The notes below the pieces were generated by a model. The model had not been told where the DNA came from. It saw only the letters and a list, made by a program, of their open reading frames with translations, and searched no databases. A DNA stretch of 29,166 nucleotides from a virus, in the IMG/VR virus record IMGVR_UViG_3300028610_000294, positions 1 to 29,166 of that record, one strand, 5' to 3'. Made by a program: the position numbers and the translations under genes. How positions within the stretch are numbered: position 1 is the stretch's first letter; every line of letters begins with the position of its first letter. Below are positions 1 to 29,166 of the stretch, piece by piece.

Positions 1-2577
1 ACACAAACACCTGAATATGTCACTGTCATTCGACGGAACGGCACTAACGACCAAGGTCAACCTGTCGGAGGACGTGAGTGGGCTGGTGAGTGGGTAGAAG
101 AAAACCGACTCATTCCTAATGCCTATAGCAAGCTTGCTTACGGATTAGGCGATGCGTCGTTTCAAATGGTCGGCAATGAGTTCTATTCCCAAGGTCAATT
201 GATCCAAGGCAACGAGATACTTTCCGGTTCGTATATAGGCATCTCAACTCGAAAGACGGATGGCTCTTTGAACGATCCCTTGTGGGTTGGCTTCATTGTT
301 TCGATGCCATCGATTAAAGTAAAACAAAAGGATTTTACGGAAGGCACGATCTCCGCTAAACGATTAGGCGCGATGCTGGATCAACTCCCCTTAAGGAATT
401 GGGAAGTCCTCAGAAACAACGGCACCGATGATTACTTCACGCATATGGACAATCCCCCACCAGCGAATTACGGCAAGATGAGTGGTGTGATTATCGGCAA
501 CAAGGTGGAGAATCCGCTCAGTTCATCCTATGCGTTTATCTTTCAGAACGACCCAGCGAAGTGTGGTGAGACGAATGATGATTATTGGACGCGCTTAGAT
601 TTATTGAATCACATCACGTTCTATACATGGCCACAAGGTGTGGGTCTGCCTGTCTTGAACTTGACCAATGCCGCCTCATCCAGACTGAATACCCCAGTTC
701 GAGAGACGTACAATTTACAAAACACCACCATCAAAAGTGCACTAGATATACTCATCAATCGTCAGCGTGGTTTAGTATGGGATTTAGAAGTCGAGGGAGA
801 CAACTGGACTATCTTTGTCCGCTTAACGTATGACGCCAATGAGAGCACGGATATAGATTTATCAACGATCAACCGTGATAAGGTCTTAGATTTAAACGTC
901 AAAGATAATGAAGGCTCACAGATAGACGAGATCGTCGTAGAGGGTCATCCTATCCTGTGGTTTGGTTCTGTTGAGAACGGTACTTCTTCGCAAACAGGGA
1001 CGCCTAAATACTTTGAGCCTGGTTGGACCAGTACCCAAGAGACTGACTTTATCACGGCGTTAACAGCGGATAAGGTTGATCCTATCGATCCTAAATATGA
1101 CGACGTATTCCGTAGGTGGAACTTCAAAGACCCAGACGGTGGGGATACGATTAAAACCCAACACGCGACCAATGGTCAAGGTGACGCGGTGTTCTTTTGT
1201 CAGACATTAACCTATAATAAAACAACGCATTTACTTGAAGTGAATGCCGAAGACGATTCCCTCCCCTATCTGGCCACGGCGAAAATCTCTCGAACGACGC
1301 CGTGGTCAGTCGGCGTGTCTGCGACTTCAGATACCAGGGACACGACTCAAACCACGAACACGACATACTTGCCGGCCATGATGTGGAATGCGCAGGATTT
1401 AACCAATTCGAAGTATGTTGATATAACTAAATTGACGACGAATGGTGAAGTGATCTACGCTGATGATCGTGGACTCGCCATGCGATTACGATTAGGCCCT
1501 AACGGACATGCGTACTCCAAAACTGAAACTGACCCCATAGCAGATTTGAACGACTTGGCTGAATACTATTGGGAAGCCAATGCCTGGAGTGTAGCGATTG
1601 AATCTAATCAGAATGTTAGAATCTCTCAACTCCGTGATCCCTCCTTAGTGAATGACCCTACACGTAAAGTGATGAAGATTAAAGGGGACTGGCATTGTTG
1701 GGCGGTACACGCGGGAACCATAGTTGCGATCGATAGTTCTAACGACCCAGTGAGGACAGCGACCACAGGACCAGAGGTCAAGCAAGTCCTTGAAGCCGGT
1801 AAGACATTCATACTCCGTTCTGACTTCCGCGCCGCTGAATTTGCGATGGATGAAGCCGCAACGTGGGCCTTCCGGTTGACCCGTTCTGGAAGCGTGACGC
1901 TTTCCGATGTGGCCTTTACCGAATCATGGGCCACGACCATTGGACAATCTATTGATGATATTATCGACGCTGACGATCACGACCCGACTACTGATGTATC
2001 AGGATTGCCTATTTCTAAGACGTATGAAATCAACGGATCAATCGAAGCCATATCCGTCAACTTAGATATTAACCGTCCAACCATTACTGTAAGCTTCGGA
2101 GTAGCGGATATTCCAGGAATTACCGGAGGTTCTCCTACAACGATTGTTACTAACGCTTCGACCGCTCAGAACTTCTCACAAGTGAATAGAGATATTCAAC
2201 GAATAGACCAACAGATGCAGCAGTTCCCTGTTCATACTGCTCATGGTGGTTCAGGTGGATCGACAGCCGTCCCTCGACAGATAGAGATTATAGACGGACA
2301 ACCGATCTTACCCGCGAGTATCGACGGGATTAAGTTCGCTGATCCTGCTGCTACCTTGATTATCGACGATCCGACTACCGGGGGCACGAGAGCTGATGGC
2401 TTAGGCCGTGGGAGATATTTAGATACCGGCGAGTTTATCATGGTGGTTCACGATGTAGACGCTCCCTATGGATCTCAGCAGGCGCACATTGTGGGAGATT
2501 TCGGTGTATCCGTACAGACTGAATCCGTTACCGTAGGACCAGACACCACGGTCTACCATTATATAGCAAGATTTTAA
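1..2577 (+). CDS. Large tail hub/tip-like structural protein (5' partial)
   Basis: The reading frame is open from the first base of the window, so the true start lies upstream; 858 codons are visible before the TAA. An internal ATG at 166 is not needed as a start. The middle part (around window codons 240-285) has the pattern of a short helix followed by a strand pair ending in GLVWDLEVEGDNWTIFVRL, which resembles the repeated sandwich found in tail hub and tail tip proteins. The C-terminal third is rich in Ser, Thr, Gly and Asp, with a long predicted helix near codons 725-745 (QVNRDIQRIDQQMQQF), as in fibre-connecting tail proteins. It sits upstream of another structural gene and its stop overlaps the next ATG by one base. 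Tail membership is inferred from composition, size and context; the exact role is uncertain and a tail spike or baseplate protein is also possible. Confidence 0.55.
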   Translation, partial: TQTPEYVTVIRRNGTNDQGQPVGGREWAGEWVEENRLIPNAYSKLAYGLGDASFQMVGNEFYSQGQLIQGNEILSGSYIGISTRKTDGSLNDPLWVGFIVSMPSIKVKQKDFTEGTISAKRLGAMLDQLPLRNWEVLRNNGTDDYFTHMDNPPPANYGKMSGVIIGNKVENPLSSSYAFIFQNDPAKCGETNDDYWTRLDLLNHITFYTWPQGVGLPVLNLTNAASSRLNTPVRETYNLQNTTIKSALDILINRQRGLVWDLEVEGDNWTIFVRLTYDANESTDIDLSTINRDKVLDLNVKDNEGSQIDEIVVEGHPILWFGSVENGTSSQTGTPKYFEPGWTSTQETDFITALTADKVDPIDPKYDDVFRRWNFKDPDGGDTIKTQHATNGQGDAVFFCQTLTYNKTTHLLEVNAEDDSLPYLATAKISRTTPWSVGVSATSDTRDTTQTTNTTYLPAMMWNAQDLTNSKYVDITKLTTNGEVIYADDRGLAMRLRLGPNGHAYSKTETDPIADLNDLAEYYWEANAWSVAIESNQNVRISQLRDPSLVNDPTRKVMKIKGDWHCWAVHAGTIVAIDSSNDPVRTATTGPEVKQVLEAGKTFILRSDFRAAEFAMDEAATWAFRLTRSGSVTLSDVAFTESWATTIGQSIDDIIDADDHDPTTDVSGLPISKTYEINGSIEAISVNLDINRPTITVSFGVADIPGITGGSPTTIVTNASTAQNFSQVNRDIQRIDQQMQQFPVHTAHGGSGGSTAVPRQIEIIDGQPILPASIDGIKFADPAATLIIDDPTTGGTRADGLGRGRYLDTGEFIMVVHDVDAPYGSQQAHIVGDFGVSVQTESVTVGPDTTVYHYIARF

Positions 2578-2768
2578 TGACTGAGCAGCAGATCATCGAC
2601 AGGCAGCGCAAACTTATAGGCGAAGCTAAAGACGCTTGCGATCTAGTAATCCATTACGATGACATGAAAGAAGCTGGAACCCTACCTCCTGGTGTGCACA
2701 TCCCTGAAGGCTATCAGCTTCCATTTATAAAGCGCATGTGGAAACAGCTAGAGGATGATGCGAAGTGA
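2577..2768 (+). CDS. Small hypothetical protein between tail genes
   Basis: A 63-residue charged protein beginning with the ATG of a TAATG overlap with the upstream tail gene. It has an N-terminal helix-prone stretch (TEQQIIDRQRKLIGEAKDA) and a Pro-rich middle (TLPPGVHIPEGYQLP). I recognise no family. The overlaps on both sides (TAATG upstream, GTGA downstream) make it very likely to be translated. It may be a small tail accessory or chaperone protein, but nothing in the sequence proves that. Confidence 0.6.
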   Translation: MTEQQIIDRQRKLIGEAKDACDLVIHYDDMKEAGTLPPGVHIPEGYQLPFIKRMWKQLEDDAK

Positions 2769-3889
2769 CCAGTAACGCCGTCATCTGGGAAACCGAAAGC
2801 CATACACAAGGCTTAATTACTCAGCACTTATATTACATGTACACCCATGATATGTTTGTTGGGAACTTCGGTGATATTACTAATGGTGGTGTGACCGGAG
2901 CGCCAGCGTTTATTCATATTAATCAAGCGCACAATGGATTACGATTAACGAATACCTCCTTTGCTCGTTGGTTTGTAGTCATGAACTTCGAATCTGCTGA
3001 TGGAGTCATTCATCAAGTCTTAGCCCCCGAAGTATCCGAAGGCAGCTCAGCGAATGTTGGCAAGCCATGTATGTTACCAATCTCAACAGGACCAGGCGCT
3101 CTCGCAGCCAGAGGTGATTACATTATCAACAATCATCAATTCTTAGGTTCAGGATTGTTAGGCGATGGTGCGATGTGGGGCGTGTGCCAAGACTCCGTAC
3201 CATTAGGCTTCACCGAGACAGGAGAGTCTCAGCACGTCCGCTCTCCAGGGATTGCACGCCCAGGAGAATCTAAGTCACATAGAGTGATAGCCACGCAGTC
3301 AGGGGCCTTCGTACAGCCTGGAAGCGTACCCCTTTGTTCCGTAGTGACGAACTCACACTTTGTCAACTCTCAAACATTAGGACGCTTGGCGTTACCAACA
3401 GCTACCACGACAGTGATAGAAGCATGGCAGGGCATTGGTACAACCGTTGTAAGGCATTGCCCTATGACTCAGAACATATCAGGTCATACGGTCTATTGCG
3501 TGTACACAGCGGACCCCCTTGGAGCTGTGAGCACTATTCCAGACTCATGTACGATGACGGTCAAGGACGAATCCGGTAGTACGTTATGGAGTTCAAACGA
3601 TCCCATCTATACCAGTTTTGCGAATGAAGGCACGCCTACCAATACGGACTATGTGACTCGACATGTTGGCAACTTAGGTGGGGGCAATATCTATGTGGCT
3701 GATGGGAATGGATCACTGAATATCAATATCCAATTCTTAAACTCATCCGGTACGCCCTTAGCCATCTTAGGCAACAAGCTATTCTGTAGTGTCGCTGATC
3801 CTGCGGTCGTCAATCCTCAGCCCCCTCCGTATGATGTTGGCACGGTTGAGGATGCAGCGGTCAAGGGTGGATATGTAGCTTCCTGGTAA
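2765..3889 (+). CDS. Putative tail or capsid-appendage structural protein
   Basis: A 374-residue protein with a GTG start inside a GTGA overlap with the previous gene. It is rich in Gly, Ser, Thr, Asn and aromatic residues with few charges, the composition of an extended beta-structured virion protein. Near its C terminus there is a Pro-rich linker (VNPQPPPYDVG) followed by a short tail. No enzymatic motif is visible. Its position directly behind the large tail protein and before the switch to early genes suggests it is the last gene of the tail module, perhaps a fibre or receptor-contact protein. The assignment rests on composition and context, not on a recognised domain. Confidence 0.5.
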   Translation: MTSNAVIWETESHTQGLITQHLYYMYTHDMFVGNFGDITNGGVTGAPAFIHINQAHNGLRLTNTSFARWFVVMNFESADGVIHQVLAPEVSEGSSANVGKPCMLPISTGPGALAARGDYIINNHQFLGSGLLGDGAMWGVCQDSVPLGFTETGESQHVRSPGIARPGESKSHRVIATQSGAFVQPGSVPLCSVVTNSHFVNSQTLGRLALPTATTTVIEAWQGIGTTVVRHCPMTQNISGHTVYCVYTADPLGAVSTIPDSCTMTVKDESGSTLWSSNDPIYTSFANEGTPTNTDYVTRHVGNLGGGNIYVADGNGSLNINIQFLNSSGTPLAILGNKLFCSVADPAVVNPQPPPYDVGTVEDAAVKGGYVASW

Positions 3890-3950
3890 TTCCTAAAGAT
3901 TCCCGCTTGCTTCAAGTTGTTCCCTCGCTATGGTAATGCCAGGAGAACAG

Positions 3951-4115
3951 ATGGGATTTACTAAAAGTCAAATTGCTTCAGCTATTATGAGATCGTGCCA
4001 ACGCCACGGCATTCCATGCTATGCAACATATGATGAAATTATGAGCAACTCAATGTCCGAGCTCAAGGTGATGTACTACAACATTACTGGTAGTGACTTT
4101 GGGTTTTGTGATTAG
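3951..4115 (+). CDS. Small hypothetical protein, first of the early block
   Basis: The likely start is the ATG at 3951, because AGGAG at 3941-3945 lies five bases before it; an in-frame ATG at 3930 has no such site. The product is 54 residues (MGFTKSQIASAIMRSCQRHG...), with a helical N-terminal half and two cysteines. Family unknown. The 61 bases upstream (3890-3950) show no clear terminator or promoter although the gene content changes from tail to early genes here. Confidence 0.5.
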   Translation: MGFTKSQIASAIMRSCQRHGIPCYATYDEIMSNSMSELKVMYYNITGSDFGFCD

Positions 4116-4117
4116 AT

Positions 4118-4291
4118 ATGGACACACTCTATTCAATAGCAGCCCTTGCTGAAGCGTTGCAAGTTCATCCTAAAACAGCCATGAGATACTGTCGTGAAGG
4201 TCGTATACCCAAGGCTCACAAGATCGGTGATGTCTGGAAGATTCCAGGCGATACCATCAATCAAATCGTAGCCGGTGACCACATTGTGTGA
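4118..4291 (+). CDS. Excisionase/MerR-like helix-turn-helix protein
   Basis: A 57-residue protein starting two bases after the previous stop. The first half reads as a helix-turn-helix of the excisionase (HTH_17) type: a Tyr-Ser-Ile-Ala-Ala-Leu-Ala-Glu-Ala-Leu helix, then the recognition segment HPKTAMRYCREGRIPKAHKI, followed by the wing-like GDVWKIPGDTI. This matches the usual pattern of small DNA-binding proteins in which a conserved (V/H)xxxTVxRxxxxGxIPAxKxGxxWR motif is found. It probably binds DNA as a regulator, or acts as a recombination directionality factor; no integrase is present in the window, so a regulatory job is more likely here. No strong ribosome site is seen, so it is probably translated by coupling to the gene before it. 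Confidence 0.7.
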   Translation: MDTLYSIAALAEALQVHPKTAMRYCREGRIPKAHKIGDVWKIPGDTINQIVAGDHIV

Positions 4292-4323
4292 CGCCGTCTT
4301 CTTATTCTTATTATCAACAACAC

Positions 4324-4358
4324 TGTTAGGGATTTACCTAACACTAACACAGGAGGTG
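4324..4358 (+). promoter_or_regulatory. Inverted repeat and strong ribosome-binding site before the Rad52-type gene
   Basis: TGTTAGG (4324-4330) and CCTAACA (4337-4343) form a perfect seven-base inverted repeat with a GATTTA loop. It is followed by AGGAGGTG at 4351-4358, five bases before the ATG at 4364: one of the strongest Shine-Dalgarno sequences in the window. The hairpin could be an operator or a small translational control element. Upstream, 4292-4323 is pyrimidine-rich and has no convincing promoter. Confidence 0.45.
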
Positions 4359-4363
4359 TAACA

Positions 4364-4942
4364 ATGGGGTTACATGACGATCAAACGTATGACGAGATGG
4401 AACAACAGATGCTTGAAGAAGAAGCGGAGGAAGCACGACTTGCGAAACTAGAGGAAGAAGAGGCACAAGCTCATGGCACAGCAACCGAACACTTAGGGAC
4501 AACGAGTGTTCTCGATCAACTCAAGAAACCTTTCAAGCTCACTGAATTACATTTCCGTCCTGGTGCGACTAAGAATGATAAAGGTTTAGCGTTATGCTAT
4601 TTAACCTCACGAGATGTGATGAAGCGACTAGATGAAGTCTTAGGGGTTGATGGATGGCAGACGAGAATAGTTGATTACGGTAAACGTGTAGTCTGTGAGA
4701 TGAGTTGTAAGATAAATGGTGAATGGATTACCAAGTCAGACGGTGCTGGTGAGACGCAAGTCGAAGGTGAGAAGGGCGCTATCACTGATGCGATTAAACG
4801 TGCAGCGGTTTCCTTTGGAGTCGGACGCTATCTGTATTACCTCGACCAATGGCGGGACAACTGGCGGCCAATGAATGGTAAGTACTTCAAGGAATCGAAT
4901 GCACAGATTGCTGAGGCGTTGCCGAGTTGGGCGAAGCCATGA
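4364..4942 (+). CDS. Rad52/Rad22-family single-strand annealing protein
   Basis: A 192-residue protein. Residues 1-35 are very acidic and helical (DEMEQQMLEEEAEEARL). From about residue 50 the sequence follows the phage Rad52/Rad22 pattern: a substrate-binding strand-rich part (VDGWQTRIVDY, VVCEMSCKINGEW) followed by the hallmark segment GAITDAIKRAAVSFGVGRYL near residues 140-160. Proteins of this family anneal complementary single strands during recombination and replication of phage DNA, usually with a nuclease and an SSB. Here NinG (6732-7145) and SSB (13051-13458) are the likely partners; no exonuclease gene is recognised in the window. It has its own excellent ribosome-binding site. The acidic N-terminal extension is longer than in minimal members of the family. 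I am confident of the family, less so of the exact subfamily. Confidence 0.85.
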   Translation: MGLHDDQTYDEMEQQMLEEEAEEARLAKLEEEEAQAHGTATEHLGTTSVLDQLKKPFKLTELHFRPGATKNDKGLALCYLTSRDVMKRLDEVLGVDGWQTRIVDYGKRVVCEMSCKINGEWITKSDGAGETQVEGEKGAITDAIKRAAVSFGVGRYLYYLDQWRDNWRPMNGKYFKESNAQIAEALPSWAKP

Positions 4943-5253
4943 TTGATAGGTATCAGATGCTTTATGATTTTATGGAAGAGCGTGTTCATGCTGCAAGGAG
5001 TGATGACGGTAACTGGTGCAAGTTCGACGATATTTATAAGTTTGTGGAATGGCAACCGATAGAGACAGCACCGAAGGGAGCCAGGATATTGATCGCCACC
5101 CCCGTGCTTAACTCTCCTAGTGAGACACATGAGGCTAGATGGAAGGAGACGGACCCGCTAGCACCAGACGGATGCTTTTCTACTTTAAATGGTTTTATTG
5201 TGTTCCCTGAGGCTAGCCATTGGATGCCACTACCGGAGCCGAACCATGATTAA
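4939..5253 (+). CDS. DUF551-type small protein with N-terminal G-x-W-C module
   Basis: The ATG at 4939 forms an ATGA overlap with the Rad52-type stop and is preferred over an upstream TTG. The 104-residue product has two parts. The N-terminal part holds DGNWCKFDDIYKF, a short module seen again in two other small proteins of this phage. The C-terminal part is a DUF551 domain: WQPIETAPKGARILIATP at the front and ASHWMPLPEP at the end. The biochemical role of DUF551 is not known; it is common in small accessory genes of phages of Gram-negative bacteria. The family call rests on these two framing motifs. Confidence 0.75.
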   Translation: MIDRYQMLYDFMEERVHAARSDDGNWCKFDDIYKFVEWQPIETAPKGARILIATPVLNSPSETHEARWKETDPLAPDGCFSTLNGFIVFPEASHWMPLPEPNHD

Positions 5254-5659
5254 ACCCGGCCAAGTAGACACCCTCTACTACGAAAAGTATGCGGGAAGTG
5301 TAGAGTTCTACGCTTTAAAATACGAAGCGACCCAAGTGATAGCGCACTACCTGTGGTCAGGCGGTCCAGGGAGTTATGAATTGTTAATGATTCAATGCGA
5401 AGCCTTTCCAAAGCATAACTTCACATGGGCATGGCCTGAGATGGGCTTCAAGTCTTACACCGTCCCCTGCTTCCTGCTCTATCCCATCATTAAAGAATTA
5501 GGACTCAAGGTTACCAAGTACGATATTCCCTTCTCACCCTATCGGGTTATCATCCCCGAAGGCCACGACATTAACGAGCACAGGGATTTGAGCTTACAAG
5601 AGACTGATAAGCAACTGATGTTAATGGGTTACAATCGGGAGTTGGTCAATGGGCGATAA
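5246..5659 (+). CDS. Hypothetical protein
   Basis: The best start is the ATG at 5246, giving an eight-base overlap with the preceding gene; the frame also stays open upstream of it but that part is only the shadow of the DUF551 gene. The 137-residue product (MIKPGQVDTLYYEKYAG...) is compact and rich in aromatic residues (LWSGGPGSYELL, FTWAWPEMGFKSY), as in a small globular protein. No known motif is seen. The gene overlaps the next one by 11 bases. Confidence 0.6.
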   Translation: MIKPGQVDTLYYEKYAGSVEFYALKYEATQVIAHYLWSGGPGSYELLMIQCEAFPKHNFTWAWPEMGFKSYTVPCFLLYPIIKELGLKVTKYDIPFSPYRVIIPEGHDINEHRDLSLQETDKQLMLMGYNRELVNGR

Positions 5660-5843
5660 ATACATAAAGAAAATCATCGAACTTGGTAACCTTGATAAGA
5701 TAGACGTATCATTGAGAGTTCTTAACGGGATAAGAGCCAACCCAGACAATGGCTTGTCAGAATCAGATAGAGCCATTGTGAAAGACGTAGAACAAATTAT
5801 GCGAAAGCTATACCACTCGCCGATTTACACAGGCGATGATTGA
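5649..5843 (+). CDS. Small hypothetical helical protein
   Basis: A 64-residue charged protein (MGDKYIKKIIELGNLDKI...) that is predicted to be mostly helical. It starts within the end of the previous gene and its TGA overlaps the ATG of the following membrane protein (TGATG). No family recognised. Its inclusion rests on the tight overlaps on both sides and the protein-like composition. Confidence 0.55.
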   Translation: MGDKYIKKIIELGNLDKIDVSLRVLNGIRANPDNGLSESDRAIVKDVEQIMRKLYHSPIYTGDD

Positions 5844-6019
5844 TGCTTGAGATCCTCTGCATCCTAGCCCTCCTCCTCCTAGAGCTCTTAGTCGTTATCA
5901 GCGTAGCGGCGTATCTGATTCAACGCTCAGAGGAGAGAACGTACAACACCATTGAAACCCTACGCGCTCGGGTGAATGAACTTATAGAGATTATGAAGGG
6001 GGACGAAGATGCCGACTAG
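5843..6019 (+). CDS. Small single-pass membrane protein with cytoplasmic coiled coil
   Basis: A 58-residue protein that starts at a TGATG overlap. Residues 3-26 form one strongly hydrophobic helix (LEILCILALLLLELLVVISV), followed by a positively charged and helical segment with heptad-like Ile/Leu spacing (TIETLRARVNELIEIM) and an acidic end. This is a classic small type of phage inner-membrane protein. A role in lysis or superinfection control is possible, but the early-region location does not single one out. Confidence 0.6.
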   Translation: MLEILCILALLLLELLVVISVAAYLIQRSEERTYNTIETLRARVNELIEIMKGDEDAD

Positions 6020-6206
6020 AGACAAAGGGCTTTCAACATGGTTGTGTAGGAAGTGCAAAGAATATTACTATTGCCCCTGCGATGCTCAAACCTGCACCGA
6101 TGTCAGAACCGCTTGCATGGAACTCTATGGCGAATGTCCGACATGGGAGTGGGTTGGTGATGCCATCAAATGCCCACACTGTGGATTTGAGAATCATGGA
6201 TGCTAG
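6009..6206 (+). CDS. Cysteine-rich putative zinc-binding protein
   Basis: A 65-residue protein with ten cysteines, at residues 13, 16, 22, 24, 29, 36, 43, 55, 58 and 65. CRKC near the start and CPHCG near the end are typical metal-binding knuckles, and an aromatic middle (TWEWVGDAI) lies between. It overlaps the upstream membrane protein by 11 bases; AAGGGGG at about 5996-6002 can serve as its ribosome site. Zinc binding is inferred from the cysteine pattern, and the function is unknown. Confidence 0.6.
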   Translation: MPTRDKGLSTWLCRKCKEYYYCPCDAQTCTDVRTACMELYGECPTWEWVGDAIKCPHCGFENHGC

Positions 6207-6227
6207 AGATTATGAAGGAGAATGAGG

Positions 6228-6545
6228 ATGATTAAAAGGTTCCATAGCACAGCACAGAGCAAGTCATTTGAGATGGGTAAGAAGGGGCCATGGTGTAGGT
6301 ATTCAGATGTTGAGAAGCTTACGCAATGGCAGCCGATAGAATCATGCCCTAAAGACGGCAGCACATTCATGGCGTACAATGCAGCCACCGGACCATATCA
6401 AACATGGTACAACGATTCAGAACCAGACAGACCGGGCACAGAGTATCCATTGAGAACGTGGACCAATGCCAGCAACCGTCCTAAGCAAGGGGTCTGGTAT
6501 CCTTCCCCCACACATTGGCGACCAATGCCGGAGGCACCACAATGA
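6228..6545 (+). CDS. DUF551-type small protein with N-terminal G-x-W-C module
   Basis: The start at ATG 6228 fits the AAGGAG at 6215-6220 (seven-base spacing) better than the ATG at 6222, which is only one base away from it. The 105-residue product has KKGPWCRYSDVEKL followed by the DUF551 opening WQPIESCPKDGSTFMAYN and the closing motif SPTHWRPMPEAP. It is therefore a paralogue of the gene at 4939-5253, with the same order of modules. Function unknown. It ends in an ATGA overlap with the next gene. Confidence 0.75.
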   Translation: MIKRFHSTAQSKSFEMGKKGPWCRYSDVEKLTQWQPIESCPKDGSTFMAYNAATGPYQTWYNDSEPDRPGTEYPLRTWTNASNRPKQGVWYPSPTHWRPMPEAPQ

Positions 6546-6739
6546 TTGATACCTATGCTTATGACGGTGGCAAAGACAACATGGTCAAGGTAGAGCATGG
6601 CTATTGGTGTAAGACCGTAGACGCTGAGAAGCTTATGCTCGGCCACATGACAGACGCAGAAAGGTTGCAGCAATTTGCCAAGTACTGCACACACTGCGGT
6701 TGTGATGATCCTAAGTGTCAATGTTGGAACGATGAGTAA
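6542..6739 (+). CDS. Small protein combining the G-x-W-C module with a cysteine cluster
   Basis: A 65-residue protein starting at an ATGA overlap. Its N-terminal half holds EHGYWCKTVDAEKLM, clearly related to the modules in the two DUF551 proteins at 4939 and 6228. Instead of DUF551 its C-terminal half ends in CTHCGCDDPKCQCW, a probable zinc-binding cluster. It thus looks like a shuffled relative of its neighbours. Function unknown. Confidence 0.6.
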   Translation: MIDTYAYDGGKDNMVKVEHGYWCKTVDAEKLMLGHMTDAERLQQFAKYCTHCGCDDPKCQCWNDE

Positions 6740-7145
6740 ACGAAAGACCGTTTCACAACTCAAGAAAAAGCTTTGGAAGCCCTTTAGCCTCTGGACTAAA
6801 CTTCGATACTCAGAAGACGGCGTCTATGTCGATTGCTATACTTGTTCACAACGGTTAAAGATTGGCACCTCTAACTGTCAAGCAGCCCACTTCTTACCGA
6901 AAGGCGGCTATCCTGCTCACTACTTCAATATAGACAACGTGCGCCCTGGTTGTTATAGGTGCAACATTCATCTGTCAGGCAACTCCGAAGTATTCCGCAG
7001 ACGTCTCATAGAAGAAATTGGATTACCACGTGTCGAAGCCTTATGGGCTACCCGCAAGGAAGTGAAGCAACTGCGGCAGGATTGGTACTATAGAATGCTC
7101 GATTTCTACACCGCAGATATTAAGAGACTTGAAGACTCATTCTGA
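6732..7145 (+). CDS. ninG: NinG-like recombination endonuclease
   Basis: The ATG at 6732 (MSKRKTVSQLKKKL) overlaps the end of the previous gene by eight bases; the frame is open further upstream but only as a shadow. The 137-residue protein shows the NinG layout: C35-x-x-C38, a His in NCQAAHF (H53), the central FNIDNVRPGCYRCN with C74 and C77, and the downstream SGNSEVFRRRLIEEIG. In lambda, NinG (Rap) is a structure-specific nuclease acting on recombination intermediates. It is shorter than lambda NinG, with a briefer basic N-terminal arm. Together with the Rad52-type protein and SSB it completes a recombination set. Confidence 0.85.
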   Translation: MSKRKTVSQLKKKLWKPFSLWTKLRYSEDGVYVDCYTCSQRLKIGTSNCQAAHFLPKGGYPAHYFNIDNVRPGCYRCNIHLSGNSEVFRRRLIEEIGLPRVEALWATRKEVKQLRQDWYYRMLDFYTADIKRLEDSF

Positions 7146-7170
7146 GTTGATATAAGAACATCTGTTGGGT

Positions 7171-7280
7171 GACGCTTTGACCCCGAAGGACCGAGAGAAT
7201 ATGATACCTTTCAAATTACAACGGAATGCATTAGGCTTGTGCTCTCTCGGCACTCAAAGCGGCTTGGTGTATTCCGTTGT
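7171..7280 (+). ncRNA. Predicted H-type pseudoknot RNA in the leader of the 7299 gene
   Basis: The 153-base gap between NinG and the next gene contains three pairs of complementary arms. CGCTTTGA (7173-7180) pairs with TCAAAGCG (7254-7261). CCGAGAGA (7191-7198) pairs with TCTCTCGG (7243-7250). Both nest to form stem 1. ACAACGGAATGCA (7218-7230) lies inside that stem's loop but pairs with TGTATTCCGTTGT (7268-7280) outside it, forming stem 2: 13 pairs with one G-U. The order C-A-B-A'-C'-B' is a pseudoknot. With wobble pairs stem 2 could run to 20 pairs (7218-7237 with 7261-7280), competing with the edge of stem 1. An AGGG ribosome site (7288-7291) and the ATG at 7299 follow directly, so translational control is a natural guess. 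I know of no named RNA family that matches; a DNA-level role such as an origin is also possible. Confidence 0.6.
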
Positions 7281-7298
7281 TCTTTGTAGGGTTCATCA

Positions 7299-7970
7299 AT
7301 GGACTGGCTAAGAATACAAAACAAGACGTTACGCGGTGAGGCATATATCTCCTGCGATACAACACAGCGCTCTACATGGCTTAGTCTCATGGGCTATTGC
7401 ACAGACAAAGAGAACAGCGGTGTCATAAAGAACTGTAAAGACTGGGGCAATCGTCGCTGGCTACAAGCCGCTGGCGTTGAGCTTGAGGAAGTTGAGCTTT
7501 CTTGTGCGCTCTACAAATGGGTTAAGTACGATCTGCATATACACGACTACCCTATGCAGGATCAAGAGAAGTGCGTCACCATGAGAGCATTAGCTTCCAA
7601 GGGCGGTAAAGCATCTGGTGTAGCTAGAAGGAAGCAAACGCTTCAAGCGAACGCTTTAACTGATAACGAAGCGAACGGTCGAACAGAGTTAGAGTTAGAG
7701 AAAGAGTTAGAGGGAGAGAGAGAAGTAGAGTCTTCTACTACGTCCCCTACACGAATGACTTTGATTGAGTTAAGAGCTATGGTTCATATAGGACCGGCTG
7801 AGGATGAAACATTTCAAAGCTTCTTAGATGCCTATAGCAAGAATGCTGTGCTTTGGGCTATCAAGAAGATACGCGAGAAGCGAGTGTATAACGGCTTCAA
7901 CGCCAGACCATTCCTGAGCAATTTCAGTGAATGGATAATCGAACACCAGGAAGAAATGAGGGCCAAGTGA
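7299..7970 (+). CDS. Putative replication initiation / replisome organiser protein
   Basis: A 223-residue protein. The N-terminal half (residues 1-85) looks like the winged-helix domain of phage replisome organisers: MDWLRIQNKTLRGEAYISCD, then a Leu-rich helix in the STWLSLMGYC segment. A low-complexity linker follows: SKGGKASGVARRKQ and an acidic run of Glu and Leu (ELELEKELEGEREVE). The C-terminal part (about 160-223) is helical, as in DnaD-like or O-like proteins. Such proteins bind the origin and load the helicase. The AGGG ribosome site sits seven bases before the ATG and just behind the pseudoknot described at 7171-7280. The assignment rests on architecture and context; no diagnostic motif was confirmed. 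Confidence 0.45.
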   Translation: MDWLRIQNKTLRGEAYISCDTTQRSTWLSLMGYCTDKENSGVIKNCKDWGNRRWLQAAGVELEEVELSCALYKWVKYDLHIHDYPMQDQEKCVTMRALASKGGKASGVARRKQTLQANALTDNEANGRTELELEKELEGEREVESSTTSPTRMTLIELRAMVHIGPAEDETFQSFLDAYSKNAVLWAIKKIREKRVYNGFNARPFLSNFSEWIIEHQEEMRAK

Positions 7971-8338
7971 TGGATGAATATTATATAATCAAGAGAGATG
8001 ACCTGAAGGACAAGCTCTACATCGACGACAATAAGCTCACGGAGCTATTGAAGAAGATCGATGAACCGGAGGAGGACATCATCAGATCACACGTCCAGCG
8101 TCTCAGGGATTCGATAGGCAAGGTATGTGGCGACATACATCTAGGCCGTCACTGGAAGCACACGGATGACAACGTGAACTTTATGCAAGCGATACCCGTG
8201 ATGCTGCGGATTGAAGACCGAGAGGAAATAGCTGATCTGTTCATGCATATACACCACCTTGCTAAGATGCTCGGTGTAGATGAGGAGCACGAAGATGAGA
8301 ACCAACACATGCGGCAACGAAGTCGGATGCGGGGTTAA
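7970..8338 (+). CDS. Hypothetical acidic protein
   Basis: The ATG at 7970 forms a TGATG overlap with the previous stop and is preferred over an upstream in-frame ATG at 7931 that lies inside the preceding gene. The 122-residue protein is charged and helical (KLTELLKKIDEPEEDIIRSH), with a histidine-rich middle (LFMHIHHLAKML) and an acidic C-terminal part. Family unknown. Confidence 0.55.
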   Translation: MDEYYIIKRDDLKDKLYIDDNKLTELLKKIDEPEEDIIRSHVQRLRDSIGKVCGDIHLGRHWKHTDDNVNFMQAIPVMLRIEDREEIADLFMHIHHLAKMLGVDEEHEDENQHMRQRSRMRG

Positions 8339-8543
8339 GATGGCTATCAATAAAGAAATCGTTGGGCGTGGTTTAGAGATGGCGAAAACGTCTTACATAT
8401 ACGGGCATCCATGGGAACGCTTGACACGCGATGAGTTGATGGCTTTAGGTGCGATTGGTTGGTCTCAATACCAGAAAGAACTTGAAAAGAGAATGAACTA
8501 CGGAATGGAACTACCTGACCTTAGAAAGGGGCAGACATGTTAA
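8295..8543 (+). CDS. Small hypothetical protein
   Basis: GAGGAG at 8282-8287 lies seven bases before the ATG at 8295, which is why I choose this start; the ATG at 8340 (MAINKEIVGRG) is an alternative and would remove a 44-base overlap with the upstream gene. From 8295 the product is 82 residues and contains the motif-like stretch SYIYGHPWERLTRDELMALG. No family is recognised, although the composition is that of a normal small globular protein. Confidence 0.5.
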   Translation: MRTNTCGNEVGCGVKMAINKEIVGRGLEMAKTSYIYGHPWERLTRDELMALGAIGWSQYQKELEKRMNYGMELPDLRKGQTC

Positions 8544-8722
8544 TTAGAATACAAGCAGAGCAAACGCTCCAATATGACGGAGAGGTGGACGTCACCAAGG
8601 AGGAGTACGAGTACCTGAAAGCGAACCCACAAGAAGCCGTGGAGCTTGTACTACGTGACGTTGTCAGTGCAGGCGATGCTCACTGGGTAGACATAAATAT
8701 TGTCAAGAAAAGTAAAGCATGA
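8537..8722 (+). CDS. Small hypothetical protein
   Basis: A 61-residue protein (MLIRIQAEQTLQYDGEVDV...) with a strand-helix-strand look and a basic end (NIVKKSKA). It starts seven bases before the end of the previous gene with AAAGGGG (8525-8531) as ribosome site, and ends in an ATGA overlap. Family unknown. Confidence 0.6.
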   Translation: MLIRIQAEQTLQYDGEVDVTKEEYEYLKANPQEAVELVLRDVVSAGDAHWVDINIVKKSKA

Positions 8723-8886
8723 GAACCGTTAACCATTTCACCGAGCCACAGCGTAAGATCATCAGAAGAACGGCCAAGACATTCTGCATGACCCTACAGA
8801 TGATTGCTGAGTTATACGATGTCAGCATCCACACCGCGAGCAACATCATGAACTATGCCTATGACTACCCGCAAATAGACCAATAA
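8719..8886 (+). CDS. Small helix-turn-helix protein
   Basis: A 55-residue protein starting at an ATGA overlap. The segment TFCMTLQMIAELYDVSIHTA reads as a helix-turn-helix: a first helix ending in AELYDVS and a recognition helix beginning with HTASNIMNYA. The basic N terminus (PQRKIIRRTAK) suits DNA contact. It could be a small transcription regulator of the early block. The call is based on pattern only. Confidence 0.5.
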   Translation: MRTVNHFTEPQRKIIRRTAKTFCMTLQMIAELYDVSIHTASNIMNYAYDYPQIDQ

Positions 8887-8908
8887 CCAACAACAAGGAG
8901 AATGAGAT

Positions 8909-9967
8909 ATGAACACACAGGTAACTAAAAAAGATGACGTAGTGTCATTTGCCCCCATTGAATACAACGTAACGGAAGCAGCACTTGCTGAATACAGGGA
9001 ACGCTTTAAGGATGCAGAATGCGACACCAAGAAAGGATACGAGCTTGTACGGGTTGGTATTGGTGAGCTGGTCAATCTGCGCAACCGTCTTGAAGACATG
9101 CGCCTCGACTATAAGCGACAGGTCAAGAAGTTTACTGACGAGAGAGTTGACGGTGTTGCTAAAAAGATCACGGCTGAGTTAGTCGAGATTGAAACGGACC
9201 TGAAGGACAAGAAAAAAGCCATTGATGATGAAAAGGAACGGATCAAGCAGGAGAAAATTGATAAAGAGAATGCTCGTGTTGAAAGAATTATGGTGCGAGT
9301 AAAGGAATTGAAATGTGAAGTAACTGAAATGGACCTGCTCACGATGGAAGAACTACAGACGTTATATGATATATATGATGACGCCGATATAAATGATTTT
9401 GATTATGCAGAGTTTGAGCAAGATGCAGGTGATGCTATAATTGAATCGCGTAAGCATATAGATATGTTAATAGAAAAACGCAATGCTTACGACAAGCAAC
9501 AGGAAACATTGCGCGTTGAAAAACAAAAGGCTGATGCTGAACGCAAAGAGCTTGATGCACAGCAAGAGAAGATGCGTATTGAACGTGAGAAAATGGAAGA
9601 CCAACAGCGGAAGATTGATGCCGACAAAGCACGTATTGCGGCTGAAGAACGGGCACGCCAAGACGCCATTCAAAAAGAAAAGGATGACGCGGCATTGAAG
9701 AAACGCCTAGAAGCTGAAGCAAAGAAGAAGGCCGAAGCTGAACAAAAGCAAAAAGAAATCGATGCAGAGAACAAACGTCTTGCTGATATTGAACGCGAGA
9801 AGCAGCGTCAGCTAGACATGTCTGATAAAGATAAGCTGATGTTTATTCAGTCAGCTATTGCAGGTATTGAAATACCAGCACTCAACAACCAAGACATGTA
9901 TCTTAATATAAAAGACGAGAAAGATAGCTTATGTAAATACATCGGTGCCAAGATAAAAAGTCTATAA
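8909..9967 (+). CDS. Long coiled-coil protein (DUF1351-like)
   Basis: A 352-residue protein with a strong AAGGAG site (8896-8901) before its ATG. Residues 1-95 are helical, followed by two long coiled-coil regions: about 60-125 and about 185-305, dominated by Lys, Glu, Ala, Gln and Arg (for example KKRLEAEAKKKAEAEQKQKE). A short globular part separates them (DLLTMEELQTLYDIYDDADI), and a small folded C terminus (about 310-352) follows. Phage proteins with this layout (DUF1351 and relatives) are often found beside recombination and replication genes. The role is unknown; a nuclease or annealing partner is conceivable. The codon bias looks like that of its neighbours. Confidence 0.6.
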   Translation: MNTQVTKKDDVVSFAPIEYNVTEAALAEYRERFKDAECDTKKGYELVRVGIGELVNLRNRLEDMRLDYKRQVKKFTDERVDGVAKKITAELVEIETDLKDKKKAIDDEKERIKQEKIDKENARVERIMVRVKELKCEVTEMDLLTMEELQTLYDIYDDADINDFDYAEFEQDAGDAIIESRKHIDMLIEKRNAYDKQQETLRVEKQKADAERKELDAQQEKMRIEREKMEDQQRKIDADKARIAAEERARQDAIQKEKDDAALKKRLEAEAKKKAEAEQKQKEIDAENKRLADIEREKQRQLDMSDKDKLMFIQSAIAGIEIPALNNQDMYLNIKDEKDSLCKYIGAKIKSL

Positions 9968-9991
9968 CATCAACACACAAGGGGCTTAAAT

Positions 9992-10306
9992 ATGCCAGTT
10001 CATAAACACTCACTAGAGGCCTATCACAACGCTGTACTCAAAGGCAAACGCTTATCCAAGTGCCACCGGATCATTGAGTTAATGCTGACGTGCTCGGCCA
10101 AGACGGACAGAGAGATCAGCGAGTGCCTCGGTTGTGCGCACAAATCAGAAGTCCAACCGCGCATATCAGATCTTATCAAGGACAAGGTACTCCAGGACTG
10201 CGGAGAACGCTTCGACGCCATATCAAACACCAAGGTCCGCCTGGTCAGATTAACACCACAAGAACCCATACAAACCAAACTTTCAATGAAGGGGATACCA
10301 TGTTAA
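9992..10306 (+). CDS. Winged-helix-like DNA-binding protein
   Basis: A 104-residue protein preceded by AAGGGG (9979-9984). The middle, KTDREISECLGCAHKSEVQP followed by RISDLIKDKVLQDCGER, has the pattern of a winged helix: a turn (EISECLG), a recognition helix, and a wing with the basic NTKVRLVRL strand. Similar small phage proteins link such domains to early gene control. No exact family recognised. Confidence 0.55.
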   Translation: MPVHKHSLEAYHNAVLKGKRLSKCHRIIELMLTCSAKTDREISECLGCAHKSEVQPRISDLIKDKVLQDCGERFDAISNTKVRLVRLTPQEPIQTKLSMKGIPC

Positions 10307-10506
10307 CGAATATCTATTGCGATAATGAGAAGCCTATAAGAACGCTCTACATTGAGATGTACGGCTACGAGTTTGAAATACCTTTCCACTTAGGAGAGGA
10401 CGATGAGATTGAGGTATGCTGCAAGCTATGTGGGTTTAAGCATCAAGTCCAGGACAAGCTCTATGAGTGGCAAGACATAGCTCAAGAAAGAGAGGAGACG
10501 TCATGA
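10300..10506 (+). CDS. Small protein ending in a DUF551-like relic (KLYEWQDI)
   Basis: The ATG at 10300 lies five bases after AAGGGG (10289-10294); the longer open frame upstream is only a shadow of the preceding gene. The 68-residue product has a cysteine group (VCCKLCGF) and a C-terminal KLYEWQDIAQERE. KLYEWQDI is identical to the start of the DUF551 domain in the gene at 16677-16937, and the four base differences in the shared 25-base stretch are all silent. The DUF551 body is missing, so this looks like a truncated or recombined member. Function unknown. Confidence 0.55.
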   Translation: MLTNIYCDNEKPIRTLYIEMYGYEFEIPFHLGEDDEIEVCCKLCGFKHQVQDKLYEWQDIAQEREETS

Positions 10507-11033
10507 CTGACCCCACCACCGATTACCGATGCCCAGTGTGTGGAGAGATCAATACGCTATTCGATGCTTCGTTTAAGATTAACAAAAAAAGAGGGATCGC
10601 GTGTGGCGAATGTTGCGAATACACCTCTCTGGATGACTGGAAAGCAGAAATTATGGCGTATGAGGTTGAAACGAAACACCAAGATACAACAACCACCGAA
10701 GGATGGGAAAATGTAGTTGCTCACAAGCTAGCGGGTGGAGAGGTTGAGGAAAGATGGAAGGACGCAGAGTGGGCCAAAACAATCGCGCACCCAAGTAACT
10801 GGGATATTAACTTCACTTACCGCATCAAGCCAGTGCGTGAGCCTCAAGCAGGAGATGTGTGGGTTGACGGGGTTGGTTATAAATACCTATTGATTGATAG
10901 CATTGACGGTTTGTTTAAGTGCCTCAACTACGATCACACCACGGTATCACATATATTTGATACTTATTCTATAAAAACAATGACATACCTCGGCACCATT
11001 GACCTCAGCCTTTTGATGGGAGATGACAAGTGA
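10503..11033 (+). CDS. Zinc-ribbon protein with C-terminal unknown domain
   Basis: The ATG at 10503 forms an ATGA overlap. The 176-residue protein begins with a four-cysteine ribbon (YRCPVCGE ... ACGECC, residues about 8-36), followed by a domain with WENVVAHKLAGGEVEERWKD and INFTYRIKPVREPQAGD. The latter resembles small phage proteins that end in a strand-rich part, but I cannot name the family. The zinc ribbon is visible; the function is not. Confidence 0.55.
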   Translation: MTDPTTDYRCPVCGEINTLFDASFKINKKRGIACGECCEYTSLDDWKAEIMAYEVETKHQDTTTTEGWENVVAHKLAGGEVEERWKDAEWAKTIAHPSNWDINFTYRIKPVREPQAGDVWVDGVGYKYLLIDSIDGLFKCLNYDHTTVSHIFDTYSIKTMTYLGTIDLSLLMGDDK

Positions 11034-11527
11034 TTACACAACAAAAACTTAAAGAACTTTTCTATTACAAAGATGGCCATTTATACAACATCAAAAATCG
11101 AAGCAGCAATTCCTTTAAGGACGAAAGGATAGGGCATACCAATTTGCTAGGTTATATATCTACCGCGATTGACACGATACATTACTACGAACATAGGCTG
11201 ATATGGATGTTTCATTATGGTTACATGCCGAAATACATCGATCATATTGACAGAAACCCCAGCAATAACAACTTGGGCAATCTCCGTGAAGTATCTCAGC
11301 GAATGAACACATGGAACAGAACGAAGGGCAAGAATACATCGTCTCAATACAAGGGTGTTTTTTACGACAAGAGGTGTACCTATCGTCCATGGAGAGCGCG
11401 GATTAAGAATAAGACAATAGGACATTACAAGACAGAATTAGAAGCTGCCCATGCATTTGATGAAAAATCGTTAGAGGTTTATGGTGAATACGGCAATCTC
11501 AACTTTCCGTTAACGGGGGAATCATGA
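11030..11527 (+). CDS. Free-standing HNH homing endonuclease with AP2 domain
   Basis: A 165-residue protein with a GTG start in a GTGA overlap. Residues 51-100 form the HNH fold: EHRLIWMFHYG, then the catalytic core YIDHIDRNPSNNNLGNLREV with D71-H72, N81 and N84. Residues about 105-160 are an AP2/ERF-type DNA-binding domain: SQYKGVFYDKRCTYRPWRAR and the closing AAHAFDEKSLEVYGEYGNLN. This is the typical architecture of phage HNH-AP2 homing endonucleases, which cut DNA lacking the element and spread by repair. Unusually it shares four-base overlaps with both neighbours, so it is woven into the operon and probably well translated with it. Confidence 0.85.
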   Translation: MITQQKLKELFYYKDGHLYNIKNRSSNSFKDERIGHTNLLGYISTAIDTIHYYEHRLIWMFHYGYMPKYIDHIDRNPSNNNLGNLREVSQRMNTWNRTKGKNTSSQYKGVFYDKRCTYRPWRARIKNKTIGHYKTELEAAHAFDEKSLEVYGEYGNLNFPLTGES

Positions 11528-11895
11528 ACAATCAACAACGCATCACTCGCTACGTCAAGAAGCACATGAACGCTACTCGGGCCACGCACATCATTGACCT
11601 TGTTGCGAACATCGTCTCAGAAGAACAGCGCTACAAGGAACTCTACGAACACAAGCGAGACGGCTTAGACGAATGTCGTGGAGAGAGAAACGACTTGAGA
11701 GCACAGGTGGACGAATTGAAAACGACCATCGACAGGCTTACGAAGCAGGAAGCTCTTTACCAACAATGTTTAAAGACCGATGAGGACCGCATACTCCAGC
11801 TCACAGAGAACTTATCCAACGAAAGGCTTAAGACCACCATAACCAGAGAAAGTCTCTTAGAAGTCATCAGAGAGCTTGTGGGGGGTAAGTCATGA
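11524..11895 (+). CDS. Coiled-coil hypothetical protein
   Basis: A 123-residue protein starting at an ATGA overlap with the endonuclease gene. Residues 30-100 are a long helix with heptad spacing (LRAQVDELKTTIDRLTKQEA). It ends in an ATGA overlap with the next small gene. Family unknown; probably a dimeric or trimeric structural or adaptor protein. Confidence 0.55.
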   Translation: MNNQQRITRYVKKHMNATRATHIIDLVANIVSEEQRYKELYEHKRDGLDECRGERNDLRAQVDELKTTIDRLTKQEALYQQCLKTDEDRILQLTENLSNERLKTTITRESLLEVIRELVGGKS

Positions 11896-12065
11896 AGACC
11901 AAGAAACAACTTGAACAAGACATTATCATCTTAACCAAGGCCCTCGAAGTAGCACACGCCGACCTCATCAAGTGGGGATCAGACGCTAATACTGGCGAGA
12001 TGTCTCAGGAACTTCTAAAGGATATGGGTAAAATATCTTACGCATTAAATACGGTGGAAGCATGA
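11892..12065 (+). CDS. Small helical hypothetical protein
   Basis: A 57-residue protein (MKTKKQLEQDIIILTKALEV...) starting at an ATGA overlap. It is predicted to be helical with Leu and Ile heptads, like its upstream neighbour. It ends in an ATGA overlap with a 28-codon frame. Family unknown. Confidence 0.55.
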   Translation: MKTKKQLEQDIIILTKALEVAHADLIKWGSDANTGEMSQELLKDMGKISYALNTVEA

Positions 12066-12148
12066 CCAACACACCAGGCTCTCGCATCATACCGGAAGGT
12101 ACAGAAGCCCACGCACTCACTAAACCCATTGAGGAGAGTAAGTTATGA
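12062..12148 (+). CDS. Micro-ORF of 28 codons
   Basis: A 28-residue frame (MTNTPGSRIIPEGTEAHALT plus eight more) with ATGA overlaps to the gene before and the gene after. GGAAG just upstream could be its ribosome site. It is too short for a family call. The exact double overlap is the argument that it is translated; it may serve to carry ribosomes to the next gene. Confidence 0.45.
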   Translation: MTNTPGSRIIPEGTEAHALTKPIEESKL

Positions 12149-12474
12149 CCGCCCTATCAACACAGGTGAGAGAAGTAACGAAGATGTTTGAGCACTCAAT
12201 AAAGAGCATGGAGCATAGCCTTGTGTGCATTGAGAAAGAAGAAGCGCGGCCAGGCTGTGGCGAAAGAGCTATGCGCAGTAAGCAACGATATATTGACTGG
12301 CACATGCGACAGTCAGAACTTGAGAACAAACGTATGAAGATATACAAATCCATCCTTGATTCATTAGCAGTAGCAGCAGAGCAACACCATAAGATAAAAG
12401 CCTATGAGAGACTGTGCGCTAATCTGTGGTTGAGCAAAGAAAAGAATAGGGTAGCGATTAAGAAGAACAATTAA
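12145..12474 (+). CDS. Helical hypothetical protein
   Basis: A 109-residue, basic, helix-rich protein (FEHSIKSMEHSLVCIEKEEA, HMRQSELENKRMKIYKSILD) that starts at an ATGA overlap. No family recognised. Its net positive C terminus (KEKNRVAIKKNN) could bind nucleic acid. Confidence 0.55.
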   Translation: MTALSTQVREVTKMFEHSIKSMEHSLVCIEKEEARPGCGERAMRSKQRYIDWHMRQSELENKRMKIYKSILDSLAVAAEQHHKIKAYERLCANLWLSKEKNRVAIKKNN

Positions 12475-12506
12475 CCGGCGCAAGCCATAACAAGAGGAGC
12501 TGAAAT

Positions 12507-13040
12507 ATGCAAACAATAGAACAACCCATGACATTGGGCAACAGATACACGCGGGAGATTAAGTTATTGACCGCACGACTGATGAAGGGCAAAGAGAAAG
12601 CCATTGGTATTGCAGAGGATGCGATACCTGATCTAAGGGCGGCAGCTATCAAAGGCATTGCCAAGATACTAGGAATACCAAAAAAGAAGATAGACATCCG
12701 TGATATGTCCAAGGGAGTCTATTCATTTGATAGCGATACCGTGTATTTTATGTACAATGGAGCTGATTGTTTTGTGAGTAGAGAGATGCTTTTTTCCAAA
12801 TCTCTGATGAATACCTACAGAGTTAAAAGAGACGCACACTCTGACATCAAGCGGCAATTCTGCAAAGAGCATGAATTGATTGTTCATGCTCTCGGATCAG
12901 CGATGATTAATAAGTTCAAAGCATTCTGCAATGCCAGATATGACCATAAGTCAACGGCTAATGATTTACCAGCAGGCGCATTCAAATCCTTAGTTGCGGA
13001 ATTTCTAGAAACCCAACGCACTCATACGTGCCCATTATAG
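12507..13040 (+). CDS. Hypothetical protein
   Basis: A 177-residue protein preceded by GAGGAG, with its ATG at 12507. The N-terminal half is basic and helical (KLLTARLMKGKEKAIGIAED, AAAIKGIAKILGIPKKKIDI), the second half holds FCKEHELIVHALGSAMINKF. No motif known to me is present. Its place directly before SSB in the same message suggests a replication or recombination role, but this is inference only. Confidence 0.5.
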   Translation: MQTIEQPMTLGNRYTREIKLLTARLMKGKEKAIGIAEDAIPDLRAAAIKGIAKILGIPKKKIDIRDMSKGVYSFDSDTVYFMYNGADCFVSREMLFSKSLMNTYRVKRDAHSDIKRQFCKEHELIVHALGSAMINKFKAFCNARYDHKSTANDLPAGAFKSLVAEFLETQRTHTCPL

Positions 13041-13050
13041 GAGCCGCAAC

Positions 13051-13458
13051 ATGTCATTGAACATAGTAATCATCGAAGGCAATCTGACACGAGACATCGA
13101 ACTCAAGATGACCAGCAACGATAAGCCACTCGCAACCTGTGGGCTTGCTCACAACAGCTCATACAAGAACGCACAAGGTGAATGGATAAAGAAAACCACC
13201 TTCATTGACTTTGTCGTCTTTGGTAAGCAGGCTCAGAACTTCAAGACCGCATGCTCTAAAGGCTCGCCCGTCACTATCGAGGGCGAGCTCGCAGAGGATA
13301 ACTGGGAGGATAAGAACTCAGGTCAGAAGCGCAGTAAGATTAAGCTCAAGGCTAATCGTCTTCACTGGAAATCAGAGAAGAAAGAATCTACCGCGAGACA
13401 GTACGAACCGCCACCAGCAGGTCCAGACATAGGTGACGGCAGTTTAGCACCGTTTTAA
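13051..13458 (+). CDS. ssb: Single-stranded DNA-binding protein
   Basis: A 135-residue SSB. Residues 1-108 form the OB fold: NIVIIEGNLTRDIELKM, then the conserved WIKKTTFIDFVVFGKQAQNF and the KGSPVTIEGELAEDNWEDK strand. A flexible, Pro-rich linker and a C-terminal end in GDGSLAPF follow; the final Pro-Phe keeps the shape of the bacterial SSB tail, which binds partner proteins, although it is less acidic than in E. coli. SSB coats unwound DNA during replication and helps the Rad52-type annealing protein. The stop overlaps that of the opposite-strand gene by four bases. Confidence 0.9.
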   Translation: MSLNIVIIEGNLTRDIELKMTSNDKPLATCGLAHNSSYKNAQGEWIKKTTFIDFVVFGKQAQNFKTACSKGSPVTIEGELAEDNWEDKNSGQKRSKIKLKANRLHWKSEKKESTARQYEPPPAGPDIGDGSLAPF

Positions 13459-13628
13459 AGCTCAGACGTCCCCTGTATGGCTCGTACCATTGACGTAGTC
13501 ACGTCTTGTATTTGTTGCAGCGTGGCTAATGAGGTTTGGTGATCGATGTCATCAGGGGTTGACGCTTTCACATCGGTCTGTGCAGAGACTGCCGCCGCGA
13601 GGCAATCATCTAAATTGTCTTGTAACAT
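13455..13628 (-). CDS. Small reverse-strand protein, convergent with SSB
   Basis: The only convincing reverse-strand protein gene. Its ATG (13628-13626) is preceded, on that strand, by GGAG with seven-base spacing, and the 57-residue product (MLQDNLDDCLAAAVSAQTDV...) is an acidic, helix-prone protein with an Ala/Gln-rich middle (SLATLQQIQDVTTSM). Its stop overlaps the SSB stop. It fills the space up to an AT-rich control region, so it is probably read from there, divergently to the genes after 13758. A longer in-frame start further out (13679) lacks such a site. Opposed small genes of this kind in phages are often regulators, but no DNA-binding motif is seen here. Function unknown. Confidence 0.55.
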   Translation of the reverse strand: MLQDNLDDCLAAAVSAQTDVKASTPDDIDHQTSLATLQQIQDVTTSMVRAIQGTSEL

Positions 13629-13757
13629 GTGTTTACTCCAGAAAGAAAGGCTTAGTAATAAAAACCCGCATGCATGCAACGATATTCACTTTTATATTGC
13701 ATATACGCCATAGTTATACTATAACTAATAGAACATACATCATAAGTTGACCGCTTT
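13629..13757. promoter_or_regulatory. AT-rich divergent control region
   Basis: This 129-base gap separates the reverse gene at 13455-13628 from the forward genes after 13758. A possible forward promoter is TTGCAT (13697-13702), 17 bases, TATAAC (13720-13725): the -10 matches consensus at five of six positions, the -35 at only three. A 17-base perfect palindrome overlaps the -10. GCATGCATGC (13668-13677) is a second, shorter palindrome. No good reverse promoter could be picked out. Promoter calls by eye are weak; the layout is the better evidence. Confidence 0.45.
13711..13727. repeat. Perfect 17-bp palindrome, candidate operator
   Basis: TAGTTATA-C-TATAACTA is a perfect inverted repeat of eight bases around one central base. 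It lies over the proposed -10 box of the forward promoter in the only divergent gap of the window, a common position for a repressor operator. It is AT-only except for the C/G positions in the arms and centre, so chance is possible but small. Confidence 0.5.
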
Positions 13758-13919
13758 ATGAGACTTATATCTATCCACTATGATGTTATCCTCCACAAAT
13801 GGAAAGTCACCTATGCCGATGATAATAAACAGGTTAAGTCTGTCCCGTTCACTACGGAATCTCTCGCAGAACAATTTGGCCTTGCAATTGAGGACTCTAA
13901 CGAACAAGATGACTTTTGA
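13758..13919 (+). CDS. Small hypothetical protein
   Basis: A 53-residue protein (MRLISIHYDVILHKWKVTYA...) with a strand-rich N-terminal half, a SESLAEQFGL-like helix (TTESLAEQFGLAIEDS) and an acidic tail. It is the first forward gene behind the control region. No strong ribosome site is visible. Family unknown. Confidence 0.5.
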   Translation: MRLISIHYDVILHKWKVTYADDNKQVKSVPFTTESLAEQFGLAIEDSNEQDDF

Positions 13920-13927
13920 AGGTACGG

Positions 13928-14215
13928 ATGACCTTTATGGCAAGTAGACCGCAGCGTTTAAGATATGTACACGCCACCAACTACACCGTTGGCAGAGCGA
14001 TAGCGGCACTCTCGAAATACGGTCCCCTTAATTCCCGCGAACTTGGTGAGATACTAGAGATCAATCCCAGAGCATTATGGCATTGGTTTAGAAATACGGA
14101 TAAGATAGTGATGAGTCGTGTAGCAGAAACGTATCACTACGAATCAACCGGCGTCAGGAAAAACCATACGCTTAAGTGTCAGTTGTTACAATTCTCTTTG
14201 CCGGAGATGTCATGA
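13928..14215 (+). CDS. Helix-turn-helix protein
   Basis: The ATG at 13928 has AAGG (13919-13922) five bases ahead and is favoured over 13937 and over a TTG at 13916. The 95-residue product contains a helix-turn-helix pattern: SKYGPLNSRELGEILEINPR followed by the recognition helix ALWHWFRNTDKI. It resembles small DNA-binding or packaging-related proteins. Its position just behind the candidate operator makes a regulator plausible. Specific family not recognised. Confidence 0.55.
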   Translation: MTFMASRPQRLRYVHATNYTVGRAIAALSKYGPLNSRELGEILEINPRALWHWFRNTDKIVMSRVAETYHYESTGVRKNHTLKCQLLQFSLPEMS

Positions 14216-14697
14216 ACATCACCAAAGAACTAGTAACCCTTCCCTTTGAAGACATCAAGGCTTACTCACGGAATCCCCGTGTGATCTCTCAAGAAGCTGT
14301 CGATCAGTGTATGTCATCTATCAGAAACTATGGATACATTTGTGATATAGTGGTGGAAGAAAACAACATCATCATGGCAGGGCATACGAGATATGTGTCG
14401 CTCGGTTTGCTGAAGTACGACAACGTTGAGGTGGTACGGGTGTCGGGCCTCACCGATGCACAGAAGAAGGCTTTTCGCATTGCGGACAACAAAGTTAGTG
14501 AGTTCAGCGACTGGGACGAGGGTGTCTTAATAGCTGAGTTAATGGAGCTCAACGAACTCGGAGACTTAATGCAAGAACTTAACACTGCATTTCTAGCTGA
14601 TGAACTCGCAACACTAATCGGAGAGGAAGACTACCCCCCTCCACCTGACGACCCACCAGACCCCAAGACATGTCCTAAATGCGGAGCAGAGTTATGA
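14212..14697 (+). CDS. ParB/sulfiredoxin-like domain protein
   Basis: The ATG at 14212 forms an ATGA overlap and has CCGGAG (14201-14206) five bases ahead. The 161-residue protein is a ParB N-terminal type domain: LPFEDIKAYSRNPRVISQEA, the conserved GHTR (residues 57-60) in IIMAGHTRYVSLGLL, and VRVSGLTDAQKKAFRIADNK with WDEGVLIAEL after it. In phages this domain is often fused to a DNA methyltransferase; here the protein stops after a Pro-rich linker and an end with CPKCGAEL, and no methyltransferase gene follows. It may act as a nuclease-like or adaptor protein. The domain call is strong, the function uncertain. Confidence 0.8.
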   Translation: MNITKELVTLPFEDIKAYSRNPRVISQEAVDQCMSSIRNYGYICDIVVEENNIIMAGHTRYVSLGLLKYDNVEVVRVSGLTDAQKKAFRIADNKVSEFSDWDEGVLIAELMELNELGDLMQELNTAFLADELATLIGEEDYPPPPDDPPDPKTCPKCGAEL

Positions 14698-15077
14698 GAG
14701 AGATTAAGTTCAGATACTTCATGCAGCGTAAGGGCAAGATGATGATACCACTTGTTTTGACCTTGCATGCTATTGAGCAAGATAGACACAAGTTCAACGG
14801 TAACTTTAAGATGATAGCTAGAGATCAGTTCACCGGATTACAGGACAAGAACGGCAACGACATCTATGAGGGGGATATACTCATGGTGCTTCTAGATGCG
14901 TATGACCGTGGCATTGGAGCAGTAACTCACGACACCAAACAATGCAGATACCGTGTGTTGACCAACAATCCATACGTTAACCACCTTTGTTTTTTAATAG
15001 ACGATCACCACCACCAGTATGAGGTGCTAGGAAATATTCACGAACATAGCTCGCTGTTAGAGAAGGCAGAAGCATGA
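14694..15077 (+). CDS. YopX-family protein
   Basis: The ATG at 14694 forms an ATGA overlap with the ParB-like gene. The 127-residue protein starts with REIKFRYF, has the family core FTGLQDKNGNDIYEGDIL near residue 50-65, and ends with YEVLGNIHEHSSLLEKAE. These three blocks are the signature of YopX proteins, which are common small accessory proteins of phages with no established activity. Confidence 0.85.
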   Translation: MREIKFRYFMQRKGKMMIPLVLTLHAIEQDRHKFNGNFKMIARDQFTGLQDKNGNDIYEGDILMVLLDAYDRGIGAVTHDTKQCRYRVLTNNPYVNHLCFLIDDHHHQYEVLGNIHEHSSLLEKAEA

Positions 15078-15286
15078 GCGAAGTAGAAACCAAAGAGCCC
15101 TATAAGCCCATCAAGCATATCGTCACGGTGAATTACCAGTGTGATATGTGCGGCAAGGGGAACATGATAACAGACAGAAGTATGTGCCTTACCAGCATGC
15201 CCCCTCAGTGGTGGATGGAGTGCGATCATTGCGGAGACAAACAGACATCGAGAGAGAAGTATCCATATACCAGAGAAGAACAATGA
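15074..15286 (+). CDS. Small zinc-ribbon protein
   Basis: A 70-residue protein starting at an ATGA overlap. CDMCGKG (about residues 24-30) and CDHCGDK (about 50-56) are two metal-binding knuckles separated by a hydrophobic stretch (MPPQWWME). Zinc binding is inferred from this spacing. Function unknown. Confidence 0.6.
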   Translation: MSEVETKEPYKPIKHIVTVNYQCDMCGKGNMITDRSMCLTSMPPQWWMECDHCGDKQTSREKYPYTREEQ

Positions 15287-15310
15287 TGTACCATAAGGTA
15301 GTGTTAACGC

Positions 15311-15688
15311 ATGGCTAAGAAAAAAGATGCAGCAAAGAATAAAGGCGGCAGACCACCTAAGGTGTTGTCAACAGAGGACAAGGCGGCTATTAAATCATTA
15401 GCCACCGTCTACGCTTCCTGGAATGAAATAGCCGATGATATTGGATGGTCAACGTCCACATTGCAAAAGAATCAAGAAGCTAAAGACATCTATCACAAGG
15501 GCGTGAGCAAGGGTAAGACATCATTACGTCGAGCGCAATTCCGTGTCGCATTAGAGGGCAATCCAACGATGCTCATATGGCTTGGAAAAATACACTTGAA
15601 TCAGAAGGAAGTCAGGGACGTAGTAGTGGATACAGACGGACCCGCACATGTTACCATAGGGAACTATATAGGGGCAACGGATGGGTGA
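15311..15688 (+). CDS. terS: Putative small terminase subunit
   Basis: A 125-residue protein with a basic start (AKKKDAAKNKGGRPPKVLST), a helix-turn-helix (ASWNEIADDIGWSTSTLQKN) and the segment YHKGVSKGKTSLRRAQFRVA followed by GNPTMLIWLGKIHLNQKEV. This order is typical of small terminase subunits of many phages, which recognise the packaging site and activate the large subunit. Supporting this, the large terminase is 1.25 kb downstream on the same strand, though six small genes intervene. The ribosome site is weak (AAGG about 12 bases ahead). The family call is based on pattern. Confidence 0.65.
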   Translation: MAKKKDAAKNKGGRPPKVLSTEDKAAIKSLATVYASWNEIADDIGWSTSTLQKNQEAKDIYHKGVSKGKTSLRRAQFRVALEGNPTMLIWLGKIHLNQKEVRDVVVDTDGPAHVTIGNYIGATDG

Positions 15689-15941
15689 TGATAAAGAACT
15701 AAGAGTAGGCGAAGGCCAAGCAACACCGCCAGAGGTACTGCATGAGCAGCTCATGGATGTGAGCAGACCTGCTACCGAGATTGAGCACTATGCACGCAAA
15801 CGCATTAAAGGACTAGAGCAGCAAGTGTTACAATATGGTGACCATATGCCCACTTGCCTAACAATGTGTAGCAGAGTACCAGAGCAATGTAGCTGTGGAT
15901 TCGACGCAATAGTTGATGAGATAGGTTTCCCAGATGATTGA
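15681..15941 (+). CDS. Small hypothetical protein with cysteine cluster
   Basis: An 86-residue protein overlapping the small terminase gene by eight bases. It is helical in the first two thirds (EIEHYARKRIKGLEQQVLQY) and has CLTMCSRVPEQCSCG in the last third, a possible metal or disulphide site. Family unknown. Confidence 0.5.
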   Translation: MGDDKELRVGEGQATPPEVLHEQLMDVSRPATEIEHYARKRIKGLEQQVLQYGDHMPTCLTMCSRVPEQCSCGFDAIVDEIGFPDD

Positions 15942-16104
15942 ACTCCGCTACCTCGTCACCTATGAGAACGGAACAGAGGTTGCCCCTCAATGCTTTATCG
16001 TTAACACCGTGAAGACATTGCAGATGAGACAACAGCGTATACTCGATGGCAAGGTGCTGCGCGAGTGGTCAGAGTGGGAAGATGTTAAGGAGGTGGAAGA
16101 ATGA
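15934..16104 (+). CDS. Small hypothetical protein
   Basis: A 56-residue protein (MIELRYLVTYENGTEVAPQC...) that overlaps the previous gene by eight bases and ends at an ATGA overlap. It has a strand-rich first half and an end with two Trp (VLREWSEWEDVKEVEE). Small phage proteins with this W-x-x-W end are common; function unknown. Confidence 0.55.
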   Translation: MIELRYLVTYENGTEVAPQCFIVNTVKTLQMRQQRILDGKVLREWSEWEDVKEVEE

Positions 16105-16508
16105 GTAACGAGCGACACGGAAATGGGCGTTATCGTCCAGAGGAAGAAATCATAGAGCCAATTGTGGGCGGTGCTGATAGTAAAGGCATATACGATGATT
16201 GGGCAGAGGAGTTTAGAAAGACAGACGCTTATAAGCTTAACGTTGAGATATTGGCATTGGAAGACAGGGTGTATAATCTTGAAGAACAACTCAAATGTGA
16301 TTGGCGACCAGTAAGCGACAAGCCAGAAGATGGTCAAGACTGTTGGACTTATTACGCAAGTGTTAAGTATGCTGACTGGGAATCTCCAAGCTATGTGATG
16401 CTTTCAAGGTACTTCGATGATGAGTACGGCTTTCAAGATGAATCACATGGTGGTGGTGAGATAACGATGTGGATGCCAGCACAGATACCAGAGAAGCCTC
16501 TTGCCTAA
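16101..16508 (+). CDS. Divergent DUF551-like protein
   Basis: A 135-residue protein starting at an ATGA overlap. The second half has the DUF551 frame, but altered: CDWRPVSDKPEDGQDCWTYY at the front (W, P, D-G conserved) and GEITMWMPAQIPEKPLA at the end in place of the usual THWMPLPEPP. The first half is helical and acidic (LALEDRVYNLEEQL). It belongs to the same small-protein family as 4939, 6228 and 16677. Function unknown. Confidence 0.6.
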   Translation: MSNERHGNGRYRPEEEIIEPIVGGADSKGIYDDWAEEFRKTDAYKLNVEILALEDRVYNLEEQLKCDWRPVSDKPEDGQDCWTYYASVKYADWESPSYVMLSRYFDDEYGFQDESHGGGEITMWMPAQIPEKPLA

Positions 16509-16677
16509 GTACACATGCCCCGAATGCGAGCAACTACGCTCAATCGATGATGACCAAGACCCTGCTGATATATGCGCTTACTGTAGGCTGTATGCATTGG
16601 AGGAAGACGTCAGGACGCTTAAGGGAACCTTATTGCCGGGGTATTTCAAAGAGAGGCGTAAGCATGGGGAAGTGTGA
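16501..16677 (+). CDS. Small zinc-ribbon protein (TTG start)
   Basis: The frame begins with TTG at 16501 (eight-base overlap with the previous gene) and ends with a TGA sharing one base with the next ATG. The 58-residue product has CPECEQ and CAYCRL separated by about 17 residues, a typical zinc ribbon, then a helical, basic end (GYFKERRKHGEV). GAGAAG just upstream is a weak ribosome site. The real-gene case rests on the ribbon pattern and the exact fit between neighbours. Confidence 0.55.
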   Translation: MPKYTCPECEQLRSIDDDQDPADICAYCRLYALEEDVRTLKGTLLPGYFKERRKHGEV

Positions 16678-16937
16678 TGAAGTCACTGAATGATAAGCTA
16701 GCAGAGATGCCATTAGAGCAACAGTTAAGAATTGCGAACATGGCACTTGAGGAGATGGGCAAGCTGTACGAATGGCAAGATATAGAATCCGCACCGAAGG
16801 ACGGCACATGGGTTTGTCTTTATCAAGAGGGCTTCGGTGTGCAGCTTGGGGCATGGCTAAAGGGTTCAAGTTCTGAGGGCTGGAACTATACAGAATCGCC
16901 TACTCACTGGATGCCCCTCCCAGAACCGCCAGCCTAA
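16677..16937 (+). CDS. DUF551 protein
   Basis: The ATG at 16677 shares one base with the previous TGA and has GGGGA ahead of it; an upstream GTG at 16674 is less likely. The 86-residue product has a helical start (EQQLRIANMALEEMGKLYEW) followed by a clean DUF551 domain: WQDIESAPKDGTWVCLYQEG and the closing SPTHWMPLPEPP. It is the most canonical DUF551 member in the window. It shares KLYEWQDI with the end of the protein at 10300-10506. Its TAA shares one base with the start of the large terminase gene. Confidence 0.8.
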   Translation: MKSLNDKLAEMPLEQQLRIANMALEEMGKLYEWQDIESAPKDGTWVCLYQEGFGVQLGAWLKGSSSEGWNYTESPTHWMPLPEPPA

Positions 16938-18250
16938 TGGTTGAAGTAGCCATACGAGGCAATCAGCCTAGCCAACATAACTTTCTTGAAGACATGGCCC
17001 CTGGTTGGTCGCTCTATCAAGCTGGTCTTGGTGCCGGTAAGACGTGGGCAGGTGCTCGTAAGTTCTTACTGTTACACGCTATCAATCAATGTCCTGGGCT
17101 TATTGTAGCACCTACGCTGGGTGACCTTTGGCGGTTTGCCGTACCTGAAATAAAGGCAGCGTGTGCCGAGTGGGGTTGGGATTGCACCGTCTATCCTAAA
17201 GGAAGGGGCGAGTATCAATATCCGTTCATGATTATATGGGGTCAGATTATCTACCTCATATCAACCGAAGACCCTCGAAGATTCTCAGGCTTTGAAGTCG
17301 GGCATATCTGGATTGATGAAGCGGCGAAGATCAAGCAGAACCACATAGACCCGACGAGAGACGCGATCACGCAGATACGTGGACGGTTACGCCATAAGAC
17401 TGCGAAAGTACTCCATGCCCTCTGCACCACAACGCCGGAAGGTACAGAGACGTGGATACAGGATTACTTCTTTGACGATGTACGGGATAATCATCGTAAG
17501 TATATCGGAGACACCGAGCAGAACGCCGCCTTACCACAAGAGTTTATCGATGATCTCAAATCCTCCTTACCAGGCCATCTACTCGACCAATACCTTAAAG
17601 GAATAGCCGCATCAGTAATAGCAGGCATAGCACACCCCACCTTCAGCAGAGCCTTACACGTCACTGAGCGAGCTGATTGGGCCAAAGACCCGAAAGGGAA
17701 TAAGCTCCAAGTCCTCACACACATTGGACAAGACTATAACGTTCAGCCGATGTTTTGGGTCGCCATCCAACAGATAGGCGATGTCTTCAACATAGTCGAT
17801 GAGATGTACATCCCTGACTACGCGTTAGTAGATAATGGTATGCAGCAAGCCCACGCTCAAGGATGGGGTGAAACACCCGTTAGATTTCATCCTGACAAGT
17901 CTTCAGGGAATCGTAAGACCACTGGCGACCCTGAATTTACCGTGGTTCAAAAGGAAGCCAGACGCTTAGGCTGGAACTTCTCCGGTACCGCTCAAGGCGC
18001 CAATCCTCCCGTTAATTCTCGCTTGAACTTAGTATCACGGTTGTTACTCGACGGCTTAGGAAAGACACATCTCTTTGTGCATCCTAGGTGCGTACATGTG
18101 ATAGAAGACTTTGAGAGAACTACGCGCAAACAATCGGGGTATGAGTCAGGGGCTAAGGGATTACGCGGCCACGGGTTAGACGGAACTGGTTATACATTCT
18201 GGGATGTCGTTGCACCACAGGGACATATACAGGTTGGGTCGTTTGGATAA
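16937..18250 (+). CDS. terL: Terminase large subunit
   Basis: A 437-residue protein starting at a TAATG overlap. The ATPase half has a Walker A motif GLGAGKT (residues 30-36), the downstream LIVAPTLGDLWRF segment, and a Walker B HIWIDEA (123-129). A coupling-type motif (LHALCTTTPEG) follows. The nuclease half starts near residue 260 with IGQDYNVQPMFW, containing the expected Asp, and ends with an acidic HVIEDFERTTRK segment. The protein cuts concatemeric DNA and powers its packaging through the portal. It is on the short side for a large terminase but all key blocks are present. The reverse-strand tRNA cassette begins seven bases after its stop. Confidence 0.93.
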   Translation: MVEVAIRGNQPSQHNFLEDMAPGWSLYQAGLGAGKTWAGARKFLLLHAINQCPGLIVAPTLGDLWRFAVPEIKAACAEWGWDCTVYPKGRGEYQYPFMIIWGQIIYLISTEDPRRFSGFEVGHIWIDEAAKIKQNHIDPTRDAITQIRGRLRHKTAKVLHALCTTTPEGTETWIQDYFFDDVRDNHRKYIGDTEQNAALPQEFIDDLKSSLPGHLLDQYLKGIAASVIAGIAHPTFSRALHVTERADWAKDPKGNKLQVLTHIGQDYNVQPMFWVAIQQIGDVFNIVDEMYIPDYALVDNGMQQAHAQGWGETPVRFHPDKSSGNRKTTGDPEFTVVQKEARRLGWNFSGTAQGANPPVNSRLNLVSRLLLDGLGKTHLFVHPRCVHVIEDFERTTRKQSGYESGAKGLRGHGLDGTGYTFWDVVAPQGHIQVGSFG

Positions 18251-18256
18251 TAAAAT

Positions 18257-18329
18257 GGGGAGAATCCTACCACTTAGACCACAGCCTGCATAAAGCGAGC
18301 CGGTGGGATTCGAACCCACATCTCTCCCC
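18257..18329 (-). tRNA. Candidate circularly permuted tRNA (T arm before D arm)
   Basis: Read on the reverse strand: GGGGAGA (18329-18323), GAT, T arm GTGGG-TTCGAAT-CCCAC (18319-18303), CGGCTCGC (18302-18295), TTTAT, GCAGGCTG (18289-18282), TG, D arm GTCT-AAGTGGTA-GGAT (18279-18264), then TCTCCCC (18263-18257). T loop and D loop match consensus, but their order is reversed. If the 3' half is placed after the 5' half, CGGCTCGC and GCAGGCTG form an acceptor-like stem (seven of eight pairs with two wobbles), and TCTCCCC with GGGGAGA the anticodon stem (seven of seven). One register gives a five-base variable loop and an anticodon loop ATTTTA plus A, with UUU and a break at 37/38. Weak points: A-C mismatch in the acceptor, no encoded CCA, discriminator C. 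Known permuted tRNAs are from algae and archaea. A recombined tRNA relic is the main alternative. Confidence 0.55.
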
Positions 18330-18330
18330 T

Positions 18331-18406
18331 TGGTTGCGCAGACAGGGGTCGAACCTGTAACTGTAAGATTTTAATCTAACGCTCTGTCCAGTTGAGCTAC
18401 CGCGCA
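18331..18406 (-). tRNA. tRNA with encoded CCA and an odd-sized anticodon loop
   Basis: Read on the reverse strand: acceptor TGCGCGG with CTGCGCA (one G-T), TA, D arm GCTC-AACTGGACA-GAGC, G26, anticodon stem TTAGA with TCTTA (T-T mismatch at 28-42), loop TTAAAA, variable loop CAGTT, T arm ACAGG-TTCGACC-CCTGT, then A73 and CCA (18333-18331). All four arms are present and CCA is encoded, so this is a real tRNA by shape. The anticodon loop has six bases in this register; pairing the flanking G-C instead gives an eight-base loop and a four-base variable loop. Neither gives seven, so amino-acid identity cannot be assigned. It lies opposite to all neighbouring genes and its CCA is followed after one base by the permuted element. 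Confidence 0.75.
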
Positions 18407-18551
18407 TTAGAAACCGATTCGACACAAGATCAGATTGGTATTGTCTAGAATGTATACCGCTAAGAACAAGTGAAGCATTGAACAGTCACACCCTCGGGAA
18501 CCACAGGCGCCTAGAATTGCATATCTGCTATTCATGCGAATCTTTATAACT
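18407..18551. other. Non-coding stretch between tRNA and terminator
   Basis: No gene is seen on either strand. The only notable sequences are ATTGCATAT (18516-18524) and TATAACTAA (18545-18553), two nine-base words that occur in the same order in the control region at 13696-13728. As a promoter their spacing here (22 bases between TTGCAT and TATAAC) is too long. A reverse promoter for the tRNAs is expected here but none could be picked with confidence. Confidence 0.4.
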
Positions 18552-18585
18552 AAAAAAGCCTAACTCACAACACGCAAGTTAGACT
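18552..18585 (-). terminator. Reverse-strand intrinsic terminator
   Basis: On the reverse strand AGTCTAACT (18585-18577) pairs with AGTTAGGCT (18565-18557), nine pairs with one G-T, an 11-base loop, and then a T run (18557-18552). This is a typical rho-independent terminator for leftward transcription. On the + strand the stem has a mismatch and its T run is interrupted, so it is weaker in that direction. It would stop leftward transcripts coming from the portal side before they enter the tRNA cassette. Confidence 0.65.
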
Positions 18586-18674
18586 TAACTTTTAGAGCAC
18601 ATACCGTTGCTCTCCCTTCTTCTCGCCCTTCCACAAAGGCACGGGCATGATAGTGGGCTGATAGGGACGTCAAG
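18586..18674. other. Non-coding stretch before the portal gene
   Basis: No convincing gene. On the reverse strand there is a hairpin-rich sequence and an 18-codon frame (18592-18648, MPVPLWKGEKKGEQRYVL) that ends a few bases before the terminator, but it lacks a ribosome site. AGAGCA (18595-18600 region) and TGCTCT can form a six-base hairpin. AGGGA at 18663-18667 serves the portal GTG. Confidence 0.35.
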
Positions 18675-20102
18675 GTGAAAACCCTTCTTTACTGTTCCAT
18701 TAAATACGCTTGGGGAATGCCCTTAATTGTAAAAGACGGTAAGATCGTAAAAAACCCTAATTATGATAAAATGGTGACACGTCAAAAGTACTGGCGTTTG
18801 TCCTACGATTGTTACGGGCCTGACTATATCGAAGCCACTGACGGCGAAGGTATTAACATCATTCGCAAGCATGAGCGTGAAGACGATGAGGATTATCTAC
18901 GCCGTAAGCAATCGACTATCCCCTACTGTTTTGTAGGTCCGATTCTCAGACGATACAATGACTTCATCTTTCGTAAGCCTGCTGATATTGACAAGAACGT
19001 CTTAGGTGATTTCTTTGAAGATGTCGATGCATTAGGATCATCTGAGAATGAGTTCATGAGTACCAATTTACTCAACGCTCAGATAGATCGAACCGGTTAC
19101 ATCTTAGTGGATTTCATAGGCAGTGGTGAGGAGAAGACCACGGCGCAAGCACAGGCTGATGGTGATCGATTCGTGTGGAAGCAGATACTCGCACCGCAAG
19201 TGGTTCAATCGACATGGTTTCAAGGCCGATTAGTAGATGCGGCTATCCTTATGAAGAAGATGAACGGTACTGACTTTATCTGGTATGTCACTCCAACGAC
19301 TACGCAAGAGATCACGGTGAAGGTTGACGGCGGGTCTATAATGGTCCTCGAAGTCTTTCCTGAAACACCACATACGTATGGTGGTACGCCCTTAGTTCCT
19401 AACAGGCCGAAGTTCGGCACGATCTCTCAAGCAGCCCCCATAGCGGAATTACAGAAGGGTATTGCTCGACTCCGTTCATTCTTGATAGAAGAAATGGCAG
19501 GCTCTACCTTTTCGCAGATGGTCATCATTGGAGCGTCAGCAGAGAACGCATCGAAGACCATGAAGCACGGGCCTCATCAAGCGATCTACATTCCTGAACC
19601 TACGGCGAGTATGCAAACCCTTGGAGCGGATGTCGCACAAGCGGGGAGTATTCGTCAGTCTATCCTGGATGATAGCGGAGAACTCCATCGAGTAGCTGGT
19701 ATATCCTCAACGGATAACGACGGCGGTGTGGAATCTGGACTCGCAAAATCATTCACCTTCAACGACTTATCAGCGAATCTCTCGTCTTTAGCCAAGAGCA
19801 CACAAGATGCCCATCAACGGGCTGAGCAATTGACGGCTAATGCGATGAGTGTCACTGACTTCGAAGCAACGGTGTATCCAAGTGATTTCAATATGCCGAT
19901 GCTACAAATGGAACTCGCAGAGGTGGTATCTGCCAACAGCAGTAACCTACCGAGAATAATCAAAGATAAACTTATCAAGCGTTTCGTAAATCGGAATCTG
20001 GAACTAACAGACGAAGATAAGAAAGTGCTTGAACAACAACTTGCAGACTCAGGCGTGTTGCCTGGATTTGCGAATCAATTTGCTGAACGGAATGTCGGCT
20101 AG
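18675..20102 (+). CDS. Portal protein (DUF4055-like)
   Basis: A 475-residue protein. The GTG at 18675 has AGGGA seven bases ahead; an ATG at 18717 (MPLIVKDGKIV) is an alternative start that would remove 14 residues. The body follows the DUF4055/portal pattern: YWRLSYDCYGPDYIEA, then YLRRKQSTIPYCFVGPILRR and YNDFIFRKPADI, a GYILVDFIG strand, and a long helical C-terminal third with Ala-rich segments. Portals form the twelve-fold ring at one head vertex, the entrance for DNA and the seat of the tail. The position between large terminase and scaffold-like gene, apart from the tRNA cassette, is the usual one. Confidence 0.8.
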   Translation: MKTLLYCSIKYAWGMPLIVKDGKIVKNPNYDKMVTRQKYWRLSYDCYGPDYIEATDGEGINIIRKHEREDDEDYLRRKQSTIPYCFVGPILRRYNDFIFRKPADIDKNVLGDFFEDVDALGSSENEFMSTNLLNAQIDRTGYILVDFIGSGEEKTTAQAQADGDRFVWKQILAPQVVQSTWFQGRLVDAAILMKKMNGTDFIWYVTPTTTQEITVKVDGGSIMVLEVFPETPHTYGGTPLVPNRPKFGTISQAAPIAELQKGIARLRSFLIEEMAGSTFSQMVIIGASAENASKTMKHGPHQAIYIPEPTASMQTLGADVAQAGSIRQSILDDSGELHRVAGISSTDNDGGVESGLAKSFTFNDLSANLSSLAKSTQDAHQRAEQLTANAMSVTDFEATVYPSDFNMPMLQMELAEVVSANSSNLPRIIKDKLIKRFVNRNLELTDEDKKVLEQQLADSGVLPGFANQFAERNVG

Positions 20103-20122
20103 TTACCACGGAAGGGTATACT

Positions 20123-20782
20123 ATGGGAGATGATATAGGGGACGGTCCAAAGATGGTTGATGTCGATTTATTCGGCAAGACTTATCCGATGACCGAAGAA
20201 AACGCAAAGACGGCTATGGCTGGACGTGATGCACAAGTTGCGCAATACAATGAGTTGAAAAGCTCAAACGAAGCGCGTGAGGCAGCAGCACAGCAGCTCG
20301 AAGATACAGCCGCCCGAGCAGAAGAAAAACGGATAAAGGATGAAGCGGTGTCAGCAGGCAACATTGATCAGTTGAATGCTATGCACGCAGCAGACATCTC
20401 GAAACGTGATAGCAGACTGAAGAAGCTAATGATTTCACAAGCTATCGGACAGCATGAGGGTATCGCTCGAACGGCATTGCCTGACATGGCCGCATCGTTG
20501 TCTACTGATGATAGTGTCTACTTAACTGAGGATGAAACATTGTTAGTTAAGAAAGCCGATGGAAGCAGCCAACCATTTAAAGACTACTTGAGTGGATGGC
20601 TCGTAGAACGCCCACATTACACTATGCAGAAAGGTGCTCCGCCATCAGGCAGTAGCAACGAAGACCCCAAAGACTCCAGCATTGAAACCATGAAGCTAGA
20701 TGAATACAACAAACTGAGCGGCTTAAAAGCTCAGGAAGTTGCTGGTCAGTTAGCCAAAGGGACACTCAAAATAATCGACTAA
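20123..20782 (+). CDS. Scaffold-like head assembly protein
   Basis: A 219-residue acidic, helix-rich protein with GGAAGGG ahead of its ATG. The N-terminal part (VDLFGKTYPMTEENAKTAM) is followed by a coiled-coil-like stretch (about 35-75, Ala/Glu/Lys/Gln rich) and a Ser/Asp/Pro-rich region (GAPPSGSSNEDPKDSS) with a short helical end. Location between portal and coat, length and composition are those of phage scaffolding proteins, which guide coat assembly and leave before DNA entry. No sequence-specific motif. Confidence 0.65.
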   Translation: MGDDIGDGPKMVDVDLFGKTYPMTEENAKTAMAGRDAQVAQYNELKSSNEAREAAAQQLEDTAARAEEKRIKDEAVSAGNIDQLNAMHAADISKRDSRLKKLMISQAIGQHEGIARTALPDMAASLSTDDSVYLTEDETLLVKKADGSSQPFKDYLSGWLVERPHYTMQKGAPPSGSSNEDPKDSSIETMKLDEYNKLSGLKAQEVAGQLAKGTLKIID

Positions 20783-20800
20783 TAACAAGGAAACACCCAA

Positions 20801-21937
20801 ATGGGTAATAACACACTCACTCCGGCATTGCCGAAAATCATATCAGACTTCCGCGAAGTTAACCGCGAAGCAACTGGTTTAACGAAATCTGTTAACACCG
20901 ACTTTGACACCAAAGGCGCGGCTCAAGATGAAGTCATCACCGTTCCTATTGCTGCTAGTGGTACTGCTCGCAACTTAACCGTTGGCGTCGTTACTACAGA
21001 AGCGGCTGCGGTGGTTGTGACTAATGTCAGCGTGACGTTAGACAACGCTCGTGAAGTTCCATTCCACTTAAGCGGTGAAGAAGAACTCGCACTCGCACAG
21101 CAACGTGAAGGTTTCATGAATGGTACCATGATGGAATCTATGCGGACGCTCATCAATGAGATAGAAACAAGCTTAGGCGTGTCTCTTGCTCTTGGTGGTG
21201 CATATGGATTCGGTACAGAAACCGTTACTCCATTCGCTTCAAACCTGAATGACACTGCTGCTACTGAGGAGTTCCAGAACTTCTCTGCTGCTCCGCAAAC
21301 CTTGCGTAGTGTGGCTATTGATTCTCTAGCAATACAGAATCTTGGCGAGCTGACTCAGTTGACTAACGTCAATCAAGCAGGGTCAAGCGAAACACTCAGA
21401 GATGGTGTTGTCTCCCGTTTACACGGTCAAGACATTCGCTACTCAGACGGGTTGGCTCGTCCTGTTATCGGTACGGGTACTGGCTATTTAATAGACGGTG
21501 CGTTGGCTGTTGGTGCAACAACTCTAACAGTTGACACTGGTTCAGGTACAATCGTAGCCGGTGACTTAATCACCATCGTTGGTTCAAGCTTCAAGTACAT
21601 TGTCAAGACTGCCTTAACAGGTGGCGTGACTCTTGTGATTGGTGGCAAGGGCTTACGTGATGCGATTGCTGACAACGCGGCTGTGACCGTGGTTGCTATC
21701 TCAACTCGTAACATTGCTGTTCAACGTGACGGTGCGGTCTTGGCGGTTCGTCCTCCAGCCTTACCAGAAGGCGGCGACAGTGCGCGCGAGTCTGCGAACA
21801 TCACTGACCCAGTAAGCGGATTAACCGTTAACTTGAGTAAGTATGTAGACCACAGACAGGCTCAATGGGAGCTCTCCGCTGTATGGGGATCTGCCATCAT
21901 AGATGACAACCGCGTACATCAGATACTCGGACAATAA
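20801..21937 (+). CDS. Major capsid protein, P22 coat-like
   Basis: A 378-residue protein with AAGGAAA ahead of its ATG. It resembles the P22 gp5 group: an N-terminal arm, VSVTLDNAREVPFHLSGEEE (the typical coat strand followed by a charged helix), an Ala/Leu-rich long helix, and near residues 225-300 a Gly/Thr-rich insert (GAVGATTLTVDTGSGTIVAG-like pattern, ending GSSFKYIV) similar to the extra domain of P22 coats. The C terminus is VWGSAIIDDNRVHQILGQ. It forms the icosahedral shell. The call is supported by the scaffold-like gene before it and a hairpin behind it. It is shorter than P22 gp5 (about 430). Confidence 0.8.
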   Translation: MGNNTLTPALPKIISDFREVNREATGLTKSVNTDFDTKGAAQDEVITVPIAASGTARNLTVGVVTTEAAAVVVTNVSVTLDNAREVPFHLSGEEELALAQQREGFMNGTMMESMRTLINEIETSLGVSLALGGAYGFGTETVTPFASNLNDTAATEEFQNFSAAPQTLRSVAIDSLAIQNLGELTQLTNVNQAGSSETLRDGVVSRLHGQDIRYSDGLARPVIGTGTGYLIDGALAVGATTLTVDTGSGTIVAGDLITIVGSSFKYIVKTALTGGVTLVIGGKGLRDAIADNAAVTVVAISTRNIAVQRDGAVLAVRPPALPEGGDSARESANITDPVSGLTVNLSKYVDHRQAQWELSAVWGSAIIDDNRVHQILGQ

Positions 21938-21944
21938 CAACCAA

Positions 21945-21970
21945 GCCCACCCTCTTAATTGGGGGTGGGT
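21945..21970 (+). terminator. GC-rich hairpin after the coat gene
   Basis: CCCACCCTC (21946-21954) pairs with GGGGGTGGG (21961-21969), nine pairs with one G-T, with a TTAATT loop. It lies eight bases behind the coat stop. No T run follows, so it is more likely a partial terminator or an mRNA-stabilising hairpin that raises coat expression relative to the downstream genes. Confidence 0.6.
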
Positions 21971-21987
21971 ACTTATAAGGAAAAGAC

Positions 21988-22167
21988 ATGCAACTTAAGA
22001 CAGTAGAATGCGTCGACTCAGACGGCAACGAATGCTTACTCAACGAATGCGACTTGGAAGCGAAGCTTGAACAAGGCTACGAGAAGAAGAAGCACAAGAA
22101 GGCATCCGCTAAGAAGGATGACAAGAAAGCTGATAAGAAGGCCGACAAGAAGAAGGATGACAAGTAA
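21988..22167 (+). CDS. Small lysine-rich protein
   Basis: A 59-residue protein with TAAGGAA ahead of its ATG. The first half is acidic and holds three Cys (VECVDSDGNECLLNECDLEA); the second half is Lys/Asp-rich (KKDDKKADKKADKKKDDK). Its position right behind the coat gene resembles small head accessory genes. Function unknown. Its stop shares one base with the next ATG. Confidence 0.55.
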   Translation: MQLKTVECVDSDGNECLLNECDLEAKLEQGYEKKKHKKASAKKDDKKADKKADKKKDDK

Positions 22168-22292
22168 TGAGCGACAAAAAAGAATCACCAAACGATAATG
22201 TCATCATGGTCAACAAGAGTGGCGCGGAATACATCGTCCGCTCTTGTAACGTGAAGATGTTTGAAGAACAAGGCATGAAGGTTAAGAAGTAG
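22167..22292 (+). CDS. Very small head-region protein
   Basis: A 41-residue protein (MSDKKESPNDNVIMVNKSGA...) between the Lys-rich protein and the next structural gene; TAATG start and immediate abutment with the next ATG. Ends in Lys-rich FEEQGMKVKK. Family unknown; the exact fit supports a real gene. Confidence 0.5.
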   Translation: MSDKKESPNDNVIMVNKSGAEYIVRSCNVKMFEEQGMKVKK

Positions 22293-22991
22293 ATGACTCA
22301 ACCAGGCGATACCGTCAAGCAACAGTTTGAAGTACGACTCGCAGATGGCACAGCCGTAACGGGTTTGACCACAGGGTCGTTCACCTTCAAGGCGTATGCC
22401 GATGGTGCTACGGCTACATGGTCAGTCACGGTGACGGAGATCGGGCTTGGTGGCTATTCCATTAGCTACACATTAGGGTCAACAACGACCTCGTTTGATC
22501 GGTTCATCACGCCTGTATCAGCGTTGAACTTCATCCACTATCCTGATATTTCAGGAGAGATTGAAGGCGCAGACTTAGACAGTATCGCTGCATCAGTCGT
22601 AAGACCTACCGCAGTGACAGATGGCAACTTCGGTCCAGCAAATGAGTTGACGTTCTCGTATGTCACTGGAGATTCGCGCCCTATATCCTTTAGCGTGGTT
22701 GACTCAGCAGGGTCGCCCATTGATCTGACGGACTATAGCTCATTCGGATTCGGTATCAGAACACAAGACGGCACCTCAAGTGTGGATCAGATCACAGCCG
22801 TTACAGGCTCAGCTGGTGGAGTGGTAGAGGTAACAATCTTAGTCACTGACAACTTCCAGTCTGAACTCGCAGCCGGTGAGGATTCACTCGCAATGAAGTG
22901 GGACTTCCAAGCCACGCTTACCGCAACGAGTGATATATATACCTTAGCACATGGCACCTTCTTCATTCAACGTCATGAGTTCCAATCATGA
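22293..22991 (+). CDS. Beta-rich virion protein (Ig-like or neck appendage)
   Basis: A 232-residue protein starting right after the previous stop. It is strand-rich in two similar-looking halves: VKQQFEVRLADGTAVTGLTT and RPISFSVVDSAGSPIDLTDY, each like an Ig-fold beta sandwich such as BppU-type N-terminal domains. Such domains attach fibres to the virion. It overlaps the following fibre gene by four bases, so it may be its attachment partner. The family is not certain. Confidence 0.5.
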   Translation: MTQPGDTVKQQFEVRLADGTAVTGLTTGSFTFKAYADGATATWSVTVTEIGLGGYSISYTLGSTTTSFDRFITPVSALNFIHYPDISGEIEGADLDSIAASVVRPTAVTDGNFGPANELTFSYVTGDSRPISFSVVDSAGSPIDLTDYSSFGFGIRTQDGTSSVDQITAVTGSAGGVVEVTILVTDNFQSELAAGEDSLAMKWDFQATLTATSDIYTLAHGTFFIQRHEFQS

Positions 22992-25255
22992 GTAACGCTG
23001 GAACAATGGTTGGCGGCAGAGGCCAAGACAACACCGCTTCAAATGTAGGCGGTGAAACAGGGGAAGTGTTTAAACAGAAGACCGGCTTCGATTTAGAGAT
23101 GAAGACCATCAAAGCAGGTACCGGAATTTCTATCGTTAATAACGCGAGCGATGTAGAGATCGTCAACACAGGTTCAGGTGAAACGAATACCGCGAGTAAT
23201 GTGGGTACGGGTCAAGGGATATTCAAACAGAAGACCGGTGTCGATTTAGAGTTTCATGAGTTACTTGCAGGATCAGCGAATATCGCTATCGCCTTAGTAT
23301 CCGATGATGTGACTATCGATCTGTCAGCGAATCCCTCCGTAACAACCATGACCACCTCCGGTTTAAATACAGCCGCTTCGCAAGTAGTGACAGGTGCAAC
23401 GGATTTACAAGGCACGGTCACCCTCTCAGCAGACATCACACCGACTCAAATTACCGGCGACGAAGTAGACTACAATCCAGCGGGGTTATCCACTACCACT
23501 ATTCTCAGATTGTCCTCAGACATAACGCGCACTATCTCGGGCATAGCAGGCGGCACAGATGGACGCACACTCATTCTATTCAACGTTGGTTCGCAAGACA
23601 TTAACCTCTCACATGATGACGGCGCTTCGACAGCCGCTAACCGTTTCTTTATTGATAACGACGACACTGATGAGATTAACCAGAACGGATTCAGAATAGT
23701 CATCTATGATGCCACGTCTTCACGTTGGCGCGTAGCCGGATCACAAGGCGCATCAGCAGGTACGGGGAATGTCAATTCATCTGGAACATTGACCTCAGAT
23801 AAGATCGTTGTTGGTCAAGGATCGATGGATGTGGCCACGAGTGGAATAACGGTAACGGGCAGTGATATGTCGTCATTAGATACCGCGACTTTTGCAACCG
23901 GCATCTCTCCGAGTCATTCAGAAGGCCAACTGTTCTACGATGATACCTGTGGAGCCTTAGCCTTTCATAACTTTGAGACAGAAGTCACCATGCAGGTGGG
24001 CCAAGAGAATTGGCTGTTTGTCCGGAACAATACCGGCAGTACGGTTACTAATGGTCAGGCTGTTTATGTATCGGGAGCGATCTCCTCACTGCCTACGGTT
24101 GCTTTAGGACAAGCGGATGTGGTAGCAACCTCCTTAATTGTTGGCATGGCTACGCATGATATTGAGAACAATACTAATGGATTCATTACGACTCAAGGCA
24201 TTGTGAATGATGTCAACACCAACGCATTTGTGGCTGGCGATATACTGTGGTTAGACGCGGTTACGCCTGGTGCGGTAACGGATGTCAAACCATCTGAACC
24301 GAATATTCCGATAGCTGTAGGAGTCGTCTTAGTCAAGGCGGTTTCTACTGGTAAGATATACATCAACCCGCGTGTGGGCGTGGTTGGATTACAAGGCGTG
24401 TACGATCAATCAGACAATGGTGACATCGTCCTCACGTCGGGTGTGGGCGGTATTTCTATACAAGACGCATCCAGTCCAATAGGTGGGAACTTATTCGGTG
24501 TGCATACGAATGCGGAAGCAGCCGACCTCTTTACGGTTACGGCAGCACAAGTAGATACGGGTATCCCGGTAGAGCATGCGAACATTCCTAAGTGGACTAT
24601 TGACGCCATTACCGGCGCACAAACAGCGGTTGCTGAAACCTATCATACATTAGCTAACTCAGGCGGTGGAGATTATACCGTAACCCTTCCTGCTGCCGGT
24701 AATGCTGGTGATCGTATTGCGTTTAAAGGCCTAGCTGCATTAACAGAGGTGGTGACTATTGACGGTGATGGAACGGAAACCATTAATGGCGCATTGAGCT
24801 ATGCGATGACCAGTACCAATTATTTATTGGTAGAAGATGATGGCGTGAACTGGACCATTATAGACCGTGAGGGTTTAATATACGTCTCAGCAGATTCTGA
24901 CGCAGGCCAATCTGTGACAGCAAATGTAACTGATCTTATTTATGAGGATAATATCGTTGACCTTTTTGGGACATGGACAGGAACCGATACGTTTACCGCA
25001 CCACGAAAAGGCGTTTACGGAATCGTAGCCGCTACTGCTATGGACGACGCTTCTCGTAACTCCATCTCCATATATCTTGATACTGTATTTAATAAATTTG
25101 GAGTAGGAAGCGCTCTCGGTACAGCCGCTATAACCAGCATTATCTACCCCCTTGAAATGGACGTGGGCGAATCAATCACCATTAGGTATTCAGGCACCAA
25201 GACTAGAGACACTTTCGAAGGAAAAAACTATATAGCTATTAGGGAGATGGAATAA
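22988..25255 (+). CDS. Fibre-like protein with tandem N-terminal repeats and C1q-like end
   Basis: A 755-residue protein starting at an ATGA overlap. Residues about 12-95 contain two copies of a module with NTASNVG, a Gly-rich spacer, and FKQKTG(F/V)DLE. The middle is Thr/Ser/Gly-rich and strand-like, with no enzyme motif. From about residue 630 the sequence (VSADSDAGQSVTANVTDLIY, FTAPRKGVYGIVAA, YIAIREME) looks like a C1q/TNF jelly roll, a common receptor-binding end of phage fibres. It probably forms trimeric fibres. It is placed in the head-near block, not in the tail block, so it may be a head fibre or neck fibre. Confidence 0.55.
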   Translation: MSNAGTMVGGRGQDNTASNVGGETGEVFKQKTGFDLEMKTIKAGTGISIVNNASDVEIVNTGSGETNTASNVGTGQGIFKQKTGVDLEFHELLAGSANIAIALVSDDVTIDLSANPSVTTMTTSGLNTAASQVVTGATDLQGTVTLSADITPTQITGDEVDYNPAGLSTTTILRLSSDITRTISGIAGGTDGRTLILFNVGSQDINLSHDDGASTAANRFFIDNDDTDEINQNGFRIVIYDATSSRWRVAGSQGASAGTGNVNSSGTLTSDKIVVGQGSMDVATSGITVTGSDMSSLDTATFATGISPSHSEGQLFYDDTCGALAFHNFETEVTMQVGQENWLFVRNNTGSTVTNGQAVYVSGAISSLPTVALGQADVVATSLIVGMATHDIENNTNGFITTQGIVNDVNTNAFVAGDILWLDAVTPGAVTDVKPSEPNIPIAVGVVLVKAVSTGKIYINPRVGVVGLQGVYDQSDNGDIVLTSGVGGISIQDASSPIGGNLFGVHTNAEAADLFTVTAAQVDTGIPVEHANIPKWTIDAITGAQTAVAETYHTLANSGGGDYTVTLPAAGNAGDRIAFKGLAALTEVVTIDGDGTETINGALSYAMTSTNYLLVEDDGVNWTIIDREGLIYVSADSDAGQSVTANVTDLIYEDNIVDLFGTWTGTDTFTAPRKGVYGIVAATAMDDASRNSISIYLDTVFNKFGVGSALGTAAITSIIYPLEMDVGESITIRYSGTKTRDTFEGKNYIAIREME
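23069..23251 (+). repeat. Imperfect 30-base direct repeat within the fibre gene
   Basis: Thirty bases at 23069-23098 and at 23222-23251 agree at 27 positions, encoding the FKQKTG-x-DLE module twice, 153 bases apart. Both lie in the same frame, so this is a coding duplication of about 51 codons, most likely a structural repeat. Confidence 0.75.
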
Positions 25256-25530
25256 TGTATACTCAACAACGCATCATCACCCATAAAACAAAAGAACAGG
25301 CCCCCGGTGTTTTCGCTTCTTGGAAGTGGAACGATGCACACACGTTGACTTACTCGCAATTCAAATCCAAAATAATTGGCCTCTATGGTGATGATATTAC
25401 CGAAGGCGGCCTTGAGGATAATCCAGACATCGCCAACCGTGCGCAGCTCAAGACTAAGTGGGAATCAGTCACCGATCCCGCGGCTAAGGCACTCCTTAAA
25501 ATACTACTTAAAGATATGATGGATGACTAA
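25255..25530 (+). CDS. Hypothetical protein
   Basis: A 91-residue protein starting at a TAATG overlap. It has FASWKWNDAHTLTYSQFKSK and a helical, charged end (PAAKALLKILLKDMMDD). Family unknown. Position suggests a virion or chaperone role. Confidence 0.5.
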   Translation: MYTQQRIITHKTKEQAPGVFASWKWNDAHTLTYSQFKSKIIGLYGDDITEGGLEDNPDIANRAQLKTKWESVTDPAAKALLKILLKDMMDD

Positions 25531-25934
25531 TGAGCGACACACAGAAAGTCACCAGAACCATCTACGACTCAGACCACACTGCGTCCCAAAAGGACAAGGA
25601 ACAAGCGGAGAAGATGTTCATGAAAGATGGGGCGTTTAGCATGGAAGAACTCGCCGCTGAAGCTGCTTACCAAAGACGTGTCTCGTATTCGCATACCGTG
25701 GAATTAAAGGTATTGCGCAACAAGGTAGACGCTACGCATACCCTCGTTGAGCAGATTCACCGACTGATGCTTGGGCAACCTGAGTATAAGATTCCCGGTG
25801 TGATGGCTCGTATGGATAAGGTCGAGAAGACATTGTCAGAAGTCGTCACGTCTAACCGAGTGACAACAACTATTGCGATAGCCGTGCCCACAATCTTTGG
25901 CTTAGTCTTTGGTTTAATCATGGTGTTACGATGA
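25530..25934 (+). CDS. Small C-terminally anchored membrane protein
   Basis: A 134-residue protein: an acidic, helical soluble part (about 1-105) with coiled-coil stretches, and one hydrophobic helix at about 111-133 (TTTIAIAVPTIFGLVFGLIM). The shape is that of a tail-anchored inner-membrane protein. It is the first of three consecutive membrane proteins, which may be a lysis or assembly set. Confidence 0.6.
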   Translation: MSDTQKVTRTIYDSDHTASQKDKEQAEKMFMKDGAFSMEELAAEAAYQRRVSYSHTVELKVLRNKVDATHTLVEQIHRLMLGQPEYKIPGVMARMDKVEKTLSEVVTSNRVTTTIAIAVPTIFGLVFGLIMVLR

Positions 25935-26251
25935 GTGACCCCAACACTGAAGAATATACCATGTCAGCACATGAGAAGGTGCCGATAGGTAAAACTATCA
26001 AGAGTCTTGAAATGGCAGACGAAGGCCAGTTGTCAGAGATTGCCAAGCTGAAGCTGTGGAAAGACGGCGATGAAGACACCAAGGGCGCGAAGGATAAGCT
26101 CAGTCGTTTGTATTTCTATTGGAAAATCCTTTGGTGTGTCTGTGGTTTAGCAGGTGTTCTCTTCATGGCATTAATACCCTACATCTTTGATCTTATTAGA
26201 GAGGTCTGGTATCTATCAGACTTCATCGAAACAATGGAGTCAAGCAAATGA
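25931..26251 (+). CDS. Small membrane protein with one transmembrane helix
   Basis: A 106-residue protein starting at an ATGA overlap. A charged helical part is followed by a hydrophobic segment at about residues 68-92 (WKILWCVCGLAGVLFMALIP) and a short acidic end. Second gene of the membrane set. Holin or holin partner is possible, but the long charged N-terminal part is not typical. Confidence 0.55.
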   Translation: MSDPNTEEYTMSAHEKVPIGKTIKSLEMADEGQLSEIAKLKLWKDGDEDTKGAKDKLSRLYFYWKILWCVCGLAGVLFMALIPYIFDLIREVWYLSDFIETMESSK

Positions 26252-26667
26252 GATACTTAATCTTTATCTGTTTATTCTTAACCAGTTGCTTTGGTGCTCC
26301 GCGTATCGGGGCAGGGAGTTACCGAGCTATCGATCCTGAGACGGGTCAAGAGATCGTGACGGCGTTAACGATTGCCTCCGATTGGCTGATGTACTTCGGC
26401 ATTCTGTTTATCGTAGGGGGTGTCCTTGCAATCGTGTTTCTCAAAGCGGTTAAAACTGGGGGCTCTTGTATTATCACAGGGTTTAGTCTCTTTATATTTG
26501 CACAACTACTCGATTACATACAAGCACATATTGGACTATTTACGTGCGCTTTTATAGCCTTTGTAGGATTCGGCTGCTTTATCTATTACAAAGCCTGTAC
26601 CGTTGGTGTGCCTTGGCTTGAGAAGCTGGCCAATAAAGACTTTAATAGAGATGGGAAGATAGGCTAA
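26248..26667 (+). CDS. Lipobox membrane protein with three further transmembrane helices
   Basis: A 139-residue protein starting at an ATGA overlap. The start (MRYLIFICLFLTSCFGAP) is a lipoprotein signal with lipobox LTSC and Cys14 as the modified residue. Three hydrophobic helices follow at about 47-65, 73-91 and 95-113. The very end, DFNRDGKI (131-138), matches the start of an EF-hand/dockerin calcium loop DxNxDGxI, but the loop is cut short by the end of the protein. A lipoprotein with three more membrane helices is unusual for spanins. A lysis or adsorption-control role is a guess. Confidence 0.6.
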   Translation: MRYLIFICLFLTSCFGAPRIGAGSYRAIDPETGQEIVTALTIASDWLMYFGILFIVGGVLAIVFLKAVKTGGSCIITGFSLFIFAQLLDYIQAHIGLFTCAFIAFVGFGCFIYYKACTVGVPWLEKLANKDFNRDGKIG

Positions 26668-28406
26668 TGGCTGACGCATTTAATATCGCTACAGGTGCAG
26701 AGGCTGCCTCTGACATAACCGTCTGGTCAACAACGACTGGCGGTGCCAATGATAGAGGCATACCAACCAGTGCAGACGTGGCTATCTATGACGCTAACTC
26801 TACGGGTACAGGCGTGTGGGATATTGCTGATGTAGAGTCGCTTCATTTGAAAGCAGCGTATGCAGGTACACTCCCGCTCTCAGTAAACCTCGCTGCCTCT
26901 GGTGGATTCGTACAAGTTGATGACGGCGTCTTAGGGCGGGGTACATTTGACATCACTTGCGATACTGATTTCATCGTTGCAACCGCAGGAGCTTTGACGG
27001 GAACAACCGGAACGATTGCTGTGGGTGATGGTGGAACTGGTGACTGTACCATAGCTTCAGGAGCAACGGCAACGGCTGCTTTTTCCGATTCAATAGTTGA
27101 CTTACGCGGAACCGGGAATCTCGCTAATCCTACGGCAGCTAACAAGTTTGGTATGGTGAATCTAGCAGCGTCAGGCATGACCACTACTTTAACCGCGAAT
27201 ACCTTAGTAACTAACACCACCTTTGGCGGTGGTACTTTGGATACAGGTGTCGCTTTTGAATTAGAATATAGACCTTTGGCAGATGTAGAATCAACACTGG
27301 GTGTGGGTTCAGATACCTCAACGATCATCGGAACTGGTATCATTGACATCATATGGCCAGGTGGCGCAACTCTTAACATGACAGGGTTTTCCTCACCGGC
27401 TGGATTTAACATGTCTGGTGGTTCAGGTTCAACGGTTCCGCAAACCATGAACTTTCTCGGTGATATTTCACCTGATGGAACATGCACTTGGCGAAGCGAT
27501 GCGAATAAGCTCATCACCACGAATCTACTGGGCTTTAAGTTTGAATGCGGGTTCCATAACATGGGAACAGGCACTCAATCAATGGTCTTGAATGGCGGCA
27601 CTGGATTAGGAAGCAGAGTCGTAACGGGGACTATATCTTATAACGGTCCTAACAATGCACTGCTTGGTGATGGTACACTTACGTGTACGAAGCTTGCTAA
27701 TAAACAAGGCACGATGGACGTCTCAGGATGGACCATTACGAACACAGGCGATCATGAGGTCGATTCGGGTGCAACGTTTGATCTTGGTACGGGGAACATC
27801 TTAACAACCGGAGCCTTTGTTCCTGTTGGCGATGTTGACTTCGGTAACGGTGTGTATGAAACCTCAAACGCATCATTCGACTTATCGGGCGCTAATTCGA
27901 TTACTTATGGTACCGATGCGACGATCAAGTTCTCAGGTACCGCAACACAGACGCCAGACTTTGGCGCAGTCGTTGGTAAGAACATTACTGACGTCAAGAC
28001 ATCTGGAGACATCGCTCCTACGAGTAAACTAGACATAACTGGAAGACTGAGAACGTGTGCCGCAGGCAATCATTTCTTAACCTTCTTGGTCGCGGTTACC
28101 AATGCCGTAGGCGAGTTTCAAACCGTTGGAACGGGAGCCTTAGAAACCAGTATACGATCTTCATCAGCAGCAACGAAGGCTGATATAGTCGTCGCACGAG
28201 CGGGACACATACAAAGACATTCAGGATGGAAAGATACGAACGTCACTGGGGCGATTGTTAATGTTGATACATTAACCGGATCAAATGACGGCAACAACAC
28301 AGAAGCAGGCGCAGAAGGCCTGCTATTCGCAGAACATCCAATCGTACCAAGTAACGGCAAAGGGCTAGGACTTGGTTTAGGATTGGGCTTTAAACTAAGG
28401 AACTAA
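26667..28406 (+). CDS. Large beta-structured fibre or appendage protein
   Basis: A 579-residue protein starting at a TAATG overlap. It is extremely rich in Gly, Thr, Ser, Ala and Asn with short strand repeats (for example GTTGTIAVGDGGTGDCTIAS), as in beta-solenoid or beta-helix appendages. The last residues contain a Gly-Leu repeat (KGLGLGLGLGFKLRN). A very long antisense frame lies across it only because of its composition. Probably a fibre-like virion protein; no enzymatic motif. Family unknown. Confidence 0.5.
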   Translation: MADAFNIATGAEAASDITVWSTTTGGANDRGIPTSADVAIYDANSTGTGVWDIADVESLHLKAAYAGTLPLSVNLAASGGFVQVDDGVLGRGTFDITCDTDFIVATAGALTGTTGTIAVGDGGTGDCTIASGATATAAFSDSIVDLRGTGNLANPTAANKFGMVNLAASGMTTTLTANTLVTNTTFGGGTLDTGVAFELEYRPLADVESTLGVGSDTSTIIGTGIIDIIWPGGATLNMTGFSSPAGFNMSGGSGSTVPQTMNFLGDISPDGTCTWRSDANKLITTNLLGFKFECGFHNMGTGTQSMVLNGGTGLGSRVVTGTISYNGPNNALLGDGTLTCTKLANKQGTMDVSGWTITNTGDHEVDSGATFDLGTGNILTTGAFVPVGDVDFGNGVYETSNASFDLSGANSITYGTDATIKFSGTATQTPDFGAVVGKNITDVKTSGDIAPTSKLDITGRLRTCAAGNHFLTFLVAVTNAVGEFQTVGTGALETSIRSSSAATKADIVVARAGHIQRHSGWKDTNVTGAIVNVDTLTGSNDGNNTEAGAEGLLFAEHPIVPSNGKGLGLGLGLGFKLRN

Positions 28407-28407
28407 A

Positions 28408-28758
28408 ATGGCTGGAGACATGAAAACACTGGGAAGCAATCCACGCAGTGGGACATTTGCGTTGAATACCACAACGCTCAATGTGGCTGCGCAGATTGCA
28501 ACCGCTATCAATACGGAAGCAAAGAACATCTTCTTTGTGGATATACTCGAAGGCAGCGCCGCGTTTACGTTTGGTTATACGGGATCAAAAGTAACAGCGA
28601 CTCAAGACACCGCAGCAGCGACATACACGGGTACTGATTACGGCACTCACAAGGCGCAGTGTGTCGACAATGCACGCGACTTGTATGCGGTAGCTGGTGG
28701 AGCGATTACCATCACGTTCACCTGTTACCTTCATCATGCGAATAACAACGTAGCATAA
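28408..28758 (+). CDS. Small structural protein
   Basis: A 116-residue protein with AAGGAA ahead of its ATG. It is Ala/Thr-rich with strand pattern (TFALNTTTLNVAAQIATAIN, GAITITFTCYLHHANNN), resembling small head-tail connector or decoration proteins. Its stop shares one base with the next ATG. No family recognised. Confidence 0.5.
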   Translation: MAGDMKTLGSNPRSGTFALNTTTLNVAAQIATAINTEAKNIFFVDILEGSAAFTFGYTGSKVTATQDTAAATYTGTDYGTHKAQCVDNARDLYAVAGGAITITFTCYLHHANNNVA

Positions 28759-29166
28759 TGGCTACGGAAACCGTTGTTGCTCGTGAGAAGATTCTCGCCG
28801 CGTGGAGACTCGCGTCTGTAGCTACGGCTGCTGGTGTGACCTTAGCGACATGGGCTGATGCCGATCAATCTATCGGGCATGTGTTCTCCGTATCCTCTCC
28901 GGGTGCAGTGAATCGTGGACGCTTACCTGTCGTGGAATTACTGTTCTCGAGTAAGGCCAATGGCTACTTAGTCGACGAAGGCGGTATGTCAGAGATGGCG
29001 TTCAATGCACGAGTGATCGTTGGGGGAGTGTATAATACGGCGAGTGAAGAACTCGCTGAGGATATTATGCAAGCCGGTATCTTAGAAATGAGGAACGCCG
29101 CTGATAGCTACTATCGAATCATGGACGGCATCACGACAGAGCCGACTAAAGGACCAATGTTTAATG
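28758..29166 (+). CDS. Putative head-tail/tail completion protein (3' partial)
   Basis: Starts at a TAATG overlap and stays open to the end of the window: 136 codons (MATETVVAREKILAAWRLAS...). The strand-helix mix (VFSVSSPGAVNRGRLPVVEL, then VIVGGVYNTASEELAEDIMQ) recalls tail terminator or tail completion proteins, whose genes usually sit here. The 3' end is missing. The family is a guess from position and pattern. Confidence 0.45.
   Translation, partial: MATETVVAREKILAAWRLASVATAAGVTLATWADADQSIGHVFSVSSPGAVNRGRLPVVELLFSSKANGYLVDEGGMSEMAFNARVIVGGVYNTASEELAEDIMQAGILEMRNAADSYYRIMDGITTEPTKGPMFN

Follow-up and report, generated by a model that had tools for sequence, protein, structure and literature searches.

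A pseudoknotted leader RNA carrying a peptide-indifferent reading frame before phage replication and other early genes: a candidate translation-gated attenuator

Background

In attenuators of the trp type, which respond to amino acids, translation of a leader sets a terminator and the signal is sensed as stalling at particular codons; in the leader described here, by contrast, the codons are free to vary and not even the frame is constant. The replication operon of phage P4 is turned off by early termination in its immunity leader via a short complementary RNA (CI RNA), which is a processed RNA, and termination there is of the Rho type, unlike in the present leader. The repY-repZ switch of ColIb-P9 (Asano and Mizobuchi) reportedly relies on a pseudoknot that activates translation and on an antisense RNA that represses it, in a leader that lacks a terminator.

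In the rep leader of I-complex plasmids, as far as the published description extends, a repB leader peptide precedes repA and its translation is needed (PMC10286972). The locus studied here shares with this system a leader ORF before a replication initiator as well as an RNA pseudoknot, although translation of our ORF is presumed; unlike in the plasmid leader as we understand it, the pseudoknot here would shut off the AUG, and the stem resembles a terminator. In the Gifsy-1 prophage, the available account of IsrK-orf45-anrP describes an upstream ORF that overlaps the following start codon with its stop (AUGA) and in which nucleotides are kept and amino acids are not, with alternative structures affecting the ribosome site of the ORF, and with both short and read-through transcripts (PMC4825925). 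Judged by that account, the two systems are alike in being phage leaders with a gene-coupled, peptide-indifferent ORF, and 26 of 42 members of the family reported below have an AUGA-type end at +4, whereas the ORF in our window ends at +13 with no AUGA overlap. In the Gifsy-1 case the short RNA apparently activates in trans and has its terminator upstream of the ORF (PMC4825925), whereas the present ORF crosses the terminator-like stem, the pseudoknot is of the loop-loop kind and other genes lie behind. By their descriptions, so far as these go, neither the IsrK-orf45-anrP nor the I-complex leader has an ORF threaded through a pseudoknotted terminator. No description of the leader RNA was found in the open-access literature, which is weak evidence of absence.

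Results

The window analysed is a viral DNA stretch of 29,166 nucleotides (IMG/VR record IMGVR_UViG_3300028610_000294). A gap of 153 bases (7146-7298) separates its NinG-like gene, which ends at 7145, from a replication-initiator-like gene, and the following features were located in and around it:

7129-7156, plus strand: putative promoter-like boxes, TTGAAG (7129-7134) and TATAAG (7151-7156), 16 bases apart
7165-7186, plus strand: hairpin H1, TTGGG (7165-7169) with CCCGA (7182-7186), one G-U pair; its loop holds A5'
7167-7170/7180-7183, plus strand: alternative pairing of H1, GGGT/ACCC
7173-7180, plus strand: A5', loop strand of helix A (helix search; own-versus-swapped test for A)
7186-7190, plus strand: AAGGA, a putative Shine-Dalgarno-like site read from the sequence; it lies between A5' and B5', 10 bases ahead of the upstream AUG
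7191-7198, plus strand: B5', strand of helix B, ending two bases before the upstream AUG (helix search; permutation test)
7201-7311, plus strand: leader ORF of 36 codons that crosses C and stops 13 bases inside the replication gene; presumably translated, given the kept open frame
7218-7237, plus strand: C5', 5' arm of the terminator-like stem (helix search; swap test)
7239-7253, plus strand: hairpin D, GTGC (7239-7242) with GCAC (7250-7253), its loop being B3'; read from the sequence, covarying in members
7243-7250, plus strand: B3' (helix search; permutation test)
7254-7261, plus strand: A3', abutting C3' with one base in common (helix search; swap test)
7261-7280, plus strand: C3', 3' arm of the terminator-like stem (helix search; swap test)
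7276-7287, plus strand: T-rich tail GTTGTTCTTTGT, an imperfect U-tract, with 6 T in 8 bases
7299-7970, plus strand: replication-initiator-like gene behind the leader, 223 aa (phrog_3926, E 3.5e-4)

The three long helices were found where the original prediction had placed them. Helix A (7173-7180/7254-7261, CGCTTTGA/TCAAAGCG) and helix B (7191-7198/7243-7250, CCGAGAGA/TCTCTCGG) are perfect over 8 bp each and nested with respect to each other, and both interlock with helix C (7218-7237/7261-7280), in which a 13-base helix extends with wobbles to 20 bp (15 Watson-Crick and 5 G-U). The length of the gap and the 8 bases between the end of C and an AGGG (7288-7291) were also as predicted. As all non-Watson-Crick positions in C (5/5) are G-U, the helix fits an RNA read from the plus strand. 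The supposition that three such pairs would hardly arise by chance was borne out: the observed gap reaches a descriptor score of 80.5, while the best of 90,888 dinucleotide shuffles of the gap scored 71.5 and none matched it, and the top score over 315 shuffles of the full window, with each strand scanned, was likewise 71.5. Folding of the gap without pseudoknots gave z = -5.5, with none of 200 shuffles as good.

The arrangement had been described as an H-type pseudoknot. The pseudoknot is real, but base 7261 is common to A and C, so that a third loop is lacking if A, B and C all form in full as a textbook H-type pseudoknot. A better fit is a kissing-loop layout. There are two small additional hairpins, H1 around A5' (matched by a hairpin at the same place in consensus members) and D around B3', and the pairing strands of A and B in the 3' half sit inside the loop of the terminator-like stem C. 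Since A3' runs gaplessly into C3', a continuous C-A-H1 stack with B alongside can be imagined. By ordinary energies, C alone is more stable in the window (-26.9 kcal/mol) than A and B together (-18.8 kcal/mol), suggesting that the pseudoknot could be transient. The original prediction had matched the structure to no named RNA family, and this held: a search of Rfam with the window returned only a tRNA gene elsewhere (18331-18406, minus strand, 50.9 bits; ARAGORN assigned it no anticodon), the gap searched at E up to 10 gave only two weak miRNA-hairpin matches, and 11 member loci gave none.

Relatives of the replication gene were not found by terminase or single-protein searches, but were found by an alignment with the proteins of three Akkermansia phages, to whose genes the replication-initiator-like protein is related. 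In two annotated Akkermansia phages the relative adjoins or precedes a DnaB-like helicase gene. DNA similarity to phage records was found neither for the window nor for a consensus member. Protein alignments, which drew in IMG/VR loci and a few genome contigs, yielded 152 distinct upstream regions of the gene, 29 with the element and 123 without. A gap could be defined in 120 of the non-members; it is at most 25 bases long in 105 of these, and an overlap of exactly 4 bases is seen in 38. The gene thus frequently begins at the stop codon of the gene before it, whose place the element takes in some phages. As for homologous gaps lacking the pairing, on which the original prediction had staked itself, most relatives have no gap to speak of, and long gaps mostly keep the pairing. 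L017 and L018 have the same A/B/C layout directly upstream of the same gene in unrelated sequence. The annotated Akkermansia phages lack the leader RNA, their gaps measuring 4-44 bases. Five loci with long gaps (L019, L104, L107, L143 and L262) were nevertheless not counted as members, and L264, with an H1-A-C layout about 120 bases before position 1501 and no upstream ATG, was left out. A separate observation concerns the Akkermansia-type phages, where a motif, CCCCAACTGACGCTTTTTT, stands directly before the ATG and is near-identical though the upstream sequence differs (L003, L004, L031-L034, L036, L038, L042, L044, L045 and L057); no pairing of a 5' arm with it was found in four loci examined.

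A degenerate pattern built from the commonest members matched 62 stretches in IMG/VR, some of them in contigs already known via the protein. The genes behind these matches belong to the window's family (19), are DUF1376-like (26), HNH-like (4) or of the MRIRTIKPEFF type (4), or are five others including a helicase-like protein; the remaining 4 have none or run into the contig end. Pfam DUF1376 was detected in three of four such proteins scanned, twice above the curated cut-off, while the HNH-like label was assigned from sequence, with no Pfam match for the one scanned. The element is thus portable and evidently moves between genes. One 17-kb contig, IMGVR_UViG_3300020042_010219 (L331, L345, L364 and L365), holds two leader copies in opposite orientation: one precedes a DUF1376-like start, the other an HNH-like gene. 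An exact helix-C pattern had no match in IMG/VR, and the consensus pattern, allowing exact matches only, had none in 387 Verrucomicrobiota genomes. From 93 candidate elements, of which 6 were set aside because no gene start could be assigned, deduplication over the last 105 bases before the gene left 49, and collapsing near-identical ones left 43 members.

Whether the window copy belongs to this family is answered differently by models and by architecture. A covariance model built from consensus members (L302-L363 and relatives; R1) gave 7.6 bits for the window (E 9.4), the fourth of four noise-level matches, and a second model (R2) gave no match at E 10 or less. R1 did find the divergent loci L015, L017, L018, L094, L165, L196 and L226, on which it was not trained, at E 0.002-0.034 and L073 at E 0.68, with no match in 32 non-member loci; R2 finds L300, while L130 and L134 stay at noise level. 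In L134, a second H1-like stretch (431-468, GGGCCGTTAGAAAGCC) also lies at noise level in the model search. One covariance-model search covered 57 of the 62 pattern loci (five from already represented contigs were left out), and since many of the 57 are also in the training alignment its matches are partly by construction. The window copy is therefore divergent, and its membership rests on architecture, position and ORF: H1 with A5', B5', C5', D with B3', A3' and C3' follow in order directly before an early gene homologous to that of other members, A3' abuts C3', the AUG lies beside B5', an open ORF leads from this AUG through C, and a T-rich tail follows C. That the structure is instead an independent or chance look-alike outside the family seems rather unlikely to us; the silence of the models speaks for it, as does L264, which precedes the same gene family and scores 79 with the same descriptor, so look-alikes do occur, whereas the shared site, helix order and reading frame, together with the absence of any match among the 90,888 shuffles, speak against it.

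The element is a real folded RNA with a pseudoknot. The covariation test used a sequence-only alignment of 32 consensus members, in which the proposed structure pairs in 91.6% of cells, against 36-47% when partners are slid by one to three columns. Covariation in related phages, suggested as a check by the original prediction, was evident in 27 of 37 pairs, the pseudoknot helices included, which show changes on both sides; 210 cells are double-changed compared with 78 in shuffles, and none of 500 shuffles equalled any of the five measures used. Double-changed pairs occur in A (4/7), B (5/6), C (15/17) and D (3/4), and are missing from the nearly invariant H1 (0/3); only 71% of cells are paired in B. 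Alignment-free tests, in which the strands of one member were paired with those of others, agree with this: own pairing exceeds swapped pairing for B (14.48 vs 12.23, 42 members), A (18.0 vs 15.0, 27 members) and C (35.6 vs 18.2, 27 members), with none of 20,000 permutations reaching the observed value in each case. The 27 members were picked from the 43 to limit redundancy, and the automatic best helix was sometimes not A (e.g. in L017, L134, L150, L303 and L323). In L015, L073, L094, L165, L196 and L300, B pairs no better than swapped. In most members inspected the H1 loop starts with TGA, TAG or TAA after a G (TGG in L349), and no upstream ORF ending in this loop was seen in the one case traced by eye (L122).

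The promoter-like boxes would put the transcript start just before H1. As a set, the boxes of the members score 7.29 against 6.52 in shuffled sequence (highest of 40 shuffled set means, 6.70), and in 35 of the 43 members they stop 11-19 bases short of A5'. A separate promoter scan did not list the TTGAAG/TATAAG pair and listed TTGACC-17-TATGAT at 7177-7205 instead, in a scan whose sites were no more numerous than chance. At the other end, after C, a stretch of 8 bases with at least 5 T precedes the gene in all 43 members and in 80 of 270 non-member loci, the latter still containing redundant entries. With C and the T-rich tail looking like a terminator in nearly all members, the element could be read as no more than an intrinsic terminator serving the gene upstream, to which A, B and the ORF would be incidental; we regard this as very improbable, given that A and B pass the swap tests, the frame is open in 41 of 42 members and the element precedes early genes of different kinds.

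The same combination of a 5' leader, a compact pseudoknot and a terminator is typical of riboswitches, in which case the H1/A/B/D fold would bind a metabolite and set the terminator, and GCCGT, GAGG and CCAATT are indeed largely unchanged in the consensus group. These letters, however, are not conserved in L015, L017, L073 and the window, though the architecture persists, and a ligand would leave the kept open frame unexplained. No unpaired letter common to consensus and divergent members was seen by eye, which also turns, less firmly than in the case of a DNA origin considered below, against the ligand response that the original prediction had listed among possible roles. We consider a riboswitch improbable. 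Ribozyme and type III antitoxin readings were set aside on general grounds, as conserved core letters or repeats are lacking.

The gap had been called non-coding but is not purely so: the 36-codon ORF (7201-7311) runs through the structure, and its frame is kept open though its peptide is not. Of the 43 members, 42 have an ATG next to or inside B5', L152 being the exception. From this AUG to 8 bases before the gene, 41 of the 42 are free of stops, against 10 and 31 in the other two frames; summed over members, the ORF frame holds 1 stop and the others 48 and 12, the +1 frame being worsened by the many ORFs that start ATGA, whose TGA counts among the 48. The ORF ends between -4 and +20 of the gene start in 40/42 members, most commonly at +4. 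An early stop interrupts it in L165, and in L337 (5410-5529, minus strand) it continues in frame into the DUF1376-like gene, making 302 codons in all, a fusion that is either natural or a sequencing slip.

A functional small protein encoded by the leader ORF, with folding secondary, would account for an open frame with an upstream ATG in 42 of 43 members. It is hardly credible in the face of the strong covariation of the structure and of the way in which the sequence is read: two reading frames are used for the CCAATT motif (18 and 12 members), and near-same RNA cores are read in different frames, which give unrelated peptides, e.g. in L302 and L162. The open frame is therefore kept and the peptide is not, so that conservation as protein-coding sequence, named beforehand as an outcome contrary to a structural RNA, applies to the frame alone. 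What is conserved would seem to be a path along which ribosomes can travel from the upstream AUG, across the stem, as far as the gene. Against this, Shine-Dalgarno sites are not overrepresented before the upstream AUGs (9/42 at -5 kcal/mol or lower). Ribosome sites at the gene starts are not clearly poorer in members (11/43 vs 52/115 in non-members; means -4.39 and -4.25), so that these values do not point to a dependence on restart.

Discussion

We suggest that the element is probably the leader of the replication-gene transcript and acts as a translation-gated attenuator. The proposal draws on the structure and its covariation, the kept upstream AUG, frame and end point, the T-rich tails and the position before early genes; the promoter, termination, translation, restart and order of events are its conjectural parts. 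Transcription would begin just before H1, and the upstream AUG would be the first start site to emerge. A ribosome starting there in time would translate the leader ORF and hold C open, allowing polymerase to pass the U-tract, and would end at or just past the replication-gene start and restart there. With no timely ribosome, the loop of C would be transcribed, A3' would capture the H1 loop and B3' the AUG region, and the resulting pseudoknot would shut the upstream start site and join the arms of C, so that transcription stops or the message stays silent. The balance might be set by ribosome supply, by a protein or by another RNA. Gating of the gene behind, one of the roles originally envisaged, appears the most likely of them. 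A feature of an origin in DNA form, also among those roles, does not agree with members preceding HNH-like, helicase-like and other genes, with the G-U pairs or with the frame being kept open.

A related reading, possible but on the whole unlikely, places the control in trans: a short terminated leader would pair through its loop with H1 and the AUG region of new leaders and shut them off, providing copy control or superinfection immunity. The strands of A, like those of B, are mutually complementary, which would let two molecules pair with each other. Within the kissing helix A, double changes fall in the central pairs (columns 10/100 and 11/99, with 14 and 13 double-changed sequences), the ends being nearly constant, and L227 and L228, otherwise similar, differ coordinately in A. 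There is also a precedent in IsrK-orf45-anrP, where the terminated form of a phage leader acts, via an upstream ORF, on the read-through message of that leader (PMC4825925). Pairing in cis, however, accounts equally well for the covariation. More doubtful still is the extension of trans control to a widespread RNA family, in which the kissing-loop letters of A and B around the AUG would be type-specific addresses, changed in step on both strands, and the short leader of each phage type would silence only early genes of its own type. If true, this would amount to RNA-only immunity or copy control resembling plasmid incompatibility, carried by a portable cassette before early genes.

In the translation-gated attenuator that we favour, a sequence-indifferent ORF would be threaded through a pseudoknotted terminator, in an RNA family that is absent from Rfam and precedes early genes of several kinds in many uncultured phages. 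Both the leader RNA and the ORF escape routine genome annotation. The leader would be a defined case of a phage deciding the expression of its replication gene through ribosome arrival alone.

Follow-up and report, generated by a model that had tools for sequence, protein, structure and literature searches.

Can a bacteriophage carry a circularly permuted tRNA gene? The question is raised by a short module at 18257-18329 of IMG/VR virus record IMGVR_UViG_3300028610_000294, all 29,166 bases of which (the window) were analysed. The contig has the gene order of a tailed phage, with genes for a terminase (16937-18250), a portal (18675-20102) and a P22-type coat protein (20801-21937), and the module lies with a tRNA gene between the terminase and portal genes, on the strand opposite to them. 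An initial annotation had proposed that the module is a tRNA gene in which the 3' half precedes the 5' half, and had remarked, correctly, that permuted tRNA genes are not normal annotated features of phages; the literature that we found reports them from algae and a few archaea, and names none in phages or bacteria. Those of Cyanidioschyzon, green algae and Thermofilum have bulge-helix-bulge (BHB) splice motifs and defined anticodons, and the T. pendens permuted tRNA is broken at 59/60 and has an encoded CCA (PMC3218864, PMC3978253); the algae and archaea with such genes have tRNA splicing endonucleases. The phage module resembles these genes in the order of its halves and in its short intervening sequence, but it has no BHB, no CCA and no unique anticodon.

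Structure of the permuted module

Read on the minus strand, the 5' part of the module is GGGGAGA GAT GTGGG-TTCGAAT-CCCAC CGGCTCGC TTTAT, preceded by an A at 18330, and the 3' part is GCAGGCTG TG GTCT-AAGTGGTA-GGAT TCTCCCC, ending at 18257, so that the arms follow one another as outer stem, T arm, acceptor hairpin and D arm. The outer, anticodon-like stem is an unbroken 7-bp helix in which GGGGAGA (18323-18329; tRNA positions 38-44 in the standard register) forms 7/7 Watson-Crick pairs with TCTCCCC (18257-18263, followed by ATTTTATT). The T arm (18303-18319), which a tmRNA T arm also matches, has a stem of 5/5 pairs and is joined with zero intervening bases to the acceptor 3' strand, CGGCTCG plus a C at position 73 (18295-18302). 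This pairs 7/8 with the acceptor 5' strand GCAGGCTG (G-1 and positions 1-7; 18282-18289) across the TTTAT loop (18290-18294), in which there is no CCA; the pairs include G-1:C73 and two G.U pairs, and the single mismatch is A.C. U8 and G9 (18281-18280) stand ahead of the D arm (18264-18279), whose stem is paired 4/4, with two G.U pairs, and the spacing is that of a tRNA. The minimum free energy (MFE) fold of 18329-18257 is exactly this four-arm cloverleaf (-30 kcal/mol, z = -2.1), and the positions that make tertiary contacts agree with those of a tRNA (U8, A14, R15/Y48, G18G19, A21, U54-A58, G53-C61 and C56). Both the permuted order and the pairing of the outer, acceptor and T stems are as the initial annotation had described them.

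The module starts one base past the CCA of an ordinary-order tRNA gene (18331-18406, minus strand; Rfam tRNA, 50.9 bits), which is the only tRNA called by ARAGORN in the unjoined sequence, as tRNA-???. The anticodon loop of this tRNA has six bases (TTAAAA) and its anticodon stem has a T.T mismatch; it may be decayed, mis-assembled, or a variant in the anticodon loop. Upstream of the minus-strand pair and just ahead of the portal gene is a strong terminator-like hairpin (18556-18586) with an A-rich side and a T-rich side, which may be bidirectional.

When the two halves of the module are rejoined in silico, the acceptor and anticodon stems are restored, as had been proposed, and 33 of the 36 joins are recognised as a tRNA by ARAGORN. 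The ARAGORN call varies with the chosen join, and neither half yields an unambiguous anticodon loop. In the standard numbering (D stem 22-25, T26, C27) the loop begins C32-A33, lacking U33, and the variable loop has four bases, not the five originally counted. The UUU anticodon assigned earlier proved to be one arbitrary register that needs an extra base between the D stem and the anticodon stem, and the case for a Lys-UUU tRNA is weak.

These features bear on the proposal that the module is a working circularly permuted tRNA, whose transcript an RNA ligase would close into a circle at the anticodon loop, after which RNase P and 3' processing would open the acceptor hairpin and CCA would be added, giving for example tRNA-Lys(UUU). 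ARAGORN does accept the rejoined sequences, Lys-ttt joins included, with the register ATTTTA|A the loop is canonical and has U33, and a large phage family of genuine-looking permuted tRNAs exists (see below). Nonetheless, that register is the one in which an additional base must follow the D stem, the others are without U33, and C1-G72, A2xC71 and the absent CCA make for a poor acceptor. There is no splicing signal at the break, neither a BHB or bulged helix nor the ACAGCAA flank of that phage family, and no RtcB or RNA_ligase-family gene is found on the 29-kb contig, a fragment whose host might supply one. We consider a working permuted tRNA improbable; of the initial proposal, the permuted order and the origin of both halves from one tRNA (shown in the next section) stand, whereas the status of a tRNA gene is doubtful, the anticodon register being arbitrary and a splicing signal, a CCA and a ligase gene on the contig all lacking.

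Origin of the two halves

A permuted-tRNA finder in which all four stems are required gives the module a score of 20, and no equal match was obtained in 3.5 Mb of dinucleotide shuffles. Applied to 151 loci of coat-protein relatives, it returned only four matches, with a score of 18 (L235, L268). A covariance-model search, as had been suggested, was less decisive: a model of the module alone (R1) scores it at 46.8 bits, but ordinary tandem tRNA junctions reach the same score, such that the T-D order alone proves nothing. Because R1 fails to separate permuted RNAs from tandem junctions, pairing controls were used instead, in which the halves of 573 phage tRNAs were joined in 327,756 combinations and scored for an acceptor stem of at least 6/7 together with an anticodon stem of 5/5. 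Both stems are restored in 0.15% of combinations of unrelated halves, compared with 84% when the halves come from the same tRNA, and the halves of the module can therefore be traced to a single tRNA or to two copies of it; the permuted module is not a chance occurrence. A deletion that joined the halves of two different neighbouring tRNAs, with fortuitous pairing, would account for the R1 score equally well, but it would have to fall within that 0.15% and also produce an outer stem of 7/7 Watson-Crick pairs, and is very improbable, in agreement with the initial annotation.

We also considered whether the module could be an attP site with a host-derived tRNA 3' half in it, copies of such halves being common at attP sites. 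This is rejected as having next to no likelihood: a search of 398 Pseudomonadota genomes that allowed up to 3 mismatches did not find the 3' half, none of the ORFs searched was recognised as an integrase, the position between terminase and portal is odd for an attP, and the D-arm half is left unexplained.

Searches for relatives of the locus were negative. Close relatives of the phage were found neither by DNA nor by terminase searches, no tRNA-like module occupies the same place in the coat-protein relatives, which reach at most 40% identity, and viral contigs yielded no homologue to patterns built on the T and D arms of the module; a looser Glu-type pattern matched only ordinary tandem tRNAs. 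Weak Rfam matches in the contig to ST7-OT3_4 and plastid UTRs were set aside as chance.

Permuted tRNA-like RNAs in other phages

Viral contigs were scanned with a loose T-arm/D-arm pattern, yielding, among the matches listed, 62 T-D modules that lie outside ARAGORN tRNAs and were picked without regard to acceptor pairing. An acceptor hairpin (at least 6/7) is present in 54 of these 62, compared with 3.8% of mismatched controls and 10/212 ordinary tandem tRNA junctions. Across 51 phage modules the acceptor, T and D stems covary (97% paired; covariation score 0.89, where shuffles score 0.22 and slid controls 0.10-0.19), with the proviso that pairing was partly a selection criterion for this set. 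Viral contigs hold many permuted tRNA-like RNAs, which fall into two main families, and the module at 18257-18329 fits neither, sharing the permuted module without the signatures of either.

The first family is linked to Ro60. Many of its phage modules match the Rfam family YrlA (RF02553) at 30-58 bits, the best Ro60-linked member scoring 58.4 bits and likewise falling under the gathering score of 69, and a Ro60/TROVE gene is found in 16/39 module-carrying records, often within about 1 kb. These Ro60-linked modules belong to the YrlA type of Y RNA, which is already known. In YrlA a Ro60-binding stem bears a tRNA-like domain made up of D, T and acceptor arms (PMC8394870, which cites Chen et al. 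2014 and the structure PDB 6CU1), and it has been proposed that YrlA inhibits an anticodon nuclease competitively (PMC7790460). Since YrlA Y RNAs have the permuted order too, that order is not by itself enough to identify a permuted tRNA gene. Phage loci in which Y RNAs resembling YrlA were seen close to Ro60 genes are L101, L116, L120, L137, L142, L181, L182, L191, L201 and L203. In several of the Ro60-linked RNAs the 3' half still includes a canonical anticodon loop of a tRNA (CTGTTAA in L137, TTTTGGA in L203), and the retention of these loops suggests that the RNAs arose from tRNAs.

The module shares with YrlA the succession of outer stem, T arm, acceptor-like hairpin and D arm, and the lack of CCA. 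Of the non-tRNA families in Rfam, YrlA alone matches the module over its full length, though at 14.7 bits, far from the cutoff of 69; in the search of the contig the E value is 0.054 and the alignment spans model positions 13-97 with the arms in register, and in the library search E is 2.3. The module differs from YrlA further in that no Ro60-binding stem extends past the anticodon-like stem, the 5' flank being the neighbouring tRNA, and in that no Ro60/TROVE gene is present on the 29-kb contig, which is a fragment. The only candidate for an extended outer stem was an 8-bp match of borderline significance (TACAGGTT/AACCTGTA; about 5% expected by chance, by our own estimate), and it was dismissed, as its strands fall in the T arm of the neighbouring tRNA and in the terminase gene. 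The permuted (two-piece) tmRNA RF04321 also has a permuted tRNA-like domain, but it matches at 9.1 bits (E = 8.6) and the module has no mRNA-like part.

In the second family an outer helix ends just before an ACAGCAA motif, after which come the tRNA 3' half, the acceptor hairpin, the D arm and the helix partner. A dedicated scan of viral contigs gave at least 87 distinct members (examples are L296-L405, L160, L175, L123, L151, L337, L350 and others). Among the matches listed, the outer helix has at least 6 Watson-Crick pairs in 85/87, and 46/87 have a canonical anticodon loop inside the 3' half. In 32 members the 3' half cannot close the anticodon stem, and 26 of these, again among the matches listed, form a perfect five-pair stem with their own 5' half; with shuffled 5' halves for the same 32 members, perfect stems number 5.5 on average and 12 at most. 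From their sequences these members have the look of true permuted tRNA genes in which the break falls within the anticodon stem, and for which the ACAGCAA flank could be a shared splicing-like signal. Ro60 is found in only 1/16 large contigs tested that carry members, and in the first set of loci the one ACAGCAA carrier with Ro60 is L120, which also bears modules of the Ro60-linked family. RNA_ligase-family genes are present in 12/17 large records with members; large phages often have genes of this kind. The family is apparently undescribed so far, no description having been found in a literature search whose reach did not extend to preprints and most subscription papers.

An isolate also carries a relative of this family. 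Synechococcus phage BUCT-ZZ01 has, among its many normal tRNA genes, an unannotated permuted gene with a shorter CAGCAA (ON615601.1, 122116-122237, minus strand; L286, 9001-9122), and an RNA_ligase homologue at 82594-83130.

Two further observations were made on carriers of the ACAGCAA family. The members in L122, L160 (2371-2453), L198 (7510-7587), L347, L356 and L362 have nearly one body (AATCTTTCTNNNAAAAAGAGGGT) and differing anticodons (GAA, ACG, TAG, GGA and GTA occur on it), as if these were swapped on one scaffold. A 178-kb phage contig with an ACAGCAA-type permuted tRNA also bears a tmRNA gene (L093:158-447, 82.4 bits).

Members of this family resemble the module in their permuted T arm, acceptor hairpin and D arm, and sometimes lie beside normal tRNAs. 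The module, however, has none of their distinguishing features: no outer helix with ACAGCAA lies upstream of its 3' half, and there is no anticodon loop within that half, whereas in the family the loop is often canonical and the break is at 27-30.

A possible mimic, remnant or outlying member of a wider class

We tentatively prefer the interpretation that the module is a real permuted tRNA-like RNA gene whose product acts unspliced as a tRNA mimic. Most likely it would be co-transcribed behind the neighbouring tRNA, with 3' processing of that tRNA setting its 5' end, and the unspliced permuted fold may then act on tRNA-binding enzymes or nucleases as a decoy, or provide them with a binding platform; transcription, lack of splicing and mimicry are all steps that we infer. 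This interpretation is suggested by the closure of the acceptor as an 8-bp hairpin (G-1:C73) without CCA, though the neighbouring tRNA encodes one, and by the failure of either half to give a clear anticodon loop. The permuted cloverleaf as MFE fold, the shared origin of the halves, the acceptor hairpins of the 54/62 modules, the covariation in the 51 phage modules and the coverage of the whole module by YrlA also argue for it. The low YrlA score, the missing Ro60-binding outer stem and Ro60 gene, and the occurrence of the module on a single contig, for whose locus the searches gave no homologue, count against it, as do signs of decay: the Watson-Crick pairs in its acceptor (4/7) and D stem (2/4) are the fewest of 54 modules compared, and the neighbouring tRNA is defective.

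These signs also speak for a rival explanation, in which two tandem copies of one tRNA gene were stripped of their outer halves, or an older permuted RNA was, and a decaying, functionless permuted remnant was left; it is quite possible, but we regard it as somewhat doubtful. In addition to the weak stems and the six-base loop and mismatch of the adjacent tRNA, the breakpoint adjoins that tRNA's CCA with no flanking signal, and the searches found no homologues and no module at the same place in the 151 coat-protein relatives. Against this, the T arm and the 7-bp outer stem are perfect and the conserved tRNA tertiary bases are all intact; tandem copies with encoded CCA would leave a CCA in the linker, where there is none; and phage genomes seldom retain dead sequence.

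A broader proposal is that circularly permuted tRNA genes form a widespread class in phages that has so far gone undescribed, that many of them are apparently joined within the anticodon stem, and that the module at 18257-18329 is an outlying member, flank-less or eroded, and not a Y RNA or an accident. Taken as a whole we think this rather unlikely.

The main result reaches beyond the module itself: phages often carry permuted tRNA-like genes, and the ACAGCAA family deserves a study of its own. Synechococcus phage BUCT-ZZ01, which grows on S. elongatus PCC 7942, is an isolate that would allow a direct test of splicing. If the RNAs of the ACAGCAA family are spliced, phages of bacteria would have an undescribed route for joining tRNAs.
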